From NCBI RefSeq assembly GCF_027587195.1, contig NZ_JAPDDP010000002.1, forward strand, positions 124,001 to 188,000: 64,000 nucleotides of DNA. Direction: 5' to 3'. Numbering within the stretch: position 1 is the first letter of the stretch; every line of letters begins with the position of its first letter. The notes below the pieces were generated by a model. It searched no databases. It had not been told where the DNA came from and saw only the letters and a program-made list of their open reading frames with translations. Source of the DNA: Solirubrobacter phytolaccae (GTDB lineage Bacteria; Actinomycetota; Thermoleophilia; Solirubrobacterales; Solirubrobacteraceae). This document shows positions 1 through 64,000 of this stretch, piece after piece. The position numbers were made by a program, and so were the translations under genes.

Positions 1-1
1 G

Positions 2-91
2 ATCGACGACAAGGAGCAGAAGATCGCCCGCCCGCGCCAGATCTACACGGGTGAGCGCAACCGGGATTACATCCCGGTCTCGCAGCGTTAA
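2..91 (+). CDS. 3' end of an unidentified gene (5' part outside window)
   Basis: An open frame enters from the left edge and ends at the TAA at 89-91, giving 29 residues that finish ...DYIPVSQR. The codons are G/C-ending like those of the neighbouring genes, so this is probably the true C-terminus of a real gene. The fragment is highly charged with several Lys/Arg/Glu and no recognisable motif, so no function can be given. A terminator-like inverted repeat follows 16 bp after the stop, which supports a transcription unit ending here. Confidence 0.55.
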   Translation: MDDKEQKIARPRQIYTGERNRDYIPVSQR

Positions 92-107
92 GCACTGATA
101 GGCGGCT

Positions 108-142
108 AACCCCCCTTGACGGGACGAGGGGCTGGGTTGTTT
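108..142 (+). terminator. Terminator-like hairpin after the leftmost gene
   Basis: AACCC at 108-112 pairs with GGGTT at 134-138 and the adjoining C run pairs with GGGG at 128-131. The right arm runs into a T-rich stretch (137-142). It sits between the stop at 91 and the next ATG at 144, as expected of an intrinsic terminator, although the T tract is short. Confidence 0.5.
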
Positions 143-143
143 C

Positions 144-677
144 ATGCAACTCATGCTCCTCACCCTCCCCATCGGCACGACGGTCCTGGTCCGGCCGATC
201 GAGCCCGAGGACAAGCCGCTGCTCTCCCTCGGCCTAAAGACGCTGAGCCCGGAGACCGCCATGCGGCGCTTCCTCACGCTCAAGACGTCGTTCAGCGCGG
301 CTGAGCTGCGGTACCTGACCGAGGTCGACCAGGTCGACCACATCGCGCTCGTCGCCGTCGACGCCGACCACGGGTTCCTGATCGGCGTGGCCCGCTGCGT
401 GCGCGTGGCCCCGGACACGGCGGAGCTCGCGATCGTGATCGGCGATCCGTGGCAGCGGCAGGGCCTCGGGCGGGCGCTGGTGGACGAGCTGGCCGTGCGT
501 GCGTCCGCGCAGGGGATCACGCGCTTCAGCGGCACGATGATGGCGACGAACCGCGGCGCGGTGCGGCTGATGCGCGGCTTCGGGACGCACATCGACCGCG
601 ACTTGATCGAGTCGGGCGTGCGTGAGATCGTCGTCCAGTTCGCCTCAAGCGCCCAACTGGTCGCGCCGATGCACTGA
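144..677 (+). CDS. GNAT-family N-acetyltransferase
   Basis: 177 residues, the size of a single GNAT domain. The acetyl-CoA pyrophosphate-binding motif A is visible as GDPWQRQGLGRAL (Q/R-x-x-G-x-G) near residue 96, preceded by the beta strand AELAIVIGD and followed by the helix that normally packs on CoA. The N-terminus VLVRPIEPED is the usual first strand. The substrate cannot be deduced; small molecules, aminoglycosides or protein N-termini are all possible. A second ATG three codons in (153) would remove nothing essential and may be the real start, because the first ATG lies directly behind a terminator-like hairpin. The next gene starts 3 bp after the stop, so the two may be cotranscribed. 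Confidence 0.85.
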   Translation: MQLMLLTLPIGTTVLVRPIEPEDKPLLSLGLKTLSPETAMRRFLTLKTSFSAAELRYLTEVDQVDHIALVAVDADHGFLIGVARCVRVAPDTAELAIVIGDPWQRQGLGRALVDELAVRASAQGITRFSGTMMATNRGAVRLMRGFGTHIDRDLIESGVREIVVQFASSAQLVAPMH

Positions 678-680
678 CGC

Positions 681-1778
681 GTGAGATCCGTAACCGCGCT
701 GCTGGTCGACGTCCCCGCGAGCCATGCCGCGCAGATCTCCCGGACGGGAGTGATCCAGCGCGCGGTGCCGGTGCACGGCGAGGAGGCCTTCAACGCGGCG
801 CTCGCCCGCCGCGGCTGGGACGCCGTCCTCTACGGCGGCGACGGCACGAACGCGGTCCCGAGCCAGAAGGCGCTCGCGCTCGTGCGCCTCGCGGACCCGC
901 ACCTGCCCTTCATCGCCATCTCGCCGCTCAGCGAGGGCACGCTCCCGCACGGCGTGCCGCGCGTGTCCACGCTCAACCAGCTCGGCGCGGTGCTCACCCG
1001 TGAGCTCGAGCAGGCGCGCATGCGCCGTCGCGTCGGCGGCGCGCACCGGCTGCTCGGCGCCCAGCAGGCGATCGGCGACCATCTCGCCGCCGGGTTGGAG
1101 CCCGCGGTGCTGTGCGAGCGCGTGCTCGCCACGCTCGGCGAGTCGCTCGGCTGGTCGGCCGGCGCCGTCTGGCGCGCCGACGGCACGCGACTGGAGTGCG
1201 CGACCACGTGGCACGCCGCGAGCTCGCGCGCCAGCATCGCGCTGCTGATGAACGCGACCCGCGAGCGCTCGCTCGCCGCCGGGCAGGGCCTCGCCGGCCG
1301 TGTGTGGGGCTTCCGGCGCCCGATCTGGAGCAGCGCGCCCGACGAGGCGCTGCGCGCCGGCCTGGTGACCGCCGCGGCCTTCCCGATCACCTCCGACGAG
1401 GAGTGCGTCGGCGTGATCGAGCTCTACGCCACCGACGCCCGCGAGCCCAACGGCGAGGTGTCGGCGCTGTTCGCGACGATCGGCGCCCAGCTCGGCTCCT
1501 ACCTCGCGCGCCGTCGCAAGCGGGCCCGCGCGCGGCGGGCGTTCGACGGCGCGACCGCGCTGATCGTCGCGCTCGACGCCGAGGGCCGCGTCGAGATCGC
1601 CAACGGCACCGCGTGCGCGGCGCTCGGCCGGCCGGAGCACGAGCTGCTGGGCCGCCCGCTGCCGGACACGCCCTACGTCGCCTGGCGCTGGTCGCTCAGC
1701 CACGATGACGACGGCGCGTTCATCGGTGCCGTCGGCTGGGGCGAGCCGGTCCGCTTGGTCGCCGCGTCACTACGCTAG
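681..1778 (+). CDS. GAF-domain sensor-like protein with degenerate receiver and partial PAS
   Basis: 365 residues starting at GTG. Residues 1-115 look like a response-regulator receiver fold, but the position expected to hold the phosphoacceptor Asp (after DAVLY) is Gly, so it is probably a pseudo-receiver. Residues 120-275 form a GAF domain (LCERVLATLGESLGWSAGAV ... GVIELYA). Residues 285-365 resemble the first half of a PAS domain (LIVALDAEGRVEIANGTACA ... LLGRP) and then stop. There is no kinase, GGDEF or DNA-binding output module, so any signal must be passed through protein contacts. The truncated PAS may mean that a longer sensor kinase lost its C-terminus. It starts 3 bp after the GNAT gene. 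Confidence 0.7.
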   Translation: MRSVTALLVDVPASHAAQISRTGVIQRAVPVHGEEAFNAALARRGWDAVLYGGDGTNAVPSQKALALVRLADPHLPFIAISPLSEGTLPHGVPRVSTLNQLGAVLTRELEQARMRRRVGGAHRLLGAQQAIGDHLAAGLEPAVLCERVLATLGESLGWSAGAVWRADGTRLECATTWHAASSRASIALLMNATRERSLAAGQGLAGRVWGFRRPIWSSAPDEALRAGLVTAAAFPITSDEECVGVIELYATDAREPNGEVSALFATIGAQLGSYLARRRKRARARRAFDGATALIVALDAEGRVEIANGTACAALGRPEHELLGRPLPDTPYVAWRWSLSHDDDGAFIGAVGWGEPVRLVAASLR

Positions 1779-1783
1779 GCCTC

Positions 1784-2194
1784 ATGCACCGCTCCGCGCC
1801 GGTTCTTCTCGCTGCCGCCGCACTCTTGTTCGCGGCCTGCGGCTCCGACGAGCCCACCACTCCCGCCACCGGCGGTGGGAGCGACGAGCTCGCGAACCTG
1901 GTCATCACCGTCGACGCCGACGGGGACTCCGGGGAGGCCGCCAAGGAGCTCCAGGTCAGCTGCAAGGCGCCGACCGACAGCGACGTCTGCGGCGCCGTCG
2001 CGGGCACCGCCGCCGCCGACCTCGCGCCCAAGAAGGACGACGTGGCCTGCACGCAGATCTTCGGCGGTCCGGAGACCGCGACGATCAAGGGCACGCTCCG
2101 GGGCGAGCCCGTCGACGCGAGCTTCTCACGCTCGGACGGGTGCGAGGTCGCGCGCTGGGACCGGGTCAAGCCGCTCCTCGCCCACGTCAAGTGA
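1784..2194 (+). CDS. Subtilisin-inhibitor-like (SSI-type) lipoprotein
   Basis: 136 residues. The signal sequence ends in the lipobox LFAAC (Cys at residue 19), so this should be an outer-leaflet lipoprotein. The mature part matches the pattern of Streptomyces subtilisin inhibitor: four cysteines in two pairs (SCKAPTDSDVC, then VACTQ...DGC), and a C-terminal stretch of the form ACTxxxxGPxTATIKGTLRGEPVDASF, corresponding to the SSI strand region. The reactive-site loop normally lies between the second and third cysteines; here that segment is short, so inhibitory activity is uncertain. The Thr/Pro/Gly stretch after the lipobox is a linker. Its stop overlaps the GTG of the next gene (GTGA), so the pair is likely translationally coupled. 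Family assignment is by pattern only. Confidence 0.65.
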   Translation: MHRSAPVLLAAAALLFAACGSDEPTTPATGGGSDELANLVITVDADGDSGEAAKELQVSCKAPTDSDVCGAVAGTAAADLAPKKDDVACTQIFGGPETATIKGTLRGEPVDASFSRSDGCEVARWDRVKPLLAHVK

Positions 2195-2502
2195 GTTACC
2201 GCGTGACGGTGCGGCGCGGGTCGCAGGTCTCGCACGAGGACTACGAGACGCTCAACCAGGCGCTCGCGGCGGTCGAGCGCGAGGCGCGGGGTGATCGGCG
2301 CGCCGTGGAGGCCCTCGGGCGCACGTATGAACCCGAGGAGCTGGTCGCCGCGCGGATCGAGCTCAAGGGCGCGTCCAAGCGCGCGGGCGTCGACGTCCGC
2401 GGCGACGGGTCCCTCGTCGCGTGGACGGGCCGGATCCGCCGCACGCCGCTCGAAGGCGAGGCGCTCCGGGCGCTGCGTCAGAGCGTCAGCGTCGAGCCGT
2501 AG
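2191..2502 (+). CDS. Small conserved-looking hypothetical protein
   Basis: 103 residues from GTG 2191, which overlaps the stop of the preceding lipoprotein gene (GTGA). This overlap and strong G/C at third codon positions support the start and the gene. The protein is rich in Arg/Glu/Ala, starts with a beta-like stretch (YRVTVRRGSQV) followed by a helical section (LNQALAAVEREARG), and shows no signal peptide or known motif. The 3' end overlaps the convergent metalloprotease gene by 25 bp. Function unknown. Confidence 0.6.
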   Translation: MSYRVTVRRGSQVSHEDYETLNQALAAVEREARGDRRAVEALGRTYEPEELVAARIELKGASKRAGVDVRGDGSLVAWTGRIRRTPLEGEALRALRQSVSVEP

Positions 2503-3131
2503 CGCTTCAGCCACGCCGAGTGCTCGCGCCAACGCGGCGAGCGAGACGCCAGCAGGCGCCAGAAGCGCGGCGAGTGGTCCATCACCTCGAGGTGGGCGAC
2601 CTCGTGCTCGACGACGTAGTCGAGGATCTCCGGCGGCGCGAGCAGCAGCCGCCAGTTGAAGGACATCGCGCCCGTGGACGAGCACGACGCCCAGCGCGTC
2701 TTCTGCCCGCGGATCGTCAGGCCCGTGTACGTGGAGCCGGCGCGCGCACAGGCCGCGTCCAGCCGCGGCGCGACCTCGAGCCGGGCCTGGCGCCGGTACC
2801 AGCGCTCGATCGCCTCGCTCGTCTCGACCTCCGGGACGAGCAGCCGATCCCCGCTGCGGTGCACGCGCGTGCGCCCGCGCTCGGGGAGCAGCGTCAACGT
2901 CTCGCCGAGGTACGGCACGGTGCCGGGCGCGCGACCCACTTCCAGCGCCGCGGCGGCGACGGCACGGCGGCGACGCTCGATCCACGGCGCGAGCTCCTTC
3001 ACCGCCTGCTCGGCGTGCCGCTCCGGCGAGCGGCTCGGCAGCACGACCTCGATCTCGCCGTTGCCGTCCACGCTGACCCGGATGCGACGCGCGCGGTCGC
3101 TACGACGGATGCGATACGGCTGCGCGGACAC
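2478..3131 (-). CDS. YgjP/DUF45-type zinc metallopeptidase
   Basis: 217 residues from GTG. The zinc-binding motif is VEHEVAHLEVMDHSPRFW near residue 177 (HExxH with a downstream His in the D-H-S-P-x-F-W context), which is diagnostic for the M48-like DUF45/YgjP family. Upstream, TRWASCSSTGAMSFNWRLLL is the family's substrate-groove block. No signal peptide or membrane segment is visible, so it is cytoplasmic. Substrates are not established for most members; E. coli YgjP relatives are thought to cleave proteins or partner with restriction systems. No R-M genes are nearby. It is transcribed towards the preceding gene. Confidence 0.85.
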   Translation of the reverse strand: MSAQPYRIRRSDRARRIRVSVDGNGEIEVVLPSRSPERHAEQAVKELAPWIERRRRAVAAAALEVGRAPGTVPYLGETLTLLPERGRTRVHRSGDRLLVPEVETSEAIERWYRRQARLEVAPRLDAACARAGSTYTGLTIRGQKTRWASCSSTGAMSFNWRLLLAPPEILDYVVEHEVAHLEVMDHSPRFWRLLASRSPRWREHSAWLKRYGSTLTL

Positions 3132-3337
3132 GGCGGAAAGAGCGTAGAGCCGCCGGCGGCGAACGACGGTACGCGCGATCGCTGGTGGTCGCCGGCGCCG
3201 GCTGGCGCCGACCGGTGACCGGAAGTGGGCTGGTTGCCCATGACCGGTTGCCGGGTGGCGCCAGGCGGTGATCGGCGGCCGCCAGAATCGTGCGTACCGG
3301 CGAGAGCCGCCGCTGGCGGCGTACTCTTCCGGACCTC

Positions 3338-3634
3338 ATGGCCGAGACCCGAGTCCGTCTGCCCGCCGGCGTGCGCGAGCCGTTCACCGTCTACCTGAAT
3401 GGGGTGCGTCAGGAGCTGGGGCCGGATTACTCCGTCTCCGAGCACACATTGGTCTTCAACAAGGAGATCGTCAAGGAGACCAAGCTGGGTTTTTGGCGGT
3501 GGTTCCTCGGTGCATGGGGTATTGGGACCTACAAGCGCAACGACCAGGTGGATGTCGCGTGGGACGTGGACGGTCAACCGCGTGTCGCGCACGCCCTCGA
3601 CATCGAGCCCAGCGCTCCGAAAACCGGCCCCTAG
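3338..3634 (+). CDS. Small hypothetical protein
   Basis: 98 residues from ATG 3338 (MAETRVRLPAGVREPFTVYL). An in-frame start 48 bp further upstream would add a basic, unlikely leader. The sequence has beta-rich character (PFTVYLNGVRQELGPDYSVS, HTLVFNKEIVKETKLGFWRW) and a conserved-looking aromatic patch, FWRWFLGAWGIGTYKRNDQVDV. No signal sequence is present. I do not recognise a family. The 206 bp before it (3132-3337) contain no gene that I can support. It precedes the HDOD-GGDEF gene by 46 bp. Confidence 0.6.
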   Translation: MAETRVRLPAGVREPFTVYLNGVRQELGPDYSVSEHTLVFNKEIVKETKLGFWRWFLGAWGIGTYKRNDQVDVAWDVDGQPRVAHALDIEPSAPKTGP

Positions 3635-3680
3635 AGGTATCTCTCATGCTGCCCGCAGGAGCCGCCGATGACGTTCCCGG

Positions 3681-5015
3681 ATGGCCCGCTTCGACAAGCC
3701 CGACACCCGCGTACACGACGCGCTGAGACGCATCGGGCCGCTGCCCGTGCTCAGCGGCACGGTGTCGCGCATCCGCACGCTGGCCAATGACCCGCACGGC
3801 ACGACGACCGACCTCGTCGCCGTCATCGAGTCCGACGAGGCGTTCAGCGCGAACCTCCTGCGCTACGCGAACTCCGCGGCCAACGCGCGGCCGATCCGCG
3901 CGCGGACGATCCGCCAGGCGGTGACGCTGCTCGGCCGGCGCGCGCTGGTGCGGATCGCACTCGAGGCCGAGACCTACCGCTTCCTGGAGCGCTTCCCGGG
4001 TGGGGCGCACCTCAGCCGCGGGCAGCTGCACGTGCACGCCGTGACCGTCGCCGCCTACGCCGCGACCACCGCCGACCTGCGTGGCGCGCACGCCGACACC
4101 GCGCATCTCGCGGGCCTGCTGCACGACGTCGGCAAGCTGCTGATGCCGGCCGCGTTCGGTGTCGTGCCGTTGGAGGAGATCGCCGCGCGGGCACCGTTCG
4201 GCGCGGCCCGCGCCACGCTCGAGCGCAAGGAGCTCGGGCTCGACCACGCGCAGGCCGGCTCCCTGCTCGTGGGCCTGAGCGAGCCCGCCGACGACGTCAC
4301 CCGCGCGATCGCCTATCACCACGGCGGCCCGACCGGGCTCGCCGTCCCGTCCGACGAGACCGCGTGCGTCGTCGTCGCGGACGTGCTCGCGCACATGGTC
4401 ACGGGCGGCGACCCGGACCGGGAGCTGCTGGCGATCGCGCTCGACCGCCTCGGCGCGTCCCCCGAGCTGCTCGACGAGGTGGCCGAGAAGGCCGGCGTGA
4501 TCGCCCCCGCGGGCGCCACCGGCGACCTCGCCGAGGCCGTCGGCCGTCTCGAGGCGGCCGCGCACACCGACGACCTGACCGGGCTGCACAACCGCCGCAG
4601 CTGGATCGAGACGGTCCGCCGCGAGCTCCAGGCCGGCACCGAGGGCGCGCTGCTGGTGTGCGATGTCGACGGCTTCAAGCACGTCAACGAGGCGCACGGT
4701 CACCGCGCCGGAGATCTCATCCTGACCGAGGTCGCCCGCGTGCTCGCCCGCTACGGCGTCGCGGGCCGGCTCGGCGGCGACGAGTTCGGCCTCTGGGTAC
4801 GCGAGGGCGAGACCGCCGGGCGCGAGACGGCCGAGACGATCATGCAGGAGGTCGCGAACAGCCTCCCGGTCGAGCTCGTCACGGGCGAGAGCCCGCTCGG
4901 CATCACCGTCGGCCTGGCGCAGACGCCCGAGGGCGGCGCCGAGGTGATGGAGCTGCTCGAGGTCGCGGACCGCGAGCTCTACGCATCCCGCCCCGGCGGC
5001 CGCCGCAGCCGGTAA
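3681..5015 (+). CDS. HDOD-GGDEF diguanylate cyclase-like protein
   Basis: 444 residues. Residues 15-210 are an HDOD domain (LPVLSGTVSRIRTLANDP ... LAGLLHDVGKLLMP) that keeps the His-Asp pair often lost in HDOD proteins. Residues 290-435 form a GGDEF domain with an intact active site (RLGGDEF) and the metal/nucleotide block CDVDGFKHVNEAHGH. The usual inhibitory I-site (RxxD five residues before GGDEF) is not present: the corresponding stretch reads RYGVAGRL, so product inhibition is unlikely by that route. It is probably a cytoplasmic cyclic-di-GMP synthase whose input comes through HDOD. An HD-GYP phosphodiesterase-like gene lies 33 kb away in the same window. Confidence 0.85.
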   Translation: MARFDKPDTRVHDALRRIGPLPVLSGTVSRIRTLANDPHGTTTDLVAVIESDEAFSANLLRYANSAANARPIRARTIRQAVTLLGRRALVRIALEAETYRFLERFPGGAHLSRGQLHVHAVTVAAYAATTADLRGAHADTAHLAGLLHDVGKLLMPAAFGVVPLEEIAARAPFGAARATLERKELGLDHAQAGSLLVGLSEPADDVTRAIAYHHGGPTGLAVPSDETACVVVADVLAHMVTGGDPDRELLAIALDRLGASPELLDEVAEKAGVIAPAGATGDLAEAVGRLEAAAHTDDLTGLHNRRSWIETVRRELQAGTEGALLVCDVDGFKHVNEAHGHRAGDLILTEVARVLARYGVAGRLGGDEFGLWVREGETAGRETAETIMQEVANSLPVELVTGESPLGITVGLAQTPEGGAEVMELLEVADRELYASRPGGRRSR

Positions 5016-5025
5016 CGTTGCGCGC

Positions 5026-6273
5026 TTGCGCACCGGATTGTGGTTGCTGATTGTCGCCGCGCTGCTCGTCGCGCCCGCGTCGGCGTACGCGCCCCCCTCG
5101 CCGTGGCAGCTCGGGGACCCGATCGTCCTGCCGTTCAAGTCGCCCGACGACGCGCCGGTCCGCAGCGCGAGCTCCGGGCCGGCGCACGGCACGGCGCTGA
5201 TCGTCGGCGAACGCGTCCACTACGCGGACGCCGCCGGGCGTTGGCACGCCTTCGGCATCCCCGACGCACGGGACGTGGGCCTGGCGCGGCTGGAGAACGG
5301 CGGCGGCCTCGTCACCTGGGGTGACGGGCGCACGCAGTTCGTGCGCACGTGGACGCACGACGGCGTGCTCGCACCGGCGCAGGCGGTGATGCCTACAAGC
5401 GACAGCTTCACGGTCACGCTCACCTACGACGAGGCCGGGACGGTCGTGATCGTCGCCGTCCATCCGCGCGTCGTCGTGGCCGTCCGCGATCCCGGCGGCG
5501 CCTTCGGCGCGGCACAGGACCTCGGTCCGATCAGCGACGAAGGTCTGTTCACCTTCTTCGCCGACATCAAGGACGGTGCCCCGGACCTCAGCTGGGAAGG
5601 GCACCGTCTGGTCCGCCCCGGCCCGGGCGCGGCGTTCATCCGCGCTCCGCTCGAGGCGCCCGACGACACGGTGATCGCGGCCGACGACTCACGGCGCGTG
5701 CCCATCGGCCCCGCCGTCCGGAAGGCGTGCAAGGAAGGCTGCGTCTATGTGCGGCTCTTCACGTGGCCGGACGGCACCGCCCGGCTGCTGTACCGGACGG
5801 GCAGGGAGGACCACGACGACTGGCGCGTGGCCCTACCGGGCGCCGATGGCGTCTTCGACGGCGATCGCGTGGCGACCCGTCTCGCGGCCACCGAGCCGGT
5901 CTGGACGGCGCGGCCGGGTGTGGTCGCGTTCGCCCGCCAGGCCCATCCGGGGGTCGCCCTCGTCCCGTACGGGGAGGCACCGCGGAGCAAACCACGCGTG
6001 CGGGTGCTCCGGTCACACGTCGAGGGCTCCCGGCTCCTGGTGTACGTGCTCTGCACCGCGACCTGCCGCCTGTCGGTCGACGGCGCCCGCATATACGAGG
6101 ACGGCGGCTTCTCGGCGAGCACCGCGCCACTTCGACGCGCACTCGAGCCGTTCGAGGTGGTCCGGGTATCGCTCCCGCGCCCACGCGGCGGGTCGGCGCG
6201 GTTGCCTTACACGCTGCGCGACGTGCAGGGCACCGCGAAGCGCGGCGCCCTGCGGGTGCGGCTCAAGCGCTGA
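5026..6273 (+). CDS. Exported protein of unknown function
   Basis: 415 residues from TTG 5026, immediately after the GGDEF gene. A clear signal peptide (RTGLWLLIVAALLVAPASA) is followed by a mature part rich in short beta strands and repeated G-x-x-x-F/V-x-W-x-D type turns (LENGGGLVTWGDGRTQFVRT), suggesting a beta-propeller or multi-sandwich fold. Four cysteines lie in pairs (CKEGC, CTATC), which suits an extracytoplasmic disulfide-bonded protein. The C-terminus is basic (GALRVRLKR), a trait shared with other exported proteins in this window. Its 3' end overlaps convergent metF by 11 bp. No enzyme motif was recognised. Confidence 0.65.
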   Translation: MRTGLWLLIVAALLVAPASAYAPPSPWQLGDPIVLPFKSPDDAPVRSASSGPAHGTALIVGERVHYADAAGRWHAFGIPDARDVGLARLENGGGLVTWGDGRTQFVRTWTHDGVLAPAQAVMPTSDSFTVTLTYDEAGTVVIVAVHPRVVVAVRDPGGAFGAAQDLGPISDEGLFTFFADIKDGAPDLSWEGHRLVRPGPGAAFIRAPLEAPDDTVIAADDSRRVPIGPAVRKACKEGCVYVRLFTWPDGTARLLYRTGREDHDDWRVALPGADGVFDGDRVATRLAATEPVWTARPGVVAFARQAHPGVALVPYGEAPRSKPRVRVLRSHVEGSRLLVYVLCTATCRLSVDGARIYEDGGFSASTAPLRRALEPFEVVRVSLPRPRGGSARLPYTLRDVQGTAKRGALRVRLKR

Positions 6274-7171
6274 CGGCCTTCCGCCACGGCGCGAGGCAGC
6301 GCAGGGCGGAGAGGATCGCGCGCGTCGAGGGCGAGCGGTTGAGCGTGTAGAAGTGGATGCCGGGCGCGCCGTTGGCGAGCAGGTCGGCGCACTGCATCGT
6401 CGCGTAGGCGACGCCGAAGTCGGCGACCGCGTCCGGCTGGTCGGAGCGCAGCTCGAGCTCGCGCAGCAGGCCGGGCGGGATCGACGCGCCGCACATCTCG
6501 GTGAAGCGCTTGACCTGGTTGACGTTCGTGATCGGCATGATGCCGGGGATGATCGGGACGTCGATGCCGGCTTCCCGCGCGCGGGCGACGAAGTCGTAGT
6601 AGAGCTCGTTGTCGAAGAACAGCTGCGTGACGAGGAAGCGCGCGCCGGCTTCGACCTTCTCGCGGGTGTACTGGAGGTCGGACTCGGCGGACTCGGCCGC
6701 GAGGTGGACCTCCGGGAAGCAGGCCGCGCCGATCGCGAAGTCGTAGTCGGCGCGGATCAGCTCGATCAGCTCGCGGGAGTAGCGCAGCCCGCCGTCGGCC
6801 GCCTGCCACTCCTTGGCGTCCACGCCCGCGGGCGGGTCGCCACGCAGAGCGAGCACGTTCTCGATGCCGGCGTCGCGCATCCGGTCGAGCACGCCGCGCA
6901 GCTCGTCCACGGACGCGCCGACGCAGGTGAAGTGCGCCATCGCCTCCAGGCCGTGGTTGGCCTTGATGCGGCTGACGATGTCGATCGTCTTGCCGCGCTC
7001 GGCGGGTGTGCCGCCCGCGCCGTAGGTCACGGAGACGAACGTCGGATCGAGCCGCGCGAGCTCCCCGAGGGCGACCTCGAGGTTGGCCTCGCCGTCGTCG
7101 GTCTTGGGCGGGAAGAACTCGAACGAGAAGGCCGGCTCGGTCCCGCTCGCGATCCGTTCGTCGATGCGCAT
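6263..7171 (-). CDS. metF: 5,10-methylenetetrahydrofolate reductase
   Basis: 302 residues from ATG 7171 (MRIDERIASGTEPAFSFEFF); an in-frame start 51 bp upstream would add a leader with no family match. It reduces methylene-THF to methyl-THF for methionine synthesis, using FAD. Visible family blocks are SFEFFPPKT with the catalytic Glu, VTYGAGG, the FAD-binding ALRGDPP region, AACFPEVH, and LVTQLFFDN ... PIIPGIMPI. The length matches bacterial MetF. It is transcribed alone, convergent with the preceding gene. A metallo-hydrolase gene ends 10 bp upstream on the same strand. Confidence 0.95.
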   Translation of the reverse strand: MRIDERIASGTEPAFSFEFFPPKTDDGEANLEVALGELARLDPTFVSVTYGAGGTPAERGKTIDIVSRIKANHGLEAMAHFTCVGASVDELRGVLDRMRDAGIENVLALRGDPPAGVDAKEWQAADGGLRYSRELIELIRADYDFAIGAACFPEVHLAAESAESDLQYTREKVEAGARFLVTQLFFDNELYYDFVARAREAGIDVPIIPGIMPITNVNQVKRFTEMCGASIPPGLLRELELRSDQPDAVADFGVAYATMQCADLLANGAPGIHFYTLNRSPSTRAILSALRCLAPWRKAVSA

Positions 7172-7181
7172 CGCGCCGAGT

Positions 7182-8174
7182 CTACGAGGAGCGGGCCCAG
7201 CGCTCCACGGGATCTCCACCATCGTTGCGGATCTCCCCCAACCGCTGGAGGTGCACGAGCCACGCGCGCGTCATCGTGATCAGCCAGCTCGCCATGTCGG
7301 CGTTGAACGTCTGCGCGTAGACGGTGCGGGCGAGCTCGTAGGCGCTCTTCGGGCCGTCGGCGAGCGCCGCGCGCGTGGCGTCCAGCTTGGCCTGCACCTC
7401 GACCCGGTTGGCGTCGATGTGCGCCTGGATGTCGGTGAACGGGCGGGCGTGGCCGGCGAGCGCGAGCCGCGCCTCCAGCCGCTCGACGACGGTCAGCGAC
7501 TCCAGGAACTCGCCGATCGGGTCGGGCGTGTAGCCGACGTCGAAGTACTGCGAGACGCGGCCGAGCAGGTGGTCGCCGGTGAGCAGCACGCGCTGGTCGG
7601 GCTGGTGCAGGCACACGTGCGAGGGCGCGTGGCCGGGCGTCTCGATCACCTGCCAGACGCCCGCGTCGGTCTCGAAGGTCACGCCCGGGACGAGGTCCTT
7701 GTCGCTGTAGAGCTCGCCCGCCTGGCCGGTCCCCATCCCGCGCCGCGCCTCCGCCCACTGGCGCAGCGGCCCCTCCGGCACGCCGCTCAGCAGCGCGATG
7801 TCGATCGACTTGTCGAGGTCCTCGTGCGCGTGGAGCTTCCAGTTCGGGTGCATCCACACCTCGCACCCGGCGCGCTTGGCGAGCGGCGGGGCCTGCCCGC
7901 AGTGGTCGATGTGGGCGTGCGTGACCACGATCAGCTCGATGTCCCGGACGCGGTGGCCCGTGCGGTCCAGCGCCTGCTCGAGGTGGGCCATCGTGCCGCG
8001 GTCGTGCATGCCCGTGTCGACGAGCACGATGCCGTCGCCGGCCTTCAGGGCCCAGGCGTTCACATGGGGGACGCCAGGCAGGTCGAGGGGGAGGCGCAGC
8101 CGCCACACTCCGGGCAGCACGCGCTCGCCCCGGCCCACCTCTCGCGGTCGGGTCGGCTTGCGCACGCCGTGCAC
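7182..8174 (-). CDS. Metallo-beta-lactamase-fold hydrolase
   Basis: About 330 residues from GTG 8174 (GTG 8165 is an equally good start). The metal-binding signature THAHIDHCGQ (HxHxDH) lies near residue 85, followed by the downstream histidines in TPGHAPSHVCLH and TGDH, completing the dinuclear zinc site. The extra C-terminal 90 residues are helical (FTDIQAHIDANRVEVQAKLD ...), as in the glyoxalase-II-like or LACTB2-like subgroup, which often acts on thioesters or RNA. The exact substrate is unknown. It is divergent from the small gene at 8190, with only 15 bp between the start codons, so at least one of these genes must be leaderless or have its promoter inside the other. Confidence 0.8.
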   Translation of the reverse strand: MHGVRKPTRPREVGRGERVLPGVWRLRLPLDLPGVPHVNAWALKAGDGIVLVDTGMHDRGTMAHLEQALDRTGHRVRDIELIVVTHAHIDHCGQAPPLAKRAGCEVWMHPNWKLHAHEDLDKSIDIALLSGVPEGPLRQWAEARRGMGTGQAGELYSDKDLVPGVTFETDAGVWQVIETPGHAPSHVCLHQPDQRVLLTGDHLLGRVSQYFDVGYTPDPIGEFLESLTVVERLEARLALAGHARPFTDIQAHIDANRVEVQAKLDATRAALADGPKSAYELARTVYAQTFNADMASWLITMTRAWLVHLQRLGEIRNDGGDPVERWARSS

Positions 8175-8189
8175 GCTACCGTCGTGGCG

Positions 8190-8531
8190 ATGGCGAAGAA
8201 CCAGCGCCTCAAGGCCCCGGAGTTCTCCTACAGCGCCGAGGACGGCACGACGCTCGTCCTGCGCGGCTCGATGACGCCCTCCACCCGGCTGCAGTACGCC
8301 GAGGTGGTGCAGGGGAACATCCTGAGCCGCGAGGACGCCTGGCACCGCTCCGTCGAGTTCCTGTTCGAGCGCCTCGTCGTGCGCTGGGAGATCGCCGGCA
8401 CGCCGCCGATCAGCAAGCAGAAGGAGCTGCTGGCGCGCTACCGCTTCGCCTCCCAGGACGAACGCGTCTGGATCCGAGGGGTGCTGCGCGAGCACCTCGC
8501 CGAGCACTTCCCGGAGATGCAAGCCCCGTGA
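8190..8531 (+). CDS. Small hypothetical protein coupled to the aminopeptidase gene
   Basis: 113 residues from ATG 8190. The sequence is soluble, rich in Arg/Glu, with an N-terminal beta stretch (FSYSAEDGTTLVLRGSM) and a helical remainder (RSVEFLFERLVVRWEIAG ... KQKELLARYRFASQDERVWI). No recognised family. The stop TGA overlaps the GTG start of the M29 aminopeptidase (GTGA), so it is probably translated together with that gene. Confidence 0.65.
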   Translation: MAKNQRLKAPEFSYSAEDGTTLVLRGSMTPSTRLQYAEVVQGNILSREDAWHRSVEFLFERLVVRWEIAGTPPISKQKELLARYRFASQDERVWIRGVLREHLAEHFPEMQAP

Positions 8532-9604
8532 TCGACGACGTCCGCTTCGCCCGCCTGCTGACCGACTACTGCCTCGAGGTGCAGCCCGGCCAGCAGATCC
8601 TGGTCGAGTCCTCGACGCTGGCCGGCCCGCTGCTGCTCGAGCTGCAGCGCGAGATCCTCGAGCGTGACGCGTGGCCGCTCATCCGGGCCTCGCTGCCCGG
8701 TGCCGGCGAGGGCTACTGGCGCGCCGCGCGCGACCGCCACCTGGACGGCTTTCCCTCGGCGGAGCTGGCCGAGGCCGAGCAGCTCGACGCCTCGCTGCGC
8801 ATCCAGGCCACCGAGAACGCGAACGCGCTGGCGGGCGTGGACCCGGCGCGGCTCTCCCGTGCGCAGCGCGCTCGTTCGCCGTTGCGCGAGGTCGTGTTGG
8901 CGAGGCGCTGGGCGATCAGCTTGTACCCCACCGCCGCCGCGGCCCAGCAGGCCGGCATGGGCACGGGCGAGTTCACGGACTTCGTCACCCGCGCGCTGTT
9001 CCTCGACCGCGACGATCCCGCCGCCGCGTGGGGCGAGCTGCGCGCGTTCCAGGCGGGCCTCATCGAGCGTCTCACGCCCAAGCGCGAGATCCACATCCAG
9101 GCTCCCGGGACCGACCTGAAGCTCACCGTCGACGGCCGCGTCTGGGTGAACTCCGACGGCAAGCGCAACATGCCGAGCGGCGAGGTCTTCACCGGCCCGC
9201 ACGAGACCTCCGCCGAGGGCGTGATCCGCTTCACGATCCCCACCGCCCCGCGCGGCGTCGTCGTCGAGGACGTGACGCTGGAGTTCCGCGAGGGTCGCGT
9301 GGTGAGCGCGAGGGCCGAGCGCGGCGACGACTACCTGCAGGCCACGCTCGACACCGACGAGGGTGCCCGCTTCCTCGGCGAGCTCGGCATCGGCACGAAC
9401 TTCGGCATCGACCGCCCGATCGGCGCGATCCTCTTCGACGAGAAGATCGGCGGCACCGTCCACCTCGCGGTCGGCCGCTCCTATCCCGAGACCGGCGGCA
9501 CCAACGAGTCGGTCGTGCACTGGGACATGATCTGCGACCTGCGCCAGGGCGGGTCCTTGAGCGCCGACGGCGAGGTCATCCTCGCCGACGGCCAGTTCAC
9601 CTGA
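8528..9604 (+). CDS. Thermophilic-type (M29) metal-dependent aminopeptidase
   Basis: 358 residues from GTG 8528. The M29 family (AmpS/AmpT/PepS) removes N-terminal residues using two zinc or cobalt ions. All five metal ligands expected for the family are visible: Glu in NMPSGEVFTGP, Glu in FLGELGIGTN, His in GGTVHLAVG, and His and Asp in VVHWDMICD. Length and layout match the family. There is no signal peptide, so it acts in the cytoplasm, probably in peptide turnover. It is coupled to the preceding small gene by a 4-bp overlap and converges on the HEAT-repeat gene with an 8-bp overlap. Confidence 0.92.
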   Translation: MIDDVRFARLLTDYCLEVQPGQQILVESSTLAGPLLLELQREILERDAWPLIRASLPGAGEGYWRAARDRHLDGFPSAELAEAEQLDASLRIQATENANALAGVDPARLSRAQRARSPLREVVLARRWAISLYPTAAAAQQAGMGTGEFTDFVTRALFLDRDDPAAAWGELRAFQAGLIERLTPKREIHIQAPGTDLKLTVDGRVWVNSDGKRNMPSGEVFTGPHETSAEGVIRFTIPTAPRGVVVEDVTLEFREGRVVSARAERGDDYLQATLDTDEGARFLGELGIGTNFGIDRPIGAILFDEKIGGTVHLAVGRSYPETGGTNESVVHWDMICDLRQGGSLSADGEVILADGQFT

Positions 9605-10898
9605 GCGCAAGCTCGATCGCCGCGCGGCGCGCCCCGTCGTAGGCGGGGAGGAGCCGCGCGATCCGCGCGCGCAGGTGCGCCCTGGGCCGACCTTGAGGCA
9701 CCGGCAGGACGCCCGTGAGCAGGCTCGCCTCCATCGCGACCGTGAAGTGCGTCCACGTGCCGACGCGCAACAGTGACAGGGCGCGTTCCCGCGCACCCGG
9801 TCGCCGTTCCCGGTCGCAGGCGATCGCGGTCAGGACGGTGATCTCCGCCGCGCTCGGCGACCCGGCGCGCAGCACGTCCGCCGCCACGCGGCCGGCGCCC
9901 GCCTCGAGCCAGATGAGCGCGATGCGGCGCGCCTCGGGCTCGTCCAGCGTGGCGAGGGCGCGCAGCCCGGCGCGGCGGACCCGCGCCCGGGGGTCGTCGA
10001 CCATCGCGCGGACCAGCTCGGCGTCGCGTGGGTCGCGGAGCGCGGCGAGCCCGACCAGCGCGAGCTCGTCGCGTGGGTCGCGGGCGAGGTAGACGGCGCG
10101 GGCGTCCACGTCGCGCACGCGGGCCCAGTCCCTCGCCGCGCGGCGGACCGTCGCCGAGCGCGCCGTGAGCGCCGGGACGATCCGGTCGGCGCCGTCGAGC
10201 CGGACGAGCTCCGTGAGCGCGCGGACCGCGACCCAGCCGACGCGATCGTCCAGCAGTCGCTCCGCCGCCGCTCGTCGGTCGGCCTCGGCCAGGTCCGGCA
10301 GCGAACGGGCCGCGATGCCGCGGACCGCGACGTCCTCGTCCGCGGCCGCGCGCTGCACGTCGGCGGGCGTGATCGCGCCGCGCGCCGTCAGCCGCCGCCA
10401 CGCCGCGCGCCGCAGCGCGAGGTCCGGGACGTCGGCGAGCGCGCGCAGGTCGTCGTCGGTGAGGCGCTCGTCGAGCAGAGCGCCCAGCAGGTCGCCGCGC
10501 GTCCACTCGTCCATGACCCACGCGACGAGCGGCAGGGCCGCGACCAGCAGGTCGCGGTCGCACGCGCGCAGGCGCGTGAACGCCGCCGAGCGGACCTCCG
10601 CGACCCAGTCGGCGCACCGCAGGACGAGCACCCGCGCGGTGAGCGGCGTGAGCGGGACGGTCTCGAGCGCGGCCTGGCGGACGTGGCCGCTCGGTGAGAA
10701 CAGCTCGAGCACGTCCTTGAGTGGTCCGGGCGACATCCGCACGACGCTGCCCCAGGGCAGCTCGCGGCGTGAGCGCTGGTCGAAGCGCACGAGCTCGCGG
10801 GGCGACTGCTCGCCCAGCTCCACCACCAGGCCCGCCGCCTCGTGCTGCCCGGCGAGCAGGTGATAGGTGACGCGGTAGATCAGCTGGTCGGCGGCCAC
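9597..10898 (-). CDS. HEAT-repeat protein
   Basis: 433 residues from GTG. The whole protein consists of paired helices of about 30 residues with recurrent Asp/Val/Arg turns of the type D-x-x-V-R-x-x-A (PDLALRRAAWRRLTA, EDVAVRGIAARSLPDL, DPRARVRRAGLRALATLDEP), which is a HEAT/PBS-lyase-like solenoid. Such scaffolds bind proteins or DNA. No catalytic motif or export signal is visible. It appears to be a single-gene unit; the neighbouring membrane gene ends 45 bp upstream. Confidence 0.75.
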   Translation of the reverse strand: MAADQLIYRVTYHLLAGQHEAAGLVVELGEQSPRELVRFDQRSRRELPWGSVVRMSPGPLKDVLELFSPSGHVRQAALETVPLTPLTARVLVLRCADWVAEVRSAAFTRLRACDRDLLVAALPLVAWVMDEWTRGDLLGALLDERLTDDDLRALADVPDLALRRAAWRRLTARGAITPADVQRAAADEDVAVRGIAARSLPDLAEADRRAAAERLLDDRVGWVAVRALTELVRLDGADRIVPALTARSATVRRAARDWARVRDVDARAVYLARDPRDELALVGLAALRDPRDAELVRAMVDDPRARVRRAGLRALATLDEPEARRIALIWLEAGAGRVAADVLRAGSPSAAEITVLTAIACDRERRPGARERALSLLRVGTWTHFTVAMEASLLTGVLPVPQGRPRAHLRARIARLLPAYDGARRAAIELALR

Positions 10899-10943
10899 GC
10901 CGCCATCATCGCGCGCCGTAGAAACGGCGCGCGGTTCGAGTCC

Positions 10944-11930
10944 TCAGTCCTTCAGCTTCGTGTCGTCGCGCAGCGGCAGGTAGGGCTCCTTCTCCGGCGG
11001 GTGCCCCTCCTGGATCGCCTTGCTGCGCTCCATCTCGCTGTTGAACTCGGCGCCGAGCAGGATGATGATGTTCGAGATCCACAGCCAGGTGAGGAACACG
11101 ATCACGCCGCCGAGCGAGCCGTAGGTCTTGTTGTAGGAGCTGAAGTTCGCGACGTAGAGCGCGAACAGGGCGCTGGCCGCGATCCACAGCACGACCGCGA
11201 GGAGGCCGCCGGCCGTGACCCACGGGAAGCCGGGCTGCTTGACGTTCGGGCAGGCCCAGTAGAGCAGCGAGATCATGAAGCTCACGACCACGAGCAGCAC
11301 GGGCCACTTGGCGATGCTCCAGACGTCGACGAACGTGCCGCCGAGGCCGATCAGGTCGCCCATCTCCTGCGCGAGCGGGCCGGTGAAGACGACGGCGAGC
11401 GCCGTGACCGTCAGCAGGACGAGCAGGATCACGGTGACGCCGAGGCGGATCGGGAGCTTCTTCCAGATCGGCCGCCCCTCGGGCACGTCCCAGACGTTGT
11501 TGGACGCGTCCATGAACGCGCTGATGTAGCCCGAGGCCGACCAGATCGCGGCGGCGAGGCCGATGATCAGCGCGACCGTCGAGCCGCCCTGGTTCTGCTC
11601 GAGGCTCGTCAGGACGTTGGTCAGGATGTCCTTGGCCGGGCCGGGAGCGACCGACCCGAGCTGGTCGAGCAGCGGCTGCGTGGCCGAGGGACCGATGACG
11701 CCCAGGACGGAGACGAGCGCGAGGATCATCGGGAACAGCGAGAGCACGCCGAAGTAGGTCAGCGCGGCGGCCCAGGTGGTGAGCTGGTCCTCGCTGAACT
11801 GCTTGACCGTGCGCTTGAGGATCGCCGGCCAGGACTCCTTGGGGAGATCAGTCGGATTTTCGGTGTCATCGTCACGGCCGAACCGACCGGACGAGGACTG
11901 GGACGGGGACTCGCTTGCTGCTCGGGCCAT
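10944..11930 (-). CDS. YihY/virulence factor BrkB family membrane protein
   Basis: 328 residues from ATG 11930 (MARAASES). Six or so membrane segments follow a hydrophilic N-terminus (LTTWAAALTYFGVLSLFPMI, VALIIGLAAAIWSASGYISA, GVTVILLVLLTVTALAVV, VLLVVVSFMISLLYWACPN, LLAVVLWIAASALFALYV, VIVFLTWLWISNIIILLGAE). The segment AALTYFGVLSLFP and the closing SSYNKTYGSLGGVIVFLTWLW are hallmarks of the YihY/BrkB family, once misnamed RNase BN. Its role is not established; transport or envelope homeostasis has been suggested. The tail ends in a charged cytoplasmic stretch. It is divergent from the pyruvate kinase gene across 62 bp. Confidence 0.9.
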   Translation of the reverse strand: MARAASESPSQSSSGRFGRDDDTENPTDLPKESWPAILKRTVKQFSEDQLTTWAAALTYFGVLSLFPMILALVSVLGVIGPSATQPLLDQLGSVAPGPAKDILTNVLTSLEQNQGGSTVALIIGLAAAIWSASGYISAFMDASNNVWDVPEGRPIWKKLPIRLGVTVILLVLLTVTALAVVFTGPLAQEMGDLIGLGGTFVDVWSIAKWPVLLVVVSFMISLLYWACPNVKQPGFPWVTAGGLLAVVLWIAASALFALYVANFSSYNKTYGSLGGVIVFLTWLWISNIIILLGAEFNSEMERSKAIQEGHPPEKEPYLPLRDDTKLKD

Positions 11931-11992
11931 GTGAACCGCGCTACCCACCGGACACACCTGCCCACTCGCTGCCCGCTAAGTTCCGGACACCC

Positions 11993-13405
11993 ATGGAGCG
12001 CCGTACGAAGATCGTCGCCACGATCGGTCCCGCATCCCGTGATCCCGAGGTCCTCGCCAGGATGGTCGAGGCCGGGATGGATGTGGCCCGCCTGAACTTC
12101 TCTCACGGCAGCGCCGACGAGCACGCGGAGACCGCGCGCCTCGTCCGCGAGGCCGCTGGTCGCGCCGGCCGCCAGGTCGCGATCCTGCAGGACCTCCCCG
12201 GTCCCAAGCTCCGCATCGGCAAGCTGCGCGACGGCGTGGTCGAGTTCAAGCCGGGCGACCAGACGACGTTCGTCTGCGGGCCCGACGTGGGCGAAGGCGA
12301 TGCGTCGAAGCTGTTCATCACCTACGCCGGCCTCGCCTCGACGGTCGACCGCGACGAGATCATGTACCTCGCCGACGGCTCCGTCCGCCTGCGCGTGACC
12401 GACGTCCGCGCCGACTCGGGCGAGATCGACGCCGTCGTCGAGATCGGCGGCTCCGTCGCCTCGCGCCAGGGCCTGAACATCCCGGGCGAGACCGCGGCGC
12501 TGCCGTCCGTGCCCGACGAGGACCTCGAGCACGTGCGCACCGGCGAGCGGATCGGCGTGGACATCGTCGCGCTGTCGTTCGTCCGCCGCGCCGAAGACGT
12601 CACCGAGCTGCGCAAGCACACCCGCCTGCCGCTCGTCGCCAAGATCGAGAAGCCCCAGGCGGTCACGCGCCTGGAGGAGATCGTCCGTGCCACCGACTGC
12701 GTGATGGTCGCGCGCGGCGACCTCGGCATCGAGATGGACATCCAGGACGTGCCGATCGTCCAGAAGCAGATCATCGCGCTGTCCGGCGCGCTCGCCCGCC
12801 CGGTGATCACCGCCACGCAGATGCTGGACTCGATGGTCGCCTCCTCGCGCCCGACGCGCGCCGAGGTCACCGACGTCGCCAACGCGATCCTCGACGGCAC
12901 CGACGCCGTGATGCTCTCCCAGGAGAGCGCCGTCGGCCAGTACCCGGTGGAGTCGGTCGCGATGCTGGCCTCCGTCGCGCTGCGCACCGAGTCGACCGCG
13001 CCGTACAAGGAGTGGAACGAGCGGCGCGTGCGGCGCGACCGCCGCGATCCCGCCTACACGCTCGCCTACACGGCGACGCGCGCCGCGACGGAGCTGGGCC
13101 TCAAGGCGCTCGTCTGCCCGACGCTGTCCGGCCGCTCGGCGCGGCTCATCTCCGCGCACCGCCCGACGGTGCCGATCTACGCGCTCTCACCCGGCCGCGA
13201 GACCGTCCGCCGCTGCGGGCTGATGTGGGGCGTGCAGGCCGCCTCCATGCGCCGCCTCGAAGTCACCGAGGAGCTGATCGCCGCCGCCGCCAAGCGCGTC
13301 GTCGAGCTCGGCTGGTGCCAGCCCGGCGACCGCGTCGGCATCACCGCCGGCCTGCCCTCCGGCAAGCCCGGCACCACGTCGCTGCTCCAGATCCAAGAGG
13401 TCTAG
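11993..13405 (+). CDS. pyk: Pyruvate kinase
   Basis: 470 residues from ATG 11993 (MERRTKIVATIGPASRD). It converts phosphoenolpyruvate and ADP to pyruvate and ATP in glycolysis. Visible blocks are GMDVARLNFSHG, DLPGPKLRIG, the catalytic Lys in VAKIEKPQAV, MVARGDLGIEM, and ATQMLDSM...RAEVTDVANAI. The effector-loop region reads LSQESAVGQYPVESV where most bacterial enzymes have SGET-AxGKYP, a mild variation. The C-terminal domain (residues 350-470) is complete. It starts 4 bp before an ASCH-like gene, which is probably cotranscribed. Confidence 0.96.
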   Translation: MERRTKIVATIGPASRDPEVLARMVEAGMDVARLNFSHGSADEHAETARLVREAAGRAGRQVAILQDLPGPKLRIGKLRDGVVEFKPGDQTTFVCGPDVGEGDASKLFITYAGLASTVDRDEIMYLADGSVRLRVTDVRADSGEIDAVVEIGGSVASRQGLNIPGETAALPSVPDEDLEHVRTGERIGVDIVALSFVRRAEDVTELRKHTRLPLVAKIEKPQAVTRLEEIVRATDCVMVARGDLGIEMDIQDVPIVQKQIIALSGALARPVITATQMLDSMVASSRPTRAEVTDVANAILDGTDAVMLSQESAVGQYPVESVAMLASVALRTESTAPYKEWNERRVRRDRRDPAYTLAYTATRAATELGLKALVCPTLSGRSARLISAHRPTVPIYALSPGRETVRRCGLMWGVQAASMRRLEVTEELIAAAAKRVVELGWCQPGDRVGITAGLPSGKPGTTSLLQIQEV

Positions 13406-13409
13406 CTCG

Positions 13410-13949
13410 GTGCTGTTCCGGCCGCAGGATCTCGACGGGATCGCGGCCGGAACCATCACCCTTGCCTTCCGACGGTGGGACAAGCCGCGCGTCAAGGTGG
13501 GCTCGCAGCAGAAGACCCGCGTGGGGGTCGTGGAGTTCAGCTCGTGCGAGCAGGTGGATGTCATCACCGACGAGGACGCGCGGGCGGCGGGGTTCGCGTC
13601 GCCTGAGGACGTCGAGGCACGGATGCGCAAGACGGGACGCGTACATCGGGTCGGGCTGCGGCTCGTCGGGCCGGACCCGCGCGTGGCCTTGCGGGAGGCG
13701 CCGCCGGATGAGGCGGTCTTCGCTCAGCTCGAGAAGTGGCCGTGGGCCTACGACTACCTGCGCGCGATCGCCGAACGGCCCGCGGTGCGGGCGCCTGATC
13801 TGGCCGAGTCGTTCGGTCGCGAGACGGCCGCGTTCAAGCGGGACATCCGCAAGCTCAAGGAGCTCGGCCTGACGATCTCGCTCGATGTCGGCTACCGCCT
13901 CTCACCGCGGGGCGAAGCGGTCTTGCGCAACTTCGCACAGACGAAGTAG
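13410..13949 (+). CDS. ASCH-like domain protein with C-terminal winged helix
   Basis: 179 residues from GTG 13410, 4 bp after pyk. The N-terminal half (LFRPQDLDGIAAGTITLAFR, RWDKPRVKVGSQ) has the layout of an ASCH/PUA-like RNA-binding barrel: G-x-K/T-x-T-x-R followed by a p-x-v-G-d turn. Residues 110-175 form a helix-turn-helix or winged helix (ERPAVRAPDLAESFGRETAA, FKRDIRKLKELGLTISLDVG). The combination suggests a nucleic-acid binding protein, perhaps translational or tRNA related, but no catalytic residue points to a reaction. Family assignment is from pattern only. Confidence 0.6.
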   Translation: MLFRPQDLDGIAAGTITLAFRRWDKPRVKVGSQQKTRVGVVEFSSCEQVDVITDEDARAAGFASPEDVEARMRKTGRVHRVGLRLVGPDPRVALREAPPDEAVFAQLEKWPWAYDYLRAIAERPAVRAPDLAESFGRETAAFKRDIRKLKELGLTISLDVGYRLSPRGEAVLRNFAQTK

Positions 13950-13989
13950 CCGGTCGATCAGGGTCGCGCACGACCGCGCTCCGAACAAA

Positions 13990-14040
13990 GGGGGTGTGGT
14001 CACAAACTCCCGCATAGCGGGAGTTTCGGGACACACCCCC
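13990..14040. repeat. Two-tier palindromic element in an intergenic region
   Basis: An inner perfect inverted repeat, AAACTCCCGC (14004-14013) and GCGGGAGTTT (14017-14026), with a 3-base loop, is flanked by an outer pair GGGGGTGT (13990-13997) and ACACCCCC (14033-14040). It lies in the 207-bp gap between two convergent genes and has no T tract in either direction. It could be a bidirectional terminator or one copy of a dispersed REP-like palindrome. The rest of the gap (13950-13989, 14041-14156) shows no gene. Confidence 0.7.
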
Positions 14041-14156
14041 CTCCCCACGCCCGTTCGTCGACCGGAAAGCGATCACGCCGAGCCCAAGCGGGACGGCCGA
14101 GGGACGATCTCCGTGTCCGTGCCGCTCCCTTCCCCCTCGATGGCCGTTGTTCGTCC

Positions 14157-15635
14157 CTACACCACGCTCAAATCCCGCCCGAACGCTCGCTGGAACAGAT
14201 CACCCTGCCGCTCGGCCGCCCACCGCGCGATCCGCGTGTCCCCCGAAGCCCGCAGCCGCAGCTCCGCGACGCCGTTCGCCACGACCACCGAGCACGCATG
14301 CACCGACTGGTCCCGCGACCGCTCGAGCTGCTCGGCAAGCCGGACGCACGCCGCGACACGATCGAGCACCGCGCGATCACCGTCGCGCGCCACCGCCGCG
14401 AACTCGCCCAGGCCCGGGTTCCCCTTGCGGTGGTACCGGGCGGCCTGCCCGATCAAGGCCGTCTCGCGCGGCGAGAACCCCGGCAGTCCGGCATTCAGGA
14501 TCAGGTAGCGCGAGTGCTTGTGGTGGTCGTCGTAGTCGACGGCGACGCCGATGTCATGGAGCATCGCGGCGGCCCAGACCAGCTCGCGCTCTTCCGGGTC
14601 GGCGCGGTGCAGCCCCTGCGCGCCCAGCGCGTCCCAGATCTCCAGCGAGAGCCGCGCGACGTGCTCGGAGTGCGCGAAGTCGGTGTCGTACTGGGAGGCG
14701 AGGTTGCGGACGGCGTCCCTGCGCACGTCGCTCGCCAGGCCCTCCGGGTGGAGCCGCTCGAAGAAGACGCCCTCACGCAGGCCGGCTTCGGTGGCTTCGA
14801 AAGCCTCGAAGCCGCCGGCCTCCATCACGCCGTCGATCACGAGCGCGCCCGCGAGGATCAGGTCCCCGCGGGAAGCCTTGATGCCCGGGACATCGGCGGG
14901 CGGGCCGGACGAGAACCGCTCGATCAGCTCGCCCAGCGCGGTGCGCGTGACCAGATAGCCCTGGATGCCGTAGGACGGCATGCCGGCGGCGAGCTGCGCG
15001 GCGGCGGCGAGGTTGCGCACGGTGCCGCCGACCGCGACCAGGCGCGAGTCCTCGCCCAGCCACTCCGCACTCTCCAGCTCCTGCGCGATGTGCTCGCGCA
15101 GCGCCTCGGTGCGCTTCTTCTTGCCCGGCGCGAAGCGCTCGGTCATGCGCACGGCGCCGAGCGGCCACGACCGCGCGTCGACGGCCTGACGCGAGGCCAC
15201 GCGGGTGAGCTGCATCGAGCCGCCGCCCAGGTCGAGCACCACCCCGTCGGACAGCGTCGTCGTGTTGACCGCCGCGAGGTAGCCGTAGCGCGCCTCGCTC
15301 GCACCGGGCAGCACCTCGACCGACAAGCCCGACCGATCAAGCGCCGCGGCGAGGAACTCCGCCTGGTTGGACGCGTCGCGGATCGCCGAGGTGGCGACCG
15401 GGCGGATCTCGTCGATCCCTGTCGCCGAGCAGAAGTGCGCGTACAGCTCGAGCGTCTCGAGCGCGCGCTCCATCGGCGCGGGCTGGAGTGCGCCGGTCCC
15501 CTCCAGCCCTTCGCCGACACGGACGGCCTCGTGGATCTCGTCCGTGCGCTTCCACCAGGTGTCCGTGTAGGTGAAGACGACGAGGCGGAAGGAGTTCGAC
15601 CCGCAGTCGATGACAGCGAGTCGTCGCTCCATCAA
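14157..15635 (-). CDS. Ppx/GppA-type exopolyphosphatase with HD domain
   Basis: 492 residues. Residues 1-300 are an actin-like ASKHA phosphatase: phosphate loop 1 (AVIDCGSNSFRLVVF), GASEARYGYLAAV, phosphate loop 2 (GVVLDLGGGSMQLTRV), and the adenosine-side block VAVGGTVRNLA. Residues 320-490 form an HD domain (AAMLHDIGVAVDYDDHHKHS), as in the long-form Ppx/GppA enzymes. It is expected to hydrolyse polyphosphate or pppGpp in the cytoplasm. Which substrate dominates cannot be read from sequence. The start ATG overlaps the stop of gloA (ATGA), so the two are translated as a coupled pair with gloA first. Confidence 0.92.
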   Translation of the reverse strand: MMERRLAVIDCGSNSFRLVVFTYTDTWWKRTDEIHEAVRVGEGLEGTGALQPAPMERALETLELYAHFCSATGIDEIRPVATSAIRDASNQAEFLAAALDRSGLSVEVLPGASEARYGYLAAVNTTTLSDGVVLDLGGGSMQLTRVASRQAVDARSWPLGAVRMTERFAPGKKKRTEALREHIAQELESAEWLGEDSRLVAVGGTVRNLAAAAQLAAGMPSYGIQGYLVTRTALGELIERFSSGPPADVPGIKASRGDLILAGALVIDGVMEAGGFEAFEATEAGLREGVFFERLHPEGLASDVRRDAVRNLASQYDTDFAHSEHVARLSLEIWDALGAQGLHRADPEERELVWAAAMLHDIGVAVDYDDHHKHSRYLILNAGLPGFSPRETALIGQAARYHRKGNPGLGEFAAVARDGDRAVLDRVAACVRLAEQLERSRDQSVHACSVVVANGVAELRLRASGDTRIARWAAERQGDLFQRAFGRDLSVV

Positions 15636-16009
15636 CCCTTGTTCTTCTCGATCAGCTCGATCCGGTAACCGTCGGGATCGCGGACGAACGCGATCAGCGA
15701 GCCGCCCTCGCGCACGCGGTACGGGGGCTTCTCGGGCTCGATGCCCTGCCCGCCGAGCCGCTCCAGCGTGCCGGCGATGTCGTCCACCGTCAGCGCGATG
15801 TGGTTGTAGCCGGTGCCGAGCTCGTAGGCGTCGACCCCGTGGTTGTAGGTCAGCTCCAGGCGGTCGCCGTCACCCGGCAGACCCATGAAGACGTTGATGG
15901 CTTCCTCGCGGATCGGCATCCGCCGCCGCTCCTCGAAACCCAGCGCCTCGTAGAAGGCGACGGACCGGTCGATGTCGCCGATCCGGTAACAGGTGTGGAT
16001 GAGCTCCAT
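15632..16009 (-). CDS. gloA: Lactoylglutathione lyase-type glyoxalase (VOC family)
   Basis: 125 residues from ATG 16009 (MELIHTCYRIGDIDRSVAFY). The metal ligands of glyoxalase I are at the expected places: His5, Glu52 (LELTYN), His70 (YNHIAL) and Glu118 (YRIELI). It is one complete VOC module pair, as in E. coli GloA. It detoxifies methylglyoxal conjugated to a thiol. Actinobacteria usually lack glutathione, so the thiol cofactor may be different (mycothiol or another); that is inference. The adjacent divergent metallo-hydrolase could act as a glyoxalase-II-like partner. Confidence 0.85.
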   Translation of the reverse strand: MELIHTCYRIGDIDRSVAFYEALGFEERRRMPIREEAINVFMGLPGDGDRLELTYNHGVDAYELGTGYNHIALTVDDIAGTLERLGGQGIEPEKPPYRVREGGSLIAFVRDPDGYRIELIEKNKG

Positions 16010-16030
16010 AGCGTTGGCGAGAGTACCGTC

Positions 16031-16771
16031 ATGGCCATGATCGTCGAGCGCTCCATGAGTGATGGCTGGCTGACCAACACCTACCTCGTCGCGGCGGGGC
16101 CGAACACCGACGCGTTCCTGGTCGACGCGGGTGGGCCGATGGCGCCGCTGTTCGAGAAGGCCGAAGAGCTCGGCCTCAACGTCACCCACATCCTGCTCAC
16201 CCACCACCACGGCGACCACGTGGTCGACCTGGGCGAGACGCTCGAGCGCTACCCGGACGCGATCGTCCTGGCGCATCCCGAGGAGCGCGTCCCCGGCACC
16301 ACGGGCGATCTGAACCCCGGCGACGAGCTCGAGATCGGCGGGCTGAAGATCAAGGCCCTGCACACGCCCGGCCACACGTCCGGGATGCTCAACCTCCTCG
16401 TCGACGACAAGGAGCTGTTCACCGGCGACACGCTCTTCAAGGGCTCCGTCGGCGGCGTCCGCGCGCCCGGCAGCACCTCCTTCGAGGACATCAAGCACTC
16501 GATCATGGAGGTCATCCTCACGCTCCCGCCGGAGACGGTCATCCGGCCCGGCCACACCGACCCGACCACCGTCGCCGACGAGCTCGAGCACAACAAGTTC
16601 GTGCGCATCTGGCGGGGCCTCGACGAGGAAGGCTCAGAGCCGTGCAAGGCGCTCGGCGAGGACGCGACGCTGGTGCTCCTGGGCGACGACTACGACGGCG
16701 GCCACAAGGCCTGGGTGCGCTGGCCCGACGGGCGCGACGACATCGTGCCCGGCTCGAAAGTCGAGCGGTAG
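16031..16771 (+). CDS. Metallo-beta-lactamase-fold hydrolase (glyoxalase-II-like)
   Basis: 246 residues from ATG 16031 (an ATG six bases later is possible). The signature THHHGDHVVD (HxHxDH) is near residue 57, with further ligands in HTPGHTSG, TGDTLF and RPGHTD, a complete dinuclear zinc site. The order and spacing match glyoxalase II-like thioesterases. It is divergent from gloA across only 21 bp, so the pair may share regulation and carry out successive steps of methylglyoxal removal; that link is inferred from position. The last 50 residues (LGEDATLVLLGDDYDGGHKA) are an extra beta-rich tail. Confidence 0.85.
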   Translation: MAMIVERSMSDGWLTNTYLVAAGPNTDAFLVDAGGPMAPLFEKAEELGLNVTHILLTHHHGDHVVDLGETLERYPDAIVLAHPEERVPGTTGDLNPGDELEIGGLKIKALHTPGHTSGMLNLLVDDKELFTGDTLFKGSVGGVRAPGSTSFEDIKHSIMEVILTLPPETVIRPGHTDPTTVADELEHNKFVRIWRGLDEEGSEPCKALGEDATLVLLGDDYDGGHKAWVRWPDGRDDIVPGSKVER

Positions 16772-16791
16772 CCCTCGCTAGTGTCGAAGGG

Positions 16792-17490
16792 GTGAGCTCA
16801 GAGCCCAAGCAAGAAAAGGGCGGCCTCCAGCTCCAAACGCTGCTGATCTCGAGCCTCTCCGCGGTTGCCGCGGCGGTGATCGTCCCGTACTTCTGGGAAC
16901 GAGGCTCGTTGATCGCGGTGGCCGTCACCCCGATCATCGTGGCCCTCGTCACCGAGGGCCTGAACCGTCCTGCCAAGGTCGTCGCCAAGGCGGCACCCCG
17001 CGTCACCCGCCGGACCGCGGCCCACGACGCCCATCAGGTCAAGGGCGTCGAAGAGCCGGAACGGGTAGGCCGGTGGGGCGATGAGGACGACCCCTTCGGT
17101 CTGCGGAGCCCGGAACCCAAGAAGCGCCGCGGCTTCCCGTGGAAGCTCGGCATCATCACCGGCCTGGTGGCCGCGGTGATCGGCGCCGGCGTCGTGACCG
17201 CGTCCGAGCTGGCGATCTTCGGCCGCTCGGTCGGCGACTCCGGCCGCTCGACCAGCGTGTTCGGCGGCGGCTCCTCCTCCAAGCAGGAGAAGGCCACGCC
17301 GACGCCGACCGCGACCGAGACGCCCACCGAGGAACCGACGGAGACCGCCACGCCGACCGCGACCGAGACGCCCGAAGCCACGGAGACGCCGACCGTCACC
17401 CCGACCGCCACCGCCACGCCGCCGGTCGGCGCCACGCCGGACCCGCAGGTCGCCCCGACCGAAACCGCGACGCCGGTCCCCACGCCCTAG
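16792..17490 (+). CDS. Two-pass membrane protein with Pro/Thr/Glu repeat tail
   Basis: 232 residues from GTG 16792. One hydrophobic segment lies at 18-55 (TLLISSLSAVAAAVIVPYFW, then LIAVAVTPIIVALVTEG) and another at 123-145 (KLGIITGLVAAVIGAGVVTA). A charged middle contains basic clusters (PEPKKRRGFPWK). The last 75 residues are a low-complexity tail of TPTATETP-type units, with no Cys and few hydrophobics, typical of an extracellular stalk. The gene stops one base before the kinase gene begins, so it is probably cotranscribed. No family recognised. Confidence 0.7.
   Translation: MSSEPKQEKGGLQLQTLLISSLSAVAAAVIVPYFWERGSLIAVAVTPIIVALVTEGLNRPAKVVAKAAPRVTRRTAAHDAHQVKGVEEPERVGRWGDEDDPFGLRSPEPKKRRGFPWKLGIITGLVAAVIGAGVVTASELAIFGRSVGDSGRSTSVFGGGSSSKQEKATPTPTATETPTEEPTETATPTATETPEATETPTVTPTATATPPVGATPDPQVAPTETATPVPTP
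17299..17480 (+). repeat. In-frame Pro/Thr/Glu repeat tract
   Basis: About 180 bp of imperfect 6- and 12-base units (ACGCCGACC, GCGACCGAGACGCCC) encode TPTATETP-like peptides. It is in frame throughout and lies inside the membrane protein gene. Such tracts expand and contract by replication slippage, so the stalk length may differ between strains. Confidence 0.8.
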
Positions 17491-18860
17491 TGGCCAAGGA
17501 CAAGATCCCCACCTCGCGGATCGCCCGCACCGCGAAGGTGTCCAGCCTCGCGGCCGGCCAGGCCGCGCGGCACCTCGGGACGCGCGCGACCAACATCGCG
17601 CGCTCCGAGGAGGGACGCAGCGCCGCGCTCGAGAAGCGCCACGTCGAGGCGGCCGAGCAGATCGTCACCGCGCTCGGAACGATGAAGGGCGCGGCGATGA
17701 AGCTCGGGCAGGTGATGAGCTTCCTCGACGTCGGGCTCGTGCCCGAGGAGCACCGCGAGGAGTTCCAGCGCAAGCTCGCCAAGCTGCGTGACGCCGCGCC
17801 GAACGTGAGCTTCGCCGGCATGCGCAAGGTGATCGAGGACGAGCTCGGCGGCACGCTGAAGGACCACTTCGCCGAGTTCGACTCCGAGGCGATCGCCGCG
17901 GCCTCGATCGGGCAGGTCTACCGCGCCCGGCTGCACGACGGGCGCGTCGTCGCGGTCAAGGTGCAGTACCCGGGCGTCGCCGCCGCGGTCCGGGCGGACA
18001 TGCAGAACCTCGGGATCATCCTGCGGCTGATGAAGCGGATCGCGCCCGGCCTGGACGTCAAGACCACGGCCGACGAGATCCGCTCACGGATCTACGACGA
18101 GCTCGACTACGAGCTGGAGGCCCAGAACCAGCGCTCGCTCGCGCGGATCTTCAAGGGCCACCCGTTCATCGTCGTGCCCGCCGTCGTCAGCGACCTGTCG
18201 GCCGAGAAGGTCCTCGTGACCGAGTTCGTCGAGGGCGAGGGCTTCGACTCCGTCAAGGAGTCCGACCAGGCCACGCGCGACCGGCTGGGCGAGATCATCT
18301 TCCGCTTCTACTTCGGCTGCATGTACCGCCACCGCCAGTTCTCGGGCGACCCGCACCCCGGCAACTTCCTGCAGATGCCCGACGGCCGCGTGGCCTTCCT
18401 GGACTTCGGACTGTTCAAGGTCATGCCCAAGCACCTGATCGACCTCGAGCTGGAGACCCAGCGCGCCGGCCACGAGGGCGACGCCCAGCGCCTGTGGGAG
18501 ATCTGGGCCGAGGGCGGGCTGCTCAAGCAGCCGGACAAGTTCCGCCCCGACAAGCTCCTCTCGCAGTTCCTCGACGCGACCTGGTGGTACCTGACCGACG
18601 AGGAGATCGAGCTCGTCCCGGAGATCGCGACCCAGGTCATGATCGACATGGCCGACCCGCGCTCGACGCACTTCGGCCAGATGCGCCACGAGACGCTCCC
18701 CGCCGACCACATCTTCGGCCGCCGCGTGGAGACGCTCACGCTCGCCGTGCTCGGCCAGCTCTCCGCGACTGCGAACTGGCACCGGATCGCCCGCGAGTGG
18801 ATGTACGGCGACCCGCCCGTGACCGAGCTGGGCCGCCAAGAAGCCGAGTTCTACGGCTAG
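17490..18860 (+). CDS. ABC1/UbiB-family atypical kinase
   Basis: 456 residues from GTG 17490, whose G is the last base of the preceding stop. The family marks are present: KxGQ motif ([12 protein letters not shown]), the Ala-rich loop replacing the glycine loop ([11 protein letters not shown]), the Lys of [10 protein letters not shown], the catalytic block [10 protein letters not shown] and the metal-binding DFG in VAFLDFGLF. UbiB proteins are ATPases needed for isoprenoid lipid or quinone metabolism. Here the quinone would be menaquinone, so the exact role is open. There is no C-terminal membrane helix in what I can see. It converges on the SDR gene with a 4-bp overlap. Confidence 0.9.
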
Positions 18861-19582
18861 GCCGCCGTCGGGGCCTCGATCCCCTCGCCGAGCCCGCCGT
18901 CCACGGCGAGCCGGGCGCCGGTCGTGAACGTCGCCTCGAACGCGAGGAAGACGACCGCGCGGGCGACCTCCTCGGCGGTGCCGTGCCGACCCATCGGCGT
19001 GATCGCGTCGCCGACCGCGTGGAACGCCGCGCGGTCATCGTCGCTGATCCCCTCGATCCCGTAGCTCGGCGTGTCGATGAACCCCGGGCTCACGGCGTTC
19101 ACGCGGATGCCACGCGGCAGCAGCGCCGCCGCGAACCCCGCGACGAGCGACCGCGCCGCCGCCTTCGCCGCGCCGTAGACGATCATCGCGGGCGAGCCGC
19201 CCTGGTCGGCGACCGAGCTGGTGAACACGATCGCGCCGCCGTCGCGCACGAGCGGCGCGAGCGCCTGCACGGCGAAGAACGCGCCCTTCGTGTTCACGTC
19301 GAACGTGCGGTCGTAGGACGCCTCGGTGACGGCGTCGAACGGCTCGAGCTTCGCGAACCCGGCGTTGACGTGGAGCAGGTCGACCTGCCCGAACCGCTCG
19401 CGGACCGCTTCGGCGAGCGCGCCGAGGTCGGCGAGCCGTGTCAGGTCGACGTGCACGTCGCCGCCGCGCCGGCCGGTGACCAGGACCTCGGCGCCCTCGG
19501 CGCGCAGCAGCGCCGCGGTCGCCTCACCCATGCCGTGCGTCCCACCGAGGATGACCGCGCTGCGGCCCGCGTAACGACTCAT
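18857..19582 (-). CDS. Short-chain dehydrogenase/reductase (SDR)
   Basis: 241 residues from ATG 19582 ([20 protein letters not shown]). The classical SDR layout is present: TGxxxGxG-type cofactor loop (GGTHGMG), NAG (VNAGFA), catalytic Ser (FTSSVA) and the YxxxK pair (YGAAKAA), followed by [13 protein letters not shown] after the second strand suggests NADPH preference. The substrate is unknown. It is divergent from an HxlR-type regulator, a very common arrangement in which the regulator represses the oxidoreductase in response to reactive aldehydes, quinones or oxidants. Confidence 0.9.
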
Positions 19583-19618
19583 GCCGACGATGGTCCGTCG
19601 GCACGGTACGATCGTCAA

Positions 19619-19641
19619 GTACCTACGTGAAAGTTGGGTAC
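19619..19641. promoter_or_regulatory. Candidate HxlR operator between divergent genes
   Basis: GTACC (19619-19623) and GGTAC (19637-19641) form a dyad in the 81-bp gap between the SDR and HxlR genes. Another GTAC lies at 19607-19610. HxlR/YodB-type regulators are known to bind dyads with short TAC/GTA half-sites. The position between the two starts fits autoregulation and control of the SDR gene. Confidence 0.5.
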
Positions 19642-19663
19642 CCACCTCAGAGTGAGAAATGTG

Positions 19664-20020
19664 ATGAACGCTGACGACATCGTCCCTCCCTACGAGTGCG
19701 GCCTGGACGCGGCGGTCGACGTGATCGGCGGCAAGTGGAAGGTCTCGATCCTCTGGGCGCTCGCCGAGCGGCCGCGCCGGCCGGGCGAGCTGCGCCGGGG
19801 CGTGAAGGGGATCAGCGAGAAGATGCTCATCCAGCAGCTTCGGCAGATGGAGGGCGACGGGCTCGTCACCCGCACCGCCTATCCCGAGATCCCGCCGCGC
19901 GTCGAGTACTCGCTCACCCCGCTCGGGCTCTCACTCAACGCCGCGCTCGCCCCACTCGGCGAGTGGGGCGAGGAGCACATGGACCTCATCGCGGGCCGCC
20001 GACGGACCACCGCGGCCTAG
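19664..20020 (+). CDS. HxlR-family transcriptional regulator
   Basis: 118 residues from ATG 19664 (a GTG one codon upstream is possible). The HxlR winged helix is obvious: [20 protein letters not shown], FxEL-like [34 protein letters not shown] and the wing [14 protein letters not shown] cysteine near the N-terminus (PPYECGLD, residue 12) is where redox-sensing HxlR/YodB proteins carry their reactive Cys. It likely controls the divergent SDR gene and itself. The 3' end converges on the amine oxidase gene with a 4-bp overlap. Confidence 0.92.
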
Positions 20021-21948
20021 TCGTGGTGACAGCAGTGCCCGGCCGCCTTTGAGGGCGGCATGTCCAGCGCCGGGTTGCCGGCGAAGAAGCCCGCCGGCTT
20101 GAGCTTGAACCCGACGTGCGTGACCGGCATCACCGGCCAGTCCTCCGGCCGGACGATGTGGTGGGCGCCGAACGTGTACCAGAGCACGACGTCCGTGTTC
20201 TCGGTGTCCCGCCCCGCGGCCGCGTAGCGCGGCACGCCGTCGCCGCCCGGGTGCTGGTTGGGGTAGTCGCCGGCCGCGTAGCGCTCGCTCGGGTCGTACG
20301 CGGTCACCCACACGTGCTCGCCCGTGAACCCGGCCCGCTGCGCGAAGCGCGACTCGGGCGCGAACATCGGCGCCACGTTCTCGCCGGGGACGAGCTTGTA
20401 GGCGACCGGGTCACCCAGAGCGCTCACCTTCTCCGGGTTCTCGATCCGCCAGAAGCGTCCCCGCAGCGGGTCGATCTGCCCGCGCGCGGACTCGTCGGCG
20501 TACACGGTGCGCTTGGTCACCCACGCGGTGCCGGTGGGGTTCGCGGGCCCGTACGGCAGCGGCTCGGAGTCCACCTGCACGACCGTGTTCGTGTTGCCGT
20601 CGACGGCCATGTCCAGCCGCACGCAGAAGAAGTGCTGGTGGTGCGGCCCGTACAGCCCCGGCGCCACCAGTGTCCCGTGGGCGGGCCGCGCGCCCGGCTC
20701 CAGCGCGCCGGTCGAGATCACGCCGGAGAGCTTGACCTCGTACTCGATCGTGCCGTCGGTGTAGAGGTACCAGAAGTACCCGTACTCGTAGTTGCCGACG
20801 GTCGCGATCGACGAGATCACCAGGCGCCGCAGCCGGCGGACCTCGACGTCCTCGGTCCGGAAGTCCGTGTGCTTCCAGCCGATGCCGTAGTCCTCCTCGT
20901 GCATGCAGATGGCGTTCTCGATCGTCGCCGGCTCGCCGTCCTGGTCGTTGACGACGCCGTCGAAGTAGAAGATCTCCCCGACGCAGTCGCAGCCGAGCGT
21001 GAGCGAGTTCGCGAGCCAGCCGACGCCGTACTCGCCCTGGTCGAACACGTTCTTGAAGCGGTGCGTGGGCGCGGGGTCGCCGTACGGGACGAACATCTCC
21101 GCCAGCGACGCGCGGTAGATGATCGGCCGGTCTTCGTAGGCCAGCTCGTGCAGGACGAGCCCCTCACGCGGCGTGAAGCCGACGCGCACCGACCACTTCT
21201 GCCACGCGACGTGATGACCGGTGACGGTGAACGAGGCGCCTTCGGGCTGGGTGATCGAGATCGGCTTGAGGTCCTCGCGCGGCGAGGCGAACGACGGCAC
21301 GTTGTCCGGCGCCGCCATCCGCTCGACGTCGTAGTTGCCGGGCGCGGGCGGGAGCGCCACGACGCCGTAGTCGTCGACCTGCACGACCTCCATCGCGTCG
21401 AGGTCCACGGTCACGACGAGGCCCTCGATCGGCCGCGCGTAGCCGTGCTCGCCCGGCTCGGAGCGCACCCACGTGAGCGGCCGCGCGATCCGCCGCAGCG
21501 ACGGATCGTCCTCAGGCCCGGTGTAGCCCGCGGCCCACGGGTCGATCATCGCCAGCGTGAAGTCCTCGATCCCGCGTAGGCGCATCGCCGCCTGCCACTG
21601 CGGATCGTTCTGCACGACCTCCTCGCAGGCCATGAACTCCTCGGCCGTGATCGGCGGCTGCACGCCCTCGATGTGCGTGAAGGAGACCACGGCCTGGTCC
21701 GTGAGCGAGACCACCGCCTCGTAGGTCTTGCGCTCGGCCTTCTCGTAGAGCACGACGAACGCCTCGCGCGGGACGCCCTCGCCCGTCTGGACGGCCGCCT
21801 TGGCCGGCTCGTGCAGGCTGATGAAGACGAAGCGGGCCGTCGCCGCGAGCGACTGCTCGGCCTTCAGGATCGCGCTCGCCGCGCGCACCTCGTCCGCGCT
21901 GAGCGGCTCCAACGGGTGCAGGACGGGCGGTGCGTCAAGGGTGCTCAT
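20017..21948 (-). CDS. Copper-containing primary amine oxidase
   Basis: 643 residues. It oxidises primary amines to aldehydes with release of ammonia and hydrogen peroxide. The topaquinone precursor is Tyr387 in TVGNYEYGYF, the family signature. The catalytic base Asp is in NVFDQGEYGVG (about residue 303), and two of the copper His ligands are in HHQHFFCVRLD. The N2/N3 domains precede the catalytic domain in the normal order. No signal peptide is seen, so the enzyme is probably cytoplasmic, as in Arthrobacter. Its ATG overlaps the stop of a permease gene on the same strand (ATGA), implying that import and oxidation of an amine are coexpressed. Confidence 0.95.
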   Translation of the reverse strand: MSTLDAPPVLHPLEPLSADEVRAASAILKAEQSLAATARFVFISLHEPAKAAVQTGEGVPREAFVVLYEKAERKTYEAVVSLTDQAVVSFTHIEGVQPPITAEEFMACEEVVQNDPQWQAAMRLRGIEDFTLAMIDPWAAGYTGPEDDPSLRRIARPLTWVRSEPGEHGYARPIEGLVVTVDLDAMEVVQVDDYGVVALPPAPGNYDVERMAAPDNVPSFASPREDLKPISITQPEGASFTVTGHHVAWQKWSVRVGFTPREGLVLHELAYEDRPIIYRASLAEMFVPYGDPAPTHRFKNVFDQGEYGVGWLANSLTLGCDCVGEIFYFDGVVNDQDGEPATIENAICMHEEDYGIGWKHTDFRTEDVEVRRLRRLVISSIATVGNYEYGYFWYLYTDGTIEYEVKLSGVISTGALEPGARPAHGTLVAPGLYGPHHQHFFCVRLDMAVDGNTNTVVQVDSEPLPYGPANPTGTAWVTKRTVYADESARGQIDPLRGRFWRIENPEKVSALGDPVAYKLVPGENVAPMFAPESRFAQRAGFTGEHVWVTAYDPSERYAAGDYPNQHPGGDGVPRYAAAGRDTENTDVVLWYTFGAHHIVRPEDWPVMPVTHVGFKLKPAGFFAGNPALDMPPSKAAGHCCHHD

Positions 21949-23471
21949 GCCGGGATCTCCTCTCTGCTGAAGCGTCCCACTTTCGCGTAGGTCTCGCGGT
22001 CACGCGAGCGCAGGTAGAGCCCGAGGAGCATGCCGGCGACGAACACCGCCAGCACCACGAACGGGATCAGCTTGATGAACATCGAGTCGCCCGCGCCGGA
22101 GAGGACGCCACGGTTGGAGATCAGCAGGTAGCACGCGCCGGCCATCGCCAGCGCGCCCAGGATGGGTGCGATCAGCGTCTTGACGGGGTGGAAGCCGTCC
22201 CGCGCCTCGGTCAGGAAGAAGCGGATGATCGCCACCGAGCACAGGCCCTGCACGGCGAGGATGCCGAGCACGCCGAGCAGCGGCGTCCAGGTGCCGAGCT
22301 TGAGCAGCGCGGCCTCCGTGCTCGAGTCCATGATCACGAAGCCGAGCATGTACAGGCCGACGATCGCCGTCACGACCATGCTCGCCACGATCGGCCCCTT
22401 GCGCTGCTCGTGCGTCGTGCCGAGCGCCTTCGGCAGCACGCCCTCCCGCGCGAGCGCGAACAGGTACCGGGCGCCCGTGTTGTAGAAGGCCATGGCGCAC
22501 GCGAACGAGCTGGTGACGATCAGCAGCTCGACGATCGTCGTCAGCCCACCGCCGACGTACTTGTCGGTCAGCGGATAGAACGCCGACGCGTACGTGCCCT
22601 CGAACTGGCTCGCGACGGCCTGCGCGGAGCCGGTCAGGCCCCAGCCGGACACGAACATGTACGAGACGAAGATGTAGAAGATCCCGAGCCCGATCACGCT
22701 GCCGTAGGTCGCGGCCTTGGCGATCTTGTTCGGCTCGCGTGACTCCTCGGCGTAGTTGGGCGCCATCTCGAAGCCGACCCAGGACCAGAACGCGCCGAAG
22801 ATGGCCACGCCGGCCGCCGCCGCGCCGAAGACGGACAGCGCCGCGTCGTTGTCGAAGATGTTCGCCGGGTTCAGCGGCGCCGCGCTGTAGCCCTCGGGCG
22901 GGCCGGTGACGATGATCCCGATGCACATCGCCAGCAGCGCGAGCACCTCCGCCACGAGCGCCACGCCGAGCACCTTCGCGGTCAGCTCGATGTGGAACCA
23001 GGCGAAGCTCGTCATCAGCGCGAGCGCGCCGAACATGTAGACGTAGGCCGGCAGGTTGATGCCGAACCAGGCGTCGAACGTCGTCGACGCGAAGTAGCCC
23101 AATACGCCGGTCACCGCCGCGGCGAAGATCACGTAGCAAAGGGCGATCAGGATCCCGGAGCCCAGGCCGAGCACGTTCCCGAGCCCGCGCGAGATGAACG
23201 TGTAGAACCCGCCCGTCGACGTCACCCGCCGGGCCATCTCGATGTAGCCGGTGGAGAAGATCGTGAGCGCGATCGTCGCGACCAGGAACGCGGCCGGCAC
23301 GGCGTACCCGCCGCCCGATACGGCGACCGGCACGTTGAACATCATCGCCGCGAGCGGAGCCGCTCCGGTGACGATGCAGAAGAGGACAGCGGGCAGGCCC
23401 AGTGCGTCGCGGGCCAGCTCATGCGTTCGAGGGGCCGCGACGGGCGCGGCCGCTGAGGTGGCGACTGACAT
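21945..23471 (-). CDS. APC-superfamily amino acid/amine permease
   Basis: 508 residues from ATG 23471 (MSVATSAAAP). About 12 membrane segments (AVLFCIVTGAAPLAAMMFNV, FLVATIALTIFSTGYIEMAR, SGILIALCYVIFAAAVTGVL and others). The first segments contain the APC G-x-G-type substrate loop (VSGGGYAVPA), and GFEMAPNYAEESREPNKIAK is the typical sixth-helix/loop block of the family. The gene is upstream of and overlaps the amine oxidase start, so the substrate is probably a primary amine such as putrescine, phenethylamine or tyramine (inference). Confidence 0.92.
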   Translation of the reverse strand: MSVATSAAAPVAAPRTHELARDALGLPAVLFCIVTGAAPLAAMMFNVPVAVSGGGYAVPAAFLVATIALTIFSTGYIEMARRVTSTGGFYTFISRGLGNVLGLGSGILIALCYVIFAAAVTGVLGYFASTTFDAWFGINLPAYVYMFGALALMTSFAWFHIELTAKVLGVALVAEVLALLAMCIGIIVTGPPEGYSAAPLNPANIFDNDAALSVFGAAAAGVAIFGAFWSWVGFEMAPNYAEESREPNKIAKAATYGSVIGLGIFYIFVSYMFVSGWGLTGSAQAVASQFEGTYASAFYPLTDKYVGGGLTTIVELLIVTSSFACAMAFYNTGARYLFALAREGVLPKALGTTHEQRKGPIVASMVVTAIVGLYMLGFVIMDSSTEAALLKLGTWTPLLGVLGILAVQGLCSVAIIRFFLTEARDGFHPVKTLIAPILGALAMAGACYLLISNRGVLSGAGDSMFIKLIPFVVLAVFVAGMLLGLYLRSRDRETYAKVGRFSREEIPA

Positions 23472-23558
23472 GCCCGGCAGCACATCGCGCCGCGGCGGAC
23501 CGCGGCAGTGCTCGTCGGTCCAGTTTTCCGCTACCTAAAGTGGACCTTAAGGCCTAGC

Positions 23559-25391
23559 TCACGCGCACTTCGCGGGCCGCTTCGCGCCCGGGGCCAGGCA
23601 CAGGAACGTCACCTTCGGCAGCTTGCCCTTGCGGATCTGGAAGCGCGCGACCTTCCCGACCAGGCCGGGTGCGAGGACGCGGATCTCGACCTGCGCGCCC
23701 GGCTTGAGCTTGCGCTTGCCGAACAGGGTCTTGAAGCTCGTGGTGGCGATCCGCTTGCGGGTGACCGTGCGCGTCGTCGGGCAGCCCTTGCCCTTGCCGG
23801 TGCAGCGCAGCTCGACCCAGCCGTTCTCGGGTACGTCGCGGACGACCAGCGTCGTCACGGTCGTGTAGCGGCGATTGGCCTTCCACTTGTACGCGACCGC
23901 CGAGCGCACGAACCTGGGCGCGGCCGGCGTCGGGGCGGGCGTGGGCTGGGGTTGCGGCTGCGTCACGGGCCCGGCCGGCGGCGGCGTGTCTGCGACCGGC
24001 GGACTCAGGAGCCGGTCGTCGCGGGCGTTGCCCGCAGCCAGCGACGCGCCGTCGACCTGCAGCTCGCGCCCGGGCGTATCGAGGACGACCTCGGCGCGGA
24101 GCCCGCTGTGCGCGCGCTCGGCGTCGAGCGGGACGGACACGAGCGTCCAGGCCGAGCCGACGCTGAACGGCGTGCTCGCCGTCTCGTCGCCACCGCCGGT
24201 GCCGGTCAGCACCAGCGAGCCGGCGGCGCCGGCCGAGTCGGGTGAGCGCAGCCACGCCGAGAAGGTCTGGCTGCCGCCCGCGTCGGTGCCGACGGCGACG
24301 TCCTGCGCGAACGAGCGACCGGCGGCGTCCGCACGCGCGACGCCGAACGCGCTGCCGTCCCGCGCGTCACCGGGCTGCGCGCTCGCGGCGGTCAGCGGCC
24401 CGCGCGGGAAGAGGTCCCAGGACCGGAAGAACGCCTGCTCGAACGACGCGTTGCCGAGGCCGGGCTGCGTGAGCTGCGCGCCGTCGACGTAGACGCCGAG
24501 ACCGGGCGAGAGCAGCTGCACCTGCGTGCGCAGGATGTCGGCGCCGCTCGTCGTGCGCAGCGTGACGGTGACGAGCTGCCACTCCGGGCCGGCGGTGAAC
24601 GGGGTGAACCCGGTCTCGCTCTCGCTCGCCGTCGCCCACAGCCCGATCCGGCCGCTCACCGGCGCGCCGCTGACCGACCGCACCCAGGCCGAGTACGTGT
24701 AGTGCTCGCCGGCGGCCGGCACGATCGGCTGGTCCTGCAGCAGCGAGCCGCCACGCTCGGCCGCGGTCAGCACGCCCGACCGCACGCCGTCGCGCGCCGC
24801 GGCACCCGAGATCTGCAGCGCGGCGCCGTCCGTGTACCAGCCCGCCCCGGAGGTGTCCTCGAACGACGCGTTGCGCAGCCGCACCGGCAGCAGCTGGGCG
24901 CCGTCGAGCAGCAGCTGCTCCCCCGCCGTGTGCAGGTCCACCTGCGCCCGCAGCGCCGTGTGGGCGTGGGTCGCCATGAAGGTCGCGGTGACGAGCTGCC
25001 AGTCGGCGTCCGCCGTGAAGTCCGTGCCCGTGCCCTCGACCGGGCCGCTGAGCCCGAACAGGACGATCGAGCCCTTGAAGGGCCGCCCGCTGGCCGACCG
25101 CACCCACATCGAGAAGCTGTAGCTGCGGTACTGGGCGACGCTGACGCTGACGTCCTGAGCGATCGTGTCCGACGCGGCGGAGGTCTGCACGATCCCGTAG
25201 CCGCGCCCTTCCCGGGCGACGCCGGGCGTGGTCTGCGTGCCGCCCTGCCCGGGCCCGAACAGGCTCCAGGCTCTCAGCGACGGCTGCTCGAACGACGCGT
25301 TGCGGAGCAGGTTGGGGCCGGCGGCGTGCGCCGCGGCCGGAGCGATCAGCAGCGTCAGCAGGAGCGCCGCGAGCAGGGTGAGCCGGTGCAT
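23559..25391 (-). CDS. Exported protein: three CBM-like repeats plus four-cysteine C-terminal domain
   Basis: 610 residues from ATG 25391 with a signal peptide (LTLLAALLLTLLIAPAAAHA). Three repeats of about 150 residues each start with L-x-N-A-S-F-E (LLRNASFEQP near 28, LRNASFEDTS near 172, LGNASFEQAF near 315) and continue with YSFSMWVRS / WQLVTATF blocks, the pattern of carbohydrate-binding module family 4/9 or similar jelly-rolls. A Pro/Gln/Thr linker (QPQPQPTPAPTPAAP) precedes a 115-residue domain with CTGKGKGCPTTRTVTRKR and LCLAPGAKRPAKCA. That last domain has the same Cys pattern as the ends of the proteins at 35504, 45436 and 47616. It is probably a surface glycan-binding protein. Confidence 0.75.
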   Translation of the reverse strand: MHRLTLLAALLLTLLIAPAAAHAAGPNLLRNASFEQPSLRAWSLFGPGQGGTQTTPGVAREGRGYGIVQTSAASDTIAQDVSVSVAQYRSYSFSMWVRSASGRPFKGSIVLFGLSGPVEGTGTDFTADADWQLVTATFMATHAHTALRAQVDLHTAGEQLLLDGAQLLPVRLRNASFEDTSGAGWYTDGAALQISGAAARDGVRSGVLTAAERGGSLLQDQPIVPAAGEHYTYSAWVRSVSGAPVSGRIGLWATASESETGFTPFTAGPEWQLVTVTLRTTSGADILRTQVQLLSPGLGVYVDGAQLTQPGLGNASFEQAFFRSWDLFPRGPLTAASAQPGDARDGSAFGVARADAAGRSFAQDVAVGTDAGGSQTFSAWLRSPDSAGAAGSLVLTGTGGGDETASTPFSVGSAWTLVSVPLDAERAHSGLRAEVVLDTPGRELQVDGASLAAGNARDDRLLSPPVADTPPPAGPVTQPQPQPTPAPTPAAPRFVRSAVAYKWKANRRYTTVTTLVVRDVPENGWVELRCTGKGKGCPTTRTVTRKRIATTSFKTLFGKRKLKPGAQVEIRVLAPGLVGKVARFQIRKGKLPKVTFLCLAPGAKRPAKCA

Positions 25392-25448
25392 CGCCGCGCA
25401 CGGTAACTCGCGCGTGACGCAAACGGCCTGTGCTGGACGAAGGTCCGA

Positions 25449-25793
25449 CTAGCAGCAGTGCCAGGTGTTGGACGATCCGTAGCCCGGACCGACCGGCTGG
25501 AGCTCGCGGGTCGCGACGGCGTCGACGACCTCCTCGACCTCTTCCTCTTCCTTGCGTCCGCCGCCGTCCGGCTCGGCGTCGCAGGTGACCCGCAGACGTC
25601 CGGAGGTGACGGTGCCGTCCGCGACCACGATGAGGCCGCAGATCACGTCGCCCTCTTCCCAGCCGAGGCGCTCGATGTCGAAGAAGGCCATGTGGACCTC
25701 CGTGGCCTTGCCCTTCCAGCGGCAGGTCTTGTCGTGATGCTCCTTCGCATCGCACACAACCTTCATGTTCTTGCCGGAAGCCTCAACGCTCAC
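25449..25793 (-). CDS. Small acidic protein ending in Cys-Cys
   Basis: 114 residues from GTG 25793 or 105 from ATG 25766; the longer form keeps a beta-like start (SVEASGKNMKVVCDAKEHH). The N-terminal 65 residues look globular (HMAFFDIERLGWEEGDVICG, LRVTCDAE) with four Cys. An acidic stretch (RKEEEEVEEVVDAVATRELQ) leads to the terminal peptide PVGPGYGSSNTWHCC. I recognise no family. The terminal Ser/Thr/Cys-rich peptide resembles the core region of a modified peptide, but no modifying enzyme is near. It is divergent from the Nudix gene. Confidence 0.6.
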   Translation of the reverse strand: MSVEASGKNMKVVCDAKEHHDKTCRWKGKATEVHMAFFDIERLGWEEGDVICGLIVVADGTVTSGRLRVTCDAEPDGGGRKEEEEVEEVVDAVATRELQPVGPGYGSSNTWHCC

Positions 25794-25820
25794 GACGAAA
25801 AGACTACCCTGCAAAGGGAC

Positions 25821-26480
25821 TTGCCCTACTCGCCCGGCATCCTCGCGCGCGGTCCGTGGCCGCTGGACCGGGTGTCCTCGCGTTGGAGCGGAAAGACGTA
25901 CGAGCCGTCGCCCGCGCAGACGGCCGAGGCCGACCGCGTCATCGCGGGCCTCAAGGACCGTGGCTCCCCCGCCTACGACGGGATCGCGGCTCGCCTGGCG
26001 AGCTTTCGCGTCGAGGACGGCGCGCTGGCGCTCGAGCTCGAGGAGATGCGCTGGGCGCTGCGGCTGGCCGAGGACGCGCTCGGAGCGCTGAGCGTGCTGT
26101 GCGTCGTGCGCGATCACGAAGGCCGCTGGCTCGCCGGCCGGCGCGCGGCGTGGGTCGCCAGCTGGGCGGGCCTCTGGGCGCTCGGCGCCGGTGGCGCCGT
26201 GGACGCGGGTGAGGACGCCGCGCTCGCTCTGGGCAGAGAGTTGCAGGAGGAGTGGTCCGTCGAGCCCGTGTCGATCCAGGTCGAGGCGCTCCTCGCCACC
26301 CCCGGTGATATGACGATGCTGATCGGCCAAGCGTGGCTCGCACCCGGTGCGGAGGTCACCCGCGACCACGAGCACGACGCGCACGCGTGGTGGCCTTCTG
26401 ACCCGAACGACTGGCCGGATGACGCACATCCGCAACTTCAGCGCATGGCCACGTTGCTTTCTACCGAAGACCCCGTATGA
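25821..26480 (+). CDS. Nudix hydrolase with N-terminal extension
   Basis: 219 residues from TTG 25821; a later in-frame GTG at 25872 is an alternative start. The Nudix box is GAVDAGEDAALALGRELQEE, which fits G-x5-E-x7-R-E-U-x-E-E and so should bind the catalytic magnesium. The first 85 residues (SPAQTAEADRVIAGLKDRG ... LASFRVEDGALALELEEMRW) are a helical extension outside the fold. The substrate is unknown. It overlaps the next membrane gene by 4 bp (ATGA). Confidence 0.8.
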   Translation: MPYSPGILARGPWPLDRVSSRWSGKTYEPSPAQTAEADRVIAGLKDRGSPAYDGIAARLASFRVEDGALALELEEMRWALRLAEDALGALSVLCVVRDHEGRWLAGRRAAWVASWAGLWALGAGGAVDAGEDAALALGRELQEEWSVEPVSIQVEALLATPGDMTMLIGQAWLAPGAEVTRDHEHDAHAWWPSDPNDWPDDAHPQLQRMATLLSTEDPV

Positions 26481-26785
26481 GCTTCCGCACGCTCAAGTAC
26501 CTCTCGTTCGTCCACTCCGCCATCTACACGGCCCTGATCGTGATCGCGATTGCAGGAGTGTTAGACGATGTGAAGTACGTGTTGGGCTGGTGTCACGGCA
26601 TCGGCTGGATCGTCATGTCGCTGCTATGCGTGGACGCAGTTAGACGGCGCGTGATCCCGCTCTGGCTCGGGGTGATGGTCGCGGTCGTCGGTGGCGTCGG
26701 GCCGTTTGCGGGCACCATCGGTTTTGTGTATGCAGAGCGGCGCCCAAGAGCGGCGTCGCGAATCCCTCAACGCGATATGGTCTAG
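26477..26785 (+). CDS. DUF3817-like integral membrane protein
   Basis: 102 residues, three membrane segments (YLSFVHSAIYTALIVIAIAG, LGWCHGIGWIVMSLLCVDAV, LWLGVMVAVVGGVGPFAGTI). The G-x-x-H-G block before the second segment and the layout resemble the DUF3817 family found beside transport or metabolic genes in Actinobacteria. It is coupled to the Nudix gene by ATGA overlap and ends 9 bp before the 2-oxoglutarate dehydrogenase gene. Function unknown. Confidence 0.7.
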   Translation: MSFRTLKYLSFVHSAIYTALIVIAIAGVLDDVKYVLGWCHGIGWIVMSLLCVDAVRRRVIPLWLGVMVAVVGGVGPFAGTIGFVYAERRPRAASRIPQRDMV

Positions 26786-26794
26786 GACCTTGAT

Positions 26795-29700
26795 ATGGCG
26801 GTAAACACCACGGTCGAAGTGGTCATGCCCCCAATGGGCGACTCGGTTTCCGAGGGCTCCATCCTGGAGTGGCATAAGCAGGAAGGCGAGGAGGTCTCCG
26901 AGGACGAGACACTCGTCGAGATCTCCACCGACAAGGTGGACGCTGAAGTCCCCGCTCCAGTCTCCGGCACCGTGGTCAAGATCCACGCCGCCGAGGGCGA
27001 CACCGTCGGTGTCGGCAGCGTGCTCGCCGAGATCGCTCCGAGTGAGAACGGCTCCGGGCCGGCGCTCTCGGGCGATGCCGATGAGGACGAGGGCGACGCA
27101 CCGCCCGGCGGTGAGAACGGTGGCGGCGGCGAAGGCACCGTGATCGAGATCGAGATGCCGCAGATGGGCGAGTCGGTCTCCGAGGGCACCATCCTCGAGT
27201 GGGCCAAGGCCGTCGGCGACAGCATCGCCGAGGACGAGACGCTCGTCGAGATCTCCACGGACAAGGTCGACGCGGAGGTTCCCGCGCCAGCTTCGGGCAC
27301 GATCACGGAGCTGCTCGCCGAGGCCGGCGACACCGTGACCGTCGGCCAGGTCATCGCGCGTATGAGCTCCGGCAACGGTGCCGCGCCCGCGAAGGCCGCG
27401 CCCAAGGCCGAGCCGACGGAGATCCGCCCGGCGGGCGACGTCGAGACCGAGACCATCGAGACGCAGGACGGCCTGAAGGTCACGCCGGTCGCGCAGCGCG
27501 TCGCCGCCGCGCAGGGCGTGGACCTCGCCAAGGTCACGGGCACGGGCCCGAACGGCCGCATCGGTAAGGCCGACGTGCTCGCGTTCGAGCAGAACGGCGC
27601 GTCCGCGCCCGCCAAGAGCGCCGCTCCGGCGCCCACCGGCGGCAAGCAGACCCTGCTCAAGGGCGCGAGCGCGATGCTCGCGCGCTACATGGACGAGTCG
27701 CGCGCGATCCCGACCGCGACGTCCTTCCGCACGCTCACCGTCACCACCCTCGACGGCTACCGCAAGCAGCTCAAGGGCGCGGGCCAGAAGGTCTCCTTCA
27801 CGCACCTGATCGCGTACGCGATCGCGCGCGCGGCGACGGAGCAGATGCCGGTCATGGCGACGCACTTCGCCGAGCTCGACGGCAAGCCGCACGTGATCGA
27901 CGACGGCGCGGTCAACCTCGGCATCGCCGTGGACGTCGAGAAGAAGGGCGGCGGCCGCACGCTGATGGTCCCGGTCATCAAGGACGCGGGCCGCCTCACG
28001 TTCCCGCAGTTCCTCGACGCCTTCGGCGAGCTCATCACCAAGGCGCGCGACAACAAGCTGACGGCTGACGACCTCCAGGGCGCCAACGTCTCGCTCACCA
28101 ACCCCGGCGGCATCGGGACCATCGCGTCCGTGCCGCGCCTGATGAACGGGCAGGGCACGATCGTCGCCACCGGCGCGATCGGCTACCCGCCCGGCCTCGG
28201 GGCCATCGGCGCCACGATCGGCGCCGAGAAGGTGATGACGATGACGTCGACCTACGACCATCGCATCATCCAGGGCGCCGAGTCCGGCCAGTTCCTGCAG
28301 GTGGTCGAGCAGTACCTGCAGGGCGAGCACGGCTTCTACGAGCAGGTCTTCTCCGACCTGGGCGCGGACATCGGTCCCGCCCCGACGGCCCCGACGCCGC
28401 AGGCGATCGCCCAGGCGATGCCGGAGACCAAGACCGAGCCGGCGCCGGCCACCTCGGCCGAGCCGAACCTCGAGCTGCTCCAGGCCGTCCAGGCCGCGAT
28501 GTCGCTGATCAAGGCGCACCGCACGCACGGCCACCTGGCCGCGCGCCTGGACCCGCTCGGCTCCGAGCCCGAGGGCGACCCCGCGCTCGATCCCGAGCCG
28601 CTCGGCCTCACGCCGGAGCTGATGGCCAAGATCCCGGCCTCGATCCTGCGCGTCGGCGTCCCGGGCGAGACGCTCGCGGACGTCATCCCGCGCCTGCGCG
28701 AGACCTACTGCGGCCAGATCGCGTACGAGATCGAGCACATCGCCTCGCACCGCCAGCGCGTCTGGCTGCGCGAGAAGATCGAGACCGGCGCGTTCCGCAA
28801 GCCGCTGTCGGGCGAGGAGAAGTACGCGCTGCTGCGCCGCCTGACGCAGGTGGACTCGCTCGAGCGCTTCATGCACAAGGCGTACCTGGGCCAGAAGCAG
28901 TTCTCGGTCGAGGGCCTGGACATGACCGTGCCGATGCTGGACGAGATGATCCAGCTCTCCGCGGGCGAGGGCGCGCGTGAGGTCGTGATCGGCATGGCGC
29001 ACCGCGGCCGCCTGAACGTGCTGGCGCACAACCTCGGCCGGCCGTACGAGACGATCTTCCGCGAGTTCGAGGGCGCGTCGTCGATCGAGGCGGTCACGAC
29101 GATCCCGCAGGGCGGCACCGGCGACGTCAAGTACCACCACGGCGCCCAGGGCACCTACCAGTGCGGCGAGACCGAGAGCGTCCTCGTGCGGCTGGAGTCC
29201 AACCCGTCGCACCTCGAGTACGTCGCGCCCGTCGTCACCGGCGCCACGCGCGCCATCCAGACCTCCCGGCAGGGCACGCACGCGCAGCTGGACACCAGCG
29301 CCGCCGTGCCGATCGTCCTGCACGGCGACGCGGCCTTCCCGGGCCAGGGCGTCGTCGCGGAGACGTTCAACCTGCAGGCGCTGGACGGCTACACGGTCGG
29401 CGGCACGCTGCACCTGATCCAGAACAACCAGGTCGGCTTCACGACGGACCCCGACGACTCGCGCTCCACGCGCTGGGCGTCGGACCTCGCGAAGGGCTTC
29501 GACGTGCCGATCTTCCACGTCAACGCCGACGACGTGGCCGCGTGCGTGTCCGCGGTGCGGCTCGCGTTCGCATTCCGCCAGGAGTTCGGCCACGACGTGC
29601 TGATCGACCTGATCGGCTACCGCCGCTACGGCCACAACGAGGCCGACGAGCCCGCCTACACGCAGCCGGAGATGACGGCCAAGATCAAGGCCAAGAAGCC

Positions 29701-31099
29701 GGTGCGCGAGCTGTTCGCGGCGTCGCTCGTCAGCGACGGCACGATCACCCAGGAGGAGGCCGACGCGGTCGCCACCGAGATCTGGGACGACCTCGCCAAG
29801 CGCCACCGCGAGCTCAAGGAGGCCCTGGCGAGCACGGGCGACGAGCAGCCCACGGGCGGCTACGAGCTGGATCGCTCCGCCTCGCCGGAGGTCAAGACCC
29901 AGGTCTCCAAGGATCGCCTGGAGACGCTCAACGAGGAGCTCCTGCGGTTCCCCGAGGGCTTCACCGTCCACCCGAAGCTGGTCAAGCAGCTCGAGCGCCG
30001 GCGTACGGCGATCGGGCCCGACGGCGGCATCGACTGGGCCCAGGCCGAGTCGCTGGCGTACGCGTCGCTGCTGACCGAGGGCACGCCGGTGCGTCTGACC
30101 GGCCAGGACGCGGAGCGCGGCACGTTCTCGCAGCGCCACCTCGTCTTCCACGACCCGAAGACCGGCCAGCGGATCTCCCCGATCCAGAACCTGCCCGGCG
30201 CGCTCGCGCCGATGGAGCTGCACAACTCGCCGCTCAGCGAGATCGCGTGCCTCGGCTTCGAGTACGGCTACTCGATGGAGGCGCCGGAGTCGCTGGTGCT
30301 GTGGGAGGCGCAGTTCGGCGACTTCGTGAACTCGGCGCAGGTCATCATCGACCAGTTCATCGTCTCCGCGCTGTCCAAGTGGGGCCAGACGACGCGCCTG
30401 ACGCTGCTGCTCCCGCACGGCTACGAGGGCTCGGGTCCGGAACACTCCTCCGGCCGCCTGGAGCGCTTCCTGTCGCTTGCGGCGGAGGGCAACATCCGCG
30501 TCGCGAACCTCACGACGCCGTCGCAGTACTTCCACCTCCTGCGCCGCCAGGCGCGGGTGGCGAAGCAGCGTCCGCTGGTGATCATGACCCCGAAGTCGCT
30601 CCTGCGCCTGCCGCAGGCGACGTCGCGGATCGAGCATCTCGCCGAGGGCCGGTTCTTCCCGGTGCTCGCCGAGCCGCGGATCGACGAGGCGAAGGTCACC
30701 CGCCTGGTGCTGTGCACCGGCAAGCTCTACTACGACCTCAAGGGTCACGCCACGCGCGAGAACAACGAGTCCGTCGCGATCACCCGCGTCGAGCTGCTGT
30801 ACCCGTTCCCGCAGGGGCAGATCCTGGAAGAGGTCAAGCGCTACCCGAACCTGCGCGAGGTCCTGTGGGTGCAGGAGGAGCCGCGCAACATGGGCGCCCG
30901 CGCGCACATGTCCCCGCGCCTGCTGCACATCCTGCCGCCGGACATCGACTTCGGGTACGTCGGCCGGCCGGAGCGCGCTTCGCCGGGCGAGGGCTACCCG
31001 GCCGCGCACACCGTCGAGCAGACGCGGATCATCCGCACCGCGCTGGACACGACCGTGCCGGTCTCGGTGAACCCGGACAAGTTGCCCGGGGAACGCTAG
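26795..31099 (+). CDS. kgd: 2-oxoglutarate dehydrogenase: lipoyl-lipoyl-E3BD-E2-E1 fusion
   Basis: 1434 residues in one frame. Lipoyl domains span residues 1-80 and 112-190, each with the acceptor Lys in EISTDKVDAEV (Lys47 and Lys157). Residues 226-262 are a peripheral E3-binding domain (VTPVAQRVAAAQGVDLAKVT). The E2 acyltransferase core (285-515) ends in YDHRIIQGAESGQFL, where the catalytic Asp of HxxxDG is Gln. The E1 part (560-1430) has MAHRGRLNVLAHNLGRP, the thiamine diphosphate block HGDAAFPGQGVVAETFN, and EYGYSMEAPESLVLWEAQFG. It should oxidatively decarboxylate 2-oxoglutarate to succinyl-CoA in the TCA cycle, with a separate E3. Mycobacterial KGD and corynebacterial OdhA share the E2-E1 fusion but lack lipoyl domains, so this arrangement is unusual. 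AGGA 8 bp before the ATG is the likely ribosome binding site. A strong terminator follows. Confidence 0.96.
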   Translation: MAVNTTVEVVMPPMGDSVSEGSILEWHKQEGEEVSEDETLVEISTDKVDAEVPAPVSGTVVKIHAAEGDTVGVGSVLAEIAPSENGSGPALSGDADEDEGDAPPGGENGGGGEGTVIEIEMPQMGESVSEGTILEWAKAVGDSIAEDETLVEISTDKVDAEVPAPASGTITELLAEAGDTVTVGQVIARMSSGNGAAPAKAAPKAEPTEIRPAGDVETETIETQDGLKVTPVAQRVAAAQGVDLAKVTGTGPNGRIGKADVLAFEQNGASAPAKSAAPAPTGGKQTLLKGASAMLARYMDESRAIPTATSFRTLTVTTLDGYRKQLKGAGQKVSFTHLIAYAIARAATEQMPVMATHFAELDGKPHVIDDGAVNLGIAVDVEKKGGGRTLMVPVIKDAGRLTFPQFLDAFGELITKARDNKLTADDLQGANVSLTNPGGIGTIASVPRLMNGQGTIVATGAIGYPPGLGAIGATIGAEKVMTMTSTYDHRIIQGAESGQFLQVVEQYLQGEHGFYEQVFSDLGADIGPAPTAPTPQAIAQAMPETKTEPAPATSAEPNLELLQAVQAAMSLIKAHRTHGHLAARLDPLGSEPEGDPALDPEPLGLTPELMAKIPASILRVGVPGETLADVIPRLRETYCGQIAYEIEHIASHRQRVWLREKIETGAFRKPLSGEEKYALLRRLTQVDSLERFMHKAYLGQKQFSVEGLDMTVPMLDEMIQLSAGEGAREVVIGMAHRGRLNVLAHNLGRPYETIFREFEGASSIEAVTTIPQGGTGDVKYHHGAQGTYQCGETESVLVRLESNPSHLEYVAPVVTGATRAIQTSRQGTHAQLDTSAAVPIVLHGDAAFPGQGVVAETFNLQALDGYTVGGTLHLIQNNQVGFTTDPDDSRSTRWASDLAKGFDVPIFHVNADDVAACVSAVRLAFAFRQEFGHDVLIDLIGYRRYGHNEADEPAYTQPEMTAKIKAKKPVRELFAASLVSDGTITQEEADAVATEIWDDLAKRHRELKEALASTGDEQPTGGYELDRSASPEVKTQVSKDRLETLNEELLRFPEGFTVHPKLVKQLERRRTAIGPDGGIDWAQAESLAYASLLTEGTPVRLTGQDAERGTFSQRHLVFHDPKTGQRISPIQNLPGALAPMELHNSPLSEIACLGFEYGYSMEAPESLVLWEAQFGDFVNSAQVIIDQFIVSALSKWGQTTRLTLLLPHGYEGSGPEHSSGRLERFLSLAAEGNIRVANLTTPSQYFHLLRRQARVAKQRPLVIMTPKSLLRLPQATSRIEHLAEGRFFPVLAEPRIDEAKVTRLVLCTGKLYYDLKGHATRENNESVAITRVELLYPFPQGQILEEVKRYPNLREVLWVQEEPRNMGARAHMSPRLLHILPPDIDFGYVGRPERASPGEGYPAAHTVEQTRIIRTALDTTVPVSVNPDKLPGER

Positions 31100-31119
31100 G
31101 AGAAATCAGCTGAACGAGA

Positions 31120-31149
31120 GCGGCCCGCGTTTGTTACGCGGGCCGTTTT
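31120..31149 (+). terminator. Rho-independent terminator after the 2-oxoglutarate dehydrogenase gene
   Basis: CGGCCCGCG (31121-31129) pairs perfectly with CGCGGGCCG (31137-31145) around a 7-base loop and is followed by TTTT. Outer AACGA/TCGTT pairing extends the stem. It lies 21 bp after the stop and is the clearest intrinsic terminator in the window. Confidence 0.9.
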
Positions 31150-31231
31150 CGTTGCGTAACTGAGCGGACCGAAGCGCTGGGCGTGGCGTTGCAGGCCGCA
31201 ACTTGCTTGCCCCCGTGGTGTCGGAACGGGC

Positions 31232-31993
31232 ATGAAGCGAATCCCCTTCTCCGGCCGCGCGGCCATCGTGTGCTCCCTGATCCTCGCCCTCGGGATCCCG
31301 TCCGTTGCCGTCGGCTTCGGCGAGGGGCGCAACCTGCTCCTCGGCAAGCGCAACCCGTCCAACAACGCGAACCTCGCGCTGAACACCGAGACGGAGATCA
31401 TCGCCGACACCACGACGTACGGCACCCGTCAGTCCAACAAGAAGGACGGCGACGGTGGCTCCGCGATCTACGGCTGCCGCTCGAACCCGGGCAATGAGCC
31501 CTGCCTGCGCGCGAACAACCTCAAGGGCGGACGCGCCTTCGAGTTCGTGACGATCGGCAAGGAAGGCGGCCGCATCGAGGTCGGCGGCGACAAGACCGGT
31601 GCTCCGCTGACGACGAACGCCACCGGCGTGGCCACCGGCTTCAACGCCGACAAGGTCGACGGCAAGGAAGCGGCGGACTTCGCGCCCGCCACGAGCCTCA
31701 CGTTCGCCGCCATCAGCGACGACGGCACCGCCACCCCGACCGCCACTGGCCCGACGACGCCGACCGTCACGCTGGCCACGACCGGCGACAACGCCGTCTA
31801 CACCGTCGACCTCAAGCGCGACGTCAGCAAGTGCTCCTACACGGCCGCCCCGATCGGCTCCCCGAGCCCCGTCGCTCCGGGCGTCGCCGCGGTGCCGAAC
31901 CAGGTCAACCAGGTCGCCGTCAACTTCGGCGGCTCCGAAGCCACTCCGCCCGCGGCGCGCCGCGGCTCGTTCCACCTGCAGGTGATCTGCTAA
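31232..31993 (+). CDS. Exported protein with NADKVDGK-type motif
   Basis: 253 residues from ATG 31232. The signal peptide is RAAIVCSLILALGIPSVAVG. The middle holds a short beta-rich section (FEFVTIGKEGGRIEVGGDKT) and the motif GFNADKVDGKEAADFA, a tail-fibre/adhesin-like NADxLDGK-x-A-x-x-F unit that recurs in exported actinobacterial proteins. The rest is Thr/Pro/Ala-rich, with a C-terminal Cys pair (KCSYTA, LQVIC). It may be a surface adhesin, but no partner gene is nearby. It is preceded by a terminator and so has its own promoter. Confidence 0.65.
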   Translation: MKRIPFSGRAAIVCSLILALGIPSVAVGFGEGRNLLLGKRNPSNNANLALNTETEIIADTTTYGTRQSNKKDGDGGSAIYGCRSNPGNEPCLRANNLKGGRAFEFVTIGKEGGRIEVGGDKTGAPLTTNATGVATGFNADKVDGKEAADFAPATSLTFAAISDDGTATPTATGPTTPTVTLATTGDNAVYTVDLKRDVSKCSYTAAPIGSPSPVAPGVAAVPNQVNQVAVNFGGSEATPPAARRGSFHLQVIC

Positions 31994-32003
31994 CCACCGC
32001 TTC

Positions 32004-32276
32004 ATGCCCCACCGGGATGACAACGCCTCGCGGGTGCTCGCCCGCATCCGCGAGGTGCCGGAGGGGTTCGTGCGGTCCTACGGCGACGTCTCGCCGGGCG
32101 CGCCGCGGTTCGCGGGCACGGTCCTGGCCTCCACGTCCGCGGACGTGCCCTGGTGGCGGATCGTCCGCGCCGACGGCTCCCTCGCCAAGGGCGCGCGTCA
32201 GCGGGCACTGCTGGAGCAAGAGGGCGTGCCGTTCCGGGGCGAGCGCGTGGACATGCACGCCGCACGGATACCGTGA
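32004..32276 (+). CDS. Alkyltransferase-like (ATL) DNA-lesion recognition protein
   Basis: 90 residues, the size of the C-terminal domain of O6-alkylguanine-DNA alkyltransferase alone. The family blocks are VRSYGDVS (DNA-binding, T-Y-G-x-V type), the arginine finger region GARQRALL, and VPWWRIVRADGSL. The active-site PCHR of true methyltransferases is replaced by PWWR, so the reactive Cys is Trp and the protein cannot remove alkyl groups. ATL proteins instead mark bulky O6-alkylguanine for nucleotide excision repair. The next gene begins 5 bp later. Confidence 0.88.
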   Translation: MPHRDDNASRVLARIREVPEGFVRSYGDVSPGAPRFAGTVLASTSADVPWWRIVRADGSLAKGARQRALLEQEGVPFRGERVDMHAARIP

Positions 32277-32281
32277 GCGGC

Positions 32282-32701
32282 ATGTGGGTCCAGCGAGAGG
32301 TCACCCTGCGGCCGCGCCCGCGCGGCTTTCACCTGATCACGCGCGACGTGCTCGAGGCCCTGCCCGAGCTCCAGCGCTTCCAGGTCGGGCTGCTGCACGT
32401 GTTCATCCGCCACACGAGCGCGTCGCTCACCCTGAACGAGAACGCCTCGCCGGATGTACGCGACGACTTCGAGGCCTGGTTCAACGAGGCCGTCCCGGAG
32501 GACGCGCGCTACTGGACCCACACGATCGAGGGTCCGGACGACATGCCCGCGCACATCAAGGCCTCACTGCTCGGCCCATCGCTCTCGTTGCCGGTGAGCG
32601 GCGGCCGGCTCGCGGTCGGCACCTGGCAGGGCATCTACCTGTGCGAGCACCGCGACCACGGTGGTCCGCGGTCGCTGGTCCTCACCCTCAACGGGGAGTA
32701 G
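32282..32701 (+). CDS. YjbQ/UPF0047-family protein
   Basis: 139 residues from ATG 32282. The family blocks VFIRHTSASLTLNENASPDV, GPDDMPAHIKASLLGPSLSL and GTWQGIYLCEHRD are visible, with the three conserved His that bind a metal and the catalytic-site HTSASL. YjbQ proteins have thiamine-phosphate synthase-like activity in vitro; the physiological role is unsettled. It forms an operon with the ATL gene and is followed by a hairpin terminator. Confidence 0.92.
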   Translation: MWVQREVTLRPRPRGFHLITRDVLEALPELQRFQVGLLHVFIRHTSASLTLNENASPDVRDDFEAWFNEAVPEDARYWTHTIEGPDDMPAHIKASLLGPSLSLPVSGGRLAVGTWQGIYLCEHRDHGGPRSLVLTLNGE

Positions 32702-32704
32702 AGC

Positions 32705-32727
32705 CCGCACCCAGAGGGGTGCGGTTC
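32705..32727 (+). terminator. Hairpin terminator after the yjbQ-type gene
   Basis: CCGCACCC (32705-32712) pairs with GGGTGCGG (32717-32724) with a 4-base loop, followed by TTCT. The stem is strong and the T tract weak. It starts 3 bp after the stop codon. Confidence 0.65.
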
Positions 32728-32809
32728 TCCGTACACGCAAGAAGATCAGGGAAAAGGGCCGGGGGTGACCCCGATGCTGGCCGGGCCCGTGGGCGGCAGC
32801 ATGCGGCCC

Positions 32810-33298
32810 ATGAAGAAGATCCTCCCCACGCTGATCGCCACCACCGCCGTCCTGCTCGCCGGCAGCGCCTCCGCGCAGGCCGCGAGCTTCACCGAGGTCC
32901 ATTTCGAGCCGGGCTCGACGATCAAGATCCACGATGACGAGACGTTCGGGTCCGACGTGGAGAAGACGTGGGACCTCAGCGGCTCCGTCGGCAAGTTCAA
33001 GAACTCGGTGACGACGCCGCAGACGCTCCTCGTCTCCCGCTGCGCGGGCGACGAGGTCCGCGTCGAGATCCGCATCACGCGTCAGCTGATCAACGGCGTC
33101 CCGGCCCTGCGAACGCGCGCCGACCTGTACGAGGGCGACAGCTGCTCCACCCCCGACCTGGACGGCTCGGTCGTGTTCGACTTCGGCACGATCCACGCGC
33201 CGTTCAAGTTCACGAAGCAGTACCACGTGACCAACGCCCAGGAGGGCGGCGACTGGGCCGTCGCGAACCTGAACTACTCGCTCAAGACCGGCTTCTAG
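32810..33298 (+). CDS. Small exported protein
   Basis: 162 residues from ATG 32810 (MKKILPTLIATTAVLLAGSA), a clean signal peptide ending AQA-AS; upstream in-frame ATGs at 32801 and 32765 would only lengthen the leader. The mature part is beta-rich (FTEVHFEPGSTIKIHDDETF, LLVSRCAGDEVRVEIRITRQ) with two Cys and no recognised motif. It converges on nucS with a 4-bp overlap. Confidence 0.65.
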   Translation: MKKILPTLIATTAVLLAGSASAQAASFTEVHFEPGSTIKIHDDETFGSDVEKTWDLSGSVGKFKNSVTTPQTLLVSRCAGDEVRVEIRITRQLINGVPALRTRADLYEGDSCSTPDLDGSVVFDFGTIHAPFKFTKQYHVTNAQEGGDWAVANLNYSLKTGF

Positions 33299-33963
33299 GC
33301 GAACAACGTGAGCGCGGGCTCGCGCTCACCGCGCAGCACGGCCAGGTCGACCTCGACCCAGGTGAGGCCGCGGGACTCCGCGAGGACGCGGGCCTGCGGC
33401 TTCACAGTCGTCGCCGCGAGCACGCCCCGGCAGTCGGCCTTGCCCGGGTCCTGCCGGATCCGCTCGAGGTAGCGCGAGAGCTGCTCGACCGCGTCGATCG
33501 TGCCGACGCGCTTGATCTCCACCGCGATCCAGCCATCCGCCTCGTCGCGGCACATCAGGTCCACCGGGCCGATGTCCGTCGGCCACTCGCGCCGGACCAG
33601 GCGGAAGCCCTCGCCGCACCAGTGCGGCGCATCGGCGAGCGCGACCTGCAGATCGGCCTCCACGCCGTCCTTGCTCAGCCGGTCGGCGTCGAAGTCCATC
33701 GTGTGCGTGACGTCGCTGAGGACCTCGTGCAGCGTGATCTCGAGCTGATCGTCGCCCTTGACCTTGCGCACGACGATCGTCTGACCCTCCTCGATGACGG
33801 CCGTCGGCGGCGTCATCCAGTTCAGCGGCTTATAGCCGCCCGCGTCGGCGTGGACGAGCACGCTGCCGTCGGCCTTGAGCATGATCAACCGGAGCGCCTC
33901 GGGCAGGTGGGCGGTGAGACGACCGGTGTAGGCGACGGAGCAGCGGGCGACGATCAAACGCAT
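33295..33963 (-). CDS. nucS: NucS mismatch-specific endonuclease
   Basis: 222 residues, normal for NucS/EndoMS. The N-terminal block MRLIVARCSVAYTGRLTAHL and YKPLNWMTPP are diagnostic. The C-terminal nuclease domain carries the restriction-enzyme-like D-x(n)-E-x-K set: Asp in GPVDLMCRDE and Glu/Lys in WIAVEIKRVG, then QLSRYLERI. NucS replaces MutS/MutL in most Actinobacteria and many archaea, cutting both strands at mismatches in cooperation with the sliding clamp. Its presence supports the actinobacterial assignment. It is divergent from the MFS transporter gene across 16 bp. Confidence 0.96.
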   Translation of the reverse strand: MRLIVARCSVAYTGRLTAHLPEALRLIMLKADGSVLVHADAGGYKPLNWMTPPTAVIEEGQTIVVRKVKGDDQLEITLHEVLSDVTHTMDFDADRLSKDGVEADLQVALADAPHWCGEGFRLVRREWPTDIGPVDLMCRDEADGWIAVEIKRVGTIDAVEQLSRYLERIRQDPGKADCRGVLAATTVKPQARVLAESRGLTWVEVDLAVLRGEREPALTLFA

Positions 33964-33979
33964 GGCTCATCGAGCCTAG

Positions 33980-35461
33980 ATGAATGATCGGACACCGCGC
34001 GCCTACCGTAAGCGTCCGATGGCGACCGAAACACGCTCGCAGCGGCAAGTGCTGGTCGCCTTCGCCGCGATCATGCTCGCGACGCTGCTCGCGGCGCTCG
34101 ACCAGACGATCGTCGCGACCGCGCTGCCGCAGATCGCCGCCGACCTGCAGGGCTTCGAGCATCTGAGCTGGGTGGTCACCGCGTACCTGCTCGCGAGCAC
34201 GGTGACCGTGCCGCTGTACGGGAAGCTGAGCGACCTGTACGGCCGCCGGCGGCTGTTCGTGGTCTCGATCAGCGTCTTCCTGGCCGGCTCGCTGCTGTGC
34301 GGCGTGGCGCAGGACATGACCCAGCTGATCGCGTTCCGCGCGCTCCAGGGACTGGGCGCGGGCGGGCTGCTGCCGCTCAGCCAGGCCGCGATCGCCGACC
34401 TGTTCTCGCCGCGGGAGCGCGGGCGCTACCAGGGCTACATCGGCTCGGTGTGGGCGACCGCCGCCGTGGCCGGCCCGCTGCTCGGCGGCACGCTCACCGA
34501 CACGGTCAGCTGGCGCTGGATCTTCTTCATCAACCTGCCGCTCGCCGCGTTCGCCCTGGTCGTCGTGATGCGGACGATGCAGCCCGGCGGGCGCACGCGT
34601 GAGCATCGGATCGACTGGGCGGGCGCCGCGCTGCTCAGCGTCGGCGTGTCCGCGATCCTCGTCGCCTGCGCGTGGGCGGGCACGGACTACGCGTGGACGT
34701 CCGCCCAGGTGCTCACCGCGTTCGGGATCGGCGCCGTGGCGATCATGGCGTTCGGCGCCGTCGAGCGCCGCGCCGGGGAGCCGCTGCTGCCGCTCACGCT
34801 GTTCCGCGGCCGGACGTTCACGGTCTCCACGCTGGCGGCCCTGATGATCGGCGCCGTCCTGTTCGGGATCACGATCTACGTCCCCGTGTACATGCAGGGC
34901 GTGCTCGGTGCCTCGGCGACGAGCTCGGGCATCGTGCTGATCCCGCTCACGCTCGGCTGGGTCGTCGCGAGCTTCACCAGCGGCCAGCTCATCTCCCGCA
35001 CCGGCCGCTACCGGATCTACCCGCTGATCGGCTCGACGACCGTGCTCGCGGGCACGATCCTGCTGACCACGCTCGACACGGAGACCTCGAAGACGCTCGC
35101 GAGCGCGTACCTCGTCGTGATCGGCGTCGGCATGGGCCTGATGTTCCAGACGTTCGTGATCGCGACCCAGAACCGCGTCGACACCGCCGACCTCGGCGTC
35201 GCCACCGCGGCGATCCAGTTCTTCCGCTCGATGGGCGGCAGCCTGGCGGTCGCGGTGCTCGGCGCGCTGCTGATCGCGCGCCTGCCCGCCGGCATCGACC
35301 CGAACCGGCTCACCGTGGGCGGCGCGCAGGTCCCCGAGGCCGCCCGCGAAGCGCTCAACGCGGGCACCCACGCCGTCTTCGTCGCGGCCGTCCCGCTCGC
35401 GGCGGTCGTGCTCGTACTCGCCTTCCTCCTACCGGAACACCCGTTACGCACCAAGCGCTGA
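33980..35461 (+). CDS. DHA2-family (14-TM) MFS multidrug transporter
   Basis: 493 residues from ATG 33980; ATG 34019 (MATETRSQRQ) is an alternative that keeps the whole transporter. Visible MFS marks: LDQTIVATALPQIAADL (motif D1), GKLSDLYGRRRLFV (motif A) and RALQGLGAGGLLPLSQAAIA (motif B). About 14 helices identify the drug:H+ antiporter 2 group (EmrB/QacA-like). The substrate cannot be predicted. There is no TetR-type regulator next to it. Confidence 0.9.
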   Translation: MNDRTPRAYRKRPMATETRSQRQVLVAFAAIMLATLLAALDQTIVATALPQIAADLQGFEHLSWVVTAYLLASTVTVPLYGKLSDLYGRRRLFVVSISVFLAGSLLCGVAQDMTQLIAFRALQGLGAGGLLPLSQAAIADLFSPRERGRYQGYIGSVWATAAVAGPLLGGTLTDTVSWRWIFFINLPLAAFALVVVMRTMQPGGRTREHRIDWAGAALLSVGVSAILVACAWAGTDYAWTSAQVLTAFGIGAVAIMAFGAVERRAGEPLLPLTLFRGRTFTVSTLAALMIGAVLFGITIYVPVYMQGVLGASATSSGIVLIPLTLGWVVASFTSGQLISRTGRYRIYPLIGSTTVLAGTILLTTLDTETSKTLASAYLVVIGVGMGLMFQTFVIATQNRVDTADLGVATAAIQFFRSMGGSLAVAVLGALLIARLPAGIDPNRLTVGGAQVPEAAREALNAGTHAVFVAAVPLAAVVLVLAFLLPEHPLRTKR

Positions 35462-35503
35462 CGATGCGTGCAACCGCGCCGCGGATTTGAGATGGTGGCG
35501 CCG

Positions 35504-36460
35504 ATGCGGGCGTTGGTGGGCGGGGTGACGGTGGCGGCGATGTTGTTGATGGCGGCAACCGCGCAGGCCGAGCGCGTCGACATGATGACCCCGTGGGCCT
35601 GGGCCTGGGTCGACAACCAGCCGTTCGTGGATCCGAGCACCGGCGCGCCGCTCGGCGCCAACAGCGCCCATCCGCGCGGGCAGATCAAGGACCGCGGCAC
35701 GCCCGACTCGTACTCCGTGAAGATGACGGTGACCGCGCTCGGCACCGCGGGTCAGCAGTTGGACCAGTACACGGTCTCCGACGGCAGCGCCGTCTACCGC
35801 GACCTGGACCGGCGCCTGAACCTGTCGGCACCGGTGCAGTCGGTGCGCTTCGACCTGTGCACGGTGCCGAACGCGCAGTGCGTCACCCAGACCTTCGCGC
35901 GCCCGGCCCCGCCCGCCTCGCCCGGCCCCGCTCCGGGCGCGACGCCGACCCCGACCGTGCAGCCCGCACCCCCTGCCGACCGTGACGGCGACGGCTTCCC
36001 GGACACGACGGACTGCAACGACACGAACTCGTCGGTGTTCCCCGGCGCGCGGGAGTACCCCGGTAACGGGCTCGACGACGACTGCGCGGGCGGTGACCAG
36101 GCCGCGAAGATGCCGGGCGGCGTCAAGTACGACTGGACGGTCACCGCGCGGACGAATCCGAAGGTGCGGTTCATGCGGGTGCGCGACGCGGTCGCGGGCG
36201 CGCAGGTGACGGTCACCTGCGAGGGCCGCGGCTGCCCGTTCAAGCTGCGCCGCAAGACGACCGACCAGCACGGCGAGGTGTCGCTCACCAAGCTGTTCAA
36301 GGGCCGCCGCCTGCGCTCCGGCACGCGGGTCGAGGTCCACGTGGCCGCGCCCAACATGATCACCAAGGTGACCCGCTTCACCATCCGGCGCGGGGTGACG
36401 CCGAGCGGCACGAGCCTCTGCGTGCCCGTCGGGCAGCTGAAGCCGCAGCGCCGCTGCTGA
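35504..36460 (+). CDS. Exported protein with MopE-type metal-binding motif and four-cysteine domain
   Basis: 318 residues from ATG 35504 (an ATG 12 bp upstream is also possible) with a signal peptide (RALVGGVTVAAMLLMAATAQA). A beta-rich N-terminal domain is followed by a Pro/Ala linker and one MopE-type repeat (DRDGDGFPDTTDCNDTN ... NGLDDDCAGGDQ), an EF-like D-x-D-x-D-G loop with a Cys pair. The final 110 residues contain VTCEGRGCPFKLRRK, GTRVEVHVAAPNMITKVTRF and LCVPVGQLKPQRRC, the same four-Cys domain as in three other exported proteins of this window. It probably binds calcium or copper at the cell surface. Confidence 0.75.
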   Translation: MRALVGGVTVAAMLLMAATAQAERVDMMTPWAWAWVDNQPFVDPSTGAPLGANSAHPRGQIKDRGTPDSYSVKMTVTALGTAGQQLDQYTVSDGSAVYRDLDRRLNLSAPVQSVRFDLCTVPNAQCVTQTFARPAPPASPGPAPGATPTPTVQPAPPADRDGDGFPDTTDCNDTNSSVFPGAREYPGNGLDDDCAGGDQAAKMPGGVKYDWTVTARTNPKVRFMRVRDAVAGAQVTVTCEGRGCPFKLRRKTTDQHGEVSLTKLFKGRRLRSGTRVEVHVAAPNMITKVTRFTIRRGVTPSGTSLCVPVGQLKPQRRC

Positions 36461-36462
36461 GG

Positions 36463-37707
36463 CTACGCGGCCTTGAGCTCGCGCGGCGCGAGCCGTGCGA
36501 CCTGGTCACGCAGGTCGCGCACCTCGGGATCATCGGCCAGCTTGAGCGCGCGCTCGCACGCCTCCAGGCAGTCGCTGACCCGGTCCGTGCGCGCGAGGGC
36601 GTGGGCGTAGCGCGCCCAGGCGGTCTCGCTCTCCGGGAACAGCTGGGTGGCCTGCTCGCAGGCGCTGACCTCGGTGCCGACGTCGCCCATCAGGTTCGCG
36701 ACCAACGCGAGGTCCATCAGGCCCTCCTCGGACGGTCCGACGGCCCGGGCGTGGTCGAGGGCCTCACGCGCGCCCTCGCGGTCGAACGTCCGCATTCGCA
36801 GCCGGCCGAGGCGCTCCCAGGCGGAGGCGTCGGTCGGATCGGCGGCCACTTCACGCTGCCCGGCGTCAACCGCTTGCGACAACGCGCCCATGCTCTCGTA
36901 GATCCGCGCGGCGTACCGGTAGGGCGCGGGGCGGTCCTTCTCCGCACGGATCCAGTCGCGCACGGAGCGCGCCGCGGCGCTGAAGTCTCCTGCCTGCCAG
37001 AAGGCGAGCGTCATCAGCCGCAGGACCTGCGTGTTGTCCGGCTCGGCGTCGCGCGCGAACACGAGCCGGCGCGCGGCGAGCTTGAAGTCACCCTCCGCGA
37101 GCGCGTGCTTGGCCGCCGTCATGAAGCGCATGACGCGCTCCGCGCCGGGATCCGGCTTCGAGAAGTCGACGAATTGGAGCGAACCCGCCGGAACGGTTCT
37201 GATCCCCGGTTGGAAGGAGACTCGCGCCCACTGCTGAACGTCGTCGCCGTGGCCCGTGAAGTAGATGCCGTTGACGCTGCCGACGCCCCACTCGGGATAC
37301 GAGAGGCAGCGCGCGTACCGATGCACGACCGAGTGGTCGGGCACGCGTGAGCCGAACGGGTCGTGCTTCTGGCGCTCGCCGTCCTCGGCGCGCTGGCGCT
37401 GCTCTTCCGCGTACGCCCTGGCGCCTTCCTCGGCGCGACGCTTGCGAGCCGCGGCGGCGGACACCTTGACGGCGTTCTTGGAGACCTTCCCGCCGCGGGA
37501 CTGCTCGGCGAGCGACTCGAGCTGGTCGGCGGCCTGGTTGATCGCCTTCAGGTGGCGCTCGTGCTCGAGCTGCCGACCAGGAGGTGCGATGTCCGGGTGC
37601 CAGACCTTCGCGAGCTTGCGGCGCGCCTTCTGGATGTCGCGCTTGTCGAAGGGCGGCTCGATCTCAAGCAGCAACACGGACTGTTCGATGTCGAGCACCT
37701 GCGGCAT
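36463..37707 (-). CDS. J-domain protein with TPR repeats
   Basis: 414 residues from ATG 37707 (MPQVLDIEQSVLLLEIEPPF). Residues 8-60 are a J-domain with the essential HPD (RKLAKVWHPDIAPPG), so it should stimulate an Hsp70/DnaK ATPase. A charged coiled stretch (RKRRAEEGARAYAEEQRQRA) and a beta-like insert (LSYPEWGVGSVNGIYFTGHG) follow, then about five TPR units from residue 190 (AAKHALAEGDFKLAARRLVF, TLAFWQAGDFSAAARSVRDW, SAWERLGRLRMRTFDREGAR). The combination is a cochaperone that brings TPR-bound clients to DnaK. The clients are unknown. Its 3' end lies 2 bp from the preceding convergent gene. Confidence 0.85.
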   Translation of the reverse strand: MPQVLDIEQSVLLLEIEPPFDKRDIQKARRKLAKVWHPDIAPPGRQLEHERHLKAINQAADQLESLAEQSRGGKVSKNAVKVSAAAARKRRAEEGARAYAEEQRQRAEDGERQKHDPFGSRVPDHSVVHRYARCLSYPEWGVGSVNGIYFTGHGDDVQQWARVSFQPGIRTVPAGSLQFVDFSKPDPGAERVMRFMTAAKHALAEGDFKLAARRLVFARDAEPDNTQVLRLMTLAFWQAGDFSAAARSVRDWIRAEKDRPAPYRYAARIYESMGALSQAVDAGQREVAADPTDASAWERLGRLRMRTFDREGAREALDHARAVGPSEEGLMDLALVANLMGDVGTEVSACEQATQLFPESETAWARYAHALARTDRVSDCLEACERALKLADDPEVRDLRDQVARLAPRELKAA

Positions 37708-37923
37708 GACCCGTACACGGTACCGAGCGAGGACGCACCGGTTCTCGGCGCTGCCGGCGCGGCGACCCCTACAACCTCGCCGCGCCGGCGCGCGCACCGG
37801 AACTAGTTCCGCCAACCCATGATGACCCCCCTGACGGTCGCTGGATTCGGAACAGGCGGGCTGACCCCCGCCGTGGCGAAATATACCCATAAGTCAGACG
37901 CTTATTCTCGAACCAGAAAATTG

Positions 37924-37997
37924 CTCATCGGAAGACTTTTTGGTTGTGGATCGATCAACCGGTCGATGAGTGCCAGAAACCTCAGGCCTGGGCCTGA
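37924..37997 (+). promoter_or_regulatory. Structured leader upstream of the HD-GYP gene
   Basis: The 318-bp gap 37708-38025 has no gene that I can support and includes an AT-rich patch (37880-37960) that stands out in this GC-rich genome. Within it, CTCATCG (37924-37930) pairs with CGATGAG (37964-37970) around an inner GGTTG/CAACC stem (37942-37946, 37956-37960). A second hairpin, TCAGGCC/GGCCTGA (37982-37988, 37991-37997), follows. The TTG start is 28 bp further on. It could be a cis-acting RNA or a promoter with operator dyads. It does not match the cyclic-di-GMP riboswitch consensus that I know. Confidence 0.45.
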
Positions 37998-38025
37998 TTG
38001 CGCGTGAACAGGGGTACGCACTAAC

Positions 38026-39534
38026 TTGCTCTCCGTGGTCGTCTGGCTCGCACTGATCGTCTGGCTCGGCCTGGTCATCTGGGCGCTCTCCGTCGTGAGG
38101 GCGGCTGCGGTGGCCGACGCGCCCCCGCCCGCGCCCGACCGGCTCGCTTTCGGACGCGTCCCGTTCGCCGGTCGCCGCCGCGCGACGGCGATCACCCAGG
38201 GGGTCCTGCTCGCCGGTGTGCTGGGCGCCGCGGCCTACCTCTCGACCGAGAGCCAGTGGCAGCCGCTTCCGCTCGTCGGCCTCATCGCGCTGCTCGTGCT
38301 CGGCTCCGACATCCTCGTGCTGGACGCCAAGCGCTTCCGCATCGGCGGCTCGTTCACCGGCCTCGTGCTCGCGATGGCCCTGCTCGGCCCGGCGCCCGCG
38401 GCGCTCCTCGGCCTCGCGTCCGCCCTCGTTGACGCGCTGCGCCGCAAGGTGCGCGGCACGTACCTGCTCAACAACCTGCTCACGTACACGACGTTCCCGC
38501 TGCTCGGCGGGCTCGTGCTCGACGCGCTGCACCGCGGGAACACCGAGGAGGGCGGCTACGCGGTCGCGGTCTTCGTGATCTTCCTCGCGACCAACCTCGT
38601 GAACTTCCTGATGATCGCGGGGCACACGCGCATCCTGCGCGGCGGCTCGCTGCTGGAGATGTTCAAGGGCGTCTTCGTCCCGGTCCTGCCGTGGGAGATC
38701 GCGAGCGCCGTGATGACCGCGATGGCCGTGTACGGCTTCGAGGTCTGGGGCGCCGGGATCATCGGCCTGTTCGCGCTCGCGCTCGGCGTCTACCAGCTGC
38801 TGCTGCGCGCGCTGCTCGAGGGCCAGGCGCACTCGGAGGAGATCGAACGCCGGACGAACCAGCTCGACGTCCGCCACGAGGGGATGCTCGGCCTGCTGCT
38901 GGAGACGCTCGCGCTGCGCGATCCGAGCGCGGCACGCCACGCGGCCGCCGTCGCCCACTACGCGCACCAGCTCGCCCGCGCGGCGGGCCTGTCCGAGCGC
39001 GAACAGGCGATCGTCCACACCGCGGGCCTCCTCCACGACTTGGGCAAGGAGGCGCTGCCGGACCACATCCTGATCGGGCGCAGCGAGCTCCACCCCGCCG
39101 AGATCCGCCTGATCAAGCGCCACCCGGCCGACGGCGCGCGCCTGCTGCTGCGCGTCGAGGGCATGGGCGAGGTCGCCGCGGCGGTGCTCGCCCACCACGA
39201 GCGGATCGACGGCAAGGGCTACCCGGACGGGCTCGCCGGCGACAGCATCCCGATGACCGCCCGCATCCTCGCGGTCGCCGAGGTCTACGACGTGCTCACC
39301 TCGCCGGACTCCTACCGGCTCCAGATGCCCGCGCACGAGGCCGAGGACGAGCTGCGCAACGTCGCCGGCTCCCAGCTCGACGGCCGGCTCGTCTGGCTGT
39401 TCGCCACGCAGGTGCTGCGCGGCCGCCACAGCGACCACCTCGAGCACATCGCCGACCTCGAGGCCGAGCTGCAGGTCCAGCGCGCCGTCCGCGGCGCCCT
39501 GGACGGGCCGTTCGTGCTCGGCCCGCCCGCCTAG
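38026..39534 (+). CDS. Membrane HD-GYP phosphodiesterase
   Basis: 502 residues from TTG 38026. Residues 5-265 contain seven or eight membrane segments (VVVWLALIVWLGLVIWALSV, AITQGVLLAGVLGAAAYLST, LVGLIALLVLGSDILVLDAK and others), a MASE-like sensory region. The HD-GYP domain (290-450) has the HD pair in AGLLHDLGKEALPD and an intact GYP region HHERIDGKGYPDGL, so it should hydrolyse cyclic-di-GMP. With the HDOD-GGDEF protein at 3681, both arms of cyclic-di-GMP turnover are present in the window. The ABC permease gene ends 6 bp downstream on the other strand. Confidence 0.9.
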   Translation: MLSVVVWLALIVWLGLVIWALSVVRAAAVADAPPPAPDRLAFGRVPFAGRRRATAITQGVLLAGVLGAAAYLSTESQWQPLPLVGLIALLVLGSDILVLDAKRFRIGGSFTGLVLAMALLGPAPAALLGLASALVDALRRKVRGTYLLNNLLTYTTFPLLGGLVLDALHRGNTEEGGYAVAVFVIFLATNLVNFLMIAGHTRILRGGSLLEMFKGVFVPVLPWEIASAVMTAMAVYGFEVWGAGIIGLFALALGVYQLLLRALLEGQAHSEEIERRTNQLDVRHEGMLGLLLETLALRDPSAARHAAAVAHYAHQLARAAGLSEREQAIVHTAGLLHDLGKEALPDHILIGRSELHPAEIRLIKRHPADGARLLLRVEGMGEVAAAVLAHHERIDGKGYPDGLAGDSIPMTARILAVAEVYDVLTSPDSYRLQMPAHEAEDELRNVAGSQLDGRLVWLFATQVLRGRHSDHLEHIADLEAELQVQRAVRGALDGPFVLGPPA

Positions 39535-39540
39535 CGTCAC

Positions 39541-40329
39541 CTAGTCGATCAGCTTCTTCTCCATGAAGTGGATCGCGAGCCGCCACATCAGCAGCGCGAA
39601 GGCCACCAGCACGCCCAGGTGAATCAGGTCCGCGCCGGGCTCGAAGCCGAACACGGCGTGCCGGACGAGCTCGACGAGGTGGTAGAGCGGGTTGATCTGC
39701 GCGAGTACCTGCGCCCACTGCGGCAGTCCGTCGATCGGGAAGAACGTGCCCGCGACCAGGAACAGCGGCGTGAGCACGGCGCTGGTGACGTAGTTGAAGT
39801 TGTCGATCGACTTCATGACGCCGGCGATGACCGTGCCGAAGCTCGCCCAGCCGAAGCCGGCGATCATCGCGATGAACGGGACGAGCAGCATTCCCCAGCT
39901 CGGGTCCAGCCCGAACGCGATCGCGACGAGCATCGGCGCGCAGCCGTACGTCCCCGCCCGTACGCTCAGCCACAGCACCTCGGCGGTGACGAGCTCCTCA
40001 GTGTCCACGGGCGCGGCGAGGATCGCGTCGTAGGTGCGCTGGAACTTGTACTTGATGAACGTCCCGAACATGGCCGGGAACGCGCTGGAGAACAGCACCG
40101 CCGTGGCGACCGTGCCGGTGCCGACGTACTCGACGTAGTCGTAGCCGCCGACCGTGCTCACCAGCGACCCGAAGCCGAACCCGAACGCGAGCAGGTAGAC
40201 GGTCGGCTCCACCGTCGCGCTGAACGTGGAGGACCGCCAGAAGCTCGCGAAGTTGATGATCTCGCGGACGAGCACGCCCATCAGCGCGGGGCGCTCGAGC
40301 CGGCCGAGCCTGCGTTGCTGGGCGCTCAC
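39541..40329 (-). CDS. ABC-2 type transporter permease (DrrB/NodJ-like)
   Basis: 262 residues from GTG 40329, which overlaps the stop of the ATPase gene (GTGA). Six membrane segments (YLLAFGFGFGSLVSTVGG, TGTVATAVLFSSAFPAMFGT, MLLVPFIAMIAGFGWASFGT, VLTPLFLVAGTFFPIDGLPQ and others) and the ABC-2 block INPLYHLVELVRHAVFG near the end. The layout is that of NodJ/DrrB exporters for lipid-linked sugars or hydrophobic drugs. The final MEKKLID is a short cytoplasmic tail. It functions with the ATPase gene immediately upstream. Confidence 0.88.
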   Translation of the reverse strand: MSAQQRRLGRLERPALMGVLVREIINFASFWRSSTFSATVEPTVYLLAFGFGFGSLVSTVGGYDYVEYVGTGTVATAVLFSSAFPAMFGTFIKYKFQRTYDAILAAPVDTEELVTAEVLWLSVRAGTYGCAPMLVAIAFGLDPSWGMLLVPFIAMIAGFGWASFGTVIAGVMKSIDNFNYVTSAVLTPLFLVAGTFFPIDGLPQWAQVLAQINPLYHLVELVRHAVFGFEPGADLIHLGVLVAFALLMWRLAIHFMEKKLID

Positions 40330-41201
40330 GCGATCTCCTCGCCGGTCAGCAGGACGAAGACGTCCTCGAGGTTGGTCGGGCGGCGCTCGCCCTCGTAGCC
40401 GTTGGCGTTCAGGACGCTGATGCTCGTGCCGGTGCGGCGCGTGGAGTAGCCGGCGGCCTTCGCCTGGAGCTCGACCTCCTGGAGCTTCGCCGGCGGCCCG
40501 TAGACCTCGACCGCCTCGGCGCCCGCGTGCTCGGTGATCAGCGCGCGCGGCGTGCCGGCGGCGACCGCCTTGCCGTGGGACATGATCGTCACCGTGTCGG
40601 CGAGGCGCTCGGCCTCCTCGATGTAGTGCGTGGACATCAGGATCGAGACGCCCTCGCTGCGGAGCCGGTCCACGAGCGCCCACAGCTCCTGGCGCACCTG
40701 CGGGTCCAGGCCGACGGTCGGCTCGTCGAGCAGGATGAGCTGGGGCTGGTGCACCAGCCCGCGCGCGATCAGCAGTCGCCGGCGCATGCCGCCGGACAGG
40801 TTGTCGACCTTCGTGTCGCGGCGGTCGGACAGGTTCGCGATCCCCAGCGCCCGCTCGACCGCGGCTTTGCGCTCGTTGCGCGGCACGCGGTACAGGTAGG
40901 CGAACACGCGCAGGTTCTGCTCGACCGTGAGCGTGACGTCGAGGTTGTCGAGCTGGGGCACGACGCCGCACAGGGCGCGTGCCTCCTTGCTGCGGGCCGG
41001 GACCGGGAGGCCGAGGATCTCGATCTCCCCCTCGTCCGGGATCGCCTGCGCCGTGAGCATGCGCATGGTCGTCGACTTGCCGGCGCCGTTGGGCCCGAGC
41101 AGGCCGACGCAGGTTCCCTCTGGGACCTCGAGGTCGAGGTGATCTACCGCCGTCAGGTTGCCGAAGCGCTTGACGACGCCACGGAGGCGAAGGGCGGGCA
41201 C
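40326..41201 (-). CDS. ABC transporter ATP-binding protein (DrrA/NodI-like)
   Basis: 291 residues from GTG 41201. Walker A (LLGPNGAGKSTTM), signature (NLSGGMRRRLLIARG), Walker B (LILLDEPTVGLDP) and the switch His (ILMSTHYIEE) are all intact. The C-terminal 70 residues are the DrrA/NodI-type regulatory extension ending in the RPTNLEDVFVLLTG element typical of DrrA-like ATPases. It powers the adjoining permease. Together they form a two-gene exporter of the type used for drugs, lipids or oligosaccharides. Confidence 0.92.
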   Translation of the reverse strand: MPALRLRGVVKRFGNLTAVDHLDLEVPEGTCVGLLGPNGAGKSTTMRMLTAQAIPDEGEIEILGLPVPARSKEARALCGVVPQLDNLDVTLTVEQNLRVFAYLYRVPRNERKAAVERALGIANLSDRRDTKVDNLSGGMRRRLLIARGLVHQPQLILLDEPTVGLDPQVRQELWALVDRLRSEGVSILMSTHYIEEAERLADTVTIMSHGKAVAAGTPRALITEHAGAEAVEVYGPPAKLQEVELQAKAAGYSTRRTGTSISVLNANGYEGERRPTNLEDVFVLLTGEEIA

Positions 41202-41214
41202 CCCGCCCAGGGTG

Positions 41215-41943
41215 TCACGCGGCTATGCGCAGTTCGGTACGGGCAGCCGCCCTAACCAGCGCCTCGAACAGCGGCAGGTGGGCGTACAGCGTCTCCGCGT
41301 GCCACTGGACGCCAAGCGTGAACGCGCCTGGGCCTTCGACGCTCTCCACCGTGCCGTCGTCGGCGCGGGCGACGACTTTCAGGCCTTCGCCGACGCGGTC
41401 CACGGCCTGGTGGTGGAAGGAGTTCACCGACAGGCTGCGCTGGCGCATGATCCGGTGCAGGCGCGAGCCGGTCTCGACCTCCACCGCGTGCGTGGGCTCG
41501 GTCGCCGTGGCCGTCTGGCGATGGCCGTCGATGTGCTGGTGCAGCGTGCCGCCGCAGGCGACGTTGAGCGCCTGCGAGCCGCGGCAGATCGCGAGGATCG
41601 GGATGTTGCGGCTCAGCGCCTCGCGGGCGAGGCTGAGCTCGAAGGCGTCGAGGCTCGGCTCGGTCGGGCCGAGCTGCGTGTGGCGGTCGGTCGCGCCGTA
41701 GGCCGCCGGATCGAGGTCCGGACCGCCGCTCAGGCAGATGCCGTCGAGGCGCTCGAGCAGGCCCTGGAGGTGGTCGGTGCCCGTCGGGGGCAGCACGACG
41801 GGGATCGCTCCCGCCGCGTCGAGGGTGCGGAGATAGGTCATCCCAAGCGCCATCTCGGGGTGCGGCGGCTCGCCGTGGCGGCGGGTCGTCGCCAGGCTGC
41901 TGGGACGCATCTCAGAGGTGGTGACGCCGATGAGCGGCCGCAT
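41215..41943 (-). CDS. Gamma-glutamyl-gamma-aminobutyrate hydrolase-type class I glutamine amidotransferase
   Basis: 242 residues from ATG 41943 ([12 protein letters not shown]). The nucleophile is Cys in [17 protein letters not shown], and the catalytic His-x-Glu is in [10 protein letters not shown], the PuuD/peptidase C26 arrangement; [11 protein letters not shown] and VNSFHHQAV are also family blocks. PuuD releases GABA from gamma-glutamyl-GABA in putrescine breakdown. An amine oxidase/permease pair in the same window fits a polyamine-degrading organism, but they are 20 kb apart and the link is inference. The gene ends 13 bp before the ABC ATPase start. Confidence 0.9.
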
Positions 41944-41982
41944 TGGAGGATCATCGGGCGCACGGGCGTGTTGCACACCCCG

Positions 41983-42055
41983 CCGTTGGTCCAAGTTTTC
42001 AACTTGTGAATTCGCCCAACGGTCGGGCTCAACGAGCCTTCTAAAGTCAGAAGGC
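41983..42055 (+). promoter_or_regulatory. Nested hairpin leader of ettA covering the ribosome binding site
   Basis: CCGTTGG (41983-41989) pairs with CCAACGG (42016-42022), enclosing a second hairpin CAAGTT/AACTTG (41992-41997, 42001-42006). A third hairpin, GCCTTCT (42036-42042) and AGAAGGC (42049-42055), ends 3 bp before the ATG at 42059, and its right arm is the only ribosome-binding-site-like sequence (AGAAGG). The region is less GC-rich than its surroundings. This looks like a leader that can hide the start site. Confidence 0.6.
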
Positions 42056-42058
42056 GCG

Positions 42059-43714
<1,656 letters not shown>

Positions 43715-43720
43715 CCCGAT

Positions 43721-45259
43721 CTACGGTCTGACGACGACTTTCACCTCCGGCGAAGTGCCGCCGGCGTAGGGGAAGTCGTCGTCATCGTGGATCACGGCCC
43801 GGAAGCGGTACCGGGTCTTGGAGTAGGTCGACGTGAAGCGATAGCTCGCGTTGAACCGCCCGTTGCGGAGCGCGGCGGTCTTGAACGGCACCCACTTCCC
43901 CGCCCACGCTTGAAGTTCGACCCGCGTGCGTGCGCCGTCGGTGCCCGGCACGGTTCCCGAGAACCTCACGCTACGCCCGTTCCGGGTCGACCTGCGGTTC
44001 ACCTTGAGCCGCACCGGCGCGGCGACGATCAACTTGACCGTCTGCACCGATGCGCCGTACGCGAGGCGAACCTCACGCGACGGCCCACGGGGCAGTGAGA
44101 GGGAGAAGCGGCCTTTGGCGTCGGTGGTGACGACCGTCGGCGCGCTCCACGAGCCGCCGCGGAGGGGTCGCGTGCACACCTCGACGCGCTGACCGGCGAT
44201 CGCCGTGCCCGCGAGCGTGCCGGCGAGCTTCGTGCTGACGAACTTGACCCGGCGCGTGCGCTTTCCGGTGATGGACAGCGTTCCCGAAGGCGTCGGTGCG
44301 GCCGTCGCGCTGGTCGCTCCCGGAGCCGGTTCTTCGGTCGTCGCCGACGACGTGGGCGTTCGAACCCATACTCCATAGGGCCCCACCGTGGTCCGGTTCC
44401 CCGCCACGTCCCGTAGCTCGACCTCCACGGAGTGGTGCCCGGGTGCGAGGTCGGCCGTGTCGAGTCTGAGCTCAACCTGTCCCGCCGCCGCACATGGGAC
44501 CGATGCAACGTACGGAGCCCTGCATTTAGGCCCGCCGACGGGGGTGGAGTTTCGCGTCCGGCCGTCGACCGTCAGCTCAGCCGTCGCAACCCCTCCACCG
44601 ACGTCTTGGAACCCGACGTGAACGTCTACCACGCCCTGGAGTGACCCTCCGGAGACGAGCGTCCCGGAGGGCACGCCAACCAACTCCGGCGAAATCTCGT
44701 CCCGCACCGTGACGGCGGCTCGAGCGATCGTGATCTGGAACTCCTTGTGGCACTCCATGTCGCAGAAGACCTCAACGGCAACGTCGGACTCACGTAGTTC
44801 GGACGCCACGAGCTCTCCCGAGACCAGATAGTCGCCGAACTCCCACGAGACGTCAGGGTGACCCACCTCCACCTCGGTTCCGCCGGCCCGAACGCGGTAG
44901 TAGAGGCCGGCGTCGGCGAACTGGCGTGCGTGCCGTTGCAGCCGAAACCCCTCGATCGTCGTGCCTCGGGGAGGCGTGAAACCCCACTGGACCCCAACTT
45001 GCAGAGGATGCTCGAAGGCAAGGTCGTTGATCATCATCGGCCCCCCGGACAGGCATCCGTTGAGGACGTAGGGTTCGCGGATCGGCACGCCGTCCCCCAG
45101 CGCCACTGCGCGCCACGCCGTGGTCGGCGCGGGCCCGTCCTTGGTGCGGCAAGCCTCGACGACGTAGGTTCCAGCCGACGCCGCCGGCGCGGACACGTTC
45201 CACAGCGCGGCCGCCATCAGCGTCGCGCCTGTCAGTCGGATCACGTTCATGCCATTCAT
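43721..45259 (-). CDS. Exported Ig-like/beta-sandwich protein
   Basis: 512 residues from ATG 45259; GAAGGG 7 bp upstream is a good ribosome binding site and supports this start over the ATG three codons later. The signal peptide ends ASA. The N-terminal part binds by disulfides (Cys in VEACRTKDG, LNGCLSGG, FCDMECHK). A middle segment (VVDVHVGFQDVGGGVATAEL, VEVELRDVAGNRTTVGPYG) is Ig-like. After a Thr/Ala linker come two further sandwiches; the last (RSVRFSGTVPGTDGARTRVE, YRFRAVIHDDDDFPYAGGTS) is a recurrent C-terminal fold of exported proteins in this group. No catalytic motif. Probably a cell-surface structural or binding protein. Confidence 0.7.
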   Translation of the reverse strand: MNGMNVIRLTGATLMAAALWNVSAPAASAGTYVVEACRTKDGPAPTTAWRAVALGDGVPIREPYVLNGCLSGGPMMINDLAFEHPLQVGVQWGFTPPRGTTIEGFRLQRHARQFADAGLYYRVRAGGTEVEVGHPDVSWEFGDYLVSGELVASELRESDVAVEVFCDMECHKEFQITIARAAVTVRDEISPELVGVPSGTLVSGGSLQGVVDVHVGFQDVGGGVATAELTVDGRTRNSTPVGGPKCRAPYVASVPCAAAGQVELRLDTADLAPGHHSVEVELRDVAGNRTTVGPYGVWVRTPTSSATTEEPAPGATSATAAPTPSGTLSITGKRTRRVKFVSTKLAGTLAGTAIAGQRVEVCTRPLRGGSWSAPTVVTTDAKGRFSLSLPRGPSREVRLAYGASVQTVKLIVAAPVRLKVNRRSTRNGRSVRFSGTVPGTDGARTRVELQAWAGKWVPFKTAALRNGRFNASYRFTSTYSKTRYRFRAVIHDDDDFPYAGGTSPEVKVVVRP

Positions 45260-45435
45260 AGGTCAGCCCTTCGGTGATTCGCCCCTTAGTTGACGCACTC
45301 TCACGCATTCAACACACCTTGCGCCAGCTTCGCCGGACAGTGAACCGGGAATGCCATCGCCGCGCAACGCGTCCTATGCAAACGATGCGCTCAGCCCAGT
45401 TGACTGCCCCGTCGCGGCAGGGATAGCGTCGGACG

Positions 45436-47481
45436 ATGTCCACCGTCCGCGCAACCCTCCTGCTCTTTGCACTGTTTCTCGTCGCACCGTCGGCGGCGCA
45501 GGCGGCGGACATCTTCGCGATCGGCTCGCAGGCGCGCTTGACGCACGTTGGGCCCGACGGGACCACCACGGTGGGTGCCCGCAATCCTTCTGTTGCGTAC
45601 AACTCCGCGAACGACGAGTACCTCGTCGTCTGGGTCGGGAACACGGCGACGGGGGTCGAGGACGAGATCCTCGGTCAGATCCTCGACGGCAGCGGAACAC
45701 CGAAGGGCGCGATCCAGAAGCTCAGCGACGTGCCCGACAGCGAGCCCGCTCCTGCTCAGCCGATCGCGGGCTACAGCCCGGTGGTCAACCAGTACGTGGT
45801 CGCGTACATCGCCACCCCCAAGGTCATCCCGGGCAGCCCGGACAACAGCCCGCCCCTCCAGCGTGAGGTGATCGCCCAGTCGGTCACCGCCACGGGCGTC
45901 CGCTCGGGAAACCCGGCACGAATCTCTGACACCGACAGAAACAACGCGGACGCCGATCAAGCCTCGGATCCGGCGATGGCCTATGACCCGGAGCACGACC
46001 AGTACCGGTTCCTCTGGCTCTCGGACGCCACAACCGAGGGTGATTTCGAGGTCAGCACGCAGCGAGCGTCGTCGGGCCTGATCAACCCTGACGGGTTCGC
46101 GGAGTCCAAGGTCTCGACAACTGTGGCCGGCAGCGCCGACGCGCCGGCGATCGCGTACATGCCGGCACAGGACCGCTGGGCGGCCACATGGGAGGGCGCC
46201 GTGGCGGGCGGTACCGAGATCGTCGCAGCCATCCTGACCATCTCGGGCGGCGCCGTGGTCGCACCCGCGCAGATCTCCTCCGGTGGCGGGCTCGCCACCA
46301 TGCCGGCCATCGCCGTCAACACTGCGCGCAACGAGGTCCTGATTTCGTTCGTCCGCAACAACCTCGGGACGGACGGCGCCGAGGCCTTCGTTCAGCGCGT
46401 GTCCTCGACCGGGGCCCAGCTCCCGAACGCAACGGATCAGCGCATCTCGTCCATGGGCCCGGAGAACAACGTGGCCTACGACGTCTCCACCTCGAGCCCG
46501 ACGACCGCGAGCTATCACCCAGCGCTCGACCGTTATCTCGTCACGTGGGCGTCCGAGAACGACCTGCCAGGCATGGTGGACGGTGAGATCGAGCGCTACG
46601 GGCAGGCGATCGATGGCGCCGGCACGGAGGTCGAGACCCAGGACTTCCGGCTCACGGTGTCCGGCAACGATGGCACGACCACATCGGTCCCGACCGGCGG
46701 CGCGACGACCGCGATCCCAGGCAAGCGCGCGTGGTTGCACGTGTGGAGCGCGGATGACAACCGTCCGCCCCTCGCCGATGGGGAGTTCGAGCTCTACGGG
46801 CGCTTCGTCGGCGACGACGGGGACCTCGACGGGCACGTCGTGCCCGCCGACTGCAACGACGGCAACGCCGCGATCCATCCCGGCGTGGCGGACATGCTCG
46901 ACAACGGGGTGGACGAGGACTGCTCGGGCGCGGATGCGCAGAGTCCGCCGCCCGTCGTGGTGCCCGCCGGGGTCGATGGGGACGGTGACGGGTTCTTCGC
47001 GGGGCAGGACTGCAACGACGCGAGCCGCGCGATCCGGCCGGGTGCGGTCGAGGTCAAGGGCAACCGGGTGGACGAGAACTGCGACGGGGTCGTCGAGCCG
47101 TTCCCCACGTTGACCGCGGGCGTCGTGCACAACTGGGGGTTCAAGCGCAACGGCTCGGCGTTCACGCTGCGGGTGCTGCAGGTGACGCAGCAGTTCCCGA
47201 AGGGGTGGAAGGCCGAGATCAAGTGCTCGGGCAAGAAGTGCCCGTTCAAGGCCAAGACGCTCAAGGCCGCGAAGGTCAAACGCAACGCGTCGAGCGTGAT
47301 CGGGTCGCTGTCGAGCAAGCAGCGGAAGTTCCGAGCCGGACAAACCGTGGAGGTCTGGGTCAGCGCGCCCGGGTTCAACACGAAGGTGGCCCGGATTCCG
47401 CTCAAGAAGGGCAAGCAACCCGTGATCCAGGCGCTCTGCGTCGTGCCTGGGCAGACCAAACCGCAGAAGTCCTGCACCTGA
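45436..47481 (+). CDS. Large exported protein with two MopE-type motifs and four-cysteine domain
   Basis: 681 residues from ATG 45436 with a signal peptide (ATLLLFALFLVAPSAAQA). Residues 25-460 are repetitive beta structure with recurring V-A-Y-N/D-x-x-x-x-x-Y-L-V-x-W units (SVAYNSANDEYLVVWVG, PAMAYDPEHDQYRFLWL, ATWEGAVAG), a probable beta-propeller. Two MopE-type loops follow (DGDLDGHVVPADCNDGNAAI; DGDGDGFFAGQDCNDASRAI with DENCDG). The end has CSGKKCPFKAKTLK, GQTVEVWVSAPGFNTKVARI and LCVVPGQTKPQKSCT. Its last 174 residues align without gaps to those of the next gene. Confidence 0.8.
   Translation: MSTVRATLLLFALFLVAPSAAQAADIFAIGSQARLTHVGPDGTTTVGARNPSVAYNSANDEYLVVWVGNTATGVEDEILGQILDGSGTPKGAIQKLSDVPDSEPAPAQPIAGYSPVVNQYVVAYIATPKVIPGSPDNSPPLQREVIAQSVTATGVRSGNPARISDTDRNNADADQASDPAMAYDPEHDQYRFLWLSDATTEGDFEVSTQRASSGLINPDGFAESKVSTTVAGSADAPAIAYMPAQDRWAATWEGAVAGGTEIVAAILTISGGAVVAPAQISSGGGLATMPAIAVNTARNEVLISFVRNNLGTDGAEAFVQRVSSTGAQLPNATDQRISSMGPENNVAYDVSTSSPTTASYHPALDRYLVTWASENDLPGMVDGEIERYGQAIDGAGTEVETQDFRLTVSGNDGTTTSVPTGGATTAIPGKRAWLHVWSADDNRPPLADGEFELYGRFVGDDGDLDGHVVPADCNDGNAAIHPGVADMLDNGVDEDCSGADAQSPPPVVVPAGVDGDGDGFFAGQDCNDASRAIRPGAVEVKGNRVDENCDGVVEPFPTLTAGVVHNWGFKRNGSAFTLRVLQVTQQFPKGWKAEIKCSGKKCPFKAKTLKAAKVKRNASSVIGSLSSKQRKFRAGQTVEVWVSAPGFNTKVARIPLKKGKQPVIQALCVVPGQTKPQKSCT
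46957..47478 (+). repeat. Copy 1 of a 522-bp tandem-gene repeat (second copy 49245-49766)
   Basis: The 3' ends of the two adjacent exported-protein genes are 522 bp each, from GTGGTGCC to just before the stop, with no insertion or deletion and long shared runs such as GGGCAGGACTGCAACGAC and CAGCAGTTCCCGAAGGG. The copies encode one MopE loop and the four-Cys domain. Separation is 2288 bp in the same orientation, so recombination between them could delete or fuse the intervening part. Confidence 0.85.
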
Positions 47482-47615
47482 TCGCGGCCCGTCGCGGGCT
47501 CGAACGATGGTCCAGACGCCCTGCAACCTGACCGTCTTGGGTTGACGGTTTCGAACTTGCCGGGTTAGCTTCGGCCGTCCCAGGGATGCAGAACGGAAGG
47601 GTCAGGGAGGCGCCG

Positions 47616-49769
47616 ATGCGGGGCTTGAGTTGGACGCGACGCGCATGTATCGCGGTGATGGTCGCTGCGCTGTGCACGCTCGCGGGAGCGAGCACGGCCT
47701 CGGCGGTCGTGCCGGGCGGGATCTACGCGACGGGGTGCCTGAGCAACGCCGTGGCCGCGGGCTGCACGAACATCGGCTCGCCGTTCGCGGGCGCCCCGAC
47801 CGACATCGCCGTCTCCCCCGACGGTGCGAACGTCTATGTGACGACGTCGGGCAACGCGCTGCTCGTCTTCGCGCGTGACCCCGCGAGCGGGCAGCTCGCG
47901 CTCGCCCAGTGCCTGCGCACGGGCGTGCTCGCCGGCTGCACGGCGATGCCGGTGACGCTCCCGCTGTCCAGCCCCACGTCGATCGCGATCACGCCGGACG
48001 GCGGCAGCGTCTACGTCGCCAACGCCGGGACGAGTGCGATCCACGAGTTCGATCGCGGTGCCGGCGGCGGTCTGTCGTTCAAGCCGGGCTCGCCGTGCAT
48101 CGCGAACGGCGGCGGTCCGCCCCCGTTGAACGCGTGCATCGACGCGCGAGCGATGTCGGTGCCGCAGGACCTGGCCATCGAGGGCAGCACGCTCTACGTC
48201 GCCTCCTCCGGCGCCGTCGGTGGCGTGAGCGCGCTCGTGATCGGCCCCGGTGGCGCGCTGGGACAGTCCAACTCGGGCGCCGAGTGCGTGCAGCAGGCCA
48301 ACAACGACAACTGCCTGACGTCCCCGGGCCTCGGGGGCGCGAACTCGATCGTCGCACGCGGCGACCGGGTCTACGCGTCCTCCACCTCGCGCATCGTGAC
48401 GATCAAGCGAGACACGGGCAGCGGCCTGCTGCAGGTCGCCGCCGGGCCGAACGCGTGCTTCGGCGCGGCGCTCGCCGGCTGCCTGACCTACCCCGAGGTC
48501 ACCGCCGGCGTGGCAGACCTCGCCGCGGCCGCCGACGGTCCGATCTACGCGACGATCGCCGCCAGCGACACCCAGGCGGGCCGCGTCCTCACCCTCGACC
48601 CGGTGGCGGAAGGCCTCGGCAGACGCGGCGGCGCCGCGGGCTGCGTCACCAACGGCGCGGTCGCCGGCTGTGCGACGGGCCGTTCGCTCGCGACCACGGT
48701 CGCCAGCCATCTCATCGCCACACCCGACGGGCAGGACGTCTACGCCACGGGCACCGGCGTCGTCGAGCTCGACCGTACCGGCAACCTCACGCCGCGCAAC
48801 GACGCGCGCGGCTGCGTGCAGACGACCGCCGTGATCAACGCGTGCAACGCGTTCGCGTCGCTGGGCACGCCGACCGATCTGGCAGTGGCGCCCGACGGCC
48901 GGCACCTCTACGCGATCTCGAGCGCCGGACGGCTCGTCACGCTCCGTCGTGACTCCAGCGGCCCGCTCTGCAATCACGTCGCGACCACCGTGGGCCACGG
49001 CTCGGTGTCGGCGCTGTCGATCCCGTGCTACGACCCGGACGGCGACCCGCTGACCTTCAGCACGATCAACCCGCCCACGCTGGGCACGCTCGGGGCGTTC
49101 GACCACGGCGCGGCCAGCGTGATCTACGCGGCGCCGCAGGGCCAGAACGGGTCGACCACGATCCTGTTCCGTGCGAGCTACACGAGCTTCGGCACGTTCG
49201 AGGGCGACGGGTCGGTCCAGGTGCACGTCACCGGCGCGCCGAACGTGGTGCCGGCCGGGCTCGACGCGGACGGCGACGGGTTCATGGCCGGGCAGGACTG
49301 CAACGACGGCAACCGCAACATCCGGCCGGGCGCGACCGAGATCAAGGGCAACAACATCGACGAGAACTGCGACGGGGTGGCCGAGCCGTTCCCGACGCTC
49401 ACGTCGGGTGTGCTGCACAACTGGTCCTACACCAAGCGCGGCAGCACGTTCACGCTCAAGACCCTGAAGGTGACCCAGCAGTTCCCGAAGGGCTGGAAGG
49501 TCACGATCAAGTGCTCCGGCAAGAAGTGCCCGTTCCGGTCGAAGACGCTCAAGGCCGGCAAGATCAGCAAGCAGGCGTCGAGCGTGATCTCATCGCTCAC
49601 GAAGAAGCAGCGCAAGTTCCGGGTCGGCCAGACGGTCGAGATCTGGGTCAGCGCGCCGAGCTTCAACACGAAGGTCGCGCGGATCACGTTGAAGAAGGGC
49701 AAGCAGCCGGCGATCGTGCCGTACTGCGTGCTGCCGGGCTCGACGAAGGTGCAGAAGACCTGCACGTGA
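47616..49769 (+). CDS. Exported YVTN/beta-propeller-like protein with MopE motif and four-cysteine domain
   Basis: 717 residues from ATG 47616; GGGAGG 5 bp upstream fixes this start over the ATG 30 bp earlier. The signal peptide is ACIAVMVAALCTLAGASTASA. Residues 25-460 contain propeller blades of the form S/T-P-D-G-x-x-V-Y-V (AVSPDGANVYVTTSG, AITPDGGSVYVANAG, ATPDGQDVYATG, AVAPDGRHLYAISS) with conserved Cys in the spacers (AQCLRTGVLAGC, ARGCVQTTAV). A cadherin-like segment (CYDPDGDPLTFSTINPPTLG) is followed by one MopE loop (DADGDGFMAGQDCNDGNRNI) and the four-Cys domain. Probably a surface protein binding Ca/Cu. Confidence 0.8.
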   Translation: MRGLSWTRRACIAVMVAALCTLAGASTASAVVPGGIYATGCLSNAVAAGCTNIGSPFAGAPTDIAVSPDGANVYVTTSGNALLVFARDPASGQLALAQCLRTGVLAGCTAMPVTLPLSSPTSIAITPDGGSVYVANAGTSAIHEFDRGAGGGLSFKPGSPCIANGGGPPPLNACIDARAMSVPQDLAIEGSTLYVASSGAVGGVSALVIGPGGALGQSNSGAECVQQANNDNCLTSPGLGGANSIVARGDRVYASSTSRIVTIKRDTGSGLLQVAAGPNACFGAALAGCLTYPEVTAGVADLAAAADGPIYATIAASDTQAGRVLTLDPVAEGLGRRGGAAGCVTNGAVAGCATGRSLATTVASHLIATPDGQDVYATGTGVVELDRTGNLTPRNDARGCVQTTAVINACNAFASLGTPTDLAVAPDGRHLYAISSAGRLVTLRRDSSGPLCNHVATTVGHGSVSALSIPCYDPDGDPLTFSTINPPTLGTLGAFDHGAASVIYAAPQGQNGSTTILFRASYTSFGTFEGDGSVQVHVTGAPNVVPAGLDADGDGFMAGQDCNDGNRNIRPGATEIKGNNIDENCDGVAEPFPTLTSGVLHNWSYTKRGSTFTLKTLKVTQQFPKGWKVTIKCSGKKCPFRSKTLKAGKISKQASSVISSLTKKQRKFRVGQTVEIWVSAPSFNTKVARITLKKGKQPAIVPYCVLPGSTKVQKTCT
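49245..49766 (+). repeat. Copy 2 of the 522-bp tandem-gene repeat
   Basis: Same length, phase and gene position as copy 1 (46957-47478). The protein copies differ mainly by conservative changes (for example KAKTLKAAKVKR against RSKTLKAGKISK), which suggests selection on the module rather than a very recent duplication. Confidence 0.85.
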
Positions 49770-49776
49770 GCCGGTT

Positions 49777-49815
49777 CTGAGAGCGGCCCCGAGCCTACCG
49801 GGGTCGACTTCTCAG
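49777..49815. promoter_or_regulatory. Nested inverted repeat between exported-protein gene and mauE-like gene
   Basis: CTGAGA (49777-49782) pairs with TCTCAG (49810-49815), enclosing CCCCG (49787-49791) and CGGGG (49799-49803). It starts 8 bp after the stop at 49769 and ends 28 bp before the ATG at 49843. It may terminate the upstream transcript or control the downstream operon; there is no T tract. Confidence 0.5.
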
Positions 49816-49842
49816 CGAATGCTGTTACCTTCGCGGCCGTCA

Positions 49843-50721
49843 ATGGTGTCAGTCGTCGTCTGTCTCGCCCTGGGGCTCGGGTTGGTCGCCGCCGCAGGAC
49901 TGAAAGCGGCGGGTGGTGCGTCCGCGCGTGCGGCGCTCACCACCTACGGCGTCCGTGAGCCCCGGCTCGCGACGGCCGTCTGGGGCGGCCTGATCGGCGT
50001 CGAGCTCGTGCTCGGCGTGCTCGTCGGCGCCGGGCTGGAATGGGCTTTGCGCGCCGCCGCGATCTTCCTCGCCGCGCTCACCGCCGCGCAGATCGCCGCG
50101 CTGGCCGCGGGCCGGGGCGGCGCGCCGTGTGCCTGCTACGGCGCGAAGGGCACGCTGTCCACGCGCTCGGCGGGCCGGACGGCCCTGTTCGCCGCGGCCC
50201 TCGCGCTCGCGCCGCTGCTGCCGAGGACGGACCCGAGCACCGAGACGTGGCTCGGCATCGGCCTCGGCGCGGCGCTGCTCGGCCTGGTGGCGCTCGCCGT
50301 CGTCGTACTCGCGCTCGCCCGTGAAGTCGGCATGCTGCGGCTGTCGGTCGCGCCCCAGGGCGCGCTCGAGGTCGACCACGAAGGCCCGGAGATCGGCGCG
50401 TTCATCGCGCTGGCGCACGACTTCGCGCTCGAACCCGGCACGCTCGGCGTCGCCGTCTTCACCTCGGAGGGCTGCGGCGTGTGCCGCGCGCTGAAGCCGA
50501 CGATCGACAGCTTCGGCCGCCACCCCGCGGTCGAGCTGCGCAGCTTCGACGAGGTCCTCGACAAGAACGCCTGGGCGGCGGCCGACGTCCCCGGCAGCCC
50601 GTTCGCGGTCGCGCTCGACACGGACGGGACCGTGCTCGCCAAGGGCACGTTCAACACCGGGGCGCAGCTGGAGACCGTGCTCGCCGCGGCGGAGCGACGG
50701 CGCGGGGCGGTGCGCGCGTGA
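49843..50721 (+). CDS. MauE/DoxX-like membrane protein fused to a thioredoxin-like domain
   Basis: 292 residues from ATG 49843. Four or five membrane helices (VVVCLALGLGLVAAAGLKAA, VWGGLIGVELVLGVLVGAGL, AAIFLAALTAAQIAALAAGR, GIGLGAALLGLVALAVVVLA) with the Cys motif GAPCACYGAKG in the loop, typical of MauE-type redox-associated proteins. Residues 190-290 are a thioredoxin-like domain with a C-x-x-C site (SEGCGVCRALKP) and the cis-Pro region VPGSPFAVAL. In methylamine dehydrogenase operons, MauE and MauD help form the disulfides of the small subunit; here the two functions appear merged. The stop overlaps the next start (GTGA). Confidence 0.8.
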   Translation: MVSVVVCLALGLGLVAAAGLKAAGGASARAALTTYGVREPRLATAVWGGLIGVELVLGVLVGAGLEWALRAAAIFLAALTAAQIAALAAGRGGAPCACYGAKGTLSTRSAGRTALFAAALALAPLLPRTDPSTETWLGIGLGAALLGLVALAVVVLALAREVGMLRLSVAPQGALEVDHEGPEIGAFIALAHDFALEPGTLGVAVFTSEGCGVCRALKPTIDSFGRHPAVELRSFDEVLDKNAWAAADVPGSPFAVALDTDGTVLAKGTFNTGAQLETVLAAAERRRGAVRA

Positions 50722-51287
50722 ACGGCGGCCGGTTCGCGGACGACGTCGCCGCCTCCAGCTCCCGCCGTGGCTTCTTGGCCCGCGTCGGCGCCGCCGCGAT
50801 GGGGGTCGCCGGCGTCAAGACGGTCGGCAGCCTCGTCGCCCCCGGGGAGGCCGAGGCGTACCACTTCTGCGGGCACATCTACACGACGGACTCCTGCCCG
50901 CACCCGACCGGCCTGCCGCGGATCGACAGCAAAGGCTTCCCGATCCGCGCGAAGAACGGCCGGCCCGTCGACGACCTCGGCCGCTACGTCGACGCCACCG
51001 GCCTGCCCCTCGACGACGACGGCGCGCCGCTGACGGACGCCGACGGCGCCCGCCTGCCCGCCGCGACGCGCACCGCGGTCTGCACGGCCACCGCCGACGT
51101 ATACGGCTTCAAGCCCTACGTCGACGGTGCCTGGTACCGCTGCTGCGGCGGCAAGGTCCGCAAGCTCGTCGACTGCTGCGGCGCGGTCCGCAACCGCATC
51201 AACGGCGACAAAGCGCTCACGGGCTACTGCTACAAGGGCCGCAAGGTCTTCTGCGTCATGTACTACGACACCAAGGTCAAGTGCTGA
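50718..51287 (+). CDS. Tat-exported cysteine-rich protein, MauA (methylamine dehydrogenase light chain)-like
   Basis: 189 residues from GTG 50718, coupled to the MauE-type gene. The twin-arginine signal SSRRGFLARVGAAAMGVAG is followed by a mature part with ten cysteines (HFCGHIYTTDSC, AVCTAT, WYRCCGGK, VDCCGA, GYCYKG, VFCVMYY, KVKC). The length, Tat signal, dense disulfides and MauE-type neighbour fit the methylamine dehydrogenase light-chain family. However, only one Trp is visible, so a tryptophan tryptophylquinone cofactor cannot form in the usual way, and no obvious heavy-chain MauB gene adjoins it. The 3' end is the attachment site of the mobile element: the last codons (DTKVKC) belong to the left repeat. 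Confidence 0.65.
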   Translation: MNGGRFADDVAASSSRRGFLARVGAAAMGVAGVKTVGSLVAPGEAEAYHFCGHIYTTDSCPHPTGLPRIDSKGFPIRAKNGRPVDDLGRYVDATGLPLDDDGAPLTDADGARLPAATRTAVCTATADVYGFKPYVDGAWYRCCGGKVRKLVDCCGAVRNRINGDKALTGYCYKGRKVFCVMYYDTKVKC

Positions 51288-52951
51288 TTGTCGGGCTGCC
51301 GCTGAAGCGGCCCGAACGCGAGCGCGACGCGGCGTAGGAACGCGTCCGCTTCCCCCGCCTCCAGCGGGTCCGCGATCATGTCCAGCCGCACGGCGGGGAC
51401 GACGAGGAGGTCACCTTCGAGCCCAGCCGCGAGGCCCGGCGCGAATCCACGAGGCTGCTCCGCGCGCTCGATCTGGTCCTCGTAGAGCTGCTCGGGGACG
51501 ACGTGCACCTTCTCGAAGACCGCGGCCATCGCCGCTCGGAGCGCCTGGACGTCATCGCCGGCCGACCCGATCTGACCCGCGATGGCCGCGCGGAGTTCGG
51601 CGAGCCTGCGCAGCCCCTCGTGCTCGGCGTCGAGCCCGCCCAGCATCGCGGCGACCTCATCGGCGCGGGCGTGGAGCCGGTCGCGCTCGGCGTCGGCGGC
51701 CGAGAGCTCGTCGCGGAACTTGGCCGTCAGCCTCCCGTAGTCGGCGGCGTCGAGAGCGCCGCTGGCGTAGTCGCGGTCGAACCGATCGAGCGCGGACGCG
51801 GCGTCCGCCGCCTCACGGGCGGCGCGGGCGGCCTGTTCGCGCGCCGTGCCTTCGCGGCCCGCGAGCTGCTCAGCCAGCCGCTCGCGCGTTCCGTCGACGT
51901 CGAGTGCCCACCGCTCGAAGAGGCGCAGGGCGGGTACCTCGACTTCGGCGCGCCTGAGGATGGGCATCTGGCAGCCCTTCTTCCCGACCTGCTTGGCGGT
52001 CTTGCACTGGTAGGTCTCGCGACCGTTGCGTTCCGTGCGCGGCAGGAACGCCTGGCCACAGATGTCGCAGACCAGCATCCCGCGCACGAAGACGTGCCGG
52101 GCCGGAAGTCGCCCTCCACCCTTCGGAGTCCACTTGCGCGAGTTCTCGGCAATCCGCTGCGCAGCCTCCCAGATGGCCTCCTCGACGATCGCCGGATGCT
52201 CGCCGCGGACCCAGTCATCTCCGCGCCGGAAGTACCCGAGCACGCTCCGGCCGGTGATGACCTTCCGGATCAGCGCGACGGTCCACATCGAGCCGCGCCG
52301 CGGGCGAACGCCGTCGAGCGTCAGCGCCGCGAGCACCGCGTTGTACGCCGACGTCTGCAGGTAGATGTCGAACATCCGACGCGCCACGGGCGCCTCCACC
52401 GGGTCGGGTTCCCAGTGGCCGTCATCCCGCTTGCGGAAGCCGTAGGCGGGCACGCCCCACGGGCCTTTCGTCGGGTCGCGGTGACGGATGCCCCGCCGCA
52501 CGTTCGCGGACAGGTCGTCGGCGTACTTGCTCGCCTGCTTGCTCGCGAACCCGATCAGCATCTCGTTGGTGATGAACTCGTCGTCCTCGACGGTGCGGAG
52601 TGTGACGCCGACCGCGCGCAGGTCGTAGAACAGCTTTCCGAGCGCGCGGGCCTCTCCAGGCTTGCCGCTGCCGCGGGCGAAGCGAGAGCTGATCGACGCC
52701 CAGAGCTCGGCTCGTCCGTGCCGTGCGGCGGCGCTCTCGGCCGCCTCGATGGCACGCCGCAGGTCTGGCCCCCGGTCGCCCTTGGACCCCGACGCGTGAT
52801 CGATGAAAGGCCCCGCGCACTCGAAGCGCTCCTGGTCGCTCTCAAGGCGTGCGCGAACGTCTTTCACCTGGTCACCGGTGCTGTCCTTGCCGGGCTCCTC
52901 CGCCTTGGAGCGCGCCGCATAGATCACGACGGGGATGGTGGGCGCGCTCAT
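51263..52951 (-). CDS. Large serine integrase
   Basis: 562 residues. The N-terminal resolvase domain has the catalytic Ser in VVIYAARSKAEEP (Ser15) and the Arg-containing DLRRAIEAAES and ISSRFARGSG blocks. A recombinase domain follows (WGVPAYGFRKRDDGHW ... VRRGIRHRDPTKG), then a zinc-ribbon (CDICGQAFLPRTERNGRETY, KGC), a long coiled coil from about residue 365 (EQAARAAREAADAASALDRF) and a C-terminal tail. This is the phiC31/Bxb1-type architecture. It integrates and excises the element between short att sites. The 223-bp region upstream (52952-53174) has no gene and probably holds its promoter; CCTATAGG near 53077 is a candidate element there. Confidence 0.95.
   Translation of the reverse strand: MSAPTIPVVIYAARSKAEEPGKDSTGDQVKDVRARLESDQERFECAGPFIDHASGSKGDRGPDLRRAIEAAESAAARHGRAELWASISSRFARGSGKPGEARALGKLFYDLRAVGVTLRTVEDDEFITNEMLIGFASKQASKYADDLSANVRRGIRHRDPTKGPWGVPAYGFRKRDDGHWEPDPVEAPVARRMFDIYLQTSAYNAVLAALTLDGVRPRRGSMWTVALIRKVITGRSVLGYFRRGDDWVRGEHPAIVEEAIWEAAQRIAENSRKWTPKGGGRLPARHVFVRGMLVCDICGQAFLPRTERNGRETYQCKTAKQVGKKGCQMPILRRAEVEVPALRLFERWALDVDGTRERLAEQLAGREGTAREQAARAAREAADAASALDRFDRDYASGALDAADYGRLTAKFRDELSAADAERDRLHARADEVAAMLGGLDAEHEGLRRLAELRAAIAGQIGSAGDDVQALRAAMAAVFEKVHVVPEQLYEDQIERAEQPRGFAPGLAAGLEGDLLVVPAVRLDMIADPLEAGEADAFLRRVALAFGPLQRQPDNQHLTLVS
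51265..51280. repeat. Left attachment site (attL core)
   Basis: ACGACACCAAGGTCAA, identical to 60767-60782. Similarity continues with one substitution and one deleted base into TGATTG. The core lies in the last codons of the MauA-like gene (DTKVKC), and the integrase stop is 2 bp from it. The repeat keeps the host gene's reading frame, so the gene is not broken. Confidence 0.85.
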
Positions 52952-53174
52952 AGCTCCCGTTCCCCGACGGGCGAAACGGCGGTACGATTCGTGGTGAGCA
53001 TCGAGCCTCCTTACAGGCTTTCTCGGTGTTCCGGCCCGGGGACGTGTGACGACGTCACTCGGGCCTTTCTACGCCTATAGGCTGTCGTGGCCGGTAGCCA
53101 TTCGGCAACGCTGCTGGCGGATCGCGCCTAAACGGTCGGTCGCCCAGCGCGCACCGTGGCTAGTCCTCACGCCG

Positions 53175-53384
53175 CTACGTGAGGATGGACCAGCCGCCCA
53201 TGGCCTCGTCGGCGCGGCGAGCGCCATCGAGCTCGCGCAGGGCGTCAGCGACTTCGCCGGGGCGCAGCTCGCCGCCGAGGCCTTCGGAGATCTCCTCGGG
53301 CTGCCAGTTGCGCCCGCCGTTCGCCGCGAGGAAGTCGTAGACCGTCCGCGCGTCGTCGCTGAGGTTGTCCAGTGGTTCTTGCAC
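53175..53384 (-). CDS. Small winged-helix-like protein
   Basis: 69 residues from GTG 53384. The sequence (LSDDARTVYDFLAANGGRNW, EEISEGLGGELRPGEVADAL) has the shape of a compact helix-turn-helix with a wing ending in WSIL. The location next to the integrase suggests a regulator or a recombination directionality factor, but this is inference. It has high G/C at third codon positions. Confidence 0.55.
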   Translation of the reverse strand: MQEPLDNLSDDARTVYDFLAANGGRNWQPEEISEGLGGELRPGEVADALRELDGARRADEAMGGWSILT

Positions 53385-53491
53385 AGTCAGGGACCGTACA
53401 GCGCGGGGCGGGCGCTAGGCAAGACTGCCGCGAGCCGATGCCCGGCCTTCGTCGGAGGACTCTGCGGCCGCATGGGCCGGGAACGCGGCGC

Positions 53492-53902
53492 TCAGCGCTT
53501 GGCGAGCTGGAGCGACCAGGCGGCGAGGATCGCGGCGGCGAAGCGGCCCTGGGTCCAGGCGCGCGACGCGGTGTCCTGGGGGATCTGCGAGACGAGCGGG
53601 CGCAGCGGCGCGACGGCCGAGCGGCCGCCCTCGCCCTTGGCCACGTCCAGCAGCGCCTTCGGGCTGGAGAAGCCCGCCAGCTTGGCGATCGTCTTCGGAG
53701 TGGGCTCCTCGCCCTGATCCTTGAGCAGCGTCGTGACGAGGTCGCGGACGAGCACGTGCTGCGCCGGTCCCTCGCCGTGCGACTTGCCGCGGATCTCCTT
53801 CGACAGCTTGACGGCGGCGCGGACGTCGTCGCTGTACTTGGTGGCCGCGTGCTTCGGCTTGGCGGCGCGCTTCTTGGCGGGGGCGGCGGTGGGTTCGCTC
53901 AT
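53492..53902 (-). CDS. Hypothetical protein with Lys/Ala-rich N-terminus
   Basis: 136 residues from ATG 53902 (MSEPTAAPAKKRAAKPKHAA). The N-terminus is basic and disordered, the rest helical (VLVRDLVTTLLKDQGEEPTP, TIAKLAGFSSPKALLDVAKG), with a T-x-x-x-L-A-G-F-x-S-P-x-A helix-turn-helix-like segment. It could bind DNA. No close family is recognised. Confidence 0.6.
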   Translation of the reverse strand: MSEPTAAPAKKRAAKPKHAATKYSDDVRAAVKLSKEIRGKSHGEGPAQHVLVRDLVTTLLKDQGEEPTPKTIAKLAGFSSPKALLDVAKGEGGRSAVAPLRPLVSQIPQDTASRAWTQGRFAAAILAAWSLQLAKR

Positions 53903-53967
53903 GCCGCTGAAGCTGTCGTGTCGGGCTCCGACTGCCAAGGCCGTCAGGTCGTGGCGACTACCGCGGG

Positions 53968-54267
53968 TCAGGCAACCATGCGCAGCAGGCCGGAGCCGCG
54001 CCCGATCGTGGCGAAGTCGTCGACCGGCCCGTTCAGCATCGGCGCGAGCCGGGCGACTGCGAGGACGTGACGCCGGGCCGGGAGCCGGTGGAAGGCCTCT
54101 CGCCAGTCGCGCTCCGTGGCGTGCAGCGCCTCGACCCAGTCGCGCAGCTCCTTGCCGTCCTCGACGAGGGCGACGTCGGCCAGCGCGCGCTCCCAGGCGG
54201 CGTCGAAGCGAGCGCCCGCGGCGCGCTCAGCGGCGAGTCGTTCGCGGACGATCTCTGCGGTGCTCAT
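53968..54267 (-). CDS. Small helical hypothetical protein
   Basis: 99 residues from ATG 54267 (MSTAEIVRERLAAERAAGAR). Predominantly helical with repeated Arg/Glu/Ala (WERALADVALVEDGKELRDW, ALHATERDWREAFHRLPARR). There is no motif. Like several genes in the element it is short and charged, resembling phage scaffolding or accessory proteins, but this is not shown. It lies 201 bp from the next gene. Confidence 0.5.
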   Translation of the reverse strand: MSTAEIVRERLAAERAAGARFDAAWERALADVALVEDGKELRDWVEALHATERDWREAFHRLPARRHVLAVARLAPMLNGPVDDFATIGRGSGLLRMVA

Positions 54268-54302
54268 GCGTTGAGCGTGTCGTGGCCGCACGACGGCAGC
54301 GC

Positions 54303-54353
54303 GGAGAGGCGGGCCAGCCGGGGAAAGGAATGAAACCCGGCCAGCCCGTCTCC
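54303..54353. repeat. Imperfect inverted repeat inside the element
   Basis: GGAGA, GGGC and GCCGGG (54303-54322) pair in order with CCCGGC, GCCC and TCTCC (54336-54353) around a 13-base loop containing AAAGGAATG. It lies in the gap 54268-54469, which otherwise shows no gene. It may be a terminator or phage regulatory hairpin. Confidence 0.45.
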
Positions 54354-54469
54354 GAACTGCTCCCCGGCGGCGAGTGAGCTGCGCCGCCGGGGCCCTGCGC
54401 CGGACCCGACGACGAGGAGGATGAGGGTCCGGTTCCCGCGGGGCGAGGATCAGGCGCCCCGAGGCTTGG

Positions 54470-54754
54470 TCAGTCCTGGTGCGCCGCGTCGTGCTCCCGG
54501 AGGCGGCGACGGCGGTCGACGAGCCTTCCGCCCTGCTCGAGTCCGCGCGAGGCCAGATGCTCGTTGAGCTCCGGGCCCTCCATCGCGTCGAACACGTCCG
54601 TCGCTGGCGCGCTGGGCGCGGGCTCGTCGGCGGCCAGCGCGTCGGCGTCGACCTGCCAGTTGTCGGGGACGGGGTCGCCCGCGAAGACGAGCCGGCGGAC
54701 TTCGGCGCCGTTCACGTCCTCGGCGGCGGTGGTGTCGATGGCCGCGACCCTCAT
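54470..54754 (-). CDS. Small phage protein with SAP/HeH-like C-terminus
   Basis: 94 residues from ATG 54754 (MRVAAIDTTAAEDVNGAEVR), starting at the last base of the capsid gene's stop. The N-terminal part is beta-rich, and the last 35 residues (EGPELNEHLASRGLEQGGRL, VDRRRRLREHDA) have the two-helix layout of SAP/HeH motifs: L-x-x-x-L-x-x-R-G-L-x-x-G-x-x-x-x-L. Proteins of this type often follow major capsid genes in phages. Coupling to the capsid gene supports a head-associated role. Confidence 0.6.
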   Translation of the reverse strand: MRVAAIDTTAAEDVNGAEVRRLVFAGDPVPDNWQVDADALAADEPAPSAPATDVFDAMEGPELNEHLASRGLEQGGRLVDRRRRLREHDAAHQD

Positions 54755-56031
54755 CACGGCGCCTTGAACCGCACGACGGCGAACGCGGCGGGCTCCCAGA
54801 CCGACAGCGCGAACCGGCCCTCGCCGAGCAGCGTGACGCGGTTGCGGACGAAGTCGTCCTGGTCGGAGTCCGAGGCGAGCACCTGCACGCCCTCGCGGAC
54901 CCAGACCGTCGCGCCGCGGGCGGCGTCACCGACGAGCGCCGAGCCCGACGCCACGCCCGTGACCGGCAGCGCCGGGGTGTTCCACAGGCGCTCGGCCGTC
55001 GCCACGAACGGGCCGCCGCTGAAGTACTCGCCCGAGCCGGTGGTCTTGGCCTTGAGCATGTCGGCCCAGTCGCGCGGGTTGAGCGCGATGAAGTCCGGCC
55101 GGGCGTCCTTGAGCATCACGGCGACGAGGCCTTCCAGGGCCTGGTCGGCGGCGAGCTCGGAGGCGTTGTACGCGATCTCCGCGACGCCGGTCGTCTTCAT
55201 GATGCCCTTGATGTTCTCGCCCAGGCCGTCGCCGTTGACGATCTGGCGCTCCAGTCGGCGCAGGACCTTGTAGGTCAGCCGGTTGCGCAGCACCTCCCCG
55301 AGGGCGGCGACGTCGGCGAGCTGCTGGCGCTTGACCTTGACCCACTCGGCGATCGTGCGTGCCCGCGCCTCGGCGTCGAGCAGGTCCACGCCGCCCTGCG
55401 GCTTGACGGCGCCCTCGGCCGTCTCGGCCGCGCCGACGTCGAGCTCCCCGGTCTCCTGGAGGTACTCGATCATGTTGCCGTCCATCGGGGCGGACGGGAA
55501 CAGGTCCAGCAGCGTCAGCGGGCGGCGCATCTGCTCCCGGACGCCGAGGTGACGGCCGTGCCGGCCGCCGTCGCCGACCTCCGCGATGCCGGGCGTCGCG
55601 GCCATCATCCCGCCGCCCGCGTGCTGGCCGAGCATGGCGACGAGGTCGTCGCGGGCCACGCCGATGCCCAGGCGCATCCCGTTGCCGATGGGCGCCGAGC
55701 TCGACGCCGTGGCCTCCAGGACCTCCAGCGTCCGCGGGTCGTTGAGGAAGCTCTCGCCCGAGAACGAGCGGGCGACGCCGCCGACCTGCTCCAGCAGGAA
55801 CCGCTCCTCGTCCTCGATCATCTCGACCTCGGCGTCGGCCGAGCTGAACTTCGCTCCCGCCCGCTGCATCCGCTTGAACTCGGGCCAGTCCGTCACCGGC
55901 CCGTCGTGGCTCGCAGCCTCGAAATCGGCCTTTGCCTCGTCGCGCTCCTCGCGGGCGTCCTTGCGGGCCGTCCGCGCCGCCGCCGCGCGCTGCCGGACAT
56001 CAGTCATCCGGTCTCGCATCGTGCTCGTCAT
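54754..56031 (-). CDS. HK97-fold phage major capsid protein
   Basis: 425 residues from ATG 56031. Residues 1-95 are a charged coiled coil (RQRAAAARTARKDAREERDE ... AEVEMIEDEERFLLEQ), which serves as the internal scaffold (delta domain). From residue 170 the HK97 layout follows: REQMRRPLTLLDLFPSAPMD, MIEYLQETGELDVGAAETAE, VKPQGGVDLLDAEARARTIA, EWVKVKRQQLADVAALGEVL, LERQIVNGDGLGENIKGIMK and the C-terminal ATVWVREGVQVLASDSDQDD. No prohead protease is encoded next to it, yet the scaffold is fused, so a helper protease or a protease-free assembly is implied. This is the strongest phage marker in the element. Confidence 0.9.
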   Translation of the reverse strand: MTSTMRDRMTDVRQRAAAARTARKDAREERDEAKADFEAASHDGPVTDWPEFKRMQRAGAKFSSADAEVEMIEDEERFLLEQVGGVARSFSGESFLNDPRTLEVLEATASSSAPIGNGMRLGIGVARDDLVAMLGQHAGGGMMAATPGIAEVGDGGRHGRHLGVREQMRRPLTLLDLFPSAPMDGNMIEYLQETGELDVGAAETAEGAVKPQGGVDLLDAEARARTIAEWVKVKRQQLADVAALGEVLRNRLTYKVLRRLERQIVNGDGLGENIKGIMKTTGVAEIAYNASELAADQALEGLVAVMLKDARPDFIALNPRDWADMLKAKTTGSGEYFSGGPFVATAERLWNTPALPVTGVASGSALVGDAARGATVWVREGVQVLASDSDQDDFVRNRVTLLGEGRFALSVWEPAAFAVVRFKAP

Positions 56032-56156
56032 CCGGGTCCTCCTCGTACTGCCCTGCGCTTGACTCCGGATGTCGATCGCTCATATAACCGAGCCCGGACC
56101 TTGCCTTCGATGCTGTCGTCCAAAACCGGCGGAACGAACGCGGCGGCCCCGCGGGG

Positions 56157-56792
56157 CTACTGCTTGATGACGAAGTTGAGGACCTGGAAGGGCGGCATGT
56201 TGTTGTGCGGCTGGTCGCCGCCGGTGGTCCACAGGTCGGTCGCGGTCGGGAAGTACGGCACCACGTGGCTCGTGCCGCTGCCGCCCGAGGCGTTCACGCC
56301 CGTCTGAAGCACGCCGCCGAGGCCCGACGCGGCGCGCGGCGCTGCGGCGGGCAGCTCAAGCGCCGTCAGCGTGTGCTTCTGCGCGCCGCCCGCGCTGCCG
56401 AGCGCGTCGTTCGCGTCCTGGCGGTTCGCCGAGCCGTCGACGCCCACGGGCACGCGGCCGCGGAGGTCGGGCAGGTTGAACGTGCTGAAGCCGTTGCCCG
56501 CGCCGTACGCCGTGCCGATGGCGGCGAAGAGGGCCGCGTACGTCGTGCGGCTCACGGCCGCGCCGTCGCACAGGAGCCATCCGGTCGGCGCCTCGGATCG
56601 GGCGGTGGCGATCACCGAGCCTGCGGGCGTGGCGGCGGCGACGGCGGCCGTCGTTGCGGCGTCGATGGCGGCCTTGACCATCGAGTCGACCCTGTCCGAG
56701 ATCGCGTTGACCTGGGGCGCGAAGTCGGCGTCGTCCGTGTTGTCGTAGCGCGGGATTCCGAAGTTCGGAGTGGTGGCGGGCGTGCCGGGCAT
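56157..56792 (-). CDS. Phage tail-collar-domain protein
   Basis: 211 residues from ATG 56792; AAAGGA 6 bp upstream fixes the start. Residues 1-75 (TPNFGIPRYDNTDDADFAPQ, ISDRVDSMVKAAIDAATTAA) are a short coiled stem. Residues 78-205 form a tail-collar/microcystin-dependent-protein domain: GWLLCDGAAVSRTTYAALFA, GTAYGAGNGFSTFNLPDLRG, VPVGVDGSANRQDA and the closing NNMPPFQVLNFVIKQ. Such proteins are receptor-binding or collar fibres. No other tail gene is seen nearby. Confidence 0.88.
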   Translation of the reverse strand: MPGTPATTPNFGIPRYDNTDDADFAPQVNAISDRVDSMVKAAIDAATTAAVAAATPAGSVIATARSEAPTGWLLCDGAAVSRTTYAALFAAIGTAYGAGNGFSTFNLPDLRGRVPVGVDGSANRQDANDALGSAGGAQKHTLTALELPAAAPRAASGLGGVLQTGVNASGGSGTSHVVPYFPTATDLWTTGGDQPHNNMPPFQVLNFVIKQ

Positions 56793-56933
56793 GCGGTTCC
56801 TTTCGAGGGCTCGTCGTCGCAACGCACGTTGTCGTCACGAACCGGCGGAACCGCCTGGCCTGGCAGAGACGCCCGGGCTACCGCTGGCCCTCGCGGCGCC
56901 CCTCCTCGGCCCGAGGCTCGCCCGCTGCGCCCG

Positions 56934-57212
56934 TCAGCTGCCCGTGGCCCTCAGCTGGCGCCCGACCGGCCGCCCGCCGCGCCTGAGCCGCGCCGCCTCC
57001 CACTCGTCCATGTCCGCGAAGGGGTCGGGCGGGAGCCCGGCGAACTCGTCGGCCACTGCGCCGTCCTTCGCGAACGCGTCCATGCCGTTCAGTCGGCCGA
57101 GCGCGCGGGCGGCGCTCGCCTTCGCCTCCAACGCCTTCCCCGAGTTGCTGCCGTCGGACGCCAGCACGGCCCGCAGCGCCTCGCGGATCAGGTCCTCGTC
57201 GTCGGCCGCCAT
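56934..57212 (-). CDS. Small phage-type protein of unknown function
   Basis: 92 residues from ATG 57212 (ATG 57221 is an alternative). It is helical and charged (DEDLIREALRAVLASDGSNS, KALEAKASAARALGRLNGMD) with a tail DPFADMDEWEAARLRRGGRP. It faintly resembles small DNA-packaging accessory proteins, but I would not name it. An eight-G run (57243-57250) lies just upstream, where a frameshift would change the reading frame of any longer protein. Confidence 0.55.
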   Translation of the reverse strand: MAADDEDLIREALRAVLASDGSNSGKALEAKASAARALGRLNGMDAFAKDGAVADEFAGLPPDPFADMDEWEAARLRRGGRPVGRQLRATGS

Positions 57213-57449
57213 GCGGCGCATCCTGGCGTCAGCCCCGGACGCGGGGGGGGAATCCGCGGTGTTCTTCCTCGGAAGCGGCGGGAGTCGCACTTGGGCCGAT
57301 CTCGTTTCATCCTCAGGCCGCCCCCCTGGCGCCGTGACGCCGCGCGGGCGCTGCGGAGCGCTCCGGCCTTGACACGGGCTCGGATCGTCGTACTTGTCCG
57401 TCTCGCTGGACCGAAGTTGCCGAGCCCCAGCCGGGCTCGCGCGGTATCC

Positions 57450-57560
57450 ATGTCGACCGAGGAGCCGATCATCGAACTGATCGCCGTCCTGGCCGTCCTC
57501 GCCCTCGTGCTGCAACTCGGCGCGACGGTGCTTGCGCTGCTCACCTACCTGCGCAAGTAG
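57450..57560 (+). CDS. 36-residue single-pass membrane protein
   Basis: The sequence begins MSTEEPIIELIAVLAVLALV and ends LALLTYLRK: one membrane helix of about 25 residues with a basic end. Third codon positions are mostly G/C. Small holin-like or pinholin-like proteins occur in phages, but a lysis role is speculative. No strong ribosome binding site is visible. It lies on the opposite strand from the capsid genes, directly before a hairpin. Confidence 0.5.
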   Translation: MSTEEPIIELIAVLAVLALVLQLGATVLALLTYLRK

Positions 57561-57585
57561 CGGCGCGTTTAGCCCCGGTTCTCCA

Positions 57586-57617
57586 GGGAGCCTCGCCCGC
57601 GAGCGGGTGGGGCTCCC
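57586..57617. terminator. Strong hairpin between the phage genes and the two-gene cassette
   Basis: GGGAGCC (57586-57592) pairs with GGCTCCC (57611-57617) and CCCGC (57596-57600) with GCGGG (57603-57607). There is no T tract. It sits 26 bp after the 36-residue gene and about 77 bp before the cassette start, and probably insulates the two units. Confidence 0.6.
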
Positions 57618-57652
57618 CGCTCAGGGGACGGCGCGTGCGGCGAGAGAACTCC

Positions 57653-57680
57653 CTTGTTCCGCCGCTGGCGCTTCTATTCT
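57653..57680 (+). promoter_or_regulatory. Candidate promoter of the two-gene cassette
   Basis: TTGTTC and TATTCT with about 15 bp between, ending roughly 14 bp before the ATG at 57694. The surrounding stretch is relatively AT-rich for this genome. Spacing is slightly short for a sigma70-type promoter, so this is tentative. Confidence 0.35.
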
Positions 57681-57693
57681 GACCATTCAAGCA

Positions 57694-58287
57694 ATGAATG
57701 ACACGAACTCCTCCAGCGGCTACAAGCTAACGCTCGTGGGCGACGGGATCACGGTCGAACGGGATCTCGACGGCGAGACCGCCATGAACGTCATGTCGAT
57801 CCTCTTCGGCGGGAAGGCGCCGGAGATCGCTCAACCATCGTCGACGGGCTCGACCAGCAAGCCCAAGGCTCCGGCCCGCCGGCGGGCTCGCACGACGGGC
57901 GAGAGCGACGACGGCAAGCCGAAGAAGAAGCGCCGCAGCGGACTCCCTGGCGTGGTCAAGGATCTGAGCATGCGCCCTGCCGGGAAGAAGTCATTCGCGG
58001 ACTTCATCGAGGAGAAGAAGCCTTCGACACACCAGCAGAAGCAGGCGGCCATCCTCTACTGGCTGAAGCATGAGGCTGGCCTCGACAGCGGTGTCACAGT
58101 GGACCACGTAAACACGTGTTACCTGGAGGCGAACTGGCCGCGCCCGGCGCAGATTCCCAACGCCTTGAGCGTCACGGCGTACAAGAAGGGCTGGATCGAC
58201 CCGAGTGACTTCGACGACATCAAGTTGACGACGCGCGGCGAGGACATGGTTCAGCACGATCTGCCGCCGCAGCCGAAGAAGAAGTAG
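57694..58287 (+). CDS. Cassette protein A: unknown, with basic linker and winged-helix-like C-terminus
   Basis: 197 residues from ATG 57694. Residues 8-42 form a beta-alpha unit (YKLTLVGDGITVERDLDGET, AMNVMSILFGG). A Lys/Arg-rich linker follows (KAPARRRARTTGESDDGKPK, KKRRSGLPG). Residues 105-190 look like a winged helix (SFADFIEEKKPSTHQQKQAA, ILYWLKHEAGLDSGVTVDHV, SVTAYKKGWIDPSDFDDIKL, TTRGEDMVQHDLP). This C-terminal shape, K-P-x-T-x-x-x-K ... G-W-I-D, recurs in small proteins of mobile elements. The gene stops 1 bp before the next gene starts. It uses more A/T-ending codons than its neighbours. Confidence 0.75.
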   Translation: MNDTNSSSGYKLTLVGDGITVERDLDGETAMNVMSILFGGKAPEIAQPSSTGSTSKPKAPARRRARTTGESDDGKPKKKRRSGLPGVVKDLSMRPAGKKSFADFIEEKKPSTHQQKQAAILYWLKHEAGLDSGVTVDHVNTCYLEANWPRPAQIPNALSVTAYKKGWIDPSDFDDIKLTTRGEDMVQHDLPPQPKKK

Positions 58288-58288
58288 C

Positions 58289-59077
58289 TTGGCCGACCCG
58301 CCGCCCCTGCTCCCCGAGGATGTCTTCTCGGACCTGCCCGACAGGTTGCGCGAGGAGCTCCTCGACTCCTTCGGCAAGATCGTCCAGAACTTCAGCGAGC
58401 ATCGCTGGGAGCCCGCCGAGCTCAACGGCGGGAAGCTGTGTGAGGTCGTCTACTCCATCGCGAAAGGGATGATCGACGGGCAGTACCCGGCAAGCGCGTC
58501 GAAGCCCAGAAACATGGTGCAGGCCTGCCAGCAGCTCGAGCAGTCCTCCGGCAGTAGCGCGCCGCGTTCCGTACGAATCCAGATTCCGCGGATGCTCGTC
58601 GCCCTATACGAAGTCCGCAACAACCGGAACGTCGGGCATGTCGGCGGCGAGGTGGACCCGAGCCATATGGACGCCGTTTGCGTCCTGCAGATGTCCAAGT
58701 GGATCGTCGCGGAGTTGATCCGCGTGCTCCATCACCGACCCGTCGAGGAAGCGTCCGCCTTGGTGGACGCGCTCGTCGAGCGGGAGACACCAATCGTGTG
58801 GAAGGTCGGAGGCAAGAAGCGCGTCCTCGACACCAAGCTGTCGATGAAGGACAAGGCGCTGGTCCTGCTGCATGCGACCTCCGGCACCGTGACGGAGGCC
58901 GAACTCGTCGCGTGGGTCGAGCACTCCAACGCGAGCGTGTTCCGACGCGATGTCCTACGGCGCGCGCACAAGGAGAAGCTGATCGAGTACGACGCCGGCT
59001 CGCGGACGGTGGACATCTCGCCGCTTGGAGTCGAGCACGCCGAGCGATTGCTCGCTGCAAGGAACGCCGCCGGCTAG
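58289..59077 (+). CDS. Cassette protein B: HEPN-like motif protein with winged-helix tail
   Basis: 262 residues from TTG 58289. Residues 15-145 are all helical. At 110-117 they contain RNNRNVGH, an R-x6-H within an R-N context, preceded by QIPRMLVALYEV and followed by GGEVDPSHMDAV, as in HEPN/Abi_C-type abortive-infection ribonucleases. Residues 178-255 form a winged helix (TEAELVAWVEHSNASVFRRD, VLRRAHKEKLIEYDAGSR). The one-base gap to protein A implies coupled expression. A defence or helper-interference role is inferred from the motif and the location in a mobile element. Whether it cuts RNA is unknown. Confidence 0.65.
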   Translation: MADPPPLLPEDVFSDLPDRLREELLDSFGKIVQNFSEHRWEPAELNGGKLCEVVYSIAKGMIDGQYPASASKPRNMVQACQQLEQSSGSSAPRSVRIQIPRMLVALYEVRNNRNVGHVGGEVDPSHMDAVCVLQMSKWIVAELIRVLHHRPVEEASALVDALVERETPIVWKVGGKKRVLDTKLSMKDKALVLLHATSGTVTEAELVAWVEHSNASVFRRDVLRRAHKEKLIEYDAGSRTVDISPLGVEHAERLLAARNAAG

Positions 59078-59090
59078 ACGACGGCCCGAC

Positions 59091-59363
59091 TCAACCCAGG
59101 AGCGCTGCGGCGACGACCTCACGCTCGATCCGCCCGCGGTCGGCGGCGGGCCGGGCCGAAGTCGGCGGCGCGACGCACTCGCCGCAGGAGGCAGCGAGGT
59201 CGTCCGTCGTCCGGACGGGCTGGCGCACGTCGACTACCTTCGTCACGGGCGCGCCGCATCGGCAGGTCCCGTCCCGGTACAGCACGAACCGCTCGATGCG
59301 CGCGATCTCCGCCGCGATCCGATTGTCCTCGTCCCGGTCGCCCGTCATCCAGTCCGCGTTCAC
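59091..59363 (-). CDS. Small zinc-ribbon-like protein
   Basis: 90 residues from GTG 59363. Cys pairs in GTCRCGAPV and ASCGECVAPP form a C-x-C ... C-x-x-C zinc-ribbon-like set. The N-terminus is acidic and helical (WMTGDRDEDNRIAAEIARIE). Likely a small DNA- or protein-binding protein of the element. Confidence 0.55.
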   Translation of the reverse strand: MNADWMTGDRDEDNRIAAEIARIERFVLYRDGTCRCGAPVTKVVDVRQPVRTTDDLAASCGECVAPPTSARPAADRGRIEREVVAAALLG

Positions 59364-59401
59364 TTTGGCCTCCGCTTCGTCGTCATGCGCTCAGCCTGTC
59401 G

Positions 59402-59767
59402 TCAAGGCCCGGACAGCTCATCGGGGTCGAGTGTGAGCGCGACGGCGGTGACGAGGTGCCGCCGGGTCTGCGCGGCGAGCTCGGCGGCCAGCACGTCGAG
59501 CGTCCCGCCGGTCGTCGCCGCGACGAGCAGCAGGTCCATCGCGGGCAGGTCCTCCGGAGACTCCATCGCGAGCATGTAGCGCGCCCCGGCGATCGTCTCC
59601 CGCTGCCGCGGCTCAAGGGCAAGGACCGCGTCGACGACCCAGCGCGCGAGCGGCAGCCGGGCGAGATCGGCGTCCGCCTCCGCGGCGATCTCGTCGAGCT
59701 GCCAGACGTCGACGCGCTCTGCGCTCCTGGCGGCTACGTGCATGGCGAGGTCGGTCATGAGGCTCAT
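59402..59767 (-). CDS. Small helical hypothetical protein
   Basis: 121 residues from ATG 59767; ATG 59758 is an alternative. It is helical and acidic (ERVDVWQLDEIAAEADADLA, VVDAVLALEPRQRETIAGAR). The start overlaps the stop of a long frame upstream on the same strand (ATGA), which favours a shared transcript with the replication-like gene. Confidence 0.55.
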   Translation of the reverse strand: MSLMTDLAMHVAARSAERVDVWQLDEIAAEADADLARLPLARWVVDAVLALEPRQRETIAGARYMLAMESPEDLPAMDLLLVAATTGGTLDVLAAELAAQTRRHLVTAVALTLDPDELSGP

Positions 59768-60714
59768 CGGCCCTCCGTGTCTGCTTCGTTGCGGTGCATT
59801 GCCGCCGCTGCCGACGACAGCATCGAGGCGTACCCGACGCCTCTGGAGCCATCGTCATGAGCGAGCACGCCTGTTCCGTCCCCGGCTGCGACGAACACAT
59901 CGCCGTCTTCCCCTACAACCTCACGATCGTCGGCTACTGCGTGACGCACGGGAACCTCCTGCGCAGCCTGGTCGAGAGCTTCAACATGCCCGCCCGCGCC
60001 GCGATCAGCTTCGACGCCCAGCGCGCCCGCTGGGAGAACGAGGCCCGCAACCGGGCCGCCCGGTAGGAACGTCTTGGTGCCGTCGCGTTTGCCGCGCTTC
60101 GGCATTGACCCGGCGTAGCGGATCACGCCTCGCCTCTCCAGCCAGGACAGCGCGCGCCGCGCCTGCGCGTGATGGCGGCAGTGCCCGCGCTGAACCGCCC
60201 AGTTCGACGCGTAGGGAAGAGGCCGGTCGTCGATGCTCGCCAGCCTCAAACCCCAGAGCAGCAGCATCTCCCGGTAGATCACCGCCGCGAGCGGGGGCGC
60301 GTCGCTCGGAAGCGACGGCGCGGCGACCGCGGCGGGCGTGAGCCGTCCCGCTTCGTGCTCCGCGAGCAGGAAGTCGTTCCACTTCTCCGAGCCCTCGCCG
60401 TTCTCCGTGTGCACAGGGGTAGGGGCAGGGGCAGGAAGAGGAGCAGGAGAACCAGCCTCGCTTCGCTCGGGCTGAGCTTCGCCCAGCGCCAGGAGTGCAT
60501 CGGCATCGACAGGAACGCGGTCGTCGTGGTACCAAGCCGCGTAGGCAAAGGACGACTCGGCGCAATCCGGGTTCGGGCACTTGAGCTTCCCGAGACCGTC
60601 CCCGTCGGCCTCCTCGCCGCTCGGCGCACCGACGACCGCGCGGAACCCGCACGCGTGCCGGAACCGCGCGCCGTCGGGTTCCGCGTAGAGATCGACCTTG
60701 GTCGCGCGGGTCAT
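59764..60714 (-). CDS. Replication-initiation-like winged-helix protein
   Basis: 316 residues if read to the stop at 59764. The first 220 residues look coding: a zinc-binding N-terminus (RHACGFRAVVG, KCPNPDCAESS), a Pro/Ala linker (APLPAPAPTPVHTENG) and a winged helix (AAVIYREMLLLWGLRLASID, HHAQARRALSWLERRGVIRY) of the type found in phage or plasmid replication initiators. The last 100 residues have poor third-position G/C and lie opposite the gene at 59856, so the true C-terminus may be near 60060 with the original stop lost. It is the closest thing to a replication gene in the element. Confidence 0.55.
   Translation of the reverse strand: MTRATKVDLYAEPDGARFRHACGFRAVVGAPSGEEADGDGLGKLKCPNPDCAESSFAYAAWYHDDRVPVDADALLALGEAQPERSEAGSPAPLPAPAPTPVHTENGEGSEKWNDFLLAEHEAGRLTPAAVAAPSLPSDAPPLAAVIYREMLLLWGLRLASIDDRPLPYASNWAVQRGHCRHHAQARRALSWLERRGVIRYAGSMPKRGKRDGTKTFLPGGPVAGLVLPAGALGVEADRGAGGHVEALDQAAQEVPVRHAVADDREVVGEDGDVFVAAGDGTGVLAHDDGSRGVGYASMLSSAAAAMHRNEADTEGR
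59856..60066 (+). CDS. Small Cys/His zinc-finger-like protein
   Basis: 69 residues from ATG 59856 (MSEHACSVPGCDEHIAVFPY). Cys and His in CSVPGC, YCVTHGNLL form a possible zinc site. Almost every codon ends in G or C, whereas the antisense frame here does not, so this strand is the likelier coding one. It overlaps the minus-strand gene by 211 bp. Confidence 0.6.
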
Positions 60715-60766
60715 CGCTCGCCTCCCGTACCCTGAAGCTCAATGCGAGCGGGCACGAACAACGGCA

Positions 60767-60782
60767 ACGACACCAAGGTCAA
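60767..60782. repeat. Right attachment site (attR core)
   Basis: Exact copy of the left 16-bp core. It is followed by ATGTGATTGA; read in the host gene's frame this gives DTKVKCD then stop, which matches the last residues of the MauA-like gene plus one Asp. It therefore looks like the original 3' end of the host gene, displaced by the element. Confidence 0.85.
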
Positions 60783-60792
60783 ATGTGATTGA

Positions 60793-62778
60793 TCACGGGT
60801 TCGTCGTGGCCAGGGTCAGGGTCACCGTGCCCGAGTAGGTCCCGGAGCGGAGCGACTCGGTCGCGCCGATCTGCTGCCGGAAGCCGACCGTCACCTCGTC
60901 GTTGCTGACCGGCGCGTTCCAGGCCGCCTTCGACAGCGTCACCTGGAGCGGGTTCGCCAGCGAGAACGCGCCGTTGCGGAGGTGGACCGGGCCGGAGGCG
61001 GTCAGCGTCGCGTCGCCCGCCGTGGAGATCACGGTCGCCGTCGTGGACGTGTCGTAGATCGCCTCACGGCCGGGGACGAACGTGCCGAAGGTCGCGGGTG
61101 CCCCGAGTTCGAGGGAGAGCGTCGCGGGCACGGTGCCGCCCGCGCCCCCGTCCTCCTGCACCGACCGGTCGAGCACGAGCGCGGCGAGCTTCCACTCGGC
61201 GCCAGCGTCGCCGCTGAGCGTCAGATCGACGGTGCGACCGCCGGCGCCGCCGTCGAGGACGAAGCGCTCCCACGCGAACTCGCGGGCCTTCAGCGCCGCG
61301 CCCGGGCCGACGAGCGTCTTCCCCTCGGCCTTGACGATCAGCGAGCCGGTGGCCGCGGTCACGTCGCCACGCAGCAGCGCCACCCGGTGCTTCCCGGGCG
61401 GAACCGCGAGCCGCAGCGTCGCCTCGCCCGTGGCGTAGACGTGGTCACGGCGCAGGGCGTCCGAGCCCGCCCCGCGGTCACGGCCCGTGGGCCGGACGCC
61501 GCCGGACCAGCCGGCGGTGGCGCCCTCGGTCCACACGTCGCTGGGCGAGATCCGCGTCCAGCCGCCGATGATGACCACCGACGATGGCGTGCCGAAGTCC
61601 CGCGCCTGAGCGAAGAGCGGGGCGTCGGGCTTGACCCACACCGTCGCCGTCGGGGCGCCCTCGACCTTGCCGCCGCCGGTGGCGGGCGTCGCGCGCCCCG
61701 TGAGGATCACCTCAGGCTGCAGCCCCGGTTCCGGGAACGGCATCGCGGGCGGCGTCACCGGGACGTTGACGGTCTGCGTCGTGCCCGGCGCGATCGTCAC
61801 GCGCACCGGCTGGACCGTCCAGCCCGCGGGCGCGCCGACGGTCACGTCGACCGGGAGCGGGTCGTTGGTCCAGTTGCCCGCGGTCACGGTGGCGGTCACC
61901 GGCTTGCCGGCGAACAGGTCGTTCGGGACGGTGAGCGCCGACGCCGTGACCGCCGGCACGTCGACCGGCACGCCGATCGGGATGAGCTCGGCCGCGGAGG
62001 CGAAGTTGTTGCGCCCGGCGGTGATCGTCAGCCGGAGCTTGCGGACGCCGCGGGCCGGCGTGGTGAGCTTCGCGCTCTTCATCAGCTCCGACGCGCCCCA
62101 GGTGCTGGTGCGGACGTCGGTGAAGGTCGTGCCGTTGGTGCTGACGGCCAGCGTGTAGCCGTTGATGTGGCCGTTCAGGAGGCCGTCGAAGCGCGGCTGG
62201 TAGCGCAGCTCGGTGATGTCGTAGACGCCGCCGAGGTCCAGCGTGATCGACTGCGGCAGGCTGCCCGCGGCCGAGCGCCAGATGGTCGCGGGGTCGCCGT
62301 CGACCGCCTTGGAGGCGTCGTCGCTGCCCTGCAGGCTCGTGGCCGTCGCCGTCATGCGGGCGTGGGGGACGCACTGCGTCGCCGGGTCGGAGACGACCTT
62401 CACCGGCGTCGAGGCCTGCACCGTCGCGCCGAGCTGGTAGCCGAGCTCGTAGTCGCCGACCGGCGCGTCCGGGGCCACGCGGACCCGGATCGGCATGGCG
62501 ACGTCCTGCCCGACCGGCGTGTAGCTCGACCACTGCGTCCGCGACGGCTGCAGCGGTCCGGTCGGCTTGAGGAACAGGTCGCCGTACTGGTGGTCGGCGG
62601 TCGTGTTGTGCAGCGAGACGCGCAGCTGCTCGAAGCCGATGCAGCGCAGGATCTCGAGTCGCTCCACGCTGGGCGTGAACTGGACCTGGTCATCCTCCGC
62701 GCCGGGCACGCCGACGGCGGTGCCGCTGAGCGCCGCGACCGCGAGCGAGAGGGCCGTGAAGCCGACGATGCGCCTCAT
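60793..62778 (-). CDS. Exported discoidin (F5/8 type C)-domain protein
   Basis: 661 residues from ATG 62778 with a signal peptide (RRIVGFTALSLAVAALSGTA). Residues 25-135 are an N-terminal beta domain. Residues 140-265 have F5/8 type C features (SDDASKAVDGDPATIWRSAA, SITLDLGGVYDITELRYQPR, RKLRLTITAGRNNFASAAEL), which bind sugars or membranes. The rest contains CARDB/NPCBM-like sandwiches (TVTAGNWTNDPLPVDVTVGA, NVPVTPPAMP) and a final adhesive beta domain. The start overlaps the stop of the PhoD gene (ATGA). It may anchor a phosphatase complex. Its stop lies right at the element's right border. Confidence 0.8.
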   Translation of the reverse strand: MRRIVGFTALSLAVAALSGTAVGVPGAEDDQVQFTPSVERLEILRCIGFEQLRVSLHNTTADHQYGDLFLKPTGPLQPSRTQWSSYTPVGQDVAMPIRVRVAPDAPVGDYELGYQLGATVQASTPVKVVSDPATQCVPHARMTATATSLQGSDDASKAVDGDPATIWRSAAGSLPQSITLDLGGVYDITELRYQPRFDGLLNGHINGYTLAVSTNGTTFTDVRTSTWGASELMKSAKLTTPARGVRKLRLTITAGRNNFASAAELIPIGVPVDVPAVTASALTVPNDLFAGKPVTATVTAGNWTNDPLPVDVTVGAPAGWTVQPVRVTIAPGTTQTVNVPVTPPAMPFPEPGLQPEVILTGRATPATGGGKVEGAPTATVWVKPDAPLFAQARDFGTPSSVVIIGGWTRISPSDVWTEGATAGWSGGVRPTGRDRGAGSDALRRDHVYATGEATLRLAVPPGKHRVALLRGDVTAATGSLIVKAEGKTLVGPGAALKAREFAWERFVLDGGAGGRTVDLTLSGDAGAEWKLAALVLDRSVQEDGGAGGTVPATLSLELGAPATFGTFVPGREAIYDTSTTATVISTAGDATLTASGPVHLRNGAFSLANPLQVTLSKAAWNAPVSNDEVTVGFRQQIGATESLRSGTYSGTVTLTLATTNP

Positions 62779-64000
62779 GCCGCCTCCATCTCCGGGTTGC
62801 CGTTTTCGACGACGTAGCTCGCGCGGGTCGAGACCGGCGCGTCGGGGCGAGTGATGTAGGGGACGACGCGGTAGTCCGTGCGCCACTCGTCCGGCGTGAC
62901 GGTGCACGTGACGTAGCCGCGCAGGCTGGTGGTCATCCGCAGGTGCGGGTTGGCGGCGTACAGGTCGGACGCGTTCGGCGTCTGCTCGGTGCCGTCGCCG
63001 GCGCTGGAGATCGACGAGCACGTGAACTCGGGCGCGACGGTCTTCGCGTTCGCCTTGCGGTAGTCGCCCTTCACGTGCGACGCCTGGTGGCGGTGCACGT
63101 CGCCGCACAGCACGACCGGATTGGCGATCTTGCGCTGCTCGATCGCGTCGACGACCCGGATGCGGTTGGCCGCGTACCCGTCCCAGGAGTCGTTGCCGAC
63201 GGTGACCGCCGAGCCCGGGTCGGAGTCGAGCTGGCCCATCAGCACCTGCTGGGCGAGAACGTTCCAGCGGGCGGGCGAGGCGCTGAGGCCGTCCAGCAGC
63301 CACTGCTCCTGCGTCGCGCCCATGATCGTGCGCGCCTCGTCGAAGCGGGCGTCGCCGGTGACCTGCGCGCTGCGGTACTGGCGTGTGTCGAGCACGTTGA
63401 ACTCGACGAGGTCGCCGTAGCGGAAGCGGCGGTAGAGCTGCAGGTCCTTGCCCTTGGGCTGCTGCAGCGGGCGCAGCGGCATGTTCTCCCAGTACGCGCG
63501 GTAGGCGTTCGCGCGCCGAACCAGGAAGTCGGCCTCGGCGGCCGGCGTGGTGAGGTCGGCGTAGTTGTTGACGACCTCATGGTCGTCCCAGGTGACGATG
63601 AACGGCGCGACCGCGTGGGCGGCCTGCAGGTCCGGGTCGGTCTTGTAGAGCGCGTAGCGCTGGCGGTACTGGTCGAGCGACTCGCTCGGGAGCTGCGCCG
63701 ACGCGGGGATCGGCGTGTTGCGCGGGCCGCCCACGGGGTCGGTCGCGAACTCGTAGATGTAGTCCCCGAGGTGCAGGATCACGTCGGGGTGCTCGTTCGC
63801 GAGGTGCTTGTAGGCGGTGTAGAAGCCGGCGTGCCAGCTCTGGCAGGAGACGAACGCGAACTTGAGGTCGCGGTTGCCGGACGCCGGCGCGGTGCGCGTA
63901 CGGCCGGTCGCGCTGCGCTCGCCGTCGGCGACGAAGCGGTAGAAGTAGTCCCGGCCGGGCTCGAGGCCCTGCACGTCGATGTGGACGCTGTGCGCGAACT
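62775..64000 (-). CDS. phoD: PhoD-type alkaline phosphatase (5' end beyond the window)
   Basis: At least 407 residues are encoded, entering at the right edge as FAHSVHIDV. PhoD blocks present: GLEPGRDYFYRF, VSCQSWHAGFYTAYKHLANE, VILHLGDYIYEF, FIVTWDDHEVVNNYAD and VVLCGDVHRHQASH. These carry the calcium and iron ligands (Asp, Asn, His) of the family. PhoD enzymes are Tat-exported phosphodiesterases/phosphomonoesterases induced by phosphate starvation; the N-terminal signal is outside the window. It is coupled to the discoidin-domain gene by ATGA overlap. Confidence 0.93.
   Translation of the reverse strand, partial: FAHSVHIDVQGLEPGRDYFYRFVADGERSATGRTRTAPASGNRDLKFAFVSCQSWHAGFYTAYKHLANEHPDVILHLGDYIYEFATDPVGGPRNTPIPASAQLPSESLDQYRQRYALYKTDPDLQAAHAVAPFIVTWDDHEVVNNYADLTTPAAEADFLVRRANAYRAYWENMPLRPLQQPKGKDLQLYRRFRYGDLVEFNVLDTRQYRSAQVTGDARFDEARTIMGATQEQWLLDGLSASPARWNVLAQQVLMGQLDSDPGSAVTVGNDSWDGYAANRIRVVDAIEQRKIANPVVLCGDVHRHQASHVKGDYRKANAKTVAPEFTCSSISSAGDGTEQTPNASDLYAANPHLRMTTSLRGYVTCTVTPDEWRTDYRVVPYITRPDAPVSTRASYVVENGNPEMEAA

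Follow-up and report, generated by a model that had tools for sequence, protein, structure and literature searches.

The window analyzed here is the whole stretch of 64,000 nucleotides taken from the 7.7 Mb genome of Solirubrobacter phytolaccae. It contains two small adjacent genes, called A and B in the following, which are carried by a mobile element with these features:

51263..52951, minus strand, serine recombinase (Pfam Recombinase E 1.6e-12, Zn_ribbon_recom; PHROG integrase)
51265..51283, plus strand, left attachment repeat, ACGACACCAAGGTCAAGTG, from the empty-site junction
54754..56031, minus strand, HK97-type major capsid protein (Pfam Phage_capsid E 2.2e-30)
56157..56822, minus strand, tail collar protein (Pfam Collar E 3.5e-24)
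57586..57617 (approximately), plus strand, hairpin upstream of A with a 14-bp stem
57694..58287, plus strand, gene of protein A, open reading frame of 197 aa with its stop at 58287
58289..59077, plus strand, gene of protein B, open reading frame of 262 aa with a TTG start
60767..60785, plus strand, right attachment repeat, ACGACACCAAGGTCAAATG, from the empty-site junction, 18/19 identical to the left copy

The presence of a mobile element had been proposed in a sequence-only reading of the window, and the element is real: it has terminal repeats of 19 nucleotides, and an empty site exists in four congeneric genomes. There the sequence matching window position 51285 runs directly into 60767, with the repeat as the overlap. 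As the left flank joins the right flank in all four genomes, 9.5 kb were inserted at the site (51265-60785). Neither terminase nor portal was recognized among the element proteins scanned, and the element is therefore regarded as a remnant or as satellite-like.

The same reading had described two genes separated by one base, of lower G+C than their surroundings and lying behind a strong hairpin. Both open reading frames are as described, with A ending at 58287 and the TTG of B at 58289. The G+C content of the pair is 0.643 (64%). The element has 0.707 (71%) and the window 0.709, and a value as low as that of the pair occurs in only 0.16% of the window's stretches of the same length. The region 57560-57700 folds better than its shuffles (z -2.9), which agrees with the hairpin. 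The hairpin has no clear U-tract and is absent from the list of the terminator scan; it is probably the end of the preceding small gene. Directly before it, at 57450-57560, we noticed by eye an open reading frame of 36 codons for a peptide with a single predicted membrane-spanning segment.

The pair had not been recognized as a named system, and indeed no library names it: scans of A and B with Pfam, NCBIfam, PADLOC and PHROG gave no credible or usable match, PADLOC left B and its relatives without any match, and a sequence search of the PDB returned none. One PADLOC row that would make A a Cas12f protein (E 0.0028) was rejected, as it is at chance level and covers the basic linker of A. A description of the pair was not found in the open-access literature. 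Because the family is missing from the four curated libraries searched, it is overlooked by automatic annotation.

The domain organization of both proteins in the structure models is as follows:

Protein A, residues ~12-37, small beta-beta-alpha N-terminus (model, low confidence)
Protein A, residues ~41-93, basic disordered linker (model topology, pLDDT)
Protein A, residues ~101-189, C-terminal winged helix (confident in the model; matches with Z up to 8.3)
Protein B, residues ~18-163, N-terminal helical HEPN-like domain with E52 and R110-N111-N112-R113-x3-H117
Protein B, residues ~180-262, C-terminal winged helix (MarR-like, Z ~11)

A basic linker and a winged-helix-like tail had been proposed for A, and the pLDDT and topology of the model together with winged-helix matches of Z up to 8.3 bear this out. 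Members of nucleotidyltransferase families were not matched by A in Pfam or NCBIfam, and A is modeled as a winged helix. For B, the proposal was an R-x6-H motif in an R-N context, typical of HEPN toxins, followed by a winged helix. The winged helix is found in the model as well as in the fold matches, and the motif R110-x6-H117 is present in its R-N context and strongly conserved among relatives.

This conservation was followed in an alignment of 16 B sequences, with identities to the window's B down to 20%. E52, R110, R113, D128, W138, E142 and R145 are invariant, and H117 is kept in 15 of the 16 sequences, the divergent relative L039 being the one that lacks it. With the polar N111 after the arginine, R110-N-x5-H117 falls within the Rx4-6H definition of the HEPN superfamily (PMC3710099); the second conserved acidic residue that is a feature of the superfamily is present as the invariant E52. 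The form Ex3[KR] is found, judging the alignment by eye, in seven of the 16 B relatives and is absent from the window's B. In the structure model of B, helices at 18-36, 47-63, 76-84, 93-111, 124-148 and 152-163 precede the winged helix. The motif sits at the end of helix 93-111 in a loop of pLDDT below 50, and the modeled topology would be compatible with an all-alpha bundle.

A further hint towards a HEPN domain arises from Pfam scans of the B relatives, where the only HEPN-type family that came up was Abi_C, weakly and in two relatives. Its gathering cut-off (PF14355) was not reached: the best E-value of these two relatives was 0.12, and the window's B gave no match. Abi_C, the abortive infection C-terminus, is a HEPN-type domain. 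An alignment of Abi_C proteins taken from public genomes was matched to the N-terminal domain of B by hhalign. The P-values were 4.5e-4 and 1.1e-4 for the two directions of the comparison, and E, R-N and H fell into register. Reversed-profile controls gave 0.5-1.8% probability. The real score was 30.7, and the highest among 300 shuffled profiles, which served as decoys, was 26.3. If the motif is masked the match falls to P 0.018, so much of the signal is the motif itself; the divergent half of the B family alone gives P 0.008 against Abi_C.

The fold search was less favorable. Foldseek of B in PDB and BFVD returned nothing with an E-value below 0.001, the best HEPN row being 2hsb at 0.55, and in a second look at the fold (VIA) the rows were filled by winged helices and thus uninformative for the HEPN part. 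The earlier assignment of B to HEPN is hence sustained by the conserved E, R-N and H, by the helical topology and by the Abi_C profile, but not by a confident HEPN fold match. Profiles and conserved residues are therefore the main basis of the call. On these grounds we consider it highly probable that the N-terminal domain of B is a HEPN domain, and B is probably an effector of the HEPN RNase type.

The weak fold support, together with winged helices in both proteins, could also be read in favor of a regulatory pair: B would be a non-catalytic helical dimer with a winged helix, and the two proteins would control the genes of the element as transcriptional or phage-development regulators. The near-invariance of E, R, R and H down to 20% identity and the in-register match to Abi_C speak against this, as does the finding of the pair outside phage-like elements too. 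We regard such a regulatory role as very improbable and continue with B as a predicted RNase.

Relatives of B were found in Actinomycetota, Chloroflexota, cyanobacteria, on a haloarchaeal plasmid and on one contig of a viral collection. In the phylum of the window B is rare (2 of 396 Actinomycetota genomes); in its class three of 299 genomes carry it, and the Chloroflexota set gave seven strong matches in 301 genomes. Weak cyanobacterial and Chloroflexota rows (E ~3e-4 to 8e-4), which are short matches inside long frames, were left out of this count. Plasmids yielded one B, and the phage and viral collections contain almost no relatives, which argues that the pair is not a common phage gene.

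Whether the pair recurs in mobile elements had been one of the suggested checks. An A-type winged-helix gene adjoins B on its upstream side in 15 of the 16 loci, and the pair is frequently located beside restriction or toxin genes or on mobile elements. The exception is a haloarchaeal plasmid of Natronomonas, where a weak, N-terminal A-like candidate only lies downstream of an intact B, beside an IS. With profiles built with one locus left out at a time and a background of 714 open reading frames, 16 of the 19 A-type proteins come out in first or second place; the A of L006 ranks fourth, and L013c and L037b are not recovered. The highest supposed background row in this test is in fact one more A-type gene, the second one in L035. 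For L039 the assignment as A-type is less secure, and the A-type sequence of L036 is spread over two open reading frames.

The arrangement of the pair recalls a toxin-antitoxin system, in which A, as a DNA-binding antitoxin, would repress the operon and neutralize the HEPN toxin B, with maintenance of the element as the main effect and defence as a secondary one. The order of the genes with A first, their overlap or one-base spacing, the small sizes, the winged helix in A and the mobile contexts all fit this explanation. Several loci do not. At L002:508-1107 A contains two in-frame TAG codons while B is intact, and on the haloarchaeal plasmid an intact B likewise lies beside a defective A. An unneutralized toxin should not be tolerated, and for this reason a broken A next to an intact B counts against an antitoxin; L002 is from a draft genome where an error is possible, and a decayed locus or an inactive B could have the same appearance. 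The reverse case, an open A with one in-frame TAA in B, was observed at L034:9533-10285, again in a draft genome with a possible error. Furthermore, L013, L035 and L037 have more than one A-type gene ahead of B (two or three).

A second peculiarity of A is its modular composition. The A of L002 has a C-terminus of the window's type (39/101 identical, Z ~40) and an N-terminus of the type found in L041 and L008 (Z ~14 and ~12), and L035b is a similar mix of N- and C-termini. The A of L041 resembles that of L008 over both ends (Z ~33), while the B of L041 is 50% identical to the window's B and 23% to the B of L008. These mixes indicate that the C-terminal winged helix of A stays in place as different N-terminal domains are joined to it, and that A genes cross between lineages of B. 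Two A-type relatives carry a zinc-ribbon-like N-terminus (DZR with E 0.00045 in one). Domain exchange in itself would not set A apart from an antitoxin, since antitoxins also exchange domains, for example in the combinatorial toxin-antitoxin network described in PMC10440598.

The neighborhoods of the pair were annotated with Pfam. L008 and L031 have a type I restriction-modification system (HsdR and HsdS) as neighbor, L003 an EcoRI methylase and GmrSD/HNH, and L013 a type ISP methylase and a Cas4-like DUF2779 protein. Further neighbors are AbiEii (L040), a PIN toxin (L041), a ParE-like toxin (L002) and an integrase (L038), and other mobile contexts are the IS on the plasmid and the prophage-like element of the window. 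It is our impression, from the raw occurrences at these loci, that restriction, toxin and mobile-element genes are enriched around the pair. In L013 the DUF2779 protein (L013:8738-10243), which has a weak Cas4-like match, overlaps the end of B by four bases; it is preceded by the type ISP methylase and by three winged-helix genes that are A-type or related. In L040 a second, stand-alone A-like gene is located beside the AbiEii toxin gene ~1 kb upstream of the A-B pair (L040:12059-13680).

The neighboring restriction genes in L008/L031, L003 and L013 raise the possibility that the pair assists or regulates restriction-modification and comes into action as a backup once restriction has failed, in the way PrrC does with its restriction-modification partner. 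Restriction-modification operons house many HEPN families (PMC3710099). The window's pair and most other loci have no restriction-modification genes in the stretch examined, however, and we judge this explanation improbable.

A-type genes were also found together with a different partner. On two haloarchaeal plasmids (L064:3101-5276 and L065:3086-5059), cassettes of overlapping winged-helix genes lie beside a HerA-like ATPase gene. The A-type gene in each was identified by profile (E 5e-13 and 4e-15); it is accompanied by a small winged-helix gene with relatives in L013 and L039 and, in the place of B, by a multi-winged-helix AAA_assoc_C protein in which we noticed no HEPN motif. Pairing of an A-type gene with an AAA_assoc_C protein hints that B is not the sole partner of the A-type family. 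Tentatively, and with some doubt, the A-type winged-helix proteins might be general exchangeable adaptors that mobile conflict systems of different kinds share across bacteria and archaea, with B as one client; in that case A would serve several effectors as a recognition part that can be plugged in. The A-type gene in a cassette with a non-HEPN last gene is also a point against A as an antitoxin. Taken with the broken and the multiple A genes, an antitoxin role for A is weakened, and we consider a toxin-antitoxin system rather unlikely.

The reading we favor, with modest confidence, is that the pair forms a mobile module of the abortive-infection type, in which the predicted HEPN RNase B is held and triggered by its exchangeable winged-helix partner A. 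The winged helix of B would tie B to A, to nucleic acid or to both, and A could act as the adaptor that binds B and keeps it idle. An infection cue might be sensed and reported by A via its exchangeable N-terminal domain and basic linker. Once triggered, B would cut cellular RNA, with tRNA or rRNA as the likely class of target, and this could lead to a growth stop. For A as holder or sensor we count the exchangeable N-termini, the several A genes per B and the broken A beside an intact B in L002. The observed part of this model is supported, namely the conserved pair, the catalytic signature, the winged helices of both proteins, the domain exchange in A and the mobile and defence-related neighborhoods. 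Judging from these sequences the pair is a candidate anti-virus system, with defence as its likely function.

HEPN RNases turn up again and again in immunity, and only for a minority is it understood what keeps the enzyme inactive and what sets it off. A HEPN protein whose small partners are swapped at their N-termini resembles a constant effector equipped with interchangeable recognition parts; if this is true, swapped A proteins predict a changed specificity.

Among the known systems, Abi_C (PF14355) shares with B the R-N-x5-H spacing, the glutamate in an earlier helix, the helical domain and the in-register profile match. The domain is C-terminal in Abi_C proteins, whereas B has it at the N-terminus, ahead of a winged helix. 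HEPN-MNT toxin-antitoxin systems are likewise two-gene mobile HEPN modules, but the partner A is a winged-helix protein without a nucleotidyltransferase match. PrrC, RloC and other HEPN families linked to restriction-modification also lie near restriction systems; they differ from B in carrying an ABC ATPase or other domains (PMC3710099), and the B family is not recognizable in the HEPN table of that article as read here. Tha of S. aureus is a prophage-carried HEPN RNase that shuts down the cell, as is predicted for B, but it is a single protein with an R-x4-H motif and no winged-helix partner (PMC11087260).

By analogy, the closest worked-out system is the type IX retron (retron-Kva2), in which a HEPN RNase and a winged-helix protein are encoded together as in the A-B pair (PMC13405049). 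The HEPN protein of the retron lacks the canonical motif, whereas B has the motif and a winged helix of its own. That the A-B pair is itself a retron is ruled out, since the whole genome has no match to the reverse transcriptase family RVT_1; Rfam families were not found in the window either. In the type IX retron the winged-helix protein and the msDNA, the reverse-transcribed DNA, sequester the HEPN dimer in an inactive state, and the trigger is a phage protein (PMC13405049).
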